Positions 1 through 64,000 of a stretch of 64,000 bases of DNA are shown piece after piece. The position numbers and the translations under genes were made by a program. Numbering within the stretch: the first letter of the stretch is position 1; the number at the start of each line of letters is the position of its first letter. Origin of the DNA: Sycobia sp. Sy_11 (Eukaryota; Arthropoda; Insecta; Hymenoptera; Epichrysomallidae); NCBI GenBank assembly GCA_018907035.1, contig JACCIC010000208.1, positions 529,501 through 593,500 of the forward strand, given 5' to 3'. A model generated the notes under the pieces. The model was not told the DNA's origin, searched no databases, and was given only the letters and a program-made list of their open reading frames with translations.

Positions 1-859
1 TTAGATTAAATTATTATTATCATCTAGATTATTTTCAGTATAGGTGTTATTTGTTCGTCACTCCAATAGTTCTTTACTATTACTTATTATAGAGCACAGT
101 ATTTCTAGCTGGTAGTAATAATTAAAAATAAGAATCATTAAGAAGAAAGACAAAAGATAAGATTTTTTTTGTAACGCTGAATTAGATAGTAAAAAAAATA
201 TATCTATAATTTCTAGATGTTGTTTTTTCTTCTTATATAGTTTTCCCCTGTTGATTTATTTCTTAATAATTAAAATGTAATAACATACTAAAAACATAAT
301 AATGTAGGCAGTAAATTTTCTCTCTTTCTTTTTATATATATATGTTTATTTACTTTGTTCCATTTACACGCTTAATTTATGTTTAAATATTATTTCAATT
401 ATAGCAATCACTTATTTGTTCTGGTTCTTTGGATATGTAGTTTCTTGTCCTGTCATTAATAGTTTCAGCTTTTATCTTTACTAAATTATTGTATTTTTAT
501 GTTACGTTATTGTTAAATTGTTATTTATACTAATTTGTTGTAATAATCACTAGTTGGATTATTCTATACGGGTTGTATTATTATGTAGTTTATTATAATT
601 GGTATTATGATGTAATGGTGTCGGTATCACTTCTATAAAAGTTTCATATAATTATTTACTATTATTTATATGGTTATTTAATATGATTATATAATAGTTT
701 AGTATATAATAGCTAAAATAAAAAAAAACACCTACAATATTAGAATGTCATTCTACTTAAGCGTGTGATTCAAGTCAGGTTTGTTATGATGCTCCCAGCA
801 GCTATTTGCTGAAATTAATATCACAATTATGTGTATTAGTCAATATATTAATTAGATGA
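1..859. other. AT-rich non-coding stretch, nothing recognised
   Basis: Very AT-rich sequence with poly-A/T runs and no open frame of interest on either strand. I see no RNA gene or transposon end. Confidence 0.7.
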
Positions 860-1300
860 TTAAGTTTGCGACGAGACAATAGTCTCGCGCAAATATTATA
901 TATTGTAGATAAGTCGCGAAGTCGCGAGCGACGCGGCGCAACGAAGGGGGTGCGCCGAAGGCTTCGTGGCGCGGGGATAAAGCGCCGGCAGCGGCGAAGA
1001 TGCGCGAGCGCTCTCGGGCCGCAGGCGGCTCGAAGAGCAGCGGCGACGGCGCTGCCTAGTACTAAGGCGCGGTAGAGTGCGGTAAGGGGAGAGCGAGCGC
1101 TCTCTCCCAATTCTCAAATAGAGCCGCACTGACTGGGAAAATTCAGTGTGCCAGCGACCTCGAAACTGGCTATTCGAGCGGGACCTGTCGTCGGCGCGAT
1201 AGCGGGCGACAAGTCTCAGCACACTCAGGGCGGGACGCGATCACGTAGAATAAAAAATAAATCAAATTTGTAATTACGCTCACGTGGAGCGTTAATTTTA
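860..1300. other. GC-rich hairpin- and pseudoknot-rich segment
   Basis: A GC-rich island in AT-rich DNA, made largely of consecutive inverted repeats. A hairpin pairs 865-877 with 882-893 (TTTGCG-A-CGAGAC with GTCTCG-CGCAAA). GGCGCA (935-940) pairs with TGCGCC (951-956), while ACGAAG (941-946) pairs with CTTCGT (962-967), so the two stems interleave as an H-type pseudoknot. GAGAGCG and GCGCTCTC pair near 1088-1105, GCACTGA pairs with TCAGTGTGC near 1125-1150, and ACGCTC (1276-1281) pairs with GAGCGT (1287-1292). The open frames here are arginine-rich and look like composition artefacts. It is not recognisable as rDNA. In style it resembles the insertion at 43277-44946; common origin is my inference. 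Confidence 0.5.
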
Positions 1301-1432
1301 AGCTAAAAATAATTGTTAAATTTCTGCTTCATAAAATAAATATATTTTATGATTTTATTTGTTACAGCGGATAATGGCGCGACTAAACAAGTCGATAGCA
1401 GCGGCTAAGTTGTCAAATGACGAGATAAAATA

Positions 1433-2165
1433 TCAGGTATGTGAATAAGTCTTTCCCGTTTTTTTCAAATTTTGAGCCTTTATTGTGAAAAAATGGTTAC
1501 AAATGAATTATTGAAAGTATTGGCCATCGCTAGCTACAACTTTTTCCCATCTTTCTGGCAACATACGAATCCCGTTGCGAAAAAATTTGACCGGTTTGGC
1601 CTCTATCCAGTCATCCACCCATTTTTTGGCTTCCTCGTAGGAATGGAAGTTCTGGTCAGCCAGGCCATGCGTCATCGATCTGAAGAGATGGTAATCAGAC
1701 GGAGCAACGTCTGGAAAATACGGCGGGTGGGGTAGGACTTCCCATTTGAGCGTTTCTAAGTATGTTTTCACCGGCGGTGCAACATGTGGGCGAGCATTGT
1801 CATGTTGCAAAATAATTTTGTCGTGCCTGTCGGAGTATTGTGGCCGTTTTTCTCGCAGTGCGCGGCTCAAACGCATCAATTGTCGTTGATAGACCTTGCT
1901 TGTGATCCTTTCATTCGGTTTCAGAAGCTCATAGTAAACCACACCTAGCTGGTCCCACCATATACAGAGCATGAGCTTGGCGCCATGATTATTTGGCTTG
2001 GCCGTCGATGATGATGCATGGCCGGGTAGTCCCCATGATTTTCTTCGCTTCGGATTAACGTAACGTATCCACTTTTCATCGCCAGTCACGATACGATGCA
2101 GAAAACCCTTTCTTTTATGTCGCTGAAGCGGCTGTTCGCAAGTGAAAAATTTTCTTTTCTGAATT
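1433..2165 (-). pseudogene. mariner transposase, 5'-truncated copy (family A)
   Basis: Remnant of a DD34D mariner transposon on the minus strand, closely similar to the intact copy at 25718-27002. Its terminal repeat begins TCAGGTATGTGAATAAG at 1433, preceded by TA, the expected target site. The frame covers the catalytic part of the transposase: VTGDEKW with the first aspartate, LQHDNARPHV with the second, and APSDYHLF with the third. The N-terminal DNA-binding region and the other terminal repeat are missing; homology stops near 2160 at the codons for KRKFFTCEQ. It is dead as a source of transposase. The near identity to the intact copy suggests recent divergence. Confidence 0.85.
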
Positions 2166-2169
2166 CTTA

Positions 2170-3532
2170 CCTTAGGTGTAAGCACAATAAGCTTAAGAGG
2201 TATTTTGACCTCGACCTTCTACCTTTGTTTATATAATTACTAAGTCTTTCATTTACTTTGCTGTTGTTTAAATTTGAAATACTAGCATATTTCACAAGAA
2301 GAAGAGAAAGTTATTCTCCCTTGTGTTTACACCTCAGGTAGAAAATAGCGGATATTGTTGCTATGTGAAATTATAAGTAAAATTATGAATATACAATTAC
2401 TTATAATTTCATCATCATAAATGCATATATATATTCATTTAAAAACAACGAAAAGGGGTTCACGTGAATTGATTTCAGTACCATAAATCAATTAATTATT
2501 AATTAACACGTTAATAAATGGGTCTGACAAAAAGGGAAGAAAGAGGGAAAAAACGCTATTAATTCTCAAAGCTTGCCAGTAAATTTTTTTGACAAACTTA
2601 TGCCATTGCACATTCTTCTGCGCACAGTCATAGATGCAGTCGTCGCGTGTCCATGTGTGCACATGTACATGTAATAGGTACTTTCAGTTTCGCCTACCTT
2701 AACTAAATGAGTGGGTAAAATGAGTGGGTGCACTGTTTAGCTCTTCTACAGACATTCTTGATTATTCTCGTCGCGGGACCCACGTTCGCGGCGACATTTA
2801 TAACCCCGAACTCGACGTTAGTACTTACGGTCTGTCGATGTGTGCGTGGGCACTTCCACACCGCTGCTCGTGAACTCCGCTAGAAAGGGGACGGGGAATA
2901 TGGGAATGAAACACGCGGCAGTTTTTACGAGGTTTTAGCAATATTAACATTTTTTATTGCATGAGTCTATCTTACATTATTCGGGTAGCACATACGCTAC
3001 ATACTAATTGCGGGTTTCGCGACGATATAACAATTATTACGCAAATACGCTATCACACAAAATGCACGGGGACGCGGTTGCGCTTGACCACGGCTCGTAA
3101 CTGCTGATGGCATCGCTATGCGCGACGGTACACGGACGGCAGCGTGTTCGCGCTCTCGGTCCGGGACTGCGGCAAGGATATTACCGTGCATCTTTCTCAC
3201 TCCTCCGGTGTGTACGCACGTAAACGATGCGAACTTTACCTTGAAGGCACGTTACCGCGAAAGACGCTAAGATGGCGACCTCAAATTTTTACGACTCCAG
3301 TCGATGGAAAACGTAAAGTGGCAAATACAACGAAACGGAACGGGCGAAAAGTGCGTCGAACTATGCGAAGATCGGGGACGAAAGTGATCTTCATTTCAAT
3401 CCACTATTGAACATTTAACCTAAAGTTGCGCTCCCAGCGCCCTCGCGGCTCGCGCATACAATTTTGCGAGCTCGCACGAACACTCGCGGTTTTACCCGAG
3501 CGCTCTAACCTTCGACCACCGTTCAGGCGGTT

Positions 3533-3534
<2 letters not shown>
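2170..3534. other. unclassified intergenic DNA
   Basis: AT-rich to about 2600, then more balanced base composition to about 3500. Short open frames occur on both strands but none shows a recognisable domain. I see no transposon ends. Confidence 0.5.
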
Positions 3535-3580
<46 letters not shown>

Positions 3581-3610
3581 AATATATACATATATATATA
3601 TATACATATA
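3535..3610. repeat. (TA)n microsatellite
   Basis: About 20 perfect TA units (3535-3576) followed by an interrupted TA tract to about 3610. The Ile-Tyr open frames across it are artefacts. Confidence 0.95.
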
Positions 3611-3788
3611 TTGCAATTATTTTCAGAAGTAATAAAAATATTTAAAAAATTATTTTTATCAAATTTTTTTATTCTATTACATGTTTCATAAAAATTGAAA
3701 AATAACAATCACATTCATTCTAATTTTTAAAATGCTATGGAATTATTAATTATAGTACGTTTCAATAAATATTTTATGTCTAAGCATT

Positions 3789-5501
3789 TGTGGGGATATC
3801 CCCCACATAAGATACTCTAGTCATCTAAGTTCACTGCTAGTGCGAAGAGCACTACACTTCAGCATGAAGTGCAAGCGCCGCTGCATTAGAAGTTAATTGA
3901 ACGAAGGCTGTCGTAAAGGCTAGTAGCTTGTGAGCTCGGTACTGCAACCCCTTTACACATACATATATCTCAATAAAGCTATATTTTATAACACATGCAG
4001 TTTGAATTCATTCAACCCGTGCCGACTTACAATATAGTTGGAACTTCGATCGCGGAGTTATTGGCGCGATCACGCCGTCGGAGTCCAGCACGGAGTGGGC
4101 GCGAAGGTTAGATTTACTTATTCCGCTACCAAACCGACAACTGGTGACCCCTTGTTCATGCCTCCGGGGAAGCCTCCGAACGTACCTTCTGAAGTATCAC
4201 GCAAAAATTATAGCATCGGCTAAAATTGCCGAGGTCCTGAGGACGCGCACGGGAAGGCCCGAATAGACCGCCTGTATTTCAGTGCACCAACCAGGGAAAG
4301 CGGCTATATACACTGCGAAGCCGGACGCCTTGCCGCGCTGGCCCCATATACCATGCGGTTCGGTGTACCGTATATATTACACATATATACGGGACAAAGA
4401 CACGCGAAAAATCTTATGCACCGCATATAGCGGATTATGATTATTACCGCATAACGGAAATAATAGCATTTTCCTGTAAAGAAAATGTATATATAGACAT
4501 ATAAAAAAACTTTCTGAGAAAAATATCAGAGGTAATTTTGGATTTTTTAAGAATATTACGAATTCTTCTAACTCGGTGTGTTAGGCGAGAAGCGCGGGCC
4601 GTGCTTCCACGAAACCGATCGGCTATCATGCAGCCACGTCTTTTCGCGAAAAACACATAACCACTATAACCTTCTGAGAAAGAGGCCGCGGCAACACTGC
4701 AACAGCAGCAGCTTAACAACATCAGCGGTAACACTGCAGTAGCAGCTTAGTAACAGAAGCGGCAACATAACACACCGATCAGCTGTACAGGCAACAACGC
4801 AGCAACATAGCTGCAACAGACCCGCAGCTTACAGGGGCAGCTCATAGTCTAATATGAACGTCGAGGTGAGGCATCCGGTAGCATAACATATAATTGCATG
4901 CATCAGCACTAGCGTTAGAACTTATAATATATAATTTAATAACTGGCTTTACTAAATTTTTTTTATGAACATCATCAGTTAAATCAAATATAATTTGATG
5001 CCTTTTTAAAAATTTTTCAGGGTAATTGTCAAGTCATTTAAGCTTAAATAATTAGATATAGTTAAAATTAATAAAACTTCTTAACATATATACGGATTGA
5101 ATAGCTCAAAAATGTTATCGGCAAAATAAATTTATCGATTCAACTTAATTATTGCTCAAGTAATGTCAATAACAGTTTGTTCACATAAATGCCAATAAAA
5201 TATCAATAATTATTTCATTACTTTTAAGACATATATAATAACGAAGTATTATAATTTAGTTGAACGAAAGCTGTCGTATAGGTTGGTAGTTTGTAAGCTC
5301 GGTAATCCAGCCCTGTACACATACATATATCTTAATATAGCTATATTTTATAACACACGCAGTTTGAATTCACTCAACCCGTCCCAACTTACGATATAGT
5401 TGGAACCTCGATCGCAGTGTTGTTGGCAGGATCACGCCGTCGGAGTCCGACACGGAGTCGGTGCGAAGGTTAGATTTACTTATTCCGCCACCAAACCGAC
5501 A
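3789..5501 (+). mobile_element. collapsed LTR retrotransposon with two LTRs
   Basis: Two direct repeats frame this interval. The 5' LTR is 3789-4139: it starts TGTGGGG inside a short palindrome, holds an AATAAA near 3972, ends ACA, and is followed at 4142 by TGGTGACCCC, a primer-binding-site-like sequence. The 3' LTR, 5258-5501, matches the last ~245 bp of the first and ends at the same ACA. CATT precedes the element (3785-3788) and follows it (5502-5505), a 4-bp target duplication. About 1.1 kb lies between the LTRs. It contains a possible gag start (MPPGKPPNVPSEV, from about 4159) and no enzyme domain, so most of the interior and the front of the 3' LTR are deleted. Gypsy-like by primer site and duplication length. 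Confidence 0.7.
4688..4830. repeat. imperfect CAG/CAA-rich repeat
   Basis: Three to four degenerate units of roughly 36 bp, each starting near CGGCAACA and containing GCAGC and AACA blocks. They lie in the interior of the collapsed LTR element. No coding role is evident. Confidence 0.45.
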
Positions 5502-5828
5502 CATTTTTTTTTTTTAATTAAAAAAAGAAGTTCCATCTATGTACACTTTGTATGGTCGAAACACCTATGGCTGCCATTGTTGCTGTGATGCAGTTGTGCC
5601 CTCGTAGGTGCGATGAATCTTTTTTTTGACAATAAATAAATATTTTAATAAATAAATGATAATGAAAAAGGATATTGAGATGATATAAATATCATTATAG
5701 ATATTCATATCATTCATAAAATAATGATACATGACTCAACATATTTTTATGCTCTATAATGTAGTATGAAATAAATATGAATTTTTTCAGATTTTTCAGT
5801 CGTAAGAATTTTTCATTCGATAACCATA

Positions 5829-5832
<4 letters not shown>
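5502..5832. other. AT-rich gap
   Basis: Poly-T run at the edge of the LTR element, then AT-rich DNA without recognised features. Confidence 0.6.
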
Positions 5833-5884
<52 letters not shown>

Positions 5885-5936
5885 CGATACCATATCTCAT
5901 ATATATATATAGATATGTATATATATATATATATAG
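5833..5936. repeat. (TA)n microsatellite, two blocks
   Basis: TA tracts at about 5833-5880 and 5899-5935, separated by a short CATATCTCA-containing spacer that itself repeats the left flank. Confidence 0.95.
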
Positions 5937-5937
5937 G

Positions 5938-6195
5938 GTGTATCACAGGGGATGCTACATTCCCGTATGTACACACCTATATTTAGAGCAATGTCTCATG
6001 GTGCGTTTCGTTCGGGGGTTACCGACTGGACTCATCAGTAAGGCATTGTCGGTAACCCCTGCCTTAGACGCGGTCATATGGACCGGGTCAAGGGCTTATA
6101 TATTAACCGGAGGCCTGTGTGGTCGCTCACGGGTTAACTAAGGTGCCAAGCTGCCCTCTGTTGGCAGACTTGGCATGTGGGTACCCCACATATAT
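5938..6195. other. cluster of inverted repeats upstream of ALG1
   Basis: Four hairpins lie in 250 bp just before the ALG1 start codon. GGGGTTACCGAC pairs with GTCGGTAACCCC (about 6014-6059). TTAACC pairs with GGTTAA (about 6097-6137). TGCCAAG-C-TGCC pairs with GGCA-GA-CTTGGCA (6144-6175). ATGTGGG pairs with CCCACAT (about 6175-6191). The last could also be the terminal palindrome of an old LTR on the minus strand, since it resembles the LTR start at 3789. It may act as promoter or 5' UTR of ALG1, but no core promoter could be fixed from sequence alone. Confidence 0.4.
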
Positions 6196-6282
6196 ATACC
6201 GTGAATTTTACTTCCAAACATAACGTTTATTGGTTTTTATTTATTGATAGTCATATTTTTGTATTTGGTATTGTTAGTTATT

Positions 6283-6556
6283 ATGAGTTATTTAATAGAC
6301 ATTTTTGGAATTATGTTGTTTTTTGTACTAATAATACTATATTTTCGTACACGTAAAAAACTCAAATGTGTTTGCGTTGTTGTTCTTGGTGATATTGGAA
6401 GAAGTCCCCGTATGCAATACCATGCTTTATCATTTGCAAAAGAAGGATATTTAGTAGAGATTGTAGGTTATTTTGGTTCGATACCTCTTAAGAACCTACG
6501 AGATAACCCAAATGTTCAACTATATTATCTTTTGAATCCTCCAAATGTAAACAATT
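6283..6556 (+). CDS. ALG1: ALG1 exon 1: chitobiosyldiphosphodolichol beta-mannosyltransferase
   Basis: ALG1 (GT33) adds the first mannose from GDP-mannose to GlcNAc2-PP-dolichol on the cytosolic face of the ER. This is the first of six exons giving 462 residues, close to the human protein (464). The start at 6283 is the first ATG after an in-frame stop at 6202. Residues 1-22 form a hydrophobic membrane anchor, followed by the basic stretch RTRKKLK and then VVLGDIGRSPRMQYHAL, the signature of the N-terminal Rossmann-like domain. The exon ends in phase 1 at the donor gtatgt (6557). Sequence just upstream is hairpin-rich. The gene looks intact; expression cannot be judged. Confidence 0.95.
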
Positions 6557-8112
6557 GTATGTAGTACATTTCTTCTTTTCGTACTTTTTTACACTAACAA
6601 AGAAAGTATTTCAACTTTGGAACAGAAATTTAAATAGTATCTAAATAAATAATTATATTAATAATTAATAATGTCTAATAGATAATGTCCAAATAGATAA
6701 TTCGTAAAGTCACTAATTCTAGCAATTTAGATCTTATTAATTATGTTATATATTTTAGATTACATGTACATATACTTGTCAATATTGTATATTCATGTAA
6801 TCTATTTTTTTCACATTACATAGCTATGAAACTTAGAGTATTGCAATACAAATGAAATTGTTTAATTAAGCAAAGTGTAGGTACGAAAATTAAAAGTCAT
6901 GATTACATTTTTTATCTAATTTTTTTTGGTTGTATACAGAATTATTTATTGAAAATATTAGTATGAACCTAATGCAGTTAAAATTATGTAGGAAAATAAT
7001 GATGGAGTAATTCAGTTAAAGCTATTGTAAAAAAATACCTGCTTAAAAGTTTGTATCTGTATAACACAATTCGATAATCCATATAAACCAAAAATACCCA
7101 AGAAATGTGCAATGTTGAGTATGAACCTATAGTTTTATATAATATCTGATTTGTATTATATTTCCATACTTACATACAACTTTTTAAGTATTTAATATTT
7201 TTAAAATCTTGCAATTTTTTAAAATAGAAAATTTCATAAAATATTTGAGCTTATATTCAAAGTTGTCAACATTGCTGTAAGATTTTAAGAAGTTATAAAT
7301 TTGTTCTAATTTAATTGAAATACAGATAAAATAAAAATACTCTATAATGCTAGAAATCACATATTTCTCGGATATTTTTCAGTGTTATGCAGATTTTGGA
7401 ATCAGCTCAATCCAGATGAGTAGTTGATTAAATCAAGAATATGTATATATGATCTAAAATTTAGATCAAAATAATTATGGAAAATTTGGGTTTTAGAATT
7501 ATGTTAGAAGTAAACTGTTTTTTCATAAAAAATGATTCAAATTTTCAAATTCTCTTATTACTCTATTTGACAAGGAAACATATTGTAAAAATATAATAAA
7601 AATATTAATAAAATTAATAAATATTTTTATCGTCTTACAATCTTAGAATATAATATAGAATATAATATATTAGCTAAAATAATGATAGTCAGACTGTCTT
7701 TATAAAACTATAACTATAAAATAAATAAATAAATTTATTTTAGATTCTTTGGGGGTGAATATAAACAAGGACAGTCTGACTGTCATTATTTTAGCTAATA
7801 TATTATATTATAAAGATTGTAAGAACGATAAAAATATTTATTAATTTAATTCAGAACAGTCATCATAAGTACAATTTTTAATTCTAAAAATTTTAATAAA
7901 ATTATCCACAGATAAAATATTTTATAAATAAAAATATTATAGATATAATAAATTTGATGTTCTAGATTTAAAAAAAAAGTTGCCTTTAATTATTATTATA
8001 ATTAAACCAAAATGTTGAGTTGTATAGTTGTACTATGGTTATTATAATTAATATAAATTATCTTTAATTTTTTTATACGTCAATTTTAATAAGTATTGCT
8101 ATTTATATTTAG
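6557..8112 (+). other. ALG1: ALG1 intron 1
   Basis: A 1556-bp AT-rich intron from gtatgt at 6557 to an acceptor ending in ag at 8111-8112. It carries a palindromic Penelope-like terminal repeat at 7611-7885. I see nothing else in it. Confidence 0.9.
7611..7885. mobile_element. palindromic pair of Penelope-like terminal repeats
   Basis: Arms of about 90 bp (7611-7702 and 7761-7852) are near-perfect reverse complements around a ~58 bp spacer. The right arm matches, in order, blocks seen at the end of the Penelope-like copy at 20843-22083: GGACAGTCTGAC, then an ATTAGCTAA-like block, then a CTTACA/TGTAAG block, then AAATATTTATTAATTT. A shared tail containing GTACAATT follows to about 7885. Inverted terminal copies are known for Penelope-like elements, so this is probably a remnant of such an end pair and not a DNA-transposon MITE. 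Confidence 0.6.
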
Positions 8113-8452
8113 GGCTTCCTCGAATTGTTTCTTATACAGTGAAAGTTACTTGGCAATCTATAAATCTTTTATATGTGTTATTTTGGAATTGTACAGCAAG
8201 TTATTTAATATTGCAAAATCCTCCTGCAATACCTTCAATTCCAATATGTTGGATATATTGTTTTATTGTCAAAGTGAAACTTGTAATTGACTGGCATAAT
8301 TACACTTACACTATATTATCTATCCATTTAAAAAGAAATTTATTAACTAAGCTAGTTTATTTTATTGAGCTATTTTTTGGAAGTAAAGCCAAATATAATT
8401 TTTGCGTAACTAAAGCAATGAAAGAAGATTTATATAAGAAGTGGGATATCCA
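8113..8452 (+). CDS. ALG1: ALG1 exon 2
   Basis: Begins with two bases completing the codon split by intron 1, so the frame joins cleanly. It encodes the rest of the N-terminal domain, including LQNPPAIPSIPICW, KLVIDWHNYTYT and NFCVTKAMKEDL, all strongly conserved in ALG1 (human LVIDWHNYGYS, CVTNAMREDL). The exon ends with two bases of a codon (phase 2) at the donor gtaatt (8453). No stop or frameshift is present. Confidence 0.95.
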
Positions 8453-8718
8453 GTAATTTTATTTTTTTACTAAAATAATCATACAGATGAATACAACTAG
8501 TAAGAGTCTTACTATAAAAAAAGTACAATTTAGAGCTTAAAACAAATATATAATTGAATTTAATAGCAATAATCAAAACAATTAAAACAATTATAACATT
8601 AAAATTTTACTTACTTCTAAGTCATTGCTAATCTTGTTATATTAAGACACTTACTATTTATATTATATTATATATATTATATTTATTAATGATAATTAAA
8701 CCATTACTTTATTTATAG
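8453..8718 (+). other. ALG1: ALG1 intron 2
   Basis: A 266-bp AT-rich intron with gt at 8453 and ag at 8717-8718. No insertion seen. Confidence 0.9.
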
Positions 8719-8969
8719 TGCGACAGTATTATATGACCGGCCTCCTGAACAATTTCATCCTATTTCTCTTAAAGAAAAACATAAATTATTACTTACACTT
8801 AGTAAGATGTATAATATATTTAAAGGTACTGAAGAAAATCATACAGTATTTACAGAACTTACTAAAAATGGAGATATAGTATTGTGCAATGACAGACCTG
8901 GTTTAATAATATCAAGTACTAGTTGGACAGAAGATGAAGATTTTTCTATTTTATTAAAAGCTCTTAATA
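8719..8969 (+). CDS. ALG1: ALG1 exon 3
   Basis: The first base completes a histidine codon with the end of exon 2. The product continues ATVLYDRPPEQFHPIS and then SSTSWTEDEDFSILLKAL, the best conserved block of ALG1 (human SSTSWTEDEDFSILLAAL). I end the exon at 8969, at a donor gtacat. Reading through would add 24 residues (72 nt, in frame) rich in Lys, Phe and Ile that ALG1 proteins lack. The product carries the start of the GDP-mannose-binding C-terminal domain. Confidence 0.9.
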
Positions 8970-9041
8970 GTACATCATGCATATATAAACTTAATGATAA
9001 ATTTATAAAATATTTTTTAAAGTGTGTATATATTTTTTTAG
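8970..9041 (+). other. ALG1: ALG1 intron 3, 72 bp and open in frame
   Basis: A very short intron whose length is a multiple of three and which contains no stop, so it can be mistaken for coding sequence. Support: donor gt at 8970, a pyrimidine-rich end (a tatattttttta tract) with ag at 9040-9041, and removal restores the family spacing between the LLKAL block and LICVITGKGPL. An unspliced transcript would make a protein with a 24-residue insertion. Confidence 0.8.
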
Positions 9042-9218
9042 ATTATGATCATGAATGTAAAACAAATAATAATGCAGTTTTGCCAAATTTAATATGTGTA
9101 ATAACTGGAAAAGGTCCTCTAAAAGAATTTTATGAATCAATTATACATTTACAAAATTGGAAACATGTTACAGTAATTACACCTTGGTTAAGTAACGAAG
9201 ATTATCCAAAATTAATAG
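9042..9218 (+). CDS. ALG1: ALG1 exon 4
   Basis: Encodes YDHECKTNNNAVLPNL followed by ICVITGKGPLKEFY and TPWLSNEDYPKLI, matching the central GT-B donor-domain motif of ALG1 (human VCVITGKGPLREYY and TPWLEAEDYPLLL). It ends in phase 1 after one base of the next codon, at donor gtattt (9219). The next exon is 28.9 kb away. Confidence 0.93.
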
Positions 9219-9562
9219 GTATTTATAAATAGCACAAAAACAATTTCAATAGTAATGTCAAAACAGAAACAAAAAAAATTGAATCATTCAAATCAAATGT
9301 TAACATTTAATTCTTTGTGTAAAAGAATTATATCTCACAACTACTACTAGAATTTGGATTTTTTAACAGCTTTTCCTTTTGTATAAGTATAAATGTAATT
9401 CTGTAATTATAATATACTTTTGGAGAAACTGCAGGTAGTATCAAGTTTGTGGGATAACTGAATTAATATAAGTATCTAAGAATTCAAGGCACGATATGGT
9501 TATTTTCGTTAATGATTTTATTCGCAATTTTCTACATAATGGAGCTGTTCCGAAAGTAAAAC

Positions 9563-10156
9563 TATGGAGGGTAGAGAGGAGTGGAAACTCCGCTAAAATC
9601 GTGTCAAATTACACGGCAGGTCTTCGAAACAAAATTGGCCGCAAAGCGATGACACTCAATGGGTTCCTCATCCAATAGCATGCATTTGAAGAAAAGCAAG
9701 TGGCGGTATGTAGTAAGCATGGGAAGAGGAGAACTTAAATCTCTGCTCTCCCTCTCTTACTTCTTTTCTTCCCCTTATACTATGGAGTATGATATCCACC
9801 CCATAGATGAAATGGAAACTTCGCTTGCTTTACATGTTGCTTCTTATTAAAAATTGGCCGAAGATTGTAGTTCAGGTCGGTCTGGTAGACATCACTTTCT
9901 TGGAAATCTCTCGATAGTTTTGTGCAATAGAGAGAGAAAGCAAAAGCCAAAACGAGCAAGGGGAAGAAAAGAAGCAAAAGTAGGGGAGCAGAGATATCTT
10001 TCTCCTCTCCCTACGTTCGCTGCATATTCCCACTATCTTTTTTTCAAATACAAGCATTTGAACGAGCAACCTAACAGGGTTATCCCGCTTTGCAACCAAT
10101 TCTGTCGTGTAATTTGACACGATTTTATAAGTTTCCACTCCTCTCTATCCTCCATA
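9563..10156. mobile_element. foldback / MITE-like element with 8-bp target duplication
   Basis: A 594-bp non-coding element whose two ends are reverse complements over about 60 bp outermost (TATGGAGGGTAGAGAGGAGTGG at 9563, its complement ending at 10156), with further inverted similarity toward the centre. The flanks AGTAAAAC (9555-9562) and AGTGAAAC (10157-10164) differ at one base and look like an 8-bp target duplication, as made by hAT or P-type transposases. No transposase is encoded. Related pieces lie at 10208-10292, 17455-17690 and 63273-63568. Confidence 0.65.
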
Positions 10157-10207
10157 AGTGAAACAGTAAGGTGCCAAGACGTAGATTAGGGTATGATTCT
10201 GCTATGA

Positions 10208-10292
10208 CAGAAGGAGTGAAAACTCCGCTAAAATTGTGTGAAATTATGCGGCAGGACTTCACGCCAGAATTGAGGTTGCTCGTCCCGTAGAC
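10208..10292. mobile_element. fragment of the foldback element
   Basis: Contains GGAGTGAAAACTCCGCTAAAA, GTGTGAAATTA and GCGGCAGGACTTC, matching the left part of the element at 9563 (GGAGTGGAAACTCCGCTAAAA) in the same orientation. It ends at the TA where the mariner at 10296 inserted. Confidence 0.6.
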
Positions 10293-10296
10293 TTAA

Positions 10297-10946
10297 GAGG
10301 TCAGACAATTAAGTAATGCGATAAAATTAAAAAATTGAGTATATTTCAAATTAAGGTACATTGCTGCGATCCCCTTCAAAGTAGGCCTTCTCGCATCTAT
10401 ACACTTATTCCAGCGATTTTTCCAGTTTTCGTAACAATTCTGGAACACTTCTTGTGGGACCTCTCTGAGTACTCTCGTCACAGATTCTTGGATGTCTCTA
10501 ACGGAGTCAAAATATTGACCTTTGACAAAATTTTTCACATGGGGGAATAGGAAAAAGTCGCAGGGTTACATGTCCGGTGAATAGGGCGGTTGTGGTAATG
10601 TTGCGATGCTTTTAGACCACAAAAACTGAGAGACACTGAACGCACTGTGACAGGGAGCAGTGTCGTGATGCAGAACCCAAGTCTTAGCGATCTTTGGACG
10701 AACTCTGAGCATCCTTTTTCGTAATTTTTCGAGCATATTGCGAAAGAATATTTGATTTACGGTTTGTCCAGGTGGTACAAACTCTTTGTGAACCACCCTT
10801 TTGCTGTCGAAGAAGCGAATGAACATGGTTTTCACTTTGGACTCGCTTTTCTCGCTTTTGTTGGCCTTGGCGCTCCAGAGGACAGGTAGTGATGGCTTTG
10901 TCACTTAGTTTCGGGGTCATATTGAAAGAACCAATTTTCATCAACA
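10297..10946 (-). pseudogene. mariner transposase, C-terminal part (family D)
   Basis: Minus-strand remains of the catalytic half: KSEKSESKVKTMFIRFFDSK, EFVPPGQTVNQIFF and LHHDTAPCHSA with the second catalytic aspartate, then LPQPPYSPDM leading to the third. A frameshift follows the PPYSPDM block and the last ~80 residues are in another frame. The wording resembles the mariner proteins annotated in insects as SETMAR- or GVQW3-like. Non-functional. Confidence 0.8.
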
Positions 10947-10951
10947 GTAAT

Positions 10952-11279
10952 TATTGAATATAGTGTAAATTTATATTGTAAGCAGGTAAGAAAAGGGCGT
11001 ACGGACAAACTGTATATTGCGGGGGGAAAGGGAAAAACCCATCGTTGTCTGTACTGAGACATGCTAGGGTCACCTCCACATTATTGTGGAAGTTCAGTTA
11101 AGAGAGAGCCATCAGCCAAGAAAGAGCTGCATGAATATTGTATAGTATAGATCTTGAATGAGTCATGTATTTGTTAAATATATCATTGTATTAATTAGTA
11201 TTATTATAGTTTATATTATATACATTAAAAAAATACAGTATTCTTCATTTAATCCTTCACTCTATATATATATTTTACA
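10952..11279 (+). repeat. Copia 5' LTR
   Basis: Direct repeat of 13796-14120. Its first bases read TATTG where the other copy has TGTTG, so the canonical TG start is mutated. The primer-binding site follows immediately. Confidence 0.9.
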
Positions 11280-11428
11280 TGGTAGCAGAGCTTGGTTTAA
11301 AAAGAAAAGAATAATATATATAAGTGTATTGTGAAGTTAAAAAGTGTATTGTGAAGCATCATACAAAAATAAGTGAAAAGGAAGTCTGTGTCATTGTGTG
11401 AAGAAAATTCTAGATAATAACAGACAGA

Positions 11429-12262
11429 ATGCCAGATGATATGAAAATACCCGTATTTGATGGTGCAGATTATAAAGTGTGGAAAATGCGGCTAATAGCT
11501 TTCCTGAAACATAGAAAATGTGAAGAACCGACGGACGGGAAAAAGAAGAAGCTACTGATAAACAGGAATGGGATCAAGCTGATATTAAAACTATTAATTA
11601 CATATACAATGCTTTATCAAATGATCAAATGCAATACATAAGTGAAGAGTCAACGGCCTATAATATAATTCAGAAGTTAGACCGTTTATACTTAAAAAAA
11701 ATCGACGGCTTTGCAAATAAGCATTCGCAATCAAATTGAAAAACTGAAGCTTCGAGATTTTGAAGATACCTCGACATTCCTTCGTTCATTTGAAACATTA
11801 ATAAATGAGTTGAAAATTGCGGGTGCAGAAATTCATGAATCAGAAAAACTAAATTATATTCTAAGAACACCTCCGAACTCGCTTAGTCATATAGGAGATT
11901 TAGTTGATATTTTACCTGAAGAAGAAAGAACATGTGATTTTATGAAAGATAAACTGAAATTGGCAGAAATAAGGGACAATGAAGAAAATGGAAAAAATAA
12001 AGGTTCGAGTGTTTTCAAAACGGAGAGCAGAGGCCATGAAAAAATATGCTACAAATGTGGAGAATCCGGGCATTTACAGTACAATTGTAAAAGTACAAAA
12101 CCGAACGGGAAAAACCTGGGTAAAAGTTTTATTAGTGAAGCAGCTCAATATCGAGGGGGCAATAGTTCTGCACATGGGGCCCAGCAGCATCAACAGCGTT
12201 CAACAATCGGTGGATACGGAGGAGTAGGTAGAAACGGCGGTCATGGGATTAGCCATGGATAA
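11429..12262 (+). pseudogene. Copia gag, frameshifted
   Basis: The first piece (11429-11641) has the Copia gag start with FDGADYKVWKMRLIAFLKH. A frameshift and a stop separate it from 11711-12262, which continues through LRSFETLINELK and ends in a CCHC zinc knuckle, CYKCGESGHLQYNC (C-X2-C-X4-H-X4-C, near 12047-12088). A glycine- and glutamine-rich tail follows, then the sequence runs straight into reverse transcriptase. The protein would bind and package RNA. Broken by at least one frameshift. Confidence 0.8.
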
Positions 12263-13701
12263 GGAAATGGACAGTCTATATAAAAATCAAATATGGAAAT
12301 TAGTGGAAAAACCAAAAAATAAAAAAATATTATTAGATTTAAAGTGGGTTTATAGTAAAAAATTAAACAACGTTTTTAAAACTCGATTAGTTGTAAGAGG
12401 TTTTCTGCAAAATGAGATAGTAGATGATATTTATTCACCAGTAGCTAAAATGCAGACTTTGAAAATTTTATGATGCTATTGTTGTCAGAATGGACTTAAA
12501 ATTATGCAGATGGATGTAGAAACGGCATTCTTGAACGGAAGAGTTAAATTAGAGGTATATGTAAAACAGCCAGAAGGTTACAATAATGGTTCAGACAAAG
12601 TGTGTAAATTAGAAAAAGTGTTGTATGGATTGAGAGAAAGTCCGAGAGCTTGGTATGAATGTTTTGACAATTATTTAAGAACCTTGAATTTTAAGCGCAG
12701 CGATAATGATTACTGTTTGTATACTATGAATGACAAGAATGATACTATGTTTTTAATATTATTTGTTGATGATTTATTAATATGCGGGAAAAATGTTCAA
12801 CAAATAAATCGGATAAAGAAATTACTGTCACAACGATTTCAAATGAAGGTTTTAGGAGAGGTTCAAACGTATTTAGGTATAGAAATGAATTATGATTGTA
12901 ATAAAGGTGAGATGAAATTAAATCAAAGAAATTATATTAAATCGTTAGCCTTAAAATATGGAATTGAGAATTCAAACTTATACAGTACTCCTATGGAACA
13001 GAATTTAAAGTTAGATATTGCGCAGTCTGTATCTAAGGATTTAAAATTTAGAAATTTAATTGGTGCATTATTATATATAAGCACAGGCACTAGATTAGAT
13101 GCAAGCTATGCAGTAAATTATTTAAGTCGTTTTCAAAATAGTTATAATGAAACTCATTTTAAGTACGCATTAAGAATTTTAAAATATTTATATCTAACAA
13201 GAAATTTAGAACTAACATATAAGAAGAAGTTGAAGGCTGATTTGATTGATTGTTATGTTGACGCCGACTGGGCAGGCGACGTAAATGGTAGAAAATCAAC
13301 AACTGGTTATATAATAAGAATGTATGAAAATGTAATTTATTGGAAGTCGGGGAAACAAAGATCTGTAGCTAAATCATCGACTGAGGCGAAGTATGTAGCA
13401 TTGTCTGAGAGTGTGAATGAGTTAAAAGTAGTTAAACGCATTTTAAATGATTTTAATCTTAATTCAGAAAAAGCAATTACCATATACGAAGATAATTCAA
13501 GCGCGATTAATATAGCTAAGTTTGGGAATTTTACTAAAAAGTCTAAATATATAGAAACTCATTATCACTTTGTTAATGAAAATTATGTTAATTGTATATT
13601 CCACATACAGAAAGTAGACTCAGAAAATAATATAGCGGATATACTGACTAAATCATTAGGCGAAAACAAGTTTGAGAAATTTAGAAAATTACTAAATATA
13701 A
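12243..13701 (+). pseudogene. Copia reverse transcriptase / RNase H, one frameshift
   Basis: The first part (12243-12473) carries the RT N-terminus with WKLVEKPKNKKILLDLKWVY. A one-base frameshift near 12470 leads into a long frame from 12504. That part contains MQMDVETAFLNG, then FVDD at about 12762-12773 (the polymerase aspartates, usually YVDD), then RNase H with DADWAGD, KSSTEAKYVALSE and YEDNSSAI. The open frame continues into the 3' LTR, which starts at 13796. No protease or integrase precedes it. Apart from the frameshift it is well preserved. Confidence 0.88.
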
Positions 13702-13795
13702 TTCAAATTTTAAGCGGATATAAGAATTTCTTTGTTTATGTATTCTATATATATGTATGTAGGTTAGCTTATAATCATATAAATTTAAGTAGGCG

Positions 13796-14120
13796 TGTTG
13801 AATATAATGTAAATTTATATTGTAAGCAGGTAAGAAAAGGGCGTGCGGACAAACTGTATATTGTGGGGGGAAAGGGAAAAACCCATCGTTGTCTGTACTG
13901 AGACATGCTAGGGTCATCTCCACATTGTGGAAGTTCAGATAAGAGAGAGCCATCAGCCAAGGAAGAGTTGCATGAATATTGTATAGTATAGACCTTGAAT
14001 GAGTCGTGTATTTGTTAAATATATCATTGTATTAATTAGTATTATTATGGTTTATATTATATACATTAGAAAAATAATGTATTCTTCATTCAATCCTTCA
14101 CTCTATATATATATTTTACA
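13796..14120 (+). repeat. Copia 3' LTR
   Basis: Matches 10952-11279; starts TGTTGAATAT and ends TATTTTACA, followed by the target duplicate GTAAT. Confidence 0.9.
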
Positions 14121-14125
14121 GTAAT

Positions 14126-14778
14126 CACTCGATCGAGAAGAGTAGCATCACTTTCAGCCTGCTCAAGACAATCCTGAGCGGTGTTCATTCAGTGGGTTTT
14201 TTGCTGGTCTGAAAGGTTTTTCGGTACCATCTTCGCACACAGCTTTTTCATGGCGAAATAATCGGTTAAAATCTTTGTAACTGTTTTCCGGTTAATATTC
14301 AACTCGTCAGCCAACATTGGTTAGCCGCCGGTCTTAACGAACAAGAGCGCGGACGCGCTGTGCATTCACGTCAGTTCGCACTTGAATTGTCCTTCCGCTC
14401 CGCACCTCATCTTTGACGCTCGCACAGCCTTTTTTTAAAATCGGCATGCCACCGAAGCACCTGACTACGACTCAGGGCATCACTACCATACAATTTAGGG
14501 TCTTTTTTATGAGTTTCTGTCGCGATTTTGCCGAGTTTCGCATAAAATTTTATCGCGCACCGTTGCTCTAAATTTCTTTGTTCCATTTTCGTGACATGCA
14601 CGACTCGCGCGTTGTTACAAAATACTAAACAGCTGGCGAAGATATGATCGTACAAGGGTTGTCAAGGTCTTAAACGAAAGAGTAGAGATCTACTATTAGG
14701 GTGTCGGAGTTGCACGTTCGCAGTGTTACCACAGACCGAGAAATAAAATCGGTCGCATTACTTAATTGCCTGACCTCA
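14126..14778 (-). pseudogene. mariner transposase, N-terminal part (family D)
   Basis: The other side of the mariner split by Copia. It contains MEQRNLEQRCAIKFYAKLGK, the typical start of this mariner type, and SRSQVLRWHADFKK from the first helix-turn-helix. Further decayed DNA-binding sequence lies at 14126-14400. Several frameshifts; non-functional. Confidence 0.8.
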
Positions 14779-14780
14779 TA

Positions 14781-15719
14781 TTTATATTAGACCGCGCGCT
14801 TAAACCGGCGCCCTGAAGTCCATATTGAAAGACAGAAATAGGCCTGTAGTCGTGCTATCTTTCTTGCTCCGGGAAAAAAGTAGGGAGGCGATTGAATAAT
14901 AATAATGGTATAGTGTATAGGAGAAATGTATATTTCTGCTGCGTGTATTTCTACGGCTACTGTTCGCCTGCTTTCCTTTTCTCCCCACTTTCTTGCTTGT
15001 TCCCAGAGTGTGTCTAATATATTGTTGCGTCCAGCAACCGTACAATGTATTTCTAAGGCAGGCCGAAATCGTCCAACGCGTCATTCCGTATACTTCCTGA
15101 CGACTTTTAAAAATGGGGGAAGTAAGTAACGGAAATCGGGAAAGAGGAGAAAGCAGTATAATGTTAATAAAGAGAGGCAGCGAAGAAAATGAAAGAGGTA
15201 AAGTGTGGCAACGCTGTTTGGACGCCGCAAAGAAAATATACATTGGAAATACAGTCTCCAGAAATCCCAGTGTAATCCCTAGAAAATTTTGGAGACGCAT
15301 AAATAGTATACAAGGGTATTCGCCAATGTATATGGACAATTAACTGCGTAGCGCAGGCCTCCCCCCAATAAAAGTCCGACCAGATGCGGCCCGAACCGTA
15401 TAGCTAGGCCACAAGCCCATCCGTAATGCGCACTGGCCGCGCCGAAATTACGACTCGGACTGAAATGCACCTCTCTACCTCCCCCACCGATACTATTCCC
15501 ATAGGAAAGTGGGAAGAAAGCCGAATGCGCACTAATGCGTAATTTAAGATCTCCTTTGTATACAGAGTATGAAATTAGAGAGGCCGCCGTATATCACCAA
15601 TGGTTTTGAAGAATGCAAACTAACAGAGAGTTTCAAAATATATGATGAAAACCCGGAGCCGAATAAAATATTATTTTGAAGAAAATTCCAGAATAAAATA
15701 TGAAAACTTCGATCTATGC
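14781..15719. other. unclassified DNA
   Basis: Moderate GC content, open frames on both strands of up to 179 codons, none with a recognisable domain. Possibly old transposon or LTR sequence. Confidence 0.4.
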
Positions 15720-16210
15720 GTAGTTTAATTCATACTATTATTTACTACTATTACTACTATTATTACTATATTTATTATTATTATTACGATTCTTATTATT
15801 ACTAATTATTATTATTACTTTTACAATTATAATGAATAATAGGTATTTCTGATCTATGATTATAATTGTTAAACTAATATTATTACTGATTTTTTAAGAT
15901 TCTAGTTGATTTACTATTGTATTCAAGAGCATATGTTATAATCAATTATTATAATTATTATTACTATTATTATTATCATTTACGTTATTAATTACTTTTA
16001 CTATTGTAATGAAAAATAGGTATTTATGATCTATAATTATAATTATTAAACTACTTATATTATTACTAATTATTTAAGTTTCTAGTTGTTTTACTATTAT
16101 ATTCAAGAATATGCGTTTATAATCGATTATTATAATTAGTAAACTACCGACATTATTATTATTATTTTTCTAGTACGATATTGCAAGATATGTGTTTGTA
16201 ATCTATAATT
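15720..16210. repeat. ATT-rich tract with a ~177-bp tandem duplication
   Basis: Two units align: one begins TAATGAATAATAGGTATTT near 15831, the next TAATGAAAAATAGGTATTT near 16008. Both continue through GATCTA(T/A)(G/A)ATTATAATT, a TATTATTACT block, TTCTAGTTG, and ATTCAAGA(G/A). TTA/ATT trinucleotide runs lie between them. Confidence 0.6.
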
Positions 16211-16467
16211 AGAACTACTAAGCAATTTATAGTTATTTACAATTAATATTACTACATTGAAGAATATTTACATGAAAATATTTTATATTTTATATTGTAC
16301 CAGCCTATAATAACTAAATATTTTACTTATCCATAATGTTTATTACGATTGTTATTAATATTGACAATGGAGATCTTTGTAATCGAAAGTATTTATTATT
16401 ATTTTGTCTGTACTTTATTACCACGCCAAAATTTAATCCTTCTAATTGTAATTATTTAATAACGTTT

Positions 16468-16469
<2 letters not shown>

Positions 16470-16505
<36 letters not shown>

Positions 16506-16508
16506 TAT
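16470..16508. repeat. (TA)n microsatellite
   Basis: Perfect TA tract of about 15 units ending in a short interrupted tail. Confidence 0.95.
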
Positions 16509-16617
16509 AGAGATAACATAAATAACTTTTTATATACTTAATTATTATTCTTTTTTTTTTTATGTAATTTAACGTCGCTTTATTTATGCTTCCAATTATC
16601 GGTGCTAATCAACGACG

Positions 16618-16757
16618 GAGGTCTACGATGTGTTTGTAAACAAAGCACATGTAAAGTATTACAGCGGTGACTGTATCAATCGGCCGAGACCGGGATTTGA
16701 ACTCGGATGACCGAGTTACTAGTCCTTTGCTTTAGCAATCGAGCCATCGTAGACCTC
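16618..16757 (-). mobile_element. tRNA-derived SINE-like element bounded by inverted repeats
   Basis: Read on the minus strand, it has an A box (TGGCTCGATTGCTAAAGC) and a B box (GAGTTCAAATCCCGG) 44 nt apart, the spacing of a real tRNA. Between them CTAGTAA resembles the anticodon loop of tRNA-Thr(AGT). The acceptor ends do not pair, so it is not a working tRNA gene. The 140-bp unit is bounded by perfect 13-bp inverted repeats, GAGGTCTACGATG (16618-16630) and its complement (16745-16757), which is unusual for a SINE. No target duplication is evident. Confidence 0.6.
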
Positions 16758-16759
16758 TA

Positions 16760-17454
16760 ATTATTATTCTCATTTTTATTTTAAAAATATATATATAACT
16801 AAGAAAGATTTAAGAAATTGTAAGAGATGAACGGAGGGCTTTCTCTATGAAGAAAAAAAACGTCCCTTTATCTCCCCCACTACGATGTAATTTCCTGCGG
16901 AGAAAATTTCGGCGGTACTGGACTCGGACTATAAATAAGGGCCCTGAAAACTTCGAAAAGCAGACAGTCGGTCGTGTTCATTCCGCGCGCATAGATTTAG
17001 ATTTTTGTTCAATCTCCTTTTTCTAATAAAAAGTAAGTCTATATCAAAAATGTTTTTGGTTTCTCCGTTTTTCCTTTCCTTTTTTTACGCGATACACGCG
17101 CTGATTTTTAGGTCGGGCGGTGCTAATTGGGCAGACAAGGAAATTGTCGCCCGATACTGCAGTCTCCGTTAAAAATAAGTGCGGTGGGCTAGTGAGATAG
17201 AGGTGGAGCCGTCGCCTCTCCGGGTGTTCAAACGTTCAGGATAGAGCCGTTTCGGAAGTGGCCTTACTGAACAACGTACTAACCGCGCCGCTCCGCGACC
17301 AATACTTCGCGATCTGCCCCGCGTATCTCCGGCTTCGATGCGAAAGTGTGTCTGAAAAACCGGGGGGAATCGGCGGGGTCAACGGCAGTAAATAACCGTC
17401 GTGATCTTCGCGTAACACCAACCAGCGTGGTTGGACATTACAATATTGCCTATG
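16760..17454. other. unclassified; promoter-like segment
   Basis: TATAAATAAGG near 16930 is followed about 30 bp later by an AGACAGTCGG stretch, resembling a TATA box and initiator of an LTR promoter. I could find no repeated LTR partner, so this stays tentative. A frame across 17236-17460 shows no known domain. Confidence 0.3.
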
Positions 17455-17690
17455 GCTCATCCAATAGCATGTATTTAGTTCTTCACTCTTGTTTCATCTC
17501 TTCCTTTCACTTGCTTGGGTTTTTTTCTCTCTATTGCAAGCAGAACTATCGAGAGATTTCCAAGAAAGCAACGTCTACCGGACAGATCTGAATTATCATC
17601 TTCGGCCAATTTGCATAAAATTTCGCCATTTAAAGCGAGCGGAATTTCTATTTCCTCTCTACTCTCTATTTGATGCGCCTACTAATTTAT
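17455..17690. mobile_element. fragment of the foldback element
   Basis: Shares CATCCAATAGCATG, CTCTCTATTGCA, TATCGAGAGATTTCCAAGAAA and TTCGGCCAATTT with the interior of the 9563-10156 element or its complement. Both ends are missing or decayed. Confidence 0.6.
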
Positions 17691-17759
17691 ACTGATGTAG
17701 CTGTGACGTCGTGTTAGCACCCTTTTATAAAGTAAGAACATACAATCCATTTTCTTATA

Positions 17760-18948
17760 CGAGGGTGGTTTGATAAGTCCGTGACTTTTCGAAAGGTGGC
17801 GCTGTTATCGTAAATATTTTACTACTCTTAAGAGACTATCATTTCATACAGGAACGCATACAAAGTTTCAAGTCAATACGTTGGTTAGAAAATTTTTGAT
17901 AGTCTTTTGAATTTAGGACTAACAAAAGAAGAGACTAACTTAAAATTAGACTACACTTAGTTTAGACTTAACTTAGTTTTAGACTAACTTAAAATTTTAA
18001 CCATCGTTTTTACAAAAGCATGGAAAGAAACGAATTTCGAGTGGTTATTGAACATTACTTTCTACGTGAAAAACAATGAAGGAAACTGAATAAAAGTTTA
18101 AAACATATTATAAGGACTCTGTTCCATCACATGGAATGGTTCATAAGTGGTTTACTGAATTTCGTTGTGGTAGAATGAATACCAGTGATGCTGAGCGTTC
18201 TGGCCACCCAAAAGAGGTGACTAATTAAGATATGGCCAATAAAATCTGTGATATGATACTCGAAGATCGTCGATTAAAGATACGCGAGATTAGTAGCACT
18301 GTAGGAATTTCGACTGAACGCGTATTTCATATTTTGCATGAAATTTTGAATGTGAGAAAACTATCTGCAAGATGGGTGCCGCGTTTCCTCACAGTCGACA
18401 ATAAACGGTCACGCATTGTTGCATCTAAATAATGTTTGGACATGTTTCAGCGTAATCCAACGGAATTTTTGTGCCGTTATGTTACTGTTGATGAAACATG
18501 GATTCATCACTATACGCCAGAAACAAAACGGCTGTCAAAAGAAAGAAAAGCGGCTCCATCTGGTGAAGAAAAAAGTGCTCTTCCACCACGACAACGCATC
18601 AGCTCACACGAGTGCTATAGCAACAGTCAAATTAGCAGCATTACGTTACGATTACTTCCTCACCCAACTTATTCTCCAGATTTAGCACCTTCCGATTATT
18701 TTCTATTTTCAAACATGAAAACTTGGAGTGGTGATAAAAGATTTTCATCGAATTAAGAGATTATGATTGCCACTAATGATTATTTTGAGGTTTCGACAAA
18801 AGTTACTTTTTGTTAGGCTTAAAAAATATTGAATACCGCTGAAATTAATGTATCGAGTTGGCAGGGAACTATATTGAAAAATTAAAAATAATTATTTAAA
18901 TAAATTGTTTTTTCATTTAAAAGTCACGGACTTAGCAAACCACCCTCA
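17760..18948 (+). mobile_element. mariner (family C, irritans-like), decayed
   Basis: Terminal repeats CGAGGGTGGTTTGATAAGTC (from 17760) and the complement of GAGGGTGGTTTGCTAAGTCC (ending at 18948) are flanked by TA at 17758-17759 and 18949-18950. Length 1189 bp, about 100 bp short of usual. The + strand encodes a broken transposase. Confidence 0.88.
18020..18756 (+). pseudogene. mariner transposase, multiple frameshifts (family C)
   Basis: Starts MERNEFRVVIEHYFLREK, close to the irritans group (Himar1 type). A helix-turn-helix stretch RLKIREISSTVGISTERVFH and KLSARWVPRFLT follow. The catalytic domain has VDETWIHHYTPETKR with the first aspartate, FHHDNASAHTS with the second, and PTYSPDLAPSDYFLFSNMK with the third. 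At least three frameshifts or stops break it. Confidence 0.85.
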
Positions 18949-18950
18949 TA

Positions 18951-19115
18951 TATAAAAAAGATTGTTGCAAGATTGTTAATATTTTATTTTTTGATAATGT
19001 GAAATTCTTTATGTATAGTTGAATTTCATAATTTCTAAACTAACAATATGAGGCAGTTACAGAAGAAATTTATGTTCGCATGTGAATAAAATATTACTAC
19101 ACAATGAATATGGTT

Positions 19116-19118
<3 letters not shown>
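18951..19118. other. AT-rich gap
   Basis: No feature seen before the TA microsatellite. Confidence 0.6.

Positions 19119-19166
<48 letters not shown>
19119..19166. repeat. (TA)n microsatellite
   Basis: About 24 perfect TA units. Confidence 0.95.
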
Positions 19167-19167
<1 letters not shown>

Positions 19168-19529
19168 TTGAACACTGTTCCTTCTCTCTATGTAAAATAA
19201 ACCACGCTCTATATTTTTTGCCACCACATTGGATACGTTTTATTTATTATATTTGTAAAACAAGAAAGAATATAGTATTAATTTGCTTATATATGAAGAA
19301 CATTGTTACTGCAGTGATGCTATTTTATTCTCCAGTTATCTGAAATCCATCTTGTTATACGTTCATTCTACAATATTGAGCAACACAATTTATGATATGT
19401 TTATAAAAGTAAATTAAGATCCCATATGAATAAAATCTTACTGCACGAAATAACAAATGCTTATAATATATCAGAAAGTAATAATATAAAATTTAATAAT
19501 GAGAAAAATATCTTTTAAATCATCATTGT
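19167..19529. other. AT-rich DNA, nothing recognised
   Basis: Low-complexity AT-rich sequence without a supported feature. Confidence 0.6.
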
Positions 19530-19745
19530 TCGGTCTACCGCGGCCTCAATCGTTAGCGCGTATCACGTCCACCTCGCTGGTGTTACCACGGCCAGCGCTC
19601 GCCGAGGTCGGGACGATTCCGGCCATTCCTTGAGACCTGCGAAGAGTAATTTATAGTAGCACGCGATATCACTGGTGAGTGGAGTTCGATCCCACGGGGA
19701 ATCGGTGAAGGCGGGTGACTGCTGATCCCCACGTGAGTGTGATAG
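19530..19745 (+). mobile_element. possible tRNA-derived SINE
   Basis: GGCCTCAATCGTTAGCGCG near 19542 resembles the A box seen in many insect SINEs (GGCTCAGTGGTTAGCGC), and GAGTTCGATCCCAC near 19683 is a good B box. They are about 140 nt apart, too far for a simple tRNA head, so an insertion or chance must be considered. The stretch is GC-rich against AT-rich surroundings. Confidence 0.3.
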
Positions 19746-19840
19746 TATTATACCAGTTCCTATTCGTATCTTCCTCCTGTGTATACAAGTATGATTTCTA
19801 ACTCGGTGTGTTATGGGCTGCTGTATGTATGAATGATGAA

Positions 19841-19843
<3 letters not shown>

Positions 19844-19882
<39 letters not shown>
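19844..19882. repeat. (GA)n microsatellite
   Basis: About 19 perfect GA units. Frames rich in Leu-Ser across it are artefacts. Confidence 0.95.
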
Positions 19883-19885
<3 letters not shown>

Positions 19886-20375
19886 GAGGCGCACACTGTG
19901 TACTCGAAGATACCTGTGGTCTGGCTGTTCCGTCTGCCGTGTAGTCTCGAAGTCGCGCGTCGCTCGCGTATATGTGTGTTAATACCTTTATCTTTTTTAA
20001 ATAAATTCGCAAAACTATCTCCTATAACTCGAAACACTTTCGATCTTATTCTCCCGAGGAATTTTCTGTTTCTTCCCGACCATCCCTGTTAGTTCGCCCG
20101 AGACTATGGTTATACCGCCATTTTCCAATATAAAAAAATTAATATTTTAATCATTAATATTTACACGTACGATTACATATGAATTATTATAGGATAATTA
20201 TAATTATCGCGAAATACCCTACGCAGAGAAACGGGACGGATAGCGGTGCAGAATAAATTATCGTATTTACAAACACTTTTATTTTTCTTTATAATATTGT
20301 ATTCAATTTTACATTATAATATTAAATAACGAAAATTATGAATAGTTAATTCTTTTTCTCTTTTCGTCTATTTCT
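19883..20375. other. unclassified DNA
   Basis: Moderately GC-rich then AT-rich. No domain, RNA gene or element end recognised. Confidence 0.5.
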
Positions 20376-20770
20376 GGAATATCGTGTTTAGTTGGTAGAA
20401 AGTGATGTTCAGTTATGTTGGGACGACTTCTACGGGGAGTTTTGTGTTTAGATGGTAAAATACGATTTCCAGGTGTTTTAGAACGATTTCTATGGGGATA
20501 TTCGTGTTTGAACGTTAGAATACAATACTTAGGTGCCCCGGGATAATTTCTACGGGAACTTGCGTGTTGAGACGGTAGAAAACGATGCCCAGATACGACG
20601 GCAGAACTTTGAACATCTAAGATTCAAATACCCCAACTCCCAGTAGAATTCGTCCCGAGACGAATCCTATCGTCCGAACTTGATATTCTCCATAAACGTT
20701 GTCTCGAGACATTTGGACATTTTTTTTCTACCGCTCGATCTCGAAAGTACAATTTTCGGCATAGAAAACG
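20376..20770. repeat. 60-bp minisatellite, first array with an internal inversion
   Basis: Units marked by TTCTACGGGGAGT-like cores recur exactly 60 bp apart (core C at 20430, 20490, 20550). Beyond about 20620 the unit flips: ACTCCCAGTAGAATTCGTCCCG and later pieces read in the opposite direction. The same unit, reverse complemented relative to 20430-20600, forms the longer array at 22930-23520. Confidence 0.8.
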
Positions 20771-21119
20771 TATGTATTAGGACGCCCACTTAGTTTCCGG
20801 CCTTTTTAACAGCAAAAGGACATTTATGATGAAAACTGGATACAAATTAATAAATATTTTTTCATTGGTCTTACAGTCCAATTAAATTAATCGAAAACAA
20901 TACGGAACAACATCAATACACATCTACATTAACATTAATAAATCAATACACGAAAATAATAAAAATAACGTAAATTGAAATAAAAAATTAAAAATTATAA
21001 TGACTGTCAGACTGTCCTTATTTACAATCATCCCCGTAGACTAATCTGACAATAAAATATTAGCTGAAAAAATTTTTTGTTAGTAAAGTGCAGTTTGACT
21101 GTCCCCACCATCCTTACCT

Positions 21120-21170
21120 AATTGACGACGTAGTTCAACGTTTCGAGCTCACTACGGCTCCTCATCAGGG
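21120..21170 (-). ncRNA. hammerhead ribozyme-like core
   Basis: On the minus strand: CTGATGAG (21161-21168), a stem II formed by GAGC and GCTC, GAAAC (from 21144 downward), then a very short stem III (CGT with ACG around TGAACT) and ACGTC as the cleavage triplet (21127-21131). The short stem III and the position 3' of the GIY-YIG fragment on the same strand are typical of the hammerheads in Penelope-like elements. Stem I pairing next to CTGATGAG is poor here, so the copy may be inactive. Confidence 0.6.
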
Positions 21171-21411
21171 ACTAAACTAAACCTTATATTCTAATCTATA
21201 TATACCCTATCCCCACTACCAAATTTAGTAAATTAAATATAAAATCCCCCTCTACAAAAATGTTCAAAACCAATCAATTTAATAAGGAATGATAAATGTT
21301 ATCTAATTACTAGACTCTAATATTAAATGCACATTATTCTGATTCCTGGAAATGTGAATACTTTCAAGACTCTCCCTTTCATACTTATTATTAATACCAT
21401 GTTCCAAAATA

Positions 21412-21606
21412 TCAATGCTCTTTTAAACCGGAAGTAATATGTGAGCTACGCAAACTATATTTATGTTCATAAATTCTCTTTTTTAAATATCTACCTGTTT
21501 GTCCAATATAGTATTTATTACAATCCATACAATTCATTTTGTAAACAACTCCTGATTTTAAACATAAATCATCCCTATCTTTGCAATTATTAAACAACCT
21601 ACTCAA
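21412..21606 (-). pseudogene. Penelope-like GIY-YIG endonuclease fragment
   Basis: About 65 residues with GVVYKMNCMDCNKYYIGQTG followed by RYLKKRIYEHK, the N-terminal GIY-YIG signature with the VY and YIG elements and the conserved arginine. The Cys-X2-Cys pair before YYIG is characteristic of the Penelope endonuclease linker. The reverse transcriptase that should precede it is absent, replaced by the inverted repeat arm. It would nick the target DNA for reverse transcription. Confidence 0.8.
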
Positions 21607-22929
21607 ATTTTTTCTTTAAAAATAGCAATAATTTGAATACCATATTTTAGAACGTGGTCTTAATAATAAGTATAAAAGGGAGAGTCTTGAAAGTATTCAC
21701 ATTTCCAGGAATCAGAATAATGTGAATTTAATGTTAGAGTCTAGTAAATTGGACAATGTTTATCACTCCTTATTAAATGGATTGGTTCTGAACAATTTGT
21801 GTATAGGGGGGAATTTAGATTTAATTTACTAAATTTGGTAGTGGGGATAAGGTATAATTTTTAATTTTTTATTTTTATTTTTGTTTTTATTATTTTTGTG
21901 TATTGATGTATTAATGTTAATGTAGATGTGTATTGGATAATGTTTTTTTTTTTTTTTTTTTTTTTTTTATTGAGCTTACCCAAGTCTACGTACTGCTTTC
22001 GATTAATTTGATTGGACTGTAAGACCAATGAAAAAATATTTATTAATTTGTATATAAGCAGTCGACAAAAGTACAATTAAATTATTGAAAATGCATACAT
22101 CTTAACTTGATTCTACGATTTTATCCCATCTGTCGGGCAATGTTGCAATACCGTGGCAAAAGAACAAGTGTTACGATAACATTTCCTATTCTAGCTCTAA
22201 CAGGATGTTTTTGATAGCTTTCGCAACATGTGACCGAGCGTTGTCATGCAAGAAAAAGACTGCGTCTATTGCTCGCGATTATTGATCTATGTTCGATTAA
22301 TTTCTCTTGCAAATCATTCAGTTGGCGTTTGTATACCTCGGGTATGACGATTTCATTCGGTTTGAGTAGCTTATAGTACAGTACATCCCACCAGTAGGTC
22401 TCACTAAATGTAAAGCAATATTTTTTGGCTGTGGATATTCCGTTTGGTGTCGATGTGGAGTTGGCCTGGGTCCACCTATGACTTTTTGCGCTTAGGATTG
22501 TCATAGTAGATCCACTTTTCATTACCAGGCACTATACGCCACAGGAAACTCTTTTTTACCTGGCTAGCAAAGACATTGCGATGTTGTCTTGATTCATAAT
22601 GGCACTCTCGGTTAAATCGTATGACATCCATTTTTCGTCTACACGAACCTTTCCCATTACATGTAAACGTTTGCCAACTGCTCGGTCACTGACTCCTAAC
22701 TTATTAGCGAGTTCTTTTTGCGTTTGAGTTAATTTTTCGTCCAATAATGCTTGCAATTCACTATCTTCATATTTTTTCGGTTGTCCAGAACGATTTTTTC
22801 ATTAACATCAGTATCTCCACTTTTAAATTGATGAAACCACTCTTTACATGTTGTAAGCAATGGAGCTTATTCGCCATACCGTTCTTGAAGCAATTGATAA
22901 GTTTCTGTTAGTTAGTTTACAGAGAGTAT

Positions 22930-23520
22930 CATGTTCGAACTATAGGAAATGTCTCGGGACGATTGCTATGGAGATTTATTGTATTGGGGAGGTAGAATAC
23001 AATGTCCAGTTAGCACGGGACGACTCTTAATGGGAATTAACTCTCCCCGTAGAAGTCGTTCCAAATCATCTGAAAGTCGTACTCTGTCAGCTGAACATTA
23101 AACTCCCCATAGAAGTTGACCCGACATACCTGAACATCGTTTCCTATCAACTAAATACGATACTCACCGTAGAAATCGTCCCGTCATACCTGGACATTGT
23201 CTTCTACCGTCCGAACACGAAACTCCCCGTAGAAGTCGTTCCATAACACCTGGAAGTCGCATTCTATCATACCAACACGCAACTCCCCGTAGAAGTTGTC
23301 CCGACATACCTAAACATCGTTTCCGACGAACTAAACACGATAGTCCCAATAGAAGTCGTCCTGAGAAAGCTAGCATCGCTTCCTAACGACTAAACACTCT
23401 CCGTAGAAATTGTTCGGAAACGTTTTTTACCGTTCAAACACGAATCTTCCCATAGAAGATGGGAATATTCGTGTTCCATAGATTTTCTCATACCTGGACG
23501 TCGTTTTTATCAACTAAATA
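22930..23520. repeat. 60-bp minisatellite, second array
   Basis: The core CTCCCCGTAGAAGTCGT recurs with exact 60-bp spacing (the base before TAGAA at 23049, 23109, 23169, 23229, 23289 and 23349), then at shorter spacing at 23403 and 23452. Units differ by about 10-25 percent. It is the reverse complement of most of the array at 20376-20620. It does not code and has no CRISPR-like unique spacers. Confidence 0.88.
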
Positions 23521-23636
23521 CAATATTATAAAGAAAGAGGACCTTCCCTGCCGTCGGCTGATCATCGCATAGAGAAAGGGTGAGTACAGCAACTGCCGTC
23601 TTAATTATATCGGGGCTAATAGGTGACGTGCGGGGC

Positions 23637-23890
23637 GCGCATGTCCTTTTGCACCATTTTGATTTGAAAAAAAGTGTAGCAGAAACTTATCGATTCCTTC
23701 AAGAATATTATTGCGAACAAGTTCCATTGCTTACAACATGTAAAGAGTGATTTCAGCGATTTAGCAGTGGAGATACTGATGTTAATAAACAATGAACGTT
23801 CTGGACAAGTGAAAAAGATTGATGATAGTGAATTGCAAGCATTATTGGACGAAAACTTAGCTCAAACGCAGAAAGAGCTGAGTTTGAGAT
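23637..23890 (+). pseudogene. mariner transposase N-terminal fragment (family B)
   Basis: Reads HHFDLKKSVAETYRFLQEYY then, after frame breaks, LQALLDENLAQTQKEL, the first helix-turn-helix region of family B on the + strand. Homology ends near 23890. With the minus-strand copy ending near 22910, two family-B pieces point away from the minisatellite between them. Confidence 0.75.
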
Positions 23891-24030
23891 TGAGAAAGAA
23901 GAAAGGAATTTGCAGAAGGGAGTTGAGAATGCATATATATTACAGTGCATTGGCTCTCGTATATTGTATAAAAATGATAGGCTATTTTGAAGAAGCTACA
24001 GAATTAGTTGATGCAGAATTAAATATGACA
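23891..24030. other. AT-rich gap
   Basis: No feature recognised. Confidence 0.5.
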
Positions 24031-24745
24031 CTATTGAGCTATTGTTGCATAGAAATAATTTTCTAATTTTTTGATTAATTTAATTGATTTGGCTTTGATC
24101 CCACATTTTCCAGAGGCAGCTAACAAATATGAAGCTAATTCGATATTTTTGTTATCTGCTGCTATTGATAGTTTAATTGGATTAAACAATGGGTCATTAC
24201 TTTCATTACACTTTTCCACGCAGCTGAAGTAGATAGCTTTAAATGCAAATTATTTATAATGACCTTATTAAGTTTATTCGTTTTATCTTAACTGATATAA
24301 TATTCGGTCACGGTATTGAGTTCAACTTCATATAGTTTTAATGAAGTTTGTCGTTTCCATCGTCGATAAGAAGTTCAAATATTCTTTGAATCACATGGCC
24401 TTTGTATAATTCCGGATGCTCCAAATTGAGCATTCTTTTGCCATAGCGCACATTATATTTTTTCTGTGGGCTGTTTGATCGAGGAACCAAATTGAAACTT
24501 TAAGAATAACCCATTAGTTTCAGATTTCATGACTTGCAATTTGTATTTTTTACAGATATTCTATAAGTCGCGATGAATATGGAAGGAGATGTTCTATTTT
24601 CCTTGTTGTCCTTAGAATTTTTTGCAAGGAATATTGTTGTAGAATCTTTGAAATTGTGAATTATGAGAAATATCAGTTCATCATTTCTGTATGGATTATA
24701 AATAGTAATATCATAAGCGGTTTTAATTCTAAATAGAATTTTCAA
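24031..24745 (-). pseudogene. unidentified decayed coding remnant
   Basis: Three minus-strand pieces read like protein. 24527-24745 includes YDITIYNPYRNDELIFLIIH. About 24310-24480 includes KKYNVRYGKRMLNLEHPELY and KGHVIQRIFELLIDDGNDKL before a stop. 24031-24219 includes DPLFNPIKLSIAADNKNIEL and ASYLLAASGKCGIKAKS. They lie in order but in different frames. I do not recognise the family; it could be a fragment of a host gene or of a large DNA transposon. Composition is biased to charged and aliphatic residues, as in real protein. Confidence 0.35.
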
Positions 24746-25385
24746 GTAATAACATTAGGTGGTTGGATTGGCGAGTCACGAAAGGTTTCGTGAAATGCGT
24801 GCAAGTCAGCGGCAAAGATCCCATGAAAAACAAGTAATAATCATAACTGGGTATAAGAATTATAAAGTATGCTCAGAAAAATCTTAAATAAAAAAAACCT
24901 AACTCAAATATTGAAGAAATTTTTAAACTTTTATTAAACAAACTTTATAAAATAATTTAGTCGAAATGATTAAAATATTAATAATAAGTAAATTTATTTT
25001 ATTTTTGAAATACTTTTATAACTGATTGTTGACAGTCAAGAGCTGTAATTCAACATCTAGAAACTTGTTTTGAAGAAATATCCGTCTTTTTAGCGTTTTA
25101 TCCAGTATAAAGATTTTTCAAAAAATAAGTTTTTTTTCTACATGTCTATGTTACGATAGCTATTGAATGTCGATGTCAACATCGAGTACATTGACACAAC
25201 TTTGATGATTTCATTTTTTGATCCAATTCGTGAAAATACGCAAAAAAACTTTTTCATAGACAGAACGTATTTTTTTATGTTCGAATTTTTTTGAATTCAT
25301 TTATGAAATCGTATATTAGTTTAAAAATTAGTTTACTGATATACTTCAATGTCCTACTGATTGTGGTAAAGCGAAACATAATAAT
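24746..25385. other. AT-rich DNA, nothing recognised
   Basis: No open frame, RNA or element end supported. Confidence 0.6.
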
Positions 25386-25717
25386 CTATGTTCTTAGCAT
25401 AGAGAAAAGGGAAAATGATGCATAGGCCTGCGGTTTCTTGTTTTTTTGCGACAAGCTCTTGCAGGGTCTCCGATCTAGCTCCCGCGCGAGCACATCTGAT
25501 GGCCATCTTTGAGATAACCACCATTATCTCTTTGAGGCTTTTCAGACCCTTCTTCCTCATTCCAGTTTTTTCAGTTGCCTTGAGAGCTGCCTTAATAACC
25601 TCAAAATGGTCTGCAGCCTGGGCTGGGATCTCTAGGCAATCCCTTGTAGTGTTACCAGGGTTCGTCTCATACGTAGGTGGGGTTGTGCTTACCTCTACTG
25701 CTTGCCCCACCTTTGTA

Positions 25718-27002
25718 TTAGGAGTGTGAATAAGTCTTTCCCGTTTTTTGTAAGAGATGGCGCCACCAATACTGTGCGAGTATTCAATGGTTACATATGT
25801 CATAATCAAAGCTTATTCATATGTCAACAATTCCATACTAACACATTAGTTAAAATTTTTTCGCATCATAAATTTTTGATATCGTGAAAATGTCGAAATT
25901 TGAGCCGAGTCGACGTCATTTGCGGGAAGTTTCACTTTATTGGTTCAATTTGAAGAAATCTGCTGCCGAGACGCATCGATTGCTTCAGGAGGCTTATGGA
26001 GAAGGTTGTGTCGATGATTCAAGTGTTCGCGGATGGTTTCGACGCTTCAAAAGCGGTGATTTCGACGTGGAAGACAAGGAGCGTTCCGGGCGGCCGCAAA
26101 TCTTTGAAGATCGAGAATTGGCGACTTTGCTTGATGAAGATTCTTGTCAAACGCAAGAAGAACTTGCTGAAGCAATGGGAGTTGACCGAACAACCATTTC
26201 CAAGCGTTTGAAAGCCATGGGAATGATCCAAAAGCAAGGAAATTGGGTGCCGTACGAACTGAAGCTGAGAGACGTCGAACGGCGTTTTTTCACTTGCGAA
26301 CAGCTGCTTCAGCGACATAAAAGAAAGGGTTTTCTGCATCGTATCGTGACTGGCGATGAAAAGTGGATACGTTACGATAATCCGAAGCGAAGAAAATCAT
26401 GGGGACTACCCGGCCATGCATCATCATCGACGGCCAAGCCAAATATTCATGGCGCCAAGCTCATGCTCTGTATATGGTGGGACCAACTAGGTGTGGTTTA
26501 CTATGAGCTTCTGAAACCGAATGAAAGGATCACAGGCGAGGTCTGTCGACGACAATTGATGCGTTTGAGCCGCGCACTGCGAACAAAACGGCCACAATAC
26601 TCCGACAGGCACGACAAAGTTATTTTGCAACATGACAATGCTCGCCCACATGTTGCACCACCGGTGAAAACATACTTAGAAACGCCCAAATGGGAAGTCC
26701 TACCCCACCGGCCGTATAGTCCAGACGTTGCTCCGTCTGATTACCATCTCTTCAGATCGATGACGCATGGCCTGGCTGACCAGCACTTCCATTCCTACGA
26801 GGAAGCCAAAAAATGGGTGGATGACTGGATAGAGGCCAAACCGGTCGAATTTTTTCGCAACGGGATTCGTATGTTGCCAGAAAGATGGGAAAAAGTTGTA
26901 GCTAACGATGGCCAATACTTTCAATAATTCATTTGTAACAATTTTTTCACAATAAAGGCTCAAAATTTGAAAAAAACGGGAAAGACTTATTCACATACCT
27001 GA
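25718..27002 (+). mobile_element. complete mariner transposon (family A) with intact transposase
   Basis: A 1285-bp element. Terminal repeats TTAGGAGTGTGAATAAGTC (from 25718) and the complement of TCAGGTATGTGAATAAGTC (ending 27002) are flanked by TA at 25716-25717 and 27003-27004. It holds one uninterrupted transposase gene and lies inside an R1-type LINE remnant within ALG1 intron 4. A truncated, nearly identical copy lies at 1433-2165. Confidence 0.93.
25884..26927 (+). CDS. mariner transposase, intact, 347 aa
   Basis: Cut-and-paste DD34D transposase acting in the nucleus on its own terminal repeats. Full length for the family and free of stops. Residues about 13-55 and 75-115 are the two helix-turn-helix motifs, the latter with QTQEELAEAMGVDRTTISK. 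WVPYEL (121-126) is the conserved linker. Catalytic residues are D158 in VTGDEKW, D251 in LQHDNARPH and D286 in APSDYHLF, with 34 residues between the last two. A second ATG two codons downstream gives MSKFEPSRRH, perhaps the true start. Regulation would depend on the terminal-repeat promoter or on ALG1 read-through. It may be active. Confidence 0.95.
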   Translation: MKMSKFEPSRRHLREVSLYWFNLKKSAAETHRLLQEAYGEGCVDDSSVRGWFRRFKSGDFDVEDKERSGRPQIFEDRELATLLDEDSCQTQEELAEAMGVDRTTISKRLKAMGMIQKQGNWVPYELKLRDVERRFFTCEQLLQRHKRKGFLHRIVTGDEKWIRYDNPKRRKSWGLPGHASSSTAKPNIHGAKLMLCIWWDQLGVVYYELLKPNERITGEVCRRQLMRLSRALRTKRPQYSDRHDKVILQHDNARPHVAPPVKTYLETPKWEVLPHRPYSPDVAPSDYHLFRSMTHGLADQHFHSYEEAKKWVDDWIEAKPVEFFRNGIRMLPERWEKVVANDGQYFQ

Positions 27003-27269
27003 TATTTTTGCTGGCCTGTATGTACGTATGTTCTGCACAACTGTTACGCTTTGTCGGCCCTGAGGAGCGGCTGACTGGCTTGTCTGCACTTTGTTGAACG
27101 TTGCTTGCCGCTTGGGTGGTTCCTGGTTTGGCCTCATCTGCGGCGTCTTTTTAGTATTCCCAATGTAATGTTTGGGTAGTTCCCTCTCTGTAGTACGAGC
27201 CCTAGTGGGCTTCCTGAACTGCTTAGCTTCTCTATCCACGCATCTCTTATATAAAGATTCGGGCGTCAC

Positions 27270-28538
27270 ACAGCTCGGAAACTGTGTAGAGTTGTTTGAA
27301 CAGCGGGAGCCAGACGCGGAGCGAAGCCGAGCAAGCCCGGAATGGATGAACTCTGCAGGCCCTAAATTTCACGGATTGCAAGCGGAGTACGAGCCTGCCG
27401 TGCTTCATCATCTGGCGGAGGGCCCTATAAACGTGCATCTTCCAGAATATAAAGATGTGGGCGCCACGCTTCCCAAGGAGACCTTTCATAAGGGTAATCG
27501 GGTCGTTAGAGTGAAGCACGGAGCGGCATTCTGGTGCTGGGCCGAAGCGGCCGGCATGCGAGCTCTGGCTGGTGTCACTTATTAATTGATGTAGATCAAA
27601 TCTTCGCGCCTGATCCTTTCTCTGCGGTTTTCATCAGGGAGGTAGAAGGGACTCCATACGGAGCTAAAGACGGTCTACCGCGCTTGCAGAGCGGTGCGTA
27701 CCTGGGAGCGAGATGTCTTCAGGCTGCTTGCCTAGGCAACCCGAACTATTTTTGGCTCCCGCTGACGGTAGGACGGGCAGCTGGGCGTTTAACCAGCCCC
27801 AGTCATTCGGCATTGGCAAGTGCGTCCTGGCTCGTGATCTCTGCCGGAAAATCTCCAGAGAATGGAGTAGCTTATTGTTGGAGTGCGAAGCTTGAGAGAG
27901 CGGAGATAGGGAGCTTGATGGGGCGTGCTCTATCTGGCTGTAAAGGTAATGGCTCTGTAAAGGAGCCTTACACGAAGGCCCAATACAGAATGATTCCTGT
28001 AGGTTAATGTTGGGGAGTCATTTTTACGAGCTCGTCGTTGAAGGGTCCATGGATGCCGGCTACGTGGGCGGACGAAAATATAAGAATATAAGCATGGATA
28101 TAGGTGAGGTGGATTGTGGAGCAGGTGACTGCCCAGGAGAGTACGGGGGTGAACAGCCCGAAGGCCCCCCCCCCATACGGTTAGTAGCAACGGAACCAAC
28201 CGATTTGCCAGTGCGATAAACGCTGGCAGACATGGCAACAGCATGGAGACTGGGATTGGAGAGTCAAGACATCCAGAAGGATATCAGCAGGCAATGATCA
28301 CGACAAAGTCCTCATTGACTGCATCATAAAATTGTTTAAAATGATGATGGAGTCGATGAAAAGGCAAAAGATCGTGAACAATACTTTAAACGAGGAGCTT
28401 CCGACTTTATGACGCCCATTTGAGGAGCTTGTAGACAGAAGGCGCCTCTCGAACGGAATTACCGAAGGGGGAAGGAAGAAAAAGAAAACAAAAAAAGACA
28501 ATGTCAAGAAAGAAGAAAAGCTGAGCAATGCTGGCAGA
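27270..28538 (+). other. 5' region of an R1-type LINE, unassigned frames
   Basis: GC-rich sequence upstream of the ORF1-like frame. An open stretch ending at 27585 includes ELFEQREPDAERSRASPEW and GATLPKETFHKG but matches no domain I know. Another ends at 28007. I read the interval as 5' UTR or decayed 5' sequence of the LINE that follows. Confidence 0.4.
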
Positions 28539-29057
28539 ATGTCCCCACAAGGCAGGAAAAGAGGGAGCTCAGAAAGAAGAAGGAGAAGAAAACAAAAAAA
28601 GTGGTCTACCAAATCCTCAGAGGCCCCGACAAAAACACAAGCTAGAATAGGGAGAAGGACAAGGCCAGAGGCGCTACATATCAGGCCCGCGAAGGGGAAG
28701 ATCTATACGAAGATCGTTGGAGAGATCCGCCGCCAAGTCGACCCCTCACAGCACAGGCTGACGATCAGGGACATCCGCCGAACATTAAACCGCGAAGTCT
28801 TGATTGAATTCAAGAAGGCGAGGGGCAGGGAGAGCTTCGCTAACGCTTTGAAAGAGGCCGTCGGGCAAACCGCGGCACTCTGCGCTTTGACCTCGAAGAC
28901 TACCTTGGAGCTCATAGATATGGATGGCTGCGCGACACTAGACGAAGTGAAGACAGCCCTCCTTAGCGTCTTGCCAGACTATACCGGCCCCCTCAAGGTA
29001 AGGCTCACGAGGGAGAACAAAGTCGGAAAAACGACTAGCTCTCGTGAGCCCTTCTGA
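28539..29057 (+). pseudogene. R1-type LINE ORF1 (gag-like), truncated
   Basis: A 172-residue frame: a basic, Arg/Lys-rich N-terminus, then KIYTKIVGEIRRQVDPSQHR, RDIRRTLNREVLIEFKKARG, and LTSKTTLELIDMDGCATLDE with LLSVLPDYTGPL. This matches the order of R1/I-clade ORF1, where a basic head is followed by an RRM-like region. The CCHC knuckles that normally end the protein are missing; the frame stops at 29057. An endonuclease-like frame follows on the same strand. Confidence 0.65.
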
Positions 29058-29156
29058 GGAAGCTGGCCAACGGTTACTGGAAGTCATCGCGTTACTGGGT
29101 CTGGGGCTTCTGCGATGTTTCCCGAAGCTCTAGTCAGGTCTCGCCAATTTGATTAA

Positions 29157-29610
29157 ATGGCGAACCTGCAAAGGAGCCGAACGGCAATAGATCTACTCAT
29201 GCAGATCTATCTTGAGAAGGACGCTGACATCATCATCGTCAGCGGGACGGAAATGCGGGGGTCTGATATAGAAATGACCTTGGTACAGCGGCGATTGGGA
29301 TTTTCAATACCTCTTTCGGGTGGAGTGCCATGGATCTGGCCGCGGCTTCGTCTGGGTGAGGGGTAATAACGTAAATTATGTCAGCTGTTATCTCACCCCA
29401 AATGAAGCCATCGGGGATTTTCACTCTAAAGTCGATGCCCTCGAGGATGCGGTTAGAGAAATGGAGGGGAAGCTGGTAGTGGCTGGAGATTTTAACAGCA
29501 AAACTCTCGCGTGGGGGAAACCCGAGCTGGGCTCCAGGGGAAGACGAGTGATCGACATGGTATCCAGACTAGGCCTGGTTTGTGCGTTCGCGGTCAGTTC
29601 TTCCGTGCCA
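29157..29610 (+). pseudogene. R1-type LINE ORF2 endonuclease fragment
   Basis: Starts MANLQRSRTAIDLLMQIYLE, the typical opening of the R1-clade ORF2 (NLNRSR-AA-DLL). After a frameshift near 29330 it reads FVWVRGNNVNYVSCYLTPNE, then VVAGDFNSKTLAWG (the GDFN motif of the apurinic-like endonuclease) and GSRGRRVIDMVSRLGLV. Homology stops near 29600, so reverse transcriptase is absent. The enzyme nicks the target DNA. Confidence 0.82.
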
Positions 29611-30084
29611 GCGAAACATCCGTCTTTTCTTCATTATTTTCAGTGCAGGGGAGTGGGCTGTTATAAAAAAGGATAACTTGTCAAAAACTATGGGTAGGGA
29701 CCATTGTAGACGAAGAATCATATTCTTTATTCGTAGATGCGTGAACCTCGCTTCATCAATGCGTCCCTATATCCAAACAGTTACCCAAGCATTGACAATG
29801 GACAAGAAAAATAACAACTACTGGTCTTTGCTGTGTTCGTTCGACTTCGCGTCGTTTCCCTTCGTTTCACCTGCTTTTTCTCGTTCGCAGGCGATGACAT
29901 ACTTCTCTGAGCCCTCATTGGCTCAGAAACATGGGCTCGTACGGCAAAAACTATGAAAAATGGACCTACACGAATATTAATATTTACACATAACTTTTCC
30001 TTGCCGATACCATGCCGCTAATATGAGCAGTTATATCTGAGACCCGGTGTATATGTATACTTTTTACTGAAGTTGGAGGGAGTG
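29611..30084. other. unclassified DNA
   Basis: No domain or repeat partner recognised between the LINE break and the hairpin-element fragment. Confidence 0.5.
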
Positions 30085-30374
30085 TGAAAAACAAACGAAG
30101 CCTGCAGGTTTTTAACGCACCGCCGCGCACCCAGGATCAAGTCTCACCAGGAAAAAAGGGGAGTTGTTAGTGAAGCAGCTGATCTTTAGTGGACCACCAC
30201 GTCACCAGGATCAGGACTCTACTATTCAGGATTTTCGGACGAGCAGAATTTACTAGAACTCTGGAGACGGGATAGCTCTAGAGAGCTTTTTATCGTTGTA
30301 TCGCTCAGATAACTCCTTTTGGGGCTATACTCGCCATTTTATACACGAAAAATTAGTCGATCGGGCGTTTACAT
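30085..30374 (+). mobile_element. diverged fragment of the AGCG-hairpin element
   Basis: Contains one unit of the hairpin type seen at 43678-44024: CTGAT, CTTTA, GTGG, loop ACCA, CCAC, GTC, ACCAG, GATCA (30179-30213). A degenerate second unit ends CCCAGGATCAAG near 30140. Downstream order also agrees with the 44 kb element: a TTCAGGATTTTCGGACG stretch, an ACTCTGGAGA block, and a TTTTATA-to-ATCGG block. Same strand as the 43 kb units. Confidence 0.5.
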
Positions 30375-33300
30375 CACCATTGGACTAATTTTGCATTCAC
30401 TAATAATTTTGTCCACATTTAGTATATAAAATTTCTTCTTAAAATGTGCTGTTGTTTCTTGCATTCCATTGTGATTTATATCATGGTATTCGTCAAGACT
30501 TTTCATAAAATTATTTTGACTTATTAAAGATTTATAAACGCTTGTTTTCAATTTCAACTTTTCATTAAAATTATAATATCTTATGAATAACGATTTCTAA
30601 ATATTTATGTTCGAAATAAATTCCAAATTGTTTGTCCGATTTAACGTTTTCGTTTAGAAATTTTAGTAATTCCGCTGCTACGTCTTTCTGCTCGATTTTT
30701 AATATATATTTTACTTTAAGTTTATCTTTAATTTCTTTTATGTCATAATCATTACTATGTTTGAATATTATGCTGTAATTGAAAAACACCGGATTTTCGC
30801 CTGCAATATGTGCTGTTGTTGTTTCGTCACCGAGGTCTTAGATCGAGCTAAGTATGATATCAAATGTTTTTGGTATTATGGAAAATGAATCTTCATTGTC
30901 CTCGTTAAGTGTTTATTTCAATTCTGTTTAATGCGTCAGCCACATTATTCTCTTTGCATTATTTGTATTTTATTTCGAAATCGTATTCCTTCAGTTTTAT
31001 TTTCCATCGAATGAATATCGCATTTGGTGTTTTCAAGGAACAGAGCGAGGTCAGTGGTTTATGATCTGTTTCAATAATAAATTTTTTTCATAAAGATATG
31101 GTCTAAAGTGTCTACATGCTTCTACGATTGCGAATAATTTTTTCTCAATCGTAAAATAATTTTGCTCCGCTGAATTCCGTGTTCTAGAGAAACATGAAAT
31201 GAGGAGTTTATCTTAGGACAGCTCGGCTCCGATGCCTACGTTCGATGCATCTGAAGTAATCACGAATTGTTTAGAAAAATCTGGATATGGCAATACAGGA
31301 GTGTTTGTAATTAATTCTTTTAGTTTGTTAAATGATTCTACGTACTCTTAATTTTCACAATTAATTTTCTCATCCTTTTTAAGAACTCTGTGAGTGACTT
31401 CAAAATTTTTGCATAATCTTTGATAAATGTTCGGTAATAACCAGTAAGTCCTAAGAATGATTTTACTTTTTCTTGCGTTTTTTGGGATAGGGTATTTCAT
31501 TATCGATTTAATTTTTCAGGGTTCGGTTTAATTCCTTCCGGTGCCATGATATGACCAAAAATGGGACTTCTTTCCTTAAGAATTCGCTTTTGTCTGGTTG
31601 AATTTTTAATTCGTAATTTTTTAATTCGTCGAAAATCAGTTTTAAAAGTTGTAGATGTTCTTGGAGAGATTTAGAAAATACGACAATGTCGTCCATATAA
31701 ACGAAATCAAATTTATGTAAATATTTCTTTAAAACTTTGTCCATCATTATTTGAAAAGTTGCAGGGTCGTTTTTTAATCTGAACGCCATACGAACGTATT
31801 CGTAATGCTCGTTTTCAATGGTAAAGGCTGTTTTTTATATTGAATTATTATCAAGCAGTATTTAATAGAAACTTTGTGCCAAATCTAATGTAGAGAAATA
31901 TGTACATATGCCTAATTTCTATAAAATTTCTTCAATTCTACATAGAGAGTACTTGTTGTCAATGGTTTTATCGTTAATTTTTCGATAATCTATCACCATC
32001 TTCCATTTCTTTTTTCCACTTGCATATTGCTTTTTAGGAACAATCCAAACGGGCGAAGCGTACGGTGAATTACGTGGCCGTATTATTTCGTCGTGTAATA
32101 ACTTTCTTATTTCCTATTGTATAGCTTCCTTCAAATGATATGGACACCTAAAACTCTTGATATATATTGAGTGATCATTTCTCGTTCTGATAGTATGAGT
32201 CACTGCTGTGGTTGCGGATAGCTTATCGTTTTTGCTATAGAAGCAATCTTTATACCTGTAGCATAGTCTGATAGTTTTTTCCTTTTCTTCATTATTCATA
32301 TCATCACCTTATTTGTATTTTTATTTCTTTATGATGCTTTAGGGTCGTCTTTTTACATTTTTCTGGTAAATTATGTAGATAATTTATTTCAAATTTTGCT
32401 GTACTGAATATCTGAGTTTTATAATTTATATTTGCTTGTAATTTTCGCAAATCTTTATGTCTAATTAAACAGTCATAAGAGTGCCATGATGTTATTAAAA
32501 AGATGATTGGCGTATTATCTCCGAATGCGCGTAAAATAGGTGAAAGTAAGTGCATGTATACCTTGTATTACCTTATGCACTGATTTAACTTCAAAACTAT
32601 GTGGAAAGATATATTTTGAAAATAATTTATAGGCTATTTTTCGGTTAATAATTGAAGATAAGGCTATAGAATCTATAAGAATTTTTAACGGTGGATTTGT
32701 CATTATTATGAGGGGTAATTCGGGGCAATTTCCAATATTATTCAAATTTACTACTTTTTACTATGTTTTACTATGTTCATGGATTTACTATGATCATGGA
32801 TTAAGCCTCCCCTTGAAAATTTTCATAGGTTAAATTTTGTTTTTCGAGACAAACTGCTTCATCCTGCATTCGATCTTCATACTAAATTTCTTCTGTATAA
32901 ATTCTATCTTCTGGTAAGTCTTCTTGGTTAGGTACTTTTTCCGAAAAAAAATCCGGTGGACAGGTGCTTTTGAAAAAGTTACTACCTCTTTTTTGTATAT
33001 TATTCAATGTCGCTGAATTGTTATTTCGACCAAAATTATTATTTGGCCTGCTCGTATTTCGGGTACTTATTGAAATTGAAGTCGGTTGATAATTTTGTTA
33101 TCTAGTATTATTACAATTTTGTTTAAAATTATTTCTAAAGGTGTTTTTGCAATGTTGGTGGGTCTAAAATTATTTCCGAAGGTGTTTCCAATGTTTGTGG
33201 CTCTAAAATTAGAAAATGTCGAAGTGTCTTAAGTGTGAGTAATATGGCTCCTTTATGCCATTAATAAAAGTATTTCGCACAATATTTTCATCAAATTCAA

Positions 33301-34016
33301 ATTTCATTTGAATTTTAAATTGGCATCTTTAATATTCAATTGAAAATGTTCTTTTAATTTACTTAGACGTTTTTTTATTTCGTCAGCGTATTTAGAAAAA
33401 TCTTGATTAGATAATTGCTGACATGTCGTCAATTTATTAAATAATAAATCCTCCGAACTAGGATCACTATATCTATTTGTCAAAATTCTTTTGCATTCAT
33501 CCCATGTTGCGGGGTTATTTACAACAACCAAATCTAAAGCATCGCCATATATTCTCGATTTAATCAGTGCAAACAAAGATACATTTATCGAGTCATCATT
33601 TGAGACTCAAGCGTCCATAAATTTATCGCCAGTTTGCAGAAAATGTGAAAGAAGTTTTGTTCCTCCTTCAAATTTAGGCATCGCGACGTGCTATATACTC
33701 AATTTAACTTTAAATTGTTCCGTCATTTTATTAAAGACTTTCGTTTTTTCTTTTAACAATCGTATATATAAATATATTTTTTTTTTATAAATAGGATTAA
33801 GGAATTTCAAAGACTCACTGTTTATTCTTTGAAGATTCGAAATAACTTTCTACCTGTAGGTGGGACTCGAGTTGCACGTGGTAAATTTTCAAAAAGCTCA
33901 ACTGCGACGATGGGGTTGAAACACCAATTACCTCCTTGTCGTTAATTCGTTCACGAAGTTTGAAGGTGAATCCTAATTCAGCAGCTTCGCAGTATCCCGT
34001 CCGCAGCGCCAGTTAA
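30375..34016 (-). pseudogene. Gypsy-type gag-pol remnant
   Basis: Minus-strand, many stops. From 5' (high coordinates): gag-like sequence near 33304-33576 (NPATWDECKRILTNRYSDPS, LTTCQQLSNQDFSKYADEIK); a protease-like stretch near 32515-32745; the start of RT near 32114-32299 (FRCPYHLKEAI); RT core near 31508-31789 with PATFQIMMDKVL and VYMDDIVVFSKSLQEHL, the polymerase aspartates; RNase H remnants below 31500; and a frame at 30571-30789 whose VFFNYSIIFKHSNDYD I cannot place with confidence. Integrase was not found; homology ends near 30375. Gypsy 17.6-like lineage is likely. Confidence 0.8.
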
Positions 34017-34350
34017 ATAACTATGTTTCGAGAACCCGTATTCATAGTCCGAACTTCACGAACAAATACACGAGACACACAAAATATTAATGAAGGAAAG
34101 TAGAATAATTCAACAAGAGGAGTTAATTGAAGTATTTTTTATTCACACGTCTTTACAGCTTCAGAGTCCAACAAAGAGTGTCGCATGGCTGATTCTTAAT
34201 TCATTTATTCACTTTAGTGTCTTTATGTTTTCTTCTTCACTGATGATCCGTACAGGATGTTCAGTCTATTGCAGGTCCAAATAGAAGTTAGCCGCAAAAG
34301 AACAATAGGAGCTGATAAGACGTACAACAGGTCGATGCGTCGGTGTATTG
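34017..34350 (-). repeat. probable 5' LTR of the Gypsy element
   Basis: On the minus strand TGGCGCTGCGG (ending about 34003) is a Gypsy-type primer-binding site directly after AGTTATTTAAC. The sequence upstream of it, to roughly 34350, should therefore be the LTR. No second LTR was found in the window, so its outer limit is uncertain. Confidence 0.45.
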
Positions 34351-35227
34351 ATGTGATTCATATAACTCGCGCGTGTTTCTTAACCTTTTATTAATTCAAA
34401 TACTAAATCAAAGTTTAATATGTAAATGTAGTTAATACGATGTAACATTTGAATTAACGTTATGAAAGATATTAAATAAAATTTAGAATTAAAACGGTTC
34501 TAACATAAAAATGTTAAATCATTGAAATATATAAAAAGAATTCCTTCAAATTTTGGTTATTTATTCAATACGACTTCTTGTAAATCATCTTAAAAATTTC
34601 TAAATTGTAAAAAATCGTGCAATGAATAATCGGACAGCAGAAAAAAAGATTTTCTTGTGTAAATAAATTCGATCAGCCATACCGTATGAAGAGGTTAAAA
34701 AAGCACAGCTAAGCAACCACATGAAGAAAACACCGAAATTTTTCCCTAAGAATATTTTTGCTGCTACATCGGTATACAAATCTACAAATTTCCATAGCGT
34801 AGTTGATCCAGAGAATGTAGGCTACTCAAAATTTTAACAAAAAAGGCTCTAATCCGACTGGACGAGCAAAGACATCCGTTAGTGGATGTCAGAAATTCAA
34901 TAGCTCAACCTCGACTTCCATTGCCAAGCTTAATCCGGTTTCCAATTAAGAATTTTTTTATTAAACTATATCATAAGTAAATCCAATCATGCATTTTTTA
35001 GCTCAGAGTACTATAAGCTTTAATAATATTTATATAAAATATTAGATAAATAAATTAAATTCTGAAAGAAAAGAATTTTATCTATGACTAAAGGTTCGGC
35101 AGACTCTGCGGTGTTCCTCATTCTGACATTCGCACAGGAACTCTAAGGTTAAATGTTTTGTTTATAAATCAAATAGAGAAACAAATCAAAGAATGTAAAT
35201 AATGAAATGTAGTATTAGAAGGTGATC
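34351..35227. other. AT-rich intronic DNA
   Basis: No element end or coding sequence recognised. Confidence 0.5.
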
Positions 35228-36068
35228 TTAGTTTGCGACCTTTTTTAACGCAAAAAAGACGTTTATGATGGAAAACGGTTACACGTTCGCTTAATCAAAA
35301 TATTTTCCATCATTTTCTACTACTTTTTCCCAACTTTCTGGCAATATGGTAATACATTGGTGAAAGAACGATGGTGGTTTTGAGGCGATCTAATCATCCA
35401 CAAATTCTCGCACTTTTTGAATATCATAAGATGCTATGTATGGCGCGTACGCTGGGTGCGACAACACTTCTTATTCGAGCTCCAACAAGATGTTTTTGAC
35501 GGTTTTCACAACATGTGGCCGAGCTTTGTCATGCAAGAGAATAATTTTGGACCTATTGCCCGCGATTGCTGACCTTTGTTCGACTAATTTTTGTTGCAAA
35601 TCATTCAGTTGGCATTTATATACCTCGGCAGTGACGGTTTCATTCAGTTTAAGTAGCTCGTAGCACAGCACACCCTGTTGGTCCCACCAAATGCATACCT
35701 ATACCTTTTGGCCGTGGATGTTCCGTGTTGGTGTCGATGTGGACGGTTGGCCTGGCTCCGCCCATGAGTTTTTATTTTTACAATTGTCATAGTAGATCCA
35801 CTTTTTATCATCAGTCACAATACGCCACAACAAAGTCTTCTTTTTTTGACTGGCAACCAAAGACATTTCGATGTTCTATCAATTCATAATGGCACTTTTG
35901 GACAATTCGTGTTGCATCCAGTTTTCTTCTTTAAATCGAAATTGAATCTTTCCAATCGCATGTAAACGTTTGCGAGCTGCTCTGTCACTGATTCCCAGTT
36001 TATTATCAAGTTCTTTCTGTGTTTGAGCTGAGTTTCGTCCAATAATGCTTACATCGAACAATTATAAT
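35228..36068 (-). pseudogene. mariner transposase, decayed (family B)
   Basis: Minus-strand copy of the family seen at 20785, 23637 and 60985. Pieces: SAQTQKELDNKLGISDRAARKR (second helix-turn-helix), EENWMQHELS (linker), LCYELLKLNETVTAEVYKCQ and QLNDLQQKLVEQRSAIAGN, then LHDKARPHVVKTVKNILLELE with lysine replacing the asparagine after the catalytic aspartate. The C-terminal catalytic motif is frameshifted. Homology ends near 36068, so the N-terminal ~60 residues are lost. Confidence 0.8.
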
Positions 36069-36259
36069 GTTTACACGAATGATGGTGCCTGTTAACTGCG
36101 AAAACTAAAAAATAATTACTAGATCCAACACATTTGACTTTTTGTAAATAATAATCTATAAATAATCTCTATAATATTCTATAATAATCTTATAATAATC
36201 TCTAATAAATAAACATCAGAACTAATTAATAAATACTAAAAGAATTCATTAAATATATC
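36069..36259. other. AT-rich gap
   Basis: ATAATCT-rich low complexity; nothing recognised. Confidence 0.5.
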
Positions 36260-36790
36260 TAGATAGTGCACCGAGTCAGAGCCCATACAGTAATGGTGAC
36301 TCCGATAAAATAGGCTATAAAAAAGATAAAATAGTAATATATAAAAAGAATAAAAATGCAAATCAGAGATGCATAAATAAAGCGAATAGAAAATTTTTTT
36401 GGAAAGCATGTAGCAATTTTGACTTATTGAAAAATTATGATAATATGAAAAACGAAGTGGAAATTATAAAATTAAAGATTAGAAGAAGATGTTTTGAAAA
36501 GTCCTGAACAAGTATGAACAATAAAGATAAAGAGGGACGATAAAAAAAGAAACCAAGTGTTCACTGGACGAACACTAGTATCACTTGATGAATTGGGTCA
36601 CCAGAGGGCCAGAATATGTTGAGTCGGAAACAATACGGAACACGGTTGTTTCCACAAGGAAATACGTATTGAAGATAGGGACGTTAATGGTGGGTAATAA
36701 TTTATTGGTGGGTTGAGCTAGCAAAGGAATGGGATATGATGAGCCGAAGTCCATGCCTCTTTGCGGTAGACCGTGCTGTTACAATTTTGT
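36260..36790. mobile_element. possible LTR-retroelement remnant
   Basis: TGGTGACTCCGATA near 36295 resembles a primer-binding-site region and TGTTGAGTCGGAAACAATACGG near 36616 resembles an LTR start. No domain is readable in between and no repeat partner was found. Tentative. Confidence 0.25.
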
Positions 36791-37039
36791 AATGGAAATT
36801 ATTTTTCTTTTACCAAAGATTCGATGAAACTCTTTGAGTTATTTATTTATTCTGCTTCAAAATCTGAAAGAAACAAATTATAATATTTGTCGAGCCTAAT
36901 ATTTATTTTAAAATAAATAAATACGTATTATCTAGATTTTAATAATAGCTTGTCAAATATCTCCCTTCCGCCGTTTGGTCTTATGAATTCGCGGCTATCT
37001 ACAAAGCACTACAGAGCTCGTATCTGGCAATACTATACA

Positions 37040-37985
37040 TAATTTCAAAGGTCTTGACATAACGTACAAAACGATGCTATGCATGAATAGTTTGGATATT
37101 GCATTCAAAAGTTATAGACGTGTAAACACGGAGTTCACTAACGCCGAAATTCGCGCTATTTTAAAGTTTTCCTTCGTCAAAGGCAAATGCGCTAGAGAAA
37201 CGTTCCGTAAGATTCATATATTTTGCGGGATGGCACGCTATCACTTCGATCCGTAAAGGAATGGTTTCGACGATTCAGAGCCGATTAAAACGACACCATG
37301 GATAAGCCAGACGGAGGAAGACCTGTGACGACGAATACCGATAGAATCATAGAATTTATCGAGTTGGACCAGCATGTAGCATCTCGTGGCATCGCCCAGG
37401 AGACGAGAGTTAGTCACCAAACCATTTTAAACGATCTGCAGAAAGCTGGATACAAAAAAAGTTTGATATTTGGGTACCGCATGATTTGACGTAAAAAAAC
37501 CTTCTGGACCGAATCAACGCCTGCGATGTGCTGCTGAAACGGAATCAACTCGACCCATTTTCGAAGCGGATACTGACTGGCGACGAAAAATGGATCACAT
37601 ATGACAATATCAAGTGAAAACGGTCATGGTCCCAGGCCGGTGGACCCTCTCAAATAGTAGCCAAGCCGGGATTGACGGCCAGGAAGGTATTGACGTCTGT
37701 TTGGTGGGATTGGAAGGGAATTATCTACTATGAGCTGCTCCCATATGGTCAAACGCTTAATTTTACCATCTACTGTGAACAACGGAACCGCTTGAAACAG
37801 GCTATCGAACAGAAGCGTCCACAATTGGCCAACAGGAAGGGTGCAGTATTCAACCAGGACAACGCCAGACCACACACTTCGTTGATGACTCGTCAGAAGC
37901 TACGGGAGTTCGGATGGGAGGTTTTATCGCATCCACCATATAGCCCGGACATAGCACCAAGTGATTACCACATAATGCATTGAAT
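37040..37985 (+). pseudogene. mariner transposase, decayed (family E, cecropia-like)
   Basis: Plus-strand pieces: TNAEIRAILKFSFVKGKCARE; GGRPVTTNTDRIIEFIELDQ with GIAQETRVSHQTILNDLQKA (helix-turn-helix); LTGDEKWITYDN with the first aspartate near 37579; then IIYYELLPYGQTLNFTIYCE, FNQDNARPHTSLMTRQKLRE and HPPYSPDIAPSDYH with the other two. The wording is close to the cecropia/Hsmar1 group. Several frameshifts; the C-terminus after APSDYH is missing. Confidence 0.85.
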
Positions 37986-38160
37986 GAAGAGCAAAAAAGC
38001 GGAAGTAAGATATTTGACAACCTAATATATAACTTGTTCTACCTTTTTTTTACATTATCAACCACATCTTCTAGAATTTGAAGCATTGTTGTTTTATTAA
38101 AATTATTATATTCCATTAATATTAAAACATACATTTCTGTCTAATTACTATCTTTTTTAG

Positions 38161-38275
38161 CATGTGCTGATTTAGGTATTTGTCTTCATACATCTTCAAG
38201 TGGTTTAGATTTACCCATGAAAATAATAGATATGTTTGGCTGTGGTTTACCAGTATGTGCATACAAATTCGAATG
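38161..38275 (+). CDS. ALG1: ALG1 exon 5
   Basis: Opens with two bases completing an alanine codon across the 28.9-kb intron, then [35 protein letters not shown]. This is the most conserved part of the GT-B C-terminal domain of ALG1 (human [20 protein letters not shown]). It ends in phase 2 at donor gtatga (38276). Confidence 0.95.
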
Positions 38276-38346
38276 GTATGATAACGTCATTTAAACAAAG
38301 TTCAGGTGCAAAATACATTTAACACATTCACGAATTTTTGTTTCAG
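38276..38346 (+). other. ALG1: ALG1 intron 5
   Basis: 71 bp, donor gt at 38276 and a tttttgtttcag acceptor ending at 38346. Joining gives FECLNEL, matching the family (human FKCLHEL). Confidence 0.9.
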
Positions 38347-38578
38347 TTTAAATGAACTTATAAATCATGAGAAAAATAGCTTAATTTTTTGTGACGCTGA
38401 AGAATTAACATATCAGTTAAAAACGTGGTTTCATAATTTTCCTAAAAATAAAGAAGTAAAACAGCATTTGTTCAAATTTAAAAAACAAATAAAGACATTT
38501 CGAATGCTAAAATGGCATGAGAATTGGACTAAGGAAGTATTACCTTATTTCGAACTAAACATTATCTCAGAAAAATAA
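38347..38578 (+). CDS. ALG1: ALG1 exon 6 (last)
   Basis: Encodes LNELINHEKNSLIFCDAEEL, a region corresponding to human [20 protein letters not shown], and ends LKWHENWTKEVLPYFELN (human LRWDESWVQTVLPL). The stop is at 38576-38578. The six coding exons sum to 1389 nt, 462 codons plus stop. A polyadenylation signal lies 16 nt downstream. Confidence 0.95.
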
Positions 38579-38593
38579 TTACTTCTCTTATGC

Positions 38594-38599
38594 AATAAA
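38594..38599 (+). terminator. polyadenylation signal of ALG1
   Basis: AATAAA 16 nt after the ALG1 stop codon, followed by AT-rich sequence. A short 3' UTR is implied. Confidence 0.6.
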
Positions 38600-38820
38600 T
38601 CCATTCATAATTGTATTGAAATATAAAATTATTTTTAAAAACAATTTTCTCGTTTTAACAAGATGGAGGAATAAAATTTTGTGGACCTTATCCTTTCGAA
38701 TCTATTTCTCCATCTTTTCCACAACTTCCTATTTTCCCATCACTATGAATAAAGAATGTCACAAGGTTTTCATAATAAAACCTCACATTTTGAAAAAAAT
38801 TTGGAGACTTACTTGTACAC

Positions 38821-38823
<3 letters not shown>

Positions 38824-38873
<50 letters not shown>
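38824..38873. repeat. (TA)n microsatellite
   Basis: About 24 perfect TA units. Confidence 0.95.
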
Positions 38874-38876
<3 letters not shown>

Positions 38877-38881
38877 ATAGA

Positions 38882-39198
38882 TTGTGGCGCGGGTCACAAC
38901 GCGCTTGCGCGCGTGTCGTCGCGCCTTATTCTCGGCACCGTCTCCCAACCTCTTACCTCACTGCTCCACGAGTCACACGCAGCCGTCTGCGGAGAGGTAC
39001 TGAGGTTATGTGACATAACCGATACCATCGCACGGCCTGAAGTGTCGGGACGTACTCGCGCGAGTAAATGTGAACGATATAGTACGTGTTTCTTCTTTTT
39101 GTAGCACTCGTGCTTTAGAGAATTGCGTAAATAAACTGAGCTAAAACTCAGCTTGCGATACTCCCTTCATTGTGTTAATCTAGGGTGTATGTAACATG
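38882..39198 (+). mobile_element. possible solo LTR
   Basis: A moderately GC-rich block starting TGTGGCGCGG and ending GTAACA, with AATAAACTGAGC near 39130, in AT-rich DNA. TG...CA ends and an AATAAA toward the 3' part suggest a solo LTR, but I see no target duplication. Confidence 0.35.
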
Positions 39199-39719
39199 AA
39201 TCATTCGATGAACACGGAAATGGATTTTGCCATTGGTTTTCAAAGTGGCCCACGTTACGATGCATTATTTGATTAAGTTAAGAAAAGTTAAGTTTAAGAT
39301 AAAGTTTAAGTTTAAGTTTAAATCAAAGACAATGAATCTCAATAAAGCAACTATAAATAATTTTGATAATAGTATATTTGATTTATACTCAGTATAGTTT
39401 GATAATACGTATAGTTTGAATTATCAATAGTGAACCTAAAAGAGTCCTATCAAATAATAGTGACAATATTGCAAAACTAGACAGTGAAAAAAAAGAAAAG
39501 AAAGCAACTGTAAATAATAACAAAAGTATAATAATTGAAGATATTTAACCTAAAATATTATCAATAAATAATAATAAAAATACTGCTAATACAGACAATA
39601 AATTTGAAAAAAAAAAAAACTGAATAATTTCGATAATATCATAAATAAAAATTACTGAGTCTGTAGAAAGGAGGATACATAATAGTGAAATTATTATAAG
39701 TAAATATATTAAGTCTGAT
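39199..39719. other. AT-rich DNA
   Basis: Includes a short (AAGTTT)n-like run near 39290-39320. Nothing else recognised. Confidence 0.6.
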
Positions 39720-40200
39720 GAAGAAACTTTAAATAAGTTGAAAGCATAGATTAAAATATGTATGTATGTTAATTTCTGACCATTTTTCTTCTATAATTTC
39801 ATTAAATAAATTTAATGGTATATTTATAGATGAAGATACTACAATCAATGAAATCATCTTATAATTATTCGGAATATTAAATATGTTTGACTGCTTCATA
39901 AAAACTCCAATTATCTTTAATATAAGAGTCGGGTTTTCCAACGATCTTAACTAATATATTTGATAAAAATTTTGCAATATTATATGTTGGAAAATTAATT
40001 AACGATTTTATTATTCTACAGGTCAATTGCTCTTTGTGAATCTTGGGAACCCCATAACATATGACTATTGTTCCATTTTCGCATTTTAAGTGTTTCAAAG
40101 TAATTTCATTAAAGTAACATTTATTTTTCCATTATTTTTATTTTACTTATTGTATTTTTATTTTTATTTTTATTTTCATTATTTATTTTATTTAATTTTT
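39720..40200 (-). pseudogene. Penelope-like reverse transcriptase fragment
   Basis: Minus-strand reading gives CYGVPKIHKEQLTCRIIKSL, FPTYNIAKFLSNILVKIVGK, SYIKDNWSFYEAVKHI, then in a second frame ISLIVVSSSINIPLNLFNEI and IEEKWSEINIHTY. This is the Penelope RT order PKIHK, (P)TYNLAKYL, S-KN, D-SSLFTNIP, W. The catalytic aspartate of the DVSSL motif appears as V in VVSSS. One frameshift at about 39930. Endonuclease not present. A 28S rDNA fragment lies next to its 5' side. Confidence 0.75.
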
Positions 40201-40232
40201 ATTTTTAATTTACTGATATAATTACGCCTATA

Positions 40233-40389
40233 CTCGGCCGTCAGCGGCAAGTGGGGCGACGAGCAACTTGTTGTTCGTCGTCATGAAGCCCTGACGAGTA
40301 GGAGGGTCGCGGCGGTGTGCGCAGAAGGGTCGGGGCGCGAGCCTGCCTGGAGCCACCGTCGGTGCAGATCTTGGTGGTAGTAGCAAATA
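40233..40389 (+). rRNA. 28S rRNA fragment (pseudogene)
   Basis: About 155 bp that I recognise as insect 28S rRNA from its conserved strings CGTCAGCGGCAAGTGGGGCG, AAGCCCTGACGAGTAGGAGG, CGCGGCGGTG and GGTGCAGATCTTGGTGGTAG, ending TAGCAAATA. Sequence before and after is unrelated AT-rich DNA, so it is an isolated fragment and not a working rRNA gene. It abuts Penelope-like DNA. Confidence 0.88.
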
Positions 40390-40895
40390 AGGTGCAATGA
40401 AAAGAAGATTTAAATAATTTCTAATACTTGTATTATTAGAGATACATGATGAAAGATAATTTTGAAAAGCGAATTATTACACTAAGATTTTGAATATTGC
40501 TGTAGTGTGTTATATGACACATGTTATATACGTTTTAAGAAATGTTTCCTGCGCTGTAGGATTTGAATTATACTTTTCAATCGTTAGGTTAAGCTGATGT
40601 AAATTTACCGAAGTGTACGGGACAATAATTTTAATTACTATTAAGTGACACGAAAATGTATAATATTTGGACAATCCTTATGATAGATATCACCAAAGTA
40701 CTTCTGAAATTTACAAGACTTCTTAACTAAAAATATCTCCTGAAGTTACTATCGCATCGACTACACTGTATAAGTTGACGTGGAGAAGATTGTGGATAAA
40801 ATTTAAAACTACAGAATGTAATATCTGTCAATTAAAAAAAAAGAGTAAAACTTATAGTGAAGGAAATTAACAACTTTTAGTCTTTATGAATTATA
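40390..40895. other. AT-rich DNA
   Basis: Nothing recognised. Confidence 0.6.
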
Positions 40896-41155
40896 TTTTT
40901 TTTTTTTTAGTATTAGTGGTGGCCGCTCTCTCACCTGGGTCGTCGATGAAGAGAGCTCTGAACATGGCAAGAAGTGAGAGGTAGTAAAGAGGATTAAGAG
41001 AAGTACGGAGGAGGTAGTGGAGAGAAGAAAGGCGAGAGAGAGAGTGAATAAAGAAGGAACCGGAGAAGTATTATGCAAGAAGATAAAGGAGAGAGAGCGA
41101 GGTCTCTTTGATTTCCATTCCTCTTTGATCCTTAATCTCGAGTTATCTTTGATTT
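40896..41155. other. purine-rich unclassified segment
   Basis: A poly-T run, then a GA-rich stretch (about 40960-41105) and a twice-repeated CTTTGATTTCCAT block (near 41105 and 41147). It interrupts or ends the BEL element. Origin unknown. Confidence 0.4.
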
Positions 41156-41159
41156 CCAT

Positions 41160-42909
41160 CACGTGTAATGCAAATCGACTGCGTTGTTCGGGAACCGGGA
41201 CAATTTCTAATATTTTATGTTTTTACTTCCTTTCATCTTTAGTAACCCATTTTGGACCATAAAGTCACATTTCATTTTGAATAAACAGGCGAGGAAATTA
41301 TCCTCGCGATATATAATTTGCTGGATTACATTCTGTAGAAATGTGTCTCCAACTTTCGATGCTTGAATGTTTTTGAATAACTGCAACGCGATTAACGATA
41401 AATGTTTTTAGCGTGTATAGAAGTGTCCTTATCCAATTCAATATAATAGTAATAAATTTTACTGTAACTTAAATTCAATGAACTTTTAACTTGTTTTACT
41501 AAATTAACTAATAATAATGCTGCACAAAGTTCTAGTCGTGGTATCGTTGTTGTATTTAATGGCGTCACTCTTGATTTAGCACATATCAAACGTATACTCG
41601 TGTTTTTTGCCTGATCTATTGAACGCATATACACCCATGCCCCATAGGCACGCTCGCTCGCATTGCAAAAGCCGTGTAATTGATATTCTAAAGAATTCGG
41701 TAAAATAATTTGGTGTTTTGCTACAAATTGATTGAGTATGAGTAACTCTTTTCTAAAATTCAACCATTCAGTAGCTAATGTCTGAGGAATTGCTTCATCC
41801 CAATGTAGGTTTCATTTCCACAATTCTTGCATGAAACACTTACCAGTAGTGATTACAAGGCTTAACATGCCTAAAGGGTCAAATAGTTAAGCAATTTGAG
41901 ACAGTATTGTTCGCTTTGTTACCCGCTGATTTTCTGGTAATGGATTTACTAAATATCTTATTGTATCACTTAATGTGTCTCAATGAATACCTAAGAGTTT
42001 TTGCGATTTTTCTAAGTCTAAAGAAACAATATGAGATTCGTGCATCTTGATTAAATTATCAATCACTTCATGCTTATTCGACACTCATTTATGTAACGTC
42101 AATCCATCTAAATTTAATAAATAATTCAATTGTTGTTTTAATTCTGTTGCTTCTTCAATAGTATCTGCTCCCGTCAACAAATCATTGACGTAAAAATCTC
42201 TTTTTATTCGAACATCTGCTTTAAGAGCTTTGTGCTCTTCATCCTCCGCTAATTTATACAGTACTCTCGTGGCTAGAAATGACGCACACGCGGTACCTTG
42301 AGTTACTGTGTCCAGTTGAAATACTTTGATTGGCTCGCTTTTCTTTTCACGCCATAAGATTTTTTGATATTTGGCGTCTTCGCTATCTATTTTAACTTGA
42401 CGGTACAGTTGTTGCAAGTCGGCTACGAGTACCACATTATGTAATCTAAACCGCATAACAATTTTTATTAATTCGTCTTGAATAATTGGCCCGACTAATC
42501 ATACATCGTTCAATGATAAGTTAGTTGTACTTTTGGCCAATGCAGCAAAAACAACCCGGATCTTTGTCGAAATTTGATCATATTTTACTACTGCCTGATG
42601 TGGTTTGTGATATCTTTCGCTCTTATTATTGATGTGCGTGATCTCACTCATGTGCTTCAAATTCAAATATTCCCGTAAAAACGGAATATACTGATTTCGC
42701 AATGTAACGTCTTTATTTAACTTCTTTTCTAGCGCAAAAAATCTTTTCAACGCGATATCATACGCCTGTCCGAGTATGGCCTTCTTATCGTTAAACGGCA
42801 ATCGCACTATATATCTACCGTTATCATTGCGAGTATAATTTTTCAAGAAATATTCTTCACATTCCAATTCCTCAGCCGAAAAATGTTTTATATACGGTAA
42901 ATTTTCCAT
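41160..42909 (-). pseudogene. BEL/Pao reverse transcriptase and RNase H
   Basis: RT N-terminus at 42909-42499 (FSAEELECEEYFLKNYTR, PFNDKKAILGQAYDIALKRF, KYDQISTKIRVVFAALAKS, LNDV). RT core at 42456-42085 (VADLQQLYRQVKI, LDTVTQGTACASFLATRVL, FYVNDLLTGADTIEEA; the polymerase motif reads YVND where YVDD is usual). RNase H at 41763-41392 (YQLHGFCNASERAYGAWVY and TIPRLELCAALLL), with its end in another frame down to about 41180 (WRHISTECNPANYISRG, YGPKWVTK). Several frameshifts. Confidence 0.85.
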
Positions 42910-43026
42910 TTCCCAAAATCGAACTATTTGTTCGTCTACTGTTATTAAATGACAAATTTTGTTTGATTTACAATTTTGTTGCGACGATTCTATGCTTCCT
43001 ACAACAAGCCACTCTAATAAGGTTTT

Positions 43027-43270
43027 TTATAATACAATATTAGAATATTCTGATAATTTAATTTGCGCACTGCTCAATAATTTATAAAATATTGTTGTAC
43101 CGATTAAAATATCTATTTCATGCGGTTTTCCAAATTCCGAATAAGCTAGATTTATATTATGTGGCAATGTGAATGAATTTTTATTTATATGACGCGACGG
43201 CAGAGTCCCAGTTATTTTAGGTGGAGCTAAAAAATCTACTTCCAATTGGAAATTATCTGCTTTAGACATA
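43027..43270 (-). pseudogene. BEL/Pao protease, downstream part
   Basis: Encodes LEVDFLAPPKITGTLPSR and FGKPHEIDILIGTTIFYKLL, the PKI-T-LPS and IDILIG motifs that follow the aspartic protease core in BEL elements. It joins in frame to the upstream part once the insertion and one TAACGT duplicate are removed. Confidence 0.8.
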
Positions 43271-43677
43271 TAACGTTCCTATCCCCCTCGGGATAGCCTA
43301 CGCGGTATCTTCCCAGGGTAGTTTTGAGAGGGGAGGAAGTTTTTCAGGATTGGACGGCGGTTTCAGGAAAATAATATTACACGAACACAGTATATAATTT
43401 TTTTATAACAAAAAATATAAATTTATTTACGAAAAAAATAAATCAGCTCCTCTATCTACAGGATTCTGAAACAAATCAATATAAACACAAAAAATAATTA
43501 ATAAAGGTAAACTATAGCTAGATCTATATATTTATTTGTATAAATTTTGCGCTATTTTCCGCAATGCCTCTAATATTCGGCGCTAGTTTCCGCACGAATA
43601 CCCGGTGTTATTTTCCACGCGGGGATTTAATGAATCGAGACAGGTTGATTTGAAAGGGAAAAAAATAAGGAACAAAC

Positions 43678-44024
43678 TTAACTCCGCTGGTCTTTTGAGG
43701 AGCGCCTCGCAACCAGGATCAAGAGTTAAGGGGAGAATTTCTGGTCTGGATAAGTAAACTGCTGGTCTTTTGAGGAGCGCCTCGCAACCAGGATCACGTT
43801 TACTTAAGGATAGGTAAAGTTATTAGCCGTCTGTCTTTTGAGGAGCGCCTCGCAACAGAGATCAAGCTAATAACTTCGGAGAAATTGGTAAATGTAAGGA
43901 TAAGTAAACTGCTGGTCTTTTGAGGAGCGCCTCGCAACCAGGATCACGTTTACTTCGGAAAGGTAAATTATTAACCGTCTGTCTTTTGAGGAGCGCCTCG
44001 CAACAGAGATCAAGTTAATAATTT
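43678..44024 (+). repeat. five AGCG-capped hairpin units with covarying stems
   Basis: Units at 43678-43729, 43751-43806, 43817-43876, 43902-43955 and 43965-44024. Each is P1, a 2-3 nt strand, P2, CTTTT, GAGG, loop AGCG, CCTC, GCA, P2', a GATCA strand, P1'. P1 arms are TTAACTC, TAAGTAAAC, AAGTTATTAGC, AAGTAAAC and AAATTATTAAC with their exact complements. P2 is CTGGT/ACCAG in units 1, 2 and 4 and TCTGT/ACAGA in units 3 and 5. Units 3 and 5 differ at two P1 positions, both G:C to A:T with the partner changed as well. This looks like selection or templated repair for pairing. Confidence 0.85.
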
Positions 44025-44565
44025 CGGAAAGGAAAAAAGTCAGGATTAAATCGAGCTCTGGAAAAGGTATTAGCTCCGGGAGGAGTTCGTGTGAAACAAC
44101 TTCGGGGCAGTTGGTTCACCGGGCGAACTGCCGATTTTGCCTTTTGCGGGCCTTTTTATAGCAAAATAATCGGATAATTCCGTCGCCGCTCGTTTAATTT
44201 CGGACGAGGCGCCGAATTATAATAATTATATTAATAATAACAATAATTATAATAATAACAATAATAATTAATAATAATTATAATATTCAATAATAATTAT
44301 AACAATTATTATTTTGTATTTCGTTATTATTAGCAGCCTGTGTCCTGCGCACAATAATAATACACATATACACAAGCTTAAATATTTATATACATATATT
44401 TATGCATTATGTGTACATTAAATTATTTGTTTTAGATAATTTAATTAAATACAGCGGGTGCATTCGTTTTTGGACACCCGTTGTATATGCTGGTATTCGC
44501 GCGTTCGCTACATTGGTTGCGACTCAGGCTGCTCAGTGAGAGCGTATAATAGTGTGCGTGCGACA

Positions 44566-44641
44566 TGTATTAGAGGGGATAGCGGCCGCCGGTCTAATAC
44601 ATTGAACGCGCGTTCTCTTGCCGCGCGCAGTGTATCCCCTC
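44566..44641. other. interleaved stems (possible H-type pseudoknot)
   Basis: TGTATTAGA (44566-44574) pairs with TCTAATACA (44593-44601), and GAGGGGATA (44573-44581) pairs with TATCCCCTC (44633-44641). The order A, B, A', B' defines a pseudoknot. GAACGCGCGTTC (44604-44615) is a further palindrome between them. Confidence 0.65.
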
Positions 44642-44938
44642 TACGGCATACGCTGTACTTAACTTAGTGGTAGAGAGAGAGACTAGATATCGCGTTCTCT
44701 CTCTACTTGTTCGAGTTTCGGCAGTTGCGACGACTACCTTCTTCAGTAGTCGTCGCGACCTTTGCCCGGTTTTCGGTGTTTATTTGGTATATACGCGAGT
44801 CTTAATTTAATCATTATAGAAATAATATGTTTAAAATATTATTTCTAATAATATTCGATATTCTTTCTTGTAAATTTATACATCTAATTCCGTGTATGTA
44901 TTGTAAAATACATCCACCGAATTAGATGTAATACTATC

Positions 44939-45240
44939 TCAAATTTTAACGTGTAACATGAGTCCTTTGTTCGAAGTAAATTTGCGCGGCCATGTTTTTG
45001 GCCGTCGCAGACATAATTTTTGCTCCTTGCTGTACTGTGATCTAATTGTTAGCTGCCCTAATCCCGATAAACGTAAATCGATCCTTTCCTTTTTTAACTC
45101 TAATTTGTCGGCTAATCGTTCAGTTACAAAATTACTTTGGGAGCAACCATCTAAAAGAACTCTACATTCATGAGCAATCTTATATTTGTCAAATACTTTT
45201 ATGCGGGTTGTGCCGAGTAATACTTCTGCATCGCTCACAA
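44939..45240 (-). pseudogene. BEL/Pao protease, upstream part
   Basis: Minus-strand frame with VLLGTTRIKVFD and RVLLDGCSQSNFVTERLADK. In BEL/Pao proteins the aspartate of LLD-CSQ-NF is the protease active site, so the catalytic residue is kept here. A frameshift after about 45050 precedes the insertion. Confidence 0.8.
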
Positions 45241-45253
45241 TAGCATATATTCT

Positions 45254-45620
45254 TTACGTAGGCAATAATTTTTCAGTACTATTTTTTAGCGTAAGAGTGC
45301 AAGTTTTTGGTACAACTTCAGATTCTTCTTCGTTTATTGTTTTTTCGGACCTATTAGATGATATTTTTTCAATATTATTATAATGTAGTAGAACATTATG
45401 TTTTCGATCGCATTTTTTACAACCGGGAGCAAAGCATTTATTAGTCGCATGGTTGCCTTTTAAACAATTTAAACAGAGATGCTTCAATCTAGCTTGGTTG
45501 CTTCTTTGATAAGGAGTTAACTTTAAAAATTCTTCACAAAAGTATATTGTATGATCATCCTTACAGAAAGCTCAATAATTTTTTTGTATTGTCGTGCTGA
45601 CATAGGCTTGAGATCGAGTT
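45254..45620 (-). pseudogene. BEL/Pao gag zinc-knuckle region
   Basis: CLNCLKGNHATNKC is a CCHC knuckle (C-X2-C-X4-H-X4-C), followed by APGCKKCDRKHNVLLHY, the second cysteine-histidine cluster typical of BEL gag before the protease. Confidence 0.85.
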
Positions 45621-45779
45621 CGTGACATTTTATTTACTTTGTTTACCGTGTGTTTTTCATTAATTATTTTTGGTTTTAATTCTATTTCTACTCTACGTTC
45701 TTGTTTACTTAAAAATTCTATTAAGTCTGTAAATATTAACATGTGTACGTGATCAAACTTCTGTTCCCATACTCTACGC

Positions 45780-46445
45780 GTGACTTTATCAGATTTTTTA
45801 ATAATAATATATACTAAGATTATGTTCCAGCTTTCTACTGGTTACCTTAATGCTTTTAACACTGTCACGTGCCTTTGCGCAGTTTCTTTAAGATTTCATA
45901 CACTAAGCGGAGAAAGTCCCACGCTGCAAAATAATTTTCTTCCGATGCCCCGAGAGACTCAATTATTGTGGTTAAACTTCCCCTTAAAGCATTTTTCAAT
46001 AAGTGAAATTTTTGAACAGCTGGGATATTTCTTTCATCGTGTACAAGTGCTTTAATATATCATGGAAACTATGCCACTCCATCGGATTGCCATCGAACGG
46101 TTGAATCTCAATTTTTGGTAATAACGCATTATTCGGTTGTTGTATTGTTATATTCGGTGTTCGTATTGGACTTTTGAATACGTTCTGATCATTGATTAAG
46201 TACCTGTACCTGAACGCGCGAAGCCTCTGGTTTATAAGCTTTTCACAATAAAAATATTGCTGTTCGAATTTTGATCGTTCTGATTCTTGTGCACTCTCGA
46301 CCTCCGCCCCTTCTGTCAATATTTCAATTTCTAACTGTACTTCAAGATACGATTTGTAAATTTCTTCTATCTTCATTTTCCGAATTTGTATGTCATCAAT
46401 ATCAATATTATTTTCATTACTAAAAAAGGCTATCGTGCGCGTCAA
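45780..46445 (-). pseudogene. BEL/Pao gag, N-terminal part
   Basis: The frame at 46445-45996 includes QQYFYCEKLINQRLRAF and PKIEIQPFDGNPMEWHSFHD, the FDG-P-EW-SF motif of BEL gag (usually LP-I-LP-F-G). Decayed gag continues to about 45780 and on to the zinc-knuckle region. Confidence 0.8.
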
Positions 46446-46450
46446 TTAGC

Positions 46451-47250
46451 CTTTTAATGATGCCCGCGTTTTAATTAAATCTTATATTTTTCTCCTTTAG
46501 TAGTCATTATATACCGAATTCAATTCTAAGATAGTTGAGATTATTATTTATAAATGCTATTATTGTTATTGTTTACAATGCGTACAATACAACAAAGAAG
46601 CAATATAACCAGGAAATTTTGAGATGGAGATTTATATTATAATTTGCCTACCTTTGACTGGAGCATACAGTTGGTTTAATACAACCAAACTTCTTGGGCT
46701 ATCACTCCAAAACGAGACGGACATGCAGATTTCTAGCGCAATGATGGTTGATGCAACTAGTTGTAGATGGCGACTAGTTGTAGATTAGCTTTCCTGATGT
46801 ATAGCGGCTCCAAACGGGATATAAAACAGAACTTTTCTTGCAATTGAACTCTAAACGAGAGTTATTTCGATGACATGTGTAACGAATGATACATCTTTAA
46901 TGATAATTCGTGACTCCAAATGAAATATCCAGGACAGTGCCGTAAGCGGTAGCTTCAACGGATGCAGAACAAAAATTTTCTTATATTTCTGTGCATGAGT
47001 AAATATTTTTTTTTTTTTTTTGTAGACTTACTTCTTTATTCTTGTGAAAGATACTTTCAATTATTACTCACTTCACAGATGAACTTTAATCATCTATGAA
47101 TTATATTTATAACTATTTTAAATTACTGAGACAGGATGAGTAAATAAATTTCCAAGTCGATATTACACGTATACAAATTTAATAAACTGCAGTTCAAGTG
47201 TTACACTTTCTGTTCTCATGGTTGAGTAACATCTCGTCTCCTTCCACTAT
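46451..47250. other. AT-rich DNA
   Basis: Poly-T run near 47008-47022. No LTR for the BEL element recognised here. Confidence 0.5.
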
Positions 47251-47251
47251 T

Positions 47252-47441
47252 TATCATTACATATTACCTCGCTCAAGGCGGAACAACCTCGAAGGCGTTA
47301 TTAATGGTCCTGCAGCCAATAACTGCTTTTCTCCGTACGCCATGTAACTTTGGCGCCACATGTAGATGGCAATGTGGGGACAATCCGGCGTTTGCTGGTG
47401 TACTGACACCTATAGTACCGGTAGGTCTTATACTTTGAGCT
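47252..47441 (-). other. possible exon of an unidentified gene
   Basis: A minus-strand frame reads REAQSIRPTGTIGVSTPANA, GLSPHCHLHVAPKLHG and CRTINNAFEVVPP before a stop at about 47273. Base composition is far less AT-rich than its surroundings and the residue mix looks protein-like. A cggcactag acceptor and a gtaata donor could flank it on the minus strand. I do not recognise the family and no partner exon was found. Confidence 0.25.
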
Positions 47442-47489
47442 TCCCTAATTCCTAGTGCCGAAAACAAATAAATTTTTATTAGATTTGAA

Positions 47490-48320
47490 CAGCAGCGATC
47501 ATGTAAAGTTGTTAAACACTTTAAAATTCAATAATAAACATGAATACTATAAAACAATAATTATGAAACAATGAAATTAAAGGTCACTGGAGTATGTTAT
47601 GAGTTCAATGTTACTTTGAATTGAAATCAATTTTTTTTCTTTCATATACCAACATGAATTAATAGCTAGAACCCATAAATTTATTTCTAAACGTGAAGGG
47701 GCATGCAGTTAAAACAGTTACAAAATAAGTTATTCGAGATTAGTTATCATTTTAATTGAGAGTTCAACCTTTAAATTTTGACTTATTATTCCAGAGGCAA
47801 ATGTAAGAGATTATCTGTACAGAGAATAATTATGTTTAAATAAATTTATAAAAAAACTTTGTTTATTTTTATAAAAAGAATGTTTTTATTTGTTTTCCTC
47901 GTCATAATAAATTAATCATTTTCTGTATTTTAACAATATTTTAACCGATAAAGGAGTTCAACGTGATATAATTGAATCAAAGTAAATTAGTTTAATGTAT
48001 AATCTATATTAAATAAATATTCAAGGTTAACAATGCGATTCACTCATATAAAATTTTACCATACATTAAGTGAATCTTAATAGTCATTAATCTATAATTT
48101 TAAGTATTGTCTTCGTAGTTAAAATTTATAGGATAGAAATTTAATTATATGATCTATAATAATTTAAATTAATAGTATTAACGAATATTTAATAAAAAAA
48201 TAAATGACACAAAGAAGAAAAATATAGATATTTTTAAATAATATTTAGTAGGTAAGGAGAAGTGAGTGTGTTATAAAAAATAAATTAAAACAATAATATA
48301 AAATGAAATATTTTGTTTAT
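47490..48320. other. AT-rich DNA
   Basis: Nothing recognised. Confidence 0.65.
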
Positions 48321-48340
48321 TTAAAACAAGGCATAAAAAA

Positions 48341-48525
48341 CCTCCACTTTTTGAAGTGGAGGAAAAAGCCGAGATTTTAATAATTGAAATTATCAATAAT
48401 TTGCATGATCATTCAATACTTAAGATAAATCTTACCCTATTACACTAGGATGATGCACATTCTTTAAGTAATTTATAAGCGTCGCAGCTTAAAACCTCAT
48501 CAGGTTAAGAGTTCCTACTCTAGAA
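48341..48525. other. small hairpin cluster
   Basis: CCTCCACTT/AAGTGGAGG with loop TTTG (48341-48362), AACCT/AGGTT with loop CATC (48493-48506), and AGAGT/ACTCT with loop TCCT (48508-48521). The first is strong; the others are short. Confidence 0.45.
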
Positions 48526-50100
48526 TGACGATCTTTCACATAGAAGTAGAAGTATTTCTCGAGACAGCAGGGGCCAAGGTCGAGACAAAGCGTCGCTACG
48601 GGCAAAGGTAAGCGATCGAGGCCTTTTATCAATTATTCGCCGATTAGGGCAACACACACTCGCCCTCCACAGCAGAAACACTTGCCACAACGCAAAAATC
48701 TATTTACTTAAATTGGTATAATAATTACAGACAATAAATACAATGTAGGTATCCACAGACAATATAATTTCAAGAGGTGCACCTCGCTCGACTAATGCTC
48801 GCGACAATCTCCTTCTTTTTAAGATCTTCACGAAGCCCGAAACTCTCCGCGCTCTAGCCACAAAAATATAAACAGACCAGCCCTGCCGTCACAGTTATTA
48901 TCGTTTTCTATATACATTTCATTATATACAAGTATAATAAATATATATTCACGCCTACATATATTCACATACAATATCTATATATATGTATACACATACA
49001 TACATATACAAACATACACATAGACACTCATACTTATACACACACGTAGATATATACATACATATTTAAAACATACTCTTTAGAGCAAAACGCGAACAAA
49101 TAGAATAATTATGATCTATGCAAGCATGAAATGTATGATAGGACCAAAGAATAAAGTACTTAGATTTGTAATAATAATTATTTATTTCAAATTATAGGAA
49201 ACGAAAAAAAATTTTTATTAACAGAAAATCGACTCTCTGTTATTAAACCAACAGAATCTTACAATTTTTCGATACAAATTTACATTCAAGCAGATATACT
49301 CTATGCTACTATATAACAACCGGAATATGTATCGTGATTAAGTAATACTAAGATCTGCAAATTTCTGAAAATTTACATTTTAATGTTATTATATTTCTTT
49401 AATCTGGGACGAATTGGTATTTTTGTTAATCGGCAAATTCCGATTTGATATCCTATTTGTTTTTTTGTGTCGAAGTTTTCCTAACGAATCTAATAGAGAT
49501 TGTTCTAAAAATATGTACACTAATAATTTTTACGTCTTGAATGAAGTAGATGTGTATCTTCAATTGAGCGAAATTTAATGCATTTTACTATAAGCTTTTT
49601 TTCCCTCATAAGCGTTAGTGTTGGGAAATAATTTTATATCGATTATAGGAGTTTGATTGTTTATACGAATTGCGTTGATAAATGATAGACAAACATTGTA
49701 ATCTTTATTACTGTATTGATGTTTATTAAATAGAATTTTTTGGCTCTAATCAAGTAAATCTTCCAATATAAGTTTTCAGTTAATAATAAATTCGAATGTT
49801 TAATTTAGTCCTATTAATGGTTGCCTTGACGCTAAGTATAATTTTCTATGATTTTTATAATTTCATCACAACAAAGTTAATGAGTAATAATATTTTTTTT
49901 GTTTTTACAAAGAGGTTAGTCGAGTGTATATATACAAACTTATAGAAATTGCAACATTTAAAACTAAATTAAAATCATAAAATGAGAAGTCGTTACAAAT
50001 TTAATAAAAAGAAATTAAGTGATACCTTGAAATCAAATTCGGTGACCTCTAAAGCAACGTGGATTGACGTGAATATACACTCACTTAAGAACATCCGATA
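48526..50100. other. mostly AT-rich DNA
   Basis: A moderately GC-rich block at 48540-48890, then ACATA-type low complexity to 49070 and AT-rich sequence. No feature supported. Confidence 0.5.
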
Positions 50101-50430
50101 AAGAATTTTTTTGTTTCGTCACGATTCCAGTCGTTTGATAGATTCACGTCGTTCTGTACCACCTGCGACGGCCAATCGACTCACTTCCGTAAACCTTATG
50201 CAAATCGTCCGCGCACCAACCGTAGGGCTGAGATTTCCAATAAAGGAATTTGAAAATTTTTTCTCAAGGGAGTGACTGCGTTGGTCGCCTGAGAGTCTCG
50301 CATCTTGCAACGACGAGGCTCTGCAATTGGACCTATAGAGTTCGACCACCTAGGGGCGAACCGAGAGACGGGCCTGGGACAATAGAGCCGTGAACCGATT
50401 TTTCCGGTTTGAAATTTATTATTATTGGTC
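50101..50430. other. GC-rich unclassified block
   Basis: Two overlapping minus-strand frames of about 77 codons without recognisable domains. It stands out by composition; possibly an old retroelement UTR. Confidence 0.35.
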
Positions 50431-50834
50431 ATTGATTATATGTTATAAAATTTGCTATTGATTTATTTGATTAATTTGTCGTACATCACTTATCTATATG
50501 TATATATCTATATATTTTCTTGTATTCATCGGATAATCCCGATCGCTTGCCATCCATCTAGCGCTGTTTCCCATTTCAGAAAGATGAATCAATAATAAAT
50601 CTCGAAATTTGACGATCGAGTGGACTTTTGCAAAATTGATCAAAACGATGACAAATATTTGAATACTCGAGACGAGCTAGCATGGACTGTATTGTAAAGC
50701 TGGTATTGGAGCTCTTGCTGATTTCATTTTTTCCCCATTTGATCCCTTCTAGAGGTAACAAGGCTAAGGTAATCACCATATTATATTTAAATTTGATTAT
50801 GTATATTAAATTGGAATTTGTTGTTTCAACGAAC

Positions 50835-50930
50835 CCGCTGGCACGCGAATCGAACACAATACCCGTTTGACCTCCCATACGCATGCATCTTCGTTTTAGC
50901 CCGCTAACCCGTCCCCCTTTGACGATTCCG
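50835..50930 (-). mobile_element. tRNA-derived SINE candidate
   Basis: On the minus strand a GGGTTAGCGGGCTAAAACG stretch sits about 50 nt before GTGTTCGATTCGCGTGCC, a B box. Spacing and order fit a tRNA-like head, though the A box is a weak match. Composition differs from the AT-rich flank. Confidence 0.4.
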
Positions 50931-50944
50931 GACGGCAAAGCAGA

Positions 50945-52324
50945 TTACGTTTCAAATGGGGTAACCGTACCGAGGAGCGAATAGACGAGGTTGAAAACTC
51001 TACAAGTGATCATGGCGTCAGTGAAGAGCGACGCGAGTAACGCGTTTTTGGAGCTGATCATGGACCAGTACTATGAGGCCTGCTAGATATACGGTCGAAT
51101 TCGTCGTCTGGACCAGGACCAGCTGAAGGCCGCTTTGGGTACGTTAGATGCCAGCACGCACGGTGACCGTTGCACGCTAAGAAAACATCTTGTGATGGCG
51201 GAACTTCGTAATCAGGATCCATCCTTAGATTGTGACCTGGACGACGGAGGATGTAGAAGATCGGGACTCGTCGCCCACACGAGGCGCTGCTCAGACTCGT
51301 GTCGTAGACGATTCTATCGTTGACAAGCGTCATCGGGGTGCCGGACGTGGGCGTGGATGCCCAGTGATTACTCTGGATCAGATTGAGATCCTGGAGCGAG
51401 CGACACCGCCATCAACAGTGGGTGGTGAGCCGACCCAGAGCATGTACGACCACTACTAGAGTATCCAGTTCCGAGGACCGTAAATCAGGTACGTCGATTC
51501 CTAGGCATGGTTGGCTGATACTCGAGGTTCATTGATAAAGACTCGGGGTTGAAAATCTCGCTAGTCAAATTGTTACGAAAGGATCAACCATGAACTTGGG
51601 GCCCAGATCAAGAAGAGGCGTTAAACAAGCTAAAGGAGGCGTCGGCGACCGCGCTAGTGATTGCACAGTCGGACTTTTCGAAGCCTTTCTCGGTCCAGTG
51701 CGATGCGAGTAATTACGCGATAGGGACAGTATTGACATAAGTGGGAGTGGATGGTGAGCACCCGATAGTATACGTGAATCACGTGTTGACCACTGCAGAA
51801 CGCAATTATACTGTGGTCGATCAAGAAGTTGAGACCATACCTAGAAGGCTAAAAGTTCAGGGCAATTACGGACCACAATGCACTTAGCTGGCTCCGGAAC
51901 TTGAAAGAACCTACTGGCCGCCTGTCTCGATAGTCCCTAGAGATGCAGCAACGGAACTTTGAGACATTGCATAGGCGCGGAGTGATTCACCATGTTCCGG
52001 ATATTCGAGAATGAATTCGAAGAGATTGCTGCATTCGAACCCAACAGGGACAAGTGGTACATGTTACACCGCGTATACCCAGAGATTTCGAGAGGATATA
52101 GAATTCCTGTACAAGTTGCCGGGGTAGGGTGTACGCAATGGTATGCTATATAGGCGCAAAGTCTGCCCCATTTTGGAAAACATTACAGAGAACCAAGAGA
52201 ATTGAAAACTCGTAGTACCAGTGGACCACCAAAGTAGAGTGTTACGTGAGGCACATGAAGAACTGTCAATTGTCCACTTGGGCGTCAAGAAGACGTATAA
52301 AAGAATGATGAGAGACTACGACTG
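50945..52324 (+). pseudogene. Gypsy gag-pol remnant with large internal deletion
   Basis: A gag-like start near 51010, then sequence from about 51500 reads VRRFLGMVGWYSRFIDKDS, EEALNKLKEASATALVIAQS and DFSKPFSVQCDASNYAIGTV (end of RT and start of RNase H), ERNYTVVDQE, ITDHNALSWLRNLKEPTGRL (RNase H), and HHVPD. The integrase N-terminal region follows: VLREAHEELSIVHLGVKKTY and RMMRDYDWP. Most of RT, protease and the integrase core are missing, and stops are frequent. Confidence 0.8.
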
Positions 52325-52329
52325 GCCAA

Positions 52330-52485
52330 ATAATTTATAAAAATAATTTATTTATTTATTTTTATTTTTATATTTCATTTTTATTTTTAGATTGAATTGA
52401 TTGGACTGTAAGACCGATAAAAAAATATTTATTAATTTGTATATGGGCATTCTACATAAGTACAATTAAATTATTTTAATAGATA
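52330..52485 (+). mobile_element. Penelope-like terminal fragment
   Basis: TTTATTTTTATTTTT-rich lead, then GATTGGACTGTAAGACCGAT, AAAAAATATTTATTAATTTG, and a GTACAATTAAATTATT tail. The same three blocks end the element at 22083, with related blocks at 7761-7885. Confidence 0.7.
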
Positions 52486-55400
52486 ATAATTTAATAAAAA
52501 AAGCAGACTCCTAGACGTAGCCAAGAGGCTCGCTTCAACATTATGAAACGCTGCATAATATCGGTATAGATATACATACACTGCGAGTTTGTACTCTTCA
52601 TGTTCTTTTGAAGCATAAAATATCTTATATGTAAAAAGTATGGTAAAACACATACTGTAAAATATAATCTACATATATTTTGTTGTTTATCCTATTTTTC
52701 TTTTATAATTACTTACGTTGGGTACGAATTTGAAATATTGCTATGAGCACCTTTTTGAAGATGTTGAAACCTAATTTCTTACTTTTTTTCTATAAAAATA
52801 GTGTTTAACTAGTGACATGGGATTTCGTGCAAAATAAATTCACATAAACGTTTCATTTCGGCTGTACGATAGATGGAAGAATGAAACAAATTTTATTCAA
52901 GTGATTGTGTCCTACAAATGGCAAAACTTGAATTATGTACGCAATTGACGCTTATAATTTATAACTTATATTTATTACTTTCTTTCAAATCACTAGGATG
53001 ACGCGAAGCAGAAGTAATGTATAAATTTACTTTATTTTTTTATTGTACTTAGATAAAATGTTATGAAAATTAAACTTTTGTCGCTTATAGATATGTTTAA
53101 AGACTTTTTAAATTGTCTACAACGCAAATTGAGGCAATGAAAGGTAAAAGAAAATTTACTTCGGTTCTAGTGTTGACGTTACGCTTCCATCGGGGTACAA
53201 TGCAATCTTAAAATAATGTTTCTAGTTAATATGATTATATCATTGGCTGCATTTTATATGTGCAATGTTTTTACAAACTAAAATTTTTAAAATCTTACTA
53301 TTTTTAGAACATCTAGTTGTTCGTGCTCAAGCACTATTGAGGACTATTTTGGCACATAGGAGCTTTCTTGAACTTTGTTTGATCGAACAAAGCTATACAC
53401 TTTTCTGTGTACTTAAAAAGCACAGTTGAATCCGCGCTTTTTCTCTTTGCTCTTTGACATGCTTCGTTGATGTGGGCAAAAAGAATGAAATCTCAAATCT
53501 TCACCCCACACAAAAGAAAATTCTTTTATTTATTTTATCTTTTCTTAAGTAAAGAACAATATATGCACTTAAATCTTCCCGTTCTCCTTGAAGTAGCAGG
53601 AAATTATTTATTACCTATTGGGATTTGTCTCCACAAAGCAAATAAATGAACATGATTGATTAATAAGCTATAATCTGAACTAATATTGTTCGATATTATT
53701 TTACTGACTATTTTCCTCATTCATTTTTTGTACGAGAAAAATCTAGTGTTATTTGTCAGATTAGTTCTGTGTTATATGCGACTATTTCGGAAATGGATTT
53801 TAAGAAAGAATAAAATCGGTATACGTTTAATAAGAACACAAAAAACTTTTATACGTTAACATCAATTCATAGAATCTGTGACTTTCATTGCCAACAATTG
53901 AAATAAAATAAATGATAATGAACTAGAATAATTTAAATCAATCGTATAATCTTATATTCCACATACCTCTTAAATTATTCATTTTTTCCTTTCAGACTAA
54001 GAATGTACGTTAATGTCACTTTACATTGATATAATTCAATAAAACATTTTAAGTACTATGCATAATAATATGAGTAACATTTTTAACAAAGTCCTTATTG
54101 AAAGTAAATAAATTGTTTAATTTTTTCCCGTGAATTAACAATAATTATAAACAAAGAAAGGAGAGAAATACCAGCAACATTTCACATCATTACCCAGAAA
54201 ACTGAAATTAAATCATCGTAAATATACTTTATATTTATTTTGTTAACTCGGAACTACGTGCCAACTGACAGTGGTCCAAACATCAAGAAAATTAGAAAAA
54301 CTCGAGCACCTACCTGCTTTTTTGAGCAACATACGTGATTTTTATTGCAAATTATCGTTGATAGCATGAGCTTGAAAATAAGATATTGCTTTTTGCTTCA
54401 TCTAATCCATAACCATTTTATTTTTAATCCCACAATTTAAAAGAACACGATTTAAAATTTTTTTACATATTATTAATAAAAACCAACAAAATGGTGATTT
54501 TCATATTTTTATGGTACGTCCCAATATTTTTTATATTAAAGTTGTATTACAGTTATGTTATATTTAAGTTATATATAAAGTTAATTTTTTTATTTACTTA
54601 AAAATTATGGTAAGTTCTAGACGCTTAGATTTCAGTGTTAATTAACAAATAAATCCTAACGTAACTTTGAAAGAACACTCGTTCTTACTAATGTTTTTAA
54701 AGTTTTTCAGGTCACTGATGAGATATTCGTAGACAGATTTTCAAAAAAAATGGCGGACACAAAATAAAAAAATTATTAATAAACACTCTTAAAATACAAA
54801 GTTATTCTAAGTTAAATTTTAAATAAAAAAGAGCCTCTTACAATTTTTCGCCAAAATGCTTAGATTTATTAGAATAAACTAATAAATTTACAGTTCCTTA
54901 CATTTAAACCAAAACGTTGCGGTAATTTTGAGGGTGGTAACTTTCATAAGTTTTTAATGAACTGAGTCAGAGAGTTTAGTTTGATAAGCATTTGAACTTT
55001 TAGCACTGAACTCGAACCAAGAAAGAATTTTAAGTCAAAAATTCCGAGTTGATTCATAGCTATTATGAATTGAAGTTTGTATTCTATAGTAGTACATCTC
55101 AATAATTTGTATATAATTCTTCAAAACGATTGATCAGATAATATATGTTTTTTAATACATTCACATTCCCGACCGCACCTAGCTTTCACTTTATCGGCCG
55201 ATTGTAACTCTTTAAATTTAAACTTTTTATTGTTTGCTTTAACTTTCTATTAAGTGCAGATCTGTACATCATTGTGACGTTTGTTGGACCTCCAATTTAT
55301 AATGCGTTCCGAACCACTATTTATTGCACTTTTGTTCTATTTTTATTTGATTAGACTTTATTAACCAGTGTATAAATATATTCTGGTAATTTTCTTATTG

Positions 55401-55700
55401 TGGTTTTTATATTGCAGATTTGTAGCCCAGTGTAAATTTCTGGTTTACTTCTTAGGAAAATAAATGAATAAATATATATGCTTGGATAAATATATAATAT
55501 AATAAATTGTGAATATGTATATAATTCGAGTGTATAAATATATCCGTCAAATTCCTAACTGCCAGTCATTCCCTAACTACCTATTCAGGTTCCTCTAGTT
55601 GTTCTGCTTTGAGTAGACTAAGGATTCTACTGCTTCTTTGGTTTTAGCAGCTCCTTGGCGAACGATTGGAGCGCCAAATAATTTTTCTAGCTCAATAGAG
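52486..55700. other. long AT-rich stretch, nothing recognised
   Basis: Low GC throughout and only short meaningless frames. No repeats shared with the rest of the window were noticed. Confidence 0.6.
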
Positions 55701-55815
55701 CTCTTACCTCAATAGAGGTGTCGTTTTGTCTTTGGAACCTGGTCCTAATTTGTTCATATTTAGGCAGATTGCCAGGACGTACTCTGGTGTATCTGTCTCC
55801 CTGCATGTGCATGTA

Positions 55816-55817
<2 letters not shown>

Positions 55818-55859
<42 letters not shown>
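55818..55859. repeat. (CT)n microsatellite
   Basis: About 21 perfect CT units. Confidence 0.95.
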
Positions 55860-55861
<2 letters not shown>

Positions 55862-55964
55862 GTGGAAGAGAGAGAGATAAGACCTAAGTCTCCATACCCA
55901 GTGAGAAATTGGATGAACCATCGCGATGGCCTGATCCAGTCTGCTCCAATCCTATCTCTGAAAC

Positions 55965-57960
55965 TAGGTAAGTAAAAATGTGTTACTCTACCTTTTGTCG
56001 AGTTATCTCAGATCTCTTGTCAGCCATCGAGGTATCTTTCCGATATCTTTCGAGCGTCGAGCGGCACGACGTTGGTCCTCAAGTGACGCTGCATTTTTAC
56101 GGTTTGCGTACAGTTCCGCTCTACGTCTGCATTCCAACAATGAGAATTTTGCCCAATATCACTGCTAAAGCGTTTGTTGAGGTGATTCTCTACGCACCTG
56201 TGACTCTAATGAACACAGGTCTTTGAGTACATGTGAACTATCTTTACTCATCAACACACATCAAATCGTGCCAACGTGCCACTGCTTATCCAGCGATAGG
56301 TGTGAACAGCACGGTATAGATAGTACTAAGCGCCTTTAAGGCCTCGTTCTCATTTTGCCAGCCGTCCGATCCTGTTAAACAAATCTACACATTTGGATTG
56401 TACCGCTTTCAAATGGCAACCGATTTTAAAATATTCACCGAAGTGGATTCCAAGGTATCTCACGCTTTCTAATCTCTTCACCCTGATATCTCCGATCTTA
56501 ATAAGAGGGGGGGGGGCTTTCGGCTGAAGGTGGCCTCTCAATATAAACATTCCACACTTTTGAGAAACCAGCGTCATTTTATTGAGGCGATATCAGGATT
56601 CCAATTCTTCAATGTACATCTGATCTCTATCTACCCTTCGATCTCTCTACGCGAGTCTCCATCCACTAGAAGCGCAATGTCATCAATAATGGCAGTAATG
56701 TCTGAAGTAATGACCTCACATCGTAGTTCTGGGGCATCCATTATTGATCCCAAGTTGTACTTCTTCAAAGCTATCTCGTATGAGTACTCGACGGCCCTTC
56801 AGGTAATCCCTTATTAACTTGTACAGACCCCTGGAGCACACTTTGCTTTATCGTATACTGTCAGTATAGCAGGCCACTAGACATTGTCAAAGGCTCCCTT
56901 TATGTCCGGTAAAATGGTTGCAACATATTGTCTGCATAATTTACTCACAGACTTGCGAAACTGAACTATGGTGTCCTATGTGGATCGCCCTCTCCTAAAG
57001 CCAAATGGTCTTGGCGATAGCTTTGTTTCAATGATCTACGTGTTTACCTAATATTGGCAATAGACATATGAACCTGTAGGATGCAGGGTCCTCAGGCTCC
57101 TTGTCTTCTCTTTTCTTATTGTAACCACTTGGTCAATCTTACACTCATTAGGGAAGACCGAAAATCTCATGCACGAGTTGTATATGTTGATCAGGTCCTG
57201 TCTGATAGTCGGCAGTGTGGTTCGATTAATGGTAAGTCGAAGCTGTCTGGGCCAGGGGCCTTACCCGGCTTCATCTTCGCGATGACCTGATCCAACTCAG
57301 CGAGATTAAATTCACCCTCTGCCCCCCCCGGGCGGGAGGGTGTTGGTCAAGTACCTTATATTTTTTTGCTCTTGCGTTTCATCCTGTATATTGTCTGGAG
57401 GGACCAGGGTGCTTACTACTGCCGTGGCAGTGCTCACCCAGTCCGTCGTGTAGGTGGTATCATCCAGACGGACATTGCAGGCAACTTCTTTGATGGACAG
57501 CTTACTTACTAAGAATCGGTAAGTTTCAGTATGCCGGAGTCTAGAGACATATTCATTCCTGGACGTTTTGCACACTTTTTGAGGTGTTCCCGTGTAACAC
57601 GATCACGCTCTTTCTGAAACACTCAACGGGCTCGATTTGTAGCCCTATTTAGTCTATCTTGTCCAGAGTTCCACCATGGAAACCTCTTAGCAGCTACCCT
57701 ACTCCTTGGTATGGCAGCACTGCACGCCTTCCTCATAGTGTCTGTTAATGAGCAAACTCTCTCACTCGTCTCCATTTTGCAGCCGGACATTTCTTTAGGA
57801 ACCTCATCCCATTTTTCTTCTATGATAGCGCAGAAGGTATCTCAGTTCAATTTATGTGTGGAGTATCGCTTTAGCTTCTGCATCAGACTCGCATCATCTG
57901 TACTAACAGATGTGCCTATTCCATTTGTGTGGAACGTGATCTTTCTCTGATCGCTTGAGG
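55965..57960 (-). pseudogene. R1-type LINE ORF2 reverse transcriptase remnant
   Basis: Minus-strand, many stops. Upstream RT sequence with EVACNVRLDDTTYTTDW lies at 57575-57312. The C-terminal RT has KCGMFILRGHL, RVKRLESVRYLGIHF and HLKAVQSKCVDLFNRIG at 56577-56350. Below that come LKALSTIYTVLFTPIAG and STQRPVFIRVTGA with STNALAVILGKI, the R1-clade post-RT region. The endonuclease is absent. A run of G in 56502-56511 marks one frameshift. It need not be the same element as the fragment at 29157. Confidence 0.75.
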
Positions 57961-58024
57961 ACCAATCCTCTCTAACAGTCCATCCGATCAGTTAATGTAT
58001 ATTTAAGAGCCTCTGTTGCTTACG

Positions 58025-58775
58025 TGAAAATGGAAAAAGCAAAAAAGCATGTGATCATTAAATACTTCTATGTAAAAGAACTAATACCACTTCAAATTAA
58101 AGAATAAATAGATTTTAAAATAAAATATTCTGCTCCATAATATTCAATGGTTAAACAACGTGTTTATGAATTTAAGTAACGTCGCACGAACACTGCTAAT
58201 GCATCTCGTTTATGGCACCCCATTGACGTCACAACTCCCGAAATGATTGAAAAAAGTTACAACATATTAGTAGAAGACCATAGATTAAAGATGAGTGAAA
58301 TAGATGAGATTGCCAGTATCTTAACGGAACGTACACGCAATATTTTACATAAATATTTGAGCATGGAGAAAGTCTGTTCTAGGCGGTTGCCGCGTCCCCT
58401 AACACTCGATGGAAATCTATTGCGGAACGCTTTTGATTTCGAGTATTTAGCACTGTATAATTGAAAGCACAGCAAAAATAATTTTATCGGCGAACAAAAT
58501 TCTGGACACTGTTTGTTGGGACCCGAAAGAAATTATCTTCATTGATTATCTGGCAAAGGGTATAATCATCAATGGTGAATACTATACAGAGTTACTCTAA
58601 CGTTTGAAGGTATAATAGAAAATAAACAACTTCATTTTGGCAAAGAATAAGTCTTGTTTCACCACGATAATGTAATCCATAGGACGGTTGTTGTGCTGGC
58701 TAAAATGAATGAATTAGGATTCAAATTACTGCTCCATCCACTACATTCACCAGATTTAGACTGGAGTAACTAACT
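58025..58775 (+). pseudogene. mariner transposase, decayed (family C, irritans-like)
   Basis: Plus-strand pieces: MEKAKKHVIIKYFYVKEL, NILVEDHRLKMSEIDEIASI with LTERTRNILHKYLSMEKVC (helix-turn-helix), RRLPRPLTLD, then VCWDPKEIIFIDYLAKG and a worn catalytic end. Same broad group as 17760-18948 but too decayed to show terminal repeats. Both are on the + strand. Confidence 0.75.
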
Positions 58776-58779
58776 TATA

Positions 58780-60830
58780 AACAAGTATAAAATAAAGCAA
58801 ATATGGTGAATTATACAATATTTCCTTACCTTAACGCATCTCTTCTATAGAACGAATTACATTTACATTTTTTATTTCCTGAATTTGGACTAACAATTTT
58901 TATTACATGTAATTTTGTTAATAGAATAAAAAATGTAAGAAAAATATATTATTCACAAATAGAGAAAAATGAAATTTTAGAAATTATTTCAATTTTTCAA
59001 GAGAACAAAAAAAAGTAAATTCATTTTACACACAGTCATGTGTAAAAAGTATAATATGTATCGTTTTCAACCTCAGATATTCAATTCATATAATTGAAAA
59101 TAACGTTCTTATAAATTGTATAATGAATAAGTACTATAGTTTAGCATATTTACTAGAATAGAGAAAATAATATGTAAACTATTAAAATTCAGATTGGTTT
59201 AACAACTTTTGTCAAATATTCAATTTATTAATCAAACGTTAGAAGAGAGTAATGATATATGTACCCTAAGATAGTAATAACATAACAATTCACAATTATA
59301 TTTCATTACTTCTAATTTAAATAAAATAAAATATTTAAATCAATTTTCACGTAATTAAGTATACGTAAATAAATATGAGTTTCAGTTCGTGTAAGTTGAA
59401 TCAAAAAGTTGATTATTAAAAGAGTTAATTAAAAAGAAATCCTGCACGATAATCGTATCACTTATTTATAAAATGAGAATACAGCACTATAAAGATATAA
59501 TTTAAAAATTTTTTTATGTATACTTGTGGACCCGTCTTTAAAAAGTAAAGAGAATTCTAAATCCACTAAATTTTATCATTTTTTTATTTCCAAAATATCT
59601 GCCCACATAAATTACTTTGAAAAGCTGTTTCTTCTCTAAAATGATTACACCCTATTAACCAGTTATTTCAAAATTCTTTAAAATCAGTTTAAATGACATA
59701 ATCATTTATAATAAGTGATACATTATATCGCATTGAAAATATTGCAGGACAAAAATTTAAGAAAAATAATGTAAATTTATCTACTACTAATTTATATTAC
59801 ATTTATATTATATATTATAAAATACAATATAAGTAAATATATGATATATTAAAAATTGATGTATATTTAAAAATTTTGATTACAATAAACATTACTGAGG
59901 TCTTCTTCTTTGCATGGTTATTTAAGTGGACATAACAATAAATTTGGAATATTCAAGAAATTATGCGCTGATATGTAGGAATTCTAAAGACATTGTTGTT
60001 ATGTTATTAGTATGGAACGCTAGGGTATTCTAATAATTTTAGGTTACAGAATTTTCAGCTCTTGATATAGTATTTGTTGACTCCAAATCTTTATCAATGG
60101 TGTTCTTATCGATTTAAGTTTTTTTGATAAAATAAAGCATTTACGTTGATGAAAATATATTAAATTATTCAATGTCTTCAAAATCATTCGTAAATATTAA
60201 CAATACTAAAATATATTTTATATATTATTAATAAAATAATATTTAAAAAGCCATCTTCTTAACTTTATATTTGTGTTTTACTAATCATCATTTCATTTAA
60301 ATGTATCTTTTTGGGCAATAATAAAACTAATATTTCGAAATTATTTAACACCAATTCTTATAATAAAAAAATTAACTATTTTAAAGCATTCAAAACAAAT
60401 TTAAAATCACCTGAATTGATTTGAAATCAATTAAAAATTTTCAATCATTTTGATCCCTTACTTTTTAAGTAAATAATAAAATTACACTATCATTACATTC
60501 ATGGCGAATTCTGAAGTCGATACATGAAGGACGCATTTCGTAAGAATTTTCTTTACTTTGCACAGTCAAAATTCTTTTCTATTTATTAATGAGAAAGATA
60601 TAAGATATATAATCTCAATATTGTTTCTCTATTTCAATTACTATAAATTTTTTAGAGATGGGCCCGCAAGTATACGTCAAAAATTTTCATATTATAAATA
60701 AGTGAGTGCATAGATACGATACTCGGATAAGTTTTGTTCTTATTCGACGCTGGTAATAAGTATCTTTTTCATTTAACTAACGAGAATTAGTATTTATATT
60801 TACATATTCTTTACTATGTAAATAATATAT
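58780..60830. other. long AT-rich stretch, nothing recognised
   Basis: Very low GC, no supported features on either strand. Confidence 0.65.
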
Positions 60831-60984
60831 TTTGACCAGGAAGTTCATTTTCCTGGAGTACGTCATTTGACGTCCAAGGCGGAGCCAAAGATTACCGTCT
60901 TAACACATTTCAGGGCATTCCATTTTTCAGCCCAGTGTCATATACAATGCAAATTACTGGGCTGAAGTTCTTAGGAAGCGAACT

Positions 60985-61995
60985 TGGTTTCCGAACCTAC
61001 TATTGTTCCCGTCTTTCTAGCAATATGGCGACACTGTGGTGAAAGAACGTTGGTGGTTTCTAGGTGATCCAACCGTCCACAAATTCTCGCATTCCTTGAA
61101 TATGTCGGAAGTGCCTATCAATGAGGTCGTGCTGCATCGATCTGAATAGGTGTTAATCAGAAAGCGTCATGCCTGGCGAGTACGTTGGGTGCGGCAATAC
61201 TTCCCATTCGAACTCCAACAGGACGTTTTTATCGTCTCTCGCAGAAGGTGTGTGAGAGTTTGTGAGAGTCTGCGGCCGAGCTTAGTCATGCAAGAGAATG
61301 ACTTTGTGCCTATTGTTCGCGATTGCTGATCTGTGTTCCATTGATTTATGTTGCAAATTATTCAGCTGGTATTTCTGTACCTCGACAGTGACGGTTTCAT
61401 TCAGTTTTATGAGTTCACAGTGCAGCACACCCTGTTGATCTCACAAAATGCACAGCAATACCTTTTGGCCATGGATGTTCCGTTTTGGTGTCGATGTGGA
61501 CGGTTGATCTGGGTCCACCCAAGACTTTTTGCGCTAAGGGTTGTCATACTAGATTCACTTTTCATCGCCAGTCACAATATTCCAGAGAAAACCCTTCTTT
61601 TTTGCCTGGCAAGCAAAGACAGTGCGATTTTATATCGATTCATAATAGCACTTTCGGTCAAATCATGAGGCATCCATTTTCCTTCTTTCTGAATCTTTTA
61701 GATCACATGTAAACGTTTACCAACTGCTCTGTCACTGACTCCTAACTTTTTAGCGAGTTCTTTCTGCATTTGAGTTGAGTTTTCGTCCAATAATGCTTGC
61801 AATTCACTATCTTCAAACTTTTCCGATTGTCCGGACTGTTCCTTGTTATTAAGATCGATATCTCCACTTTTAAACCAATGAAACCACTCTTTACACGTTT
61901 TAAGTAATAGAGTTTATTCGCCATAATATATTTGAAGCAGTCGATAAGTTTCTGCTATACTTATTTTCAAATCAAAATAGTGCAAAAGGATATGT
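60985..61995 (-). pseudogene. mariner transposase, decayed (family B)
   Basis: Fourth copy of family B, nearly full length on the minus strand. In order from 61995: the start region with FDLKISIAETYRLLQIYYGE-like sequence, SGFIGLKVEISI, helix-turn-helix sequence near 61750-61800, and decayed linker and catalytic region down to about 61010 (visible on the opposite strand as the complement of DEKW- and ARPH-type blocks). Every section carries frameshifts. Confidence 0.75.
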
Positions 61996-62219
61996 CGAAA
62001 AAACGATTTCGTACTACTTATATCACCATCTAAATGTTAAATTCGGAAACTCAGTTCGCCTCCTAATATTTCGAATAATATTCATGTATTATTCACAGGA
62101 CATTTTTGCACACCTATCAAGAATGGATTCTCGACCAATATTTGCAGAATCTAGGCAAAGCCGAGTTTATGCTGCCCAGGACGGGCATGAAAAATGCAAA
62201 TAAATATGTAACGTGAGTT

Positions 62220-63060
62220 ACTCAGCTCAATAAGAGATTATATATATATATATATAGCAAAAGCGCTCTTTTGTCAGAAATAGAATTAGAAATATATTAT
62301 TTACGAGGTGCTCTTCGATATAATATGTTAAACTCCGTAGGGCCTTTCTTTTATCTGCCAAAGTTAAAAATCAGATTTTATCTCTGAGAAAAGGCGCTCC
62401 TTTGTCAGAGATGAAATTAAATGTGTATTAATGACGAAGCGCTCCTCGAATTAATACATCTATACTAACGTAGAGTAATAGAAAAGTGTCGGTAAATCAT
62501 CAGGATAGAGAAATCCGTATAATTAAAGTGTTATAGGAAAAGGCGTGACGTTTCCCCGAAATTAATTGTAACGAGACATGTCGAATAAAGGTAATATGTG
62601 TCAGAGAGGTAAATAAGAAATTAAAATTAATATAATTATGTATAAGAATTATAAGTACTTACTGAAAATTATACCAAGTTTATAATTAATTAATAAAACC
62701 GTATAATAATGTTTAAATAAGATCAGGCGCTCCTGAATTATTTAAAAATTAATAATTTTATACTATTGACGAGGAGCCACTCGGAATTATATAAGATTTA
62801 AATACGATAAATTGTGAAGAAGCGAAAGCTCCGGCCATATAAATAGACGACCAAACTAAGACAGAGCGAAAATCGGTCAAGGTGAATAGCCAATAATAAT
62901 ATTAAGGATTTAAGTCGCGACGAAATACACAGAAATATAAAATTATATAATAGAAATTATGAAATAGTAAATTATTGTAATCGAATATTTAAATTAAGTT
63001 AAGCTAAGTTCTTGGAGCAATCTTTAGAGTAATCGTTCCTGGTAAAACTTTTGCGATGAA
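62220..63060 (-). other. second AGCG-capped hairpin array
   Basis: Hairpin heads whose loop on the minus strand is AGCG (CGCT on +): AAAAG/CTTTT at 62259-62272, AAAGG/CCTTT at 62390-62403, CGAAG/CCTCG at 62435-62448, TCAGG/CCTGA at 62723-62736. CGAGG-TGCT-CTTCG at 62304-62317 is a loop variant and CGAG-GAGCCA-CTCG at 62770-62783 a relative. Outer stems flank them: a 13-bp ATTTTATCTCTGA pairing around the second, GTATTAAT/ATTAATAC around the third, TTTAAATAA/TTATTTAAA around the fourth. Non-coding. Orientation is opposite to 43678-44024. Confidence 0.65.
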
Positions 63061-63272
63061 ATAGAGAGAACTCCGGGATTCTTTTCTTACAGACTTAACT
63101 TTACTTTGACATATTTTGATAATTTTAATTTGTTTTTAAAAAAATTTTTAATAGATTTTTCTAAATTTTCTCTCTATATTGCACACGGGAGTATCTTGCG
63201 ACGAAAATACTAGCGACACGCTGTGTCCAGAATGAACTGTATTACCACTGCCAAATTTTCTGAAGGCCTTTT

Positions 63273-63568
63273 TTATGGAGAATAGTGAGAAGGAGTGGAA
63301 ATTCAGCTGGCTTTACATAGGAAAAGCTTATCGAAAATTAGTCAGAGATTTTGTATGCAAAAGAGAAAGAAAGAAAAGAAGCAAAAGTGGGTGAGCAGAG
63401 ATTGAACTTTGCCTTCTCTCAATGCTCACTGCGTACACCTACTTGCCTTTCTTCAAATGCATGCATTTGAACGAGTAGCCTCATATGATGTGGCCAATTC
63501 TGGCGTGAAGTTCTGCCGTGTAATTTAATATGGTTTTAGCGGAGTTTCCACACTTTCTCTTCCATCCG
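63273..63568. mobile_element. short copy of the foldback element
   Basis: Begins TATGGAGAATAGTGAGAAGG and ends TTTCTCTTCCATCC, with AAAAGAAGCAAAAGTGGG, GAGCAGAGAT and CATTTGAACGAGTAGCC in the middle, all matching 9563-10156. About half the length, so internally deleted. Confidence 0.65.
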
Positions 63569-63854
63569 TAAAAAAATCTAAAAATTGGAATTAGTAAGGT
63601 GCGTACAATGTTTACACAATCGCTTCTCTAAATCAACTAACCAAGGTAAGTTTATGCACCGCTTGTATATAACTCAAACTGCGCAGGTTTATACTTGTTA
63701 GGCATTACAAGTTCGTACGCGCAATGTAAAAGTTCAACCTACATTGATACCTCAATCCTAATGAGTTCAAGAATAATGAGCAATCTTGGCTTTTCTTACT
63801 CCTTAATTGCATTAAAATTATATTGTATTGGTATATAGAAATATCGCTATATAT
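63569..63854. other. AT-rich DNA
   Basis: Nothing recognised. Confidence 0.5.
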
Positions 63855-64000
63855 TCAACAGAGAGCAATACGAGATATGTTCAAAAAGTAACAAGAATTT
63901 TTAAATTTCGCGGGCTTGAAGAGTCCGCCTGTATAAACTTTTTTTTATTATGTTGGTACCCATGCCCCTAAAGTACGATATAATTATCAGCAATATTCAT
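63855..64000. mobile_element. possible transposon end, cut by the window edge
   Basis: ATATGTTCAAAAAGTAACAAG followed by AATTTTTAAATTTCGCGGGC resembles the end of an IS630/Tc1/mariner-type element. The rest lies outside the window. Confidence 0.3.

Follow-up and report, generated by a model that had tools for sequence, protein, structure and literature searches.

Near-fixed loops and exchangeable stems in a tandem hairpin array: a candidate cis-acting RNA element in the LTR of an insect Ty3/gypsy retrotransposon

Structured R regions are known from the long terminal repeats (LTRs) of retroviruses (PMC3601003, in excerpt). Like the stem-loops of long retroviral R regions, those described here favour conservation of both arms in what we predict to be R; in contrast to them, they are tandem copies of one hairpin type, sit in an insect Ty3/gypsy element and combine near-fixed loops with free stems. 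The known retroviral signals are sets of unlike stem-loops, whereas the present array repeats one unit. Even in yeast, according to the excerpted text of PMC4974528, the RNA feature of Ty1 and Ty3 that is read by Gag is not precisely defined. What our locus may share with the Gag-recognised RNAs of Ty1, Ty3 and retroviruses are leader structures that Gag could recognise, with binding here a candidate property only. Drosophila Arc1, a Ty3/gypsy-like Gag, is reported to bind the retrovirus-like part of its own 3'UTR (PMC8486535, in part). Our likeness to this case goes by the description of the Arc1 3'UTR element, and differs from it in that the gag considered here belongs to a mobile element. 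Structured RNA-like sequence within an LTR, namely a hammerhead, is reportedly also found in retrozymes. Cassandra, Helenus and Ajax have LTRs with small-RNA-derived parts (PMC10886601, as excerpted). With these TRIMp3 elements and with retrozymes our locus has structured RNA-like sequence in the LTR in common, the difference being that here full-length copies with gag and pol exist. Rfam searches of the window (the 64-kb stretch of the Sycobia sp. Sy_11 genome analysed here) and of the array found no hammerhead ribozyme, and the window gave no tRNA or 5S match, nor indeed any match at gathering score; the best score for the array was 17.5 bits against a cut-off of 36. In searches of the open-licence literature, none of the papers listed pointed, by title or abstract start, to a tandem hairpin array in an LTR.

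The sequence that hosts the array is bounded as follows.

43269..45009, minus strand: 1741-bp solo LTR of a Ty3/gypsy element, by comparison with L001-L007
43265..43268, no strand: target-site duplication GACA, left copy, by comparison with other copies
45010..45013, no strand: target-site duplication GACA, right copy, by comparison with other copies

Searching the window's own 621-Mb genome with a 381-nt array query gave at least 41 matches (a lower bound, 40 of 1491 candidates having been scored), and 22 of the 41 listed matches form 11 same-strand pairs with a spacing of 7.5-8.4 kb. Comparison of L001-L008 set the LTR ends, with TGCGACGG at the start and AACGTTACA at the end; the window copy, 98.3-99.2% identical to L001-L007, begins with TGCGACGG in sense and ends in AACGTTA[TA], where other copies have CA in place of the final TA. 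The LTRs have TG...CA ends, and 4-bp target-site duplications (ACTG and AAAT) were seen at both LTR pairs checked. Behind the 5' LTR, all four copies examined carry a primer-binding site (PBS), TGGCGCCCGAACAGGGAC, which we take to fit lysine tRNA, and in one copy a purine tract (PPT), AAAAAAGAGGGAGA, stands ahead of the TG of the 3' LTR. Full-length copies contain gag (PF03732 above cut-off), and a 2.4-kb piece with an open frame holds RVT_1, RT_RNaseH, Integrase_H2C2 and rve in Ty3/gypsy order. Paired LTRs with target-site duplications, PBS plus PPT, and gag together with reverse transcriptase, RNase H and integrase in that order identify a Ty3/gypsy element, and since only one LTR is present in the window, this copy is a solo LTR. 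That it derives from a young Ty3/gypsy element with full-length copies in the genome is, to our minds, virtually certain; a place in the Osvaldo/Ulysses clade may be hinted at by two features, the long LTR and the presumed lysine-tRNA PBS. The original prediction had left both context and strand of the array open: the context is an LTR of a Ty3/gypsy element, and the strand is a matter of prediction to which we return below. Two other pairs of insertion bounds, a TAACGT repeat (43271-43276 and 44947-44952) and AGACATA (43264-43270 and 45009-45015), were rejected in favour of the ends given by other copies, and a Helitron, SINE, terminal-hairpin or Polinton-like element was dropped once the genome search showed LTR pairs.

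The surroundings of the solo LTR hold other mobile sequence. It splits, in the peptidase part and on the same strand, a decayed copy with broken frames at about 40900-46470 (minus strand), which we take to be BEL/Pao-like; the one relevant Pfam match, DUF1758, reaches 13.1 bits, below the cut-off of 22, and either flank of the insertion aligns with protein fragments from other insects. Further away, at 25884-26927 (plus strand), an open frame of 347 aa encodes a mariner/Mos1-like transposase with HTH and DDE domains.

Within the LTR, the array consists of five hairpin units (43677-44024), listed here in sense order with P1 lengths counted as strict Watson-Crick pairs.

43965..44024, minus strand: hairpin unit 5 (first in sense), P1 of 11 bp
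43902..43955, minus strand: hairpin unit 4, P1 of 8 bp
43817..43876, minus strand: hairpin unit 3, P1 of 11 bp
43751..43806, minus strand: hairpin unit 2, P1 of 9 bp
43677..43730, minus strand: hairpin unit 1 (last in sense), P1 of 8 bp

Read as sense RNA, each unit runs through P1, a UUGAUC loop, P2, a UGC loop, P3, the cap CGCU and an [A/U]AAAG loop. The original prediction of five units with common cap and internal loops is borne out, the 23-nt core TCTTTTGAGGAGCGCCTCGCAAC recurring in five exact copies that all lie in the array; allowing up to three mismatches, no further copy occurs elsewhere in the window, and none in 100 shuffles. Its claims of two paired versions of P2, and of two P1 differences between units 3 and 5 that are both compensated, likewise hold, as does that of an always perfectly complementary P1, although the length range of 7 to 11 bp given for it has to be corrected to the values listed. 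Units 2 and 4 are identical, leaving four distinct units, and in a gapless register of 52 columns all four form 16 of 16 pairs. Changes on both sides affect nine of these pairs and one-sided changes alone affect none, with 100% of cells paired as opposed to 77.7% in shuffled units (a level reached by none of 500 shuffles) and 28-47% with the partner strand slid. The loop stretch of the units in sense, UUGAUCCUG, presumably has a match close to the 5' end of eukaryotic 18S rRNA, a likeness that is probably due to chance. Elsewhere in the LTR we observed a second hairpin set:

43547..43623, minus strand: three small hairpins whose stems vary and whose loop is GAAA[A/C]TA[A/G]

In this set the stems swap GTG/CAC for GCG/CGC, and counterparts are found in L012, L013 and L014 (three each), L018 and L019 (two each) and L016 (one). 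The U3 part (44300-44960) is hairpin-rich as DNA (z -8.2, 20 shuffles), with 150-nt RNA windows at z -0.8 to -2.7 over the two strands.

Units of this kind are shared by several LTR families of the same genome, with one to seven units detected per copy. A pattern excluding the P3 of the main family hit 12 places as opposed to seven for a reversed control, and model R1 found units in nine of ten loci taken from that pattern; over the longer blocks that could be aligned, identity of these LTRs with the main one lies mostly at 65-78%. DNA queries with two diverged arrays brought in L021-L050 and L051-L080, in which R1 recognised units in 30 of 30 and, with L051 and L052 left out as repeats of L015 and L017, in 28 of 28 scanned loci, as expected with arrays as queries. 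In a family we call family 2, a stretch of about 1.96 kb in L025 aligns, with common ends, to 13 of the 29 other loci and is taken by us as the LTR; each locus has three to seven units (seven in L026), the L025 array has no Rfam match at E up to 1, and among the L021-L050 matches listed there is no same-strand LTR pair. The window itself contains a relic of this type:

30096..30221, minus strand: decayed two-unit array of a related (family-2) LTR, matched at E 0.14 and 1.1e-4

It belongs to a family-2-type LTR fragment at 30096-30340 (minus strand), which also has a TATAAAA box. Exact array patterns were absent from viral and prokaryote contig collections, and BLAST gave no match for most of the LTR against phages or for the array against plasmids, results of little weight, the collections being viral, prokaryotic and plasmid ones. 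The original prediction had considered that the array might have no other loci in the genome, or that a known LTR might explain it. The former is contradicted by the related LTRs of Sycobia sp. Sy_11 that carry units; as to the latter, the array does lie in an LTR, yet being in one leaves unexplained why the pairing persists as LTRs diverge.

For covariation among these relatives we used alignments of which A3, A4 and A5 were fitted to the structural model, with a bias in its favour, and A1, A2, A6 and A7 are gapless. In the fitted A3 (27 distinct units) and A4 (108 distinct units), both of which contain dead copies, 86.8% and 91.6% of cells are paired, as opposed to 66.0% and 80.1% after shuffling and 34-50% and 31-51% after sliding; both-sided cells number 99 against 36.6 shuffled in A3 and 218 against 71.8 in A4. 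Two of the five measures computed for A3 and A4, the number of pairs with both-sided changes and that of further pair types, do not clearly exceed the shuffles (88 and 210 of 500 for A3, 422 and 91 of 500 for A4). Limiting units to sequences found unchanged in several loci removes private decay: out of 180 distinct gap-free units, 21 occur in at least two loci and ten in at least three. The latter ten unit types make up A6, in which 158 of 160 cells (98.8%) are paired (shuffled 72.5%, slid 33-49%) and both-sided changes occur at 11 of 16 pairs (reached by 2 of 500 shuffles) and in 43 cells as opposed to 12.7 shuffled (0 of 500), with P2 and P3 covarying too. Among the remaining 11 shared units are damaged ones, down to 10 of 16 pairs, some of them from the identical places L015 and L017. 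Across all 21, in ten disjoint contrasts, pairing is kept in eight of 11 both-sided changes, compared with 1.30 on average and five at most in 2000 re-pairings, and in seven of 21 one-sided changes. Compensatory changes in relatives beyond shuffled and slid controls are what one looks for in a structured RNA under selection and are seen here, and the earlier view that outer stems covary in a structured element, whether RNA or cruciform, is supported by covariation that recurs in genome relatives.

The picture changes when all 180 units are compared in 90 nearest-neighbour contrasts. Here 220 changes are one-sided, 64 of them still paired, and of 26 both-sided changes eight are paired in both members (random re-pairing: mean 2.9, maximum 9); the UGC loop and the cap change as fast as the stems. 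In these contrasts, most copies show no sign of constraint, and the dominance of one-sided changes is what neutral decay of dead copies after insertion predicts. Such uncompensated recent changes would also suit an explanation without any selection on structure, which sees tandem duplication plus hairpin-templated repair or template switching as the means to keep arms matched. In its favour, units 2-3 are repeated in tandem as units 4-5, with a 148-nt period and 94% matches, and L026 has as many as seven units. The loops, however, argue otherwise. Between the main LTR and eight diverged loci, a comparison biased in that the loci were found by a pattern fixing loop bases in one unit each, identity is 93-96% for internal loops and cap, 88% for P2, 85% for U5, 80% for U3, 78% for P3, 77% for the core promoter, 76% for P1, 74% for non-array R and 73% for spacers. 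With pattern-selected units and three duplicates removed, a set of 15 units still gives 91-93% for internal loops, 93% for P2, 87% for the cap, 83% for P3 and 77% for P1, and 14 of 15 both-sided P1 changes in it stay paired while 13 of 15 one-sided ones lose pairing. Among the 21 shared units the commonest base has a share of 0.90-0.97 in loops and cap and of 0.54 in P1. Free stems with near-fixed loops point to selection on structure and are the reverse of what arm-copying repair alone should leave behind: the original prediction named such repair as a rival, but repair by itself does not predict well-conserved unpaired loops next to a P1 that diverges about as fast as spacers. Across LTR families the unpaired loops remain constant as P1 and spacers drift apart, and G.U pairs stand at shared positions, unlike the product of arm copying; we regard an origin without selection as highly improbable. 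Judged from these alignments, the array is very probably a structure under selection that has been maintained in evolution.

The same pattern bears on the idea that the LTR houses a cluster of small-RNA precursors, either miRNA-like or piRNA-trigger hairpins. A row of 52-60-nt hairpins is what such a cluster could look like; conserved internal loops with free arms are nevertheless the reverse of a conserved mature small RNA, Rfam has no miRNA match at gathering score, and we consider this extremely improbable.

Signals for transcription run along the minus strand of the window.

44152..44160, minus strand: TATA box TATAAAAAG, by sequence pattern
44125..44131, minus strand: initiator-like GCAGTTC, with a predicted start at 44129
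43414..43427, minus strand: predicted poly(A) signal AATAAA, with a GT-rich stretch at 43380-43395

TATA box and initiator at this spacing form the only such pair in 64 kb, which is weak by itself: chance alone would give 0.6 in each window, and at least one turns up in 45 of 100 shuffles. A TATA box at similar distance ahead of the first unit is present in seven of ten loci examined (the window's own counted), the simple pattern used finding none in L015, L016 and L017, and in six of seven family-2 loci printed TATAAAA precedes the first unit by 124 nt; in the seventh, L021, it lies 178 nt ahead of the first unit detected. AATAAA follows the array at a similar place in three of nine sequences printed (main LTR, L014, L019), and the core promoter, at 77% identity between LTRs, falls below U3 with 80%. 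From these signals we infer that the transcript of the element is on the window's minus strand, opposite to the reading in the original prediction. The array would extend from about +105 to before the poly(A) signal and should thus fall within R. As R stands at either end of the genomic RNA, the array is predicted to occur twice, once in the 5' leader and once in the 3'UTR.

Whether it is the sense RNA or the DNA that selection sees is less easily read from the fold. Single units fold with z -1.1 to -4.1 (five on the plus strand, three on the minus strand) and 150-nt windows across the array with z +0.7 to -1.4, so folding energy is less striking than covariation, and hairpins can be folded on either strand (both tried for three of the five units). 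RNAalifold of the ten A6 units yields -22.6 kcal/mol and 19 pairs in sense, and -17.2 kcal/mol and 15 pairs in antisense. The 180 units contain 234 G.U as opposed to 121 A.C cells and fold better in sense in 112 of 180 cases; in A4 the G.U excess comes from the P3 base pair (85 G.U against 75 A.C at the other pairs) and A.C is fixed at one P1 pair in one unit type, and the 15-unit set has ten G.U against 11 A.C. Together, the strand signals argue with moderate strength for sense RNA as the selected molecule. A DNA-level site, in which inverted repeats of the LTR serve to bind a regulator or adopt a cruciform shape, would profit from how modest the RNA strand signal is and from an inverted repeat being there on both strands. 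Against it, P1 is replaced wholesale between units so that no fixed DNA palindrome is kept, G.U at the P3 base in five of ten shared types pairs as RNA in sense only, and the consensus fold is better in sense; all in all, we find a DNA site very unlikely. In the predicted main leader, units 1, 3 and 5 form and units 2 and 4 do not (probability 0.02), presumably because the latter, being identical, pair with each other. Leader folds of related loci have L020 units mostly formed, L014 units partly so and three of four L015 units not formed, the failures in L014 and L015 being decayed units.

Further hairpins were noticed outside the arrays: behind the main-family PBS, L006 has at about 2420-2485 (plus strand) a hairpin CCTAGT-GGCGGGTTGAGCG-ACTAGG plus a neighbouring one, and L021 of family 2 has right after its array, at about 1847-1912 of the reverse complement, the paired variant CCTGGT...ACCAGG.

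Our preferred reading is that of a cis-acting RNA element in R which would act as a protein platform, with Gag as first candidate, a tentative view to which we give not quite an even chance. RNA of the element, made from the window's minus strand, would fold from about 105 nt past its start into a row of similar hairpins. P1 would serve as a clamp for which any sequence that pairs is good enough, and loops and cap would be the parts that are read; because each terminus of the genomic RNA has R, the platform would be present twice, and the repeated loops could provide a multivalent site for a protein that selects the element's own RNA. Gag comes first among candidates because array and U5 end still align between distant LTRs; L020, for one, can be aligned with the main LTR only in these two places, as expected of a required cis element. 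A second reason, one of analogy, is that Drosophila Arc1 is reported to bind a region of its own 3'UTR (PMC8486535, in part). An Arc-like source name is attached to three of 53 gag homologues (P0031, P0064, P0065), which may reflect automatic naming; the hymenopterans Lasioglossum, Odontomachus and Trichogramma also figure as sources in this set. Recognition by Gag, be it for packaging or dimerisation, seems to us possible, though we would sooner doubt than assert it.

Position in the predicted 5' leader and 3'UTR, and the stability of the hairpins, would equally suit control of translation or stability of the element's mRNA, for instance through internal entry, a scanning block or protection from decay. 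The loops are fixed in every copy, which is more than a plain barrier requires, and we judge this role distinctly unlikely. Downstream of the array, at 43461-43475 (minus strand), there is a 3'-splice-site-like TTTGTTTCAG that is conserved across several LTR families; given this, a leader intron is possible. The conserved stretch may also be taken to favour RNA export, in which the loops recruit an export receptor for unspliced genomic RNA, as may the fact that internal loops of fixed sequence are repeated in an RNA that needs to exit the nucleus unspliced. Constitutive transport elements are known for simple retroviruses, which counts in favour of export, and R at both ends is atypical for them, which counts against it; export strikes us as unlikely.

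A more specific version of the Gag platform can be envisaged in which the array is an RNA address tag at both ends, built of a row of interchangeable hairpins, with the element's own Gag reading their fixed loops in a cooperative manner. We think of it as doubtful. If true, array length would set avidity, and each solo LTR could pass the tag on to host transcripts. In this compact, repeated motif, differences found in nature already tell putative readable loops apart from filler stems, so that what Gag reads can be tested directly with short RNAs, and the array would be a new family for an RNA library. More generally, our findings suggest that hairpins arrayed in tandem within an LTR can be functional parts rather than satellite noise.
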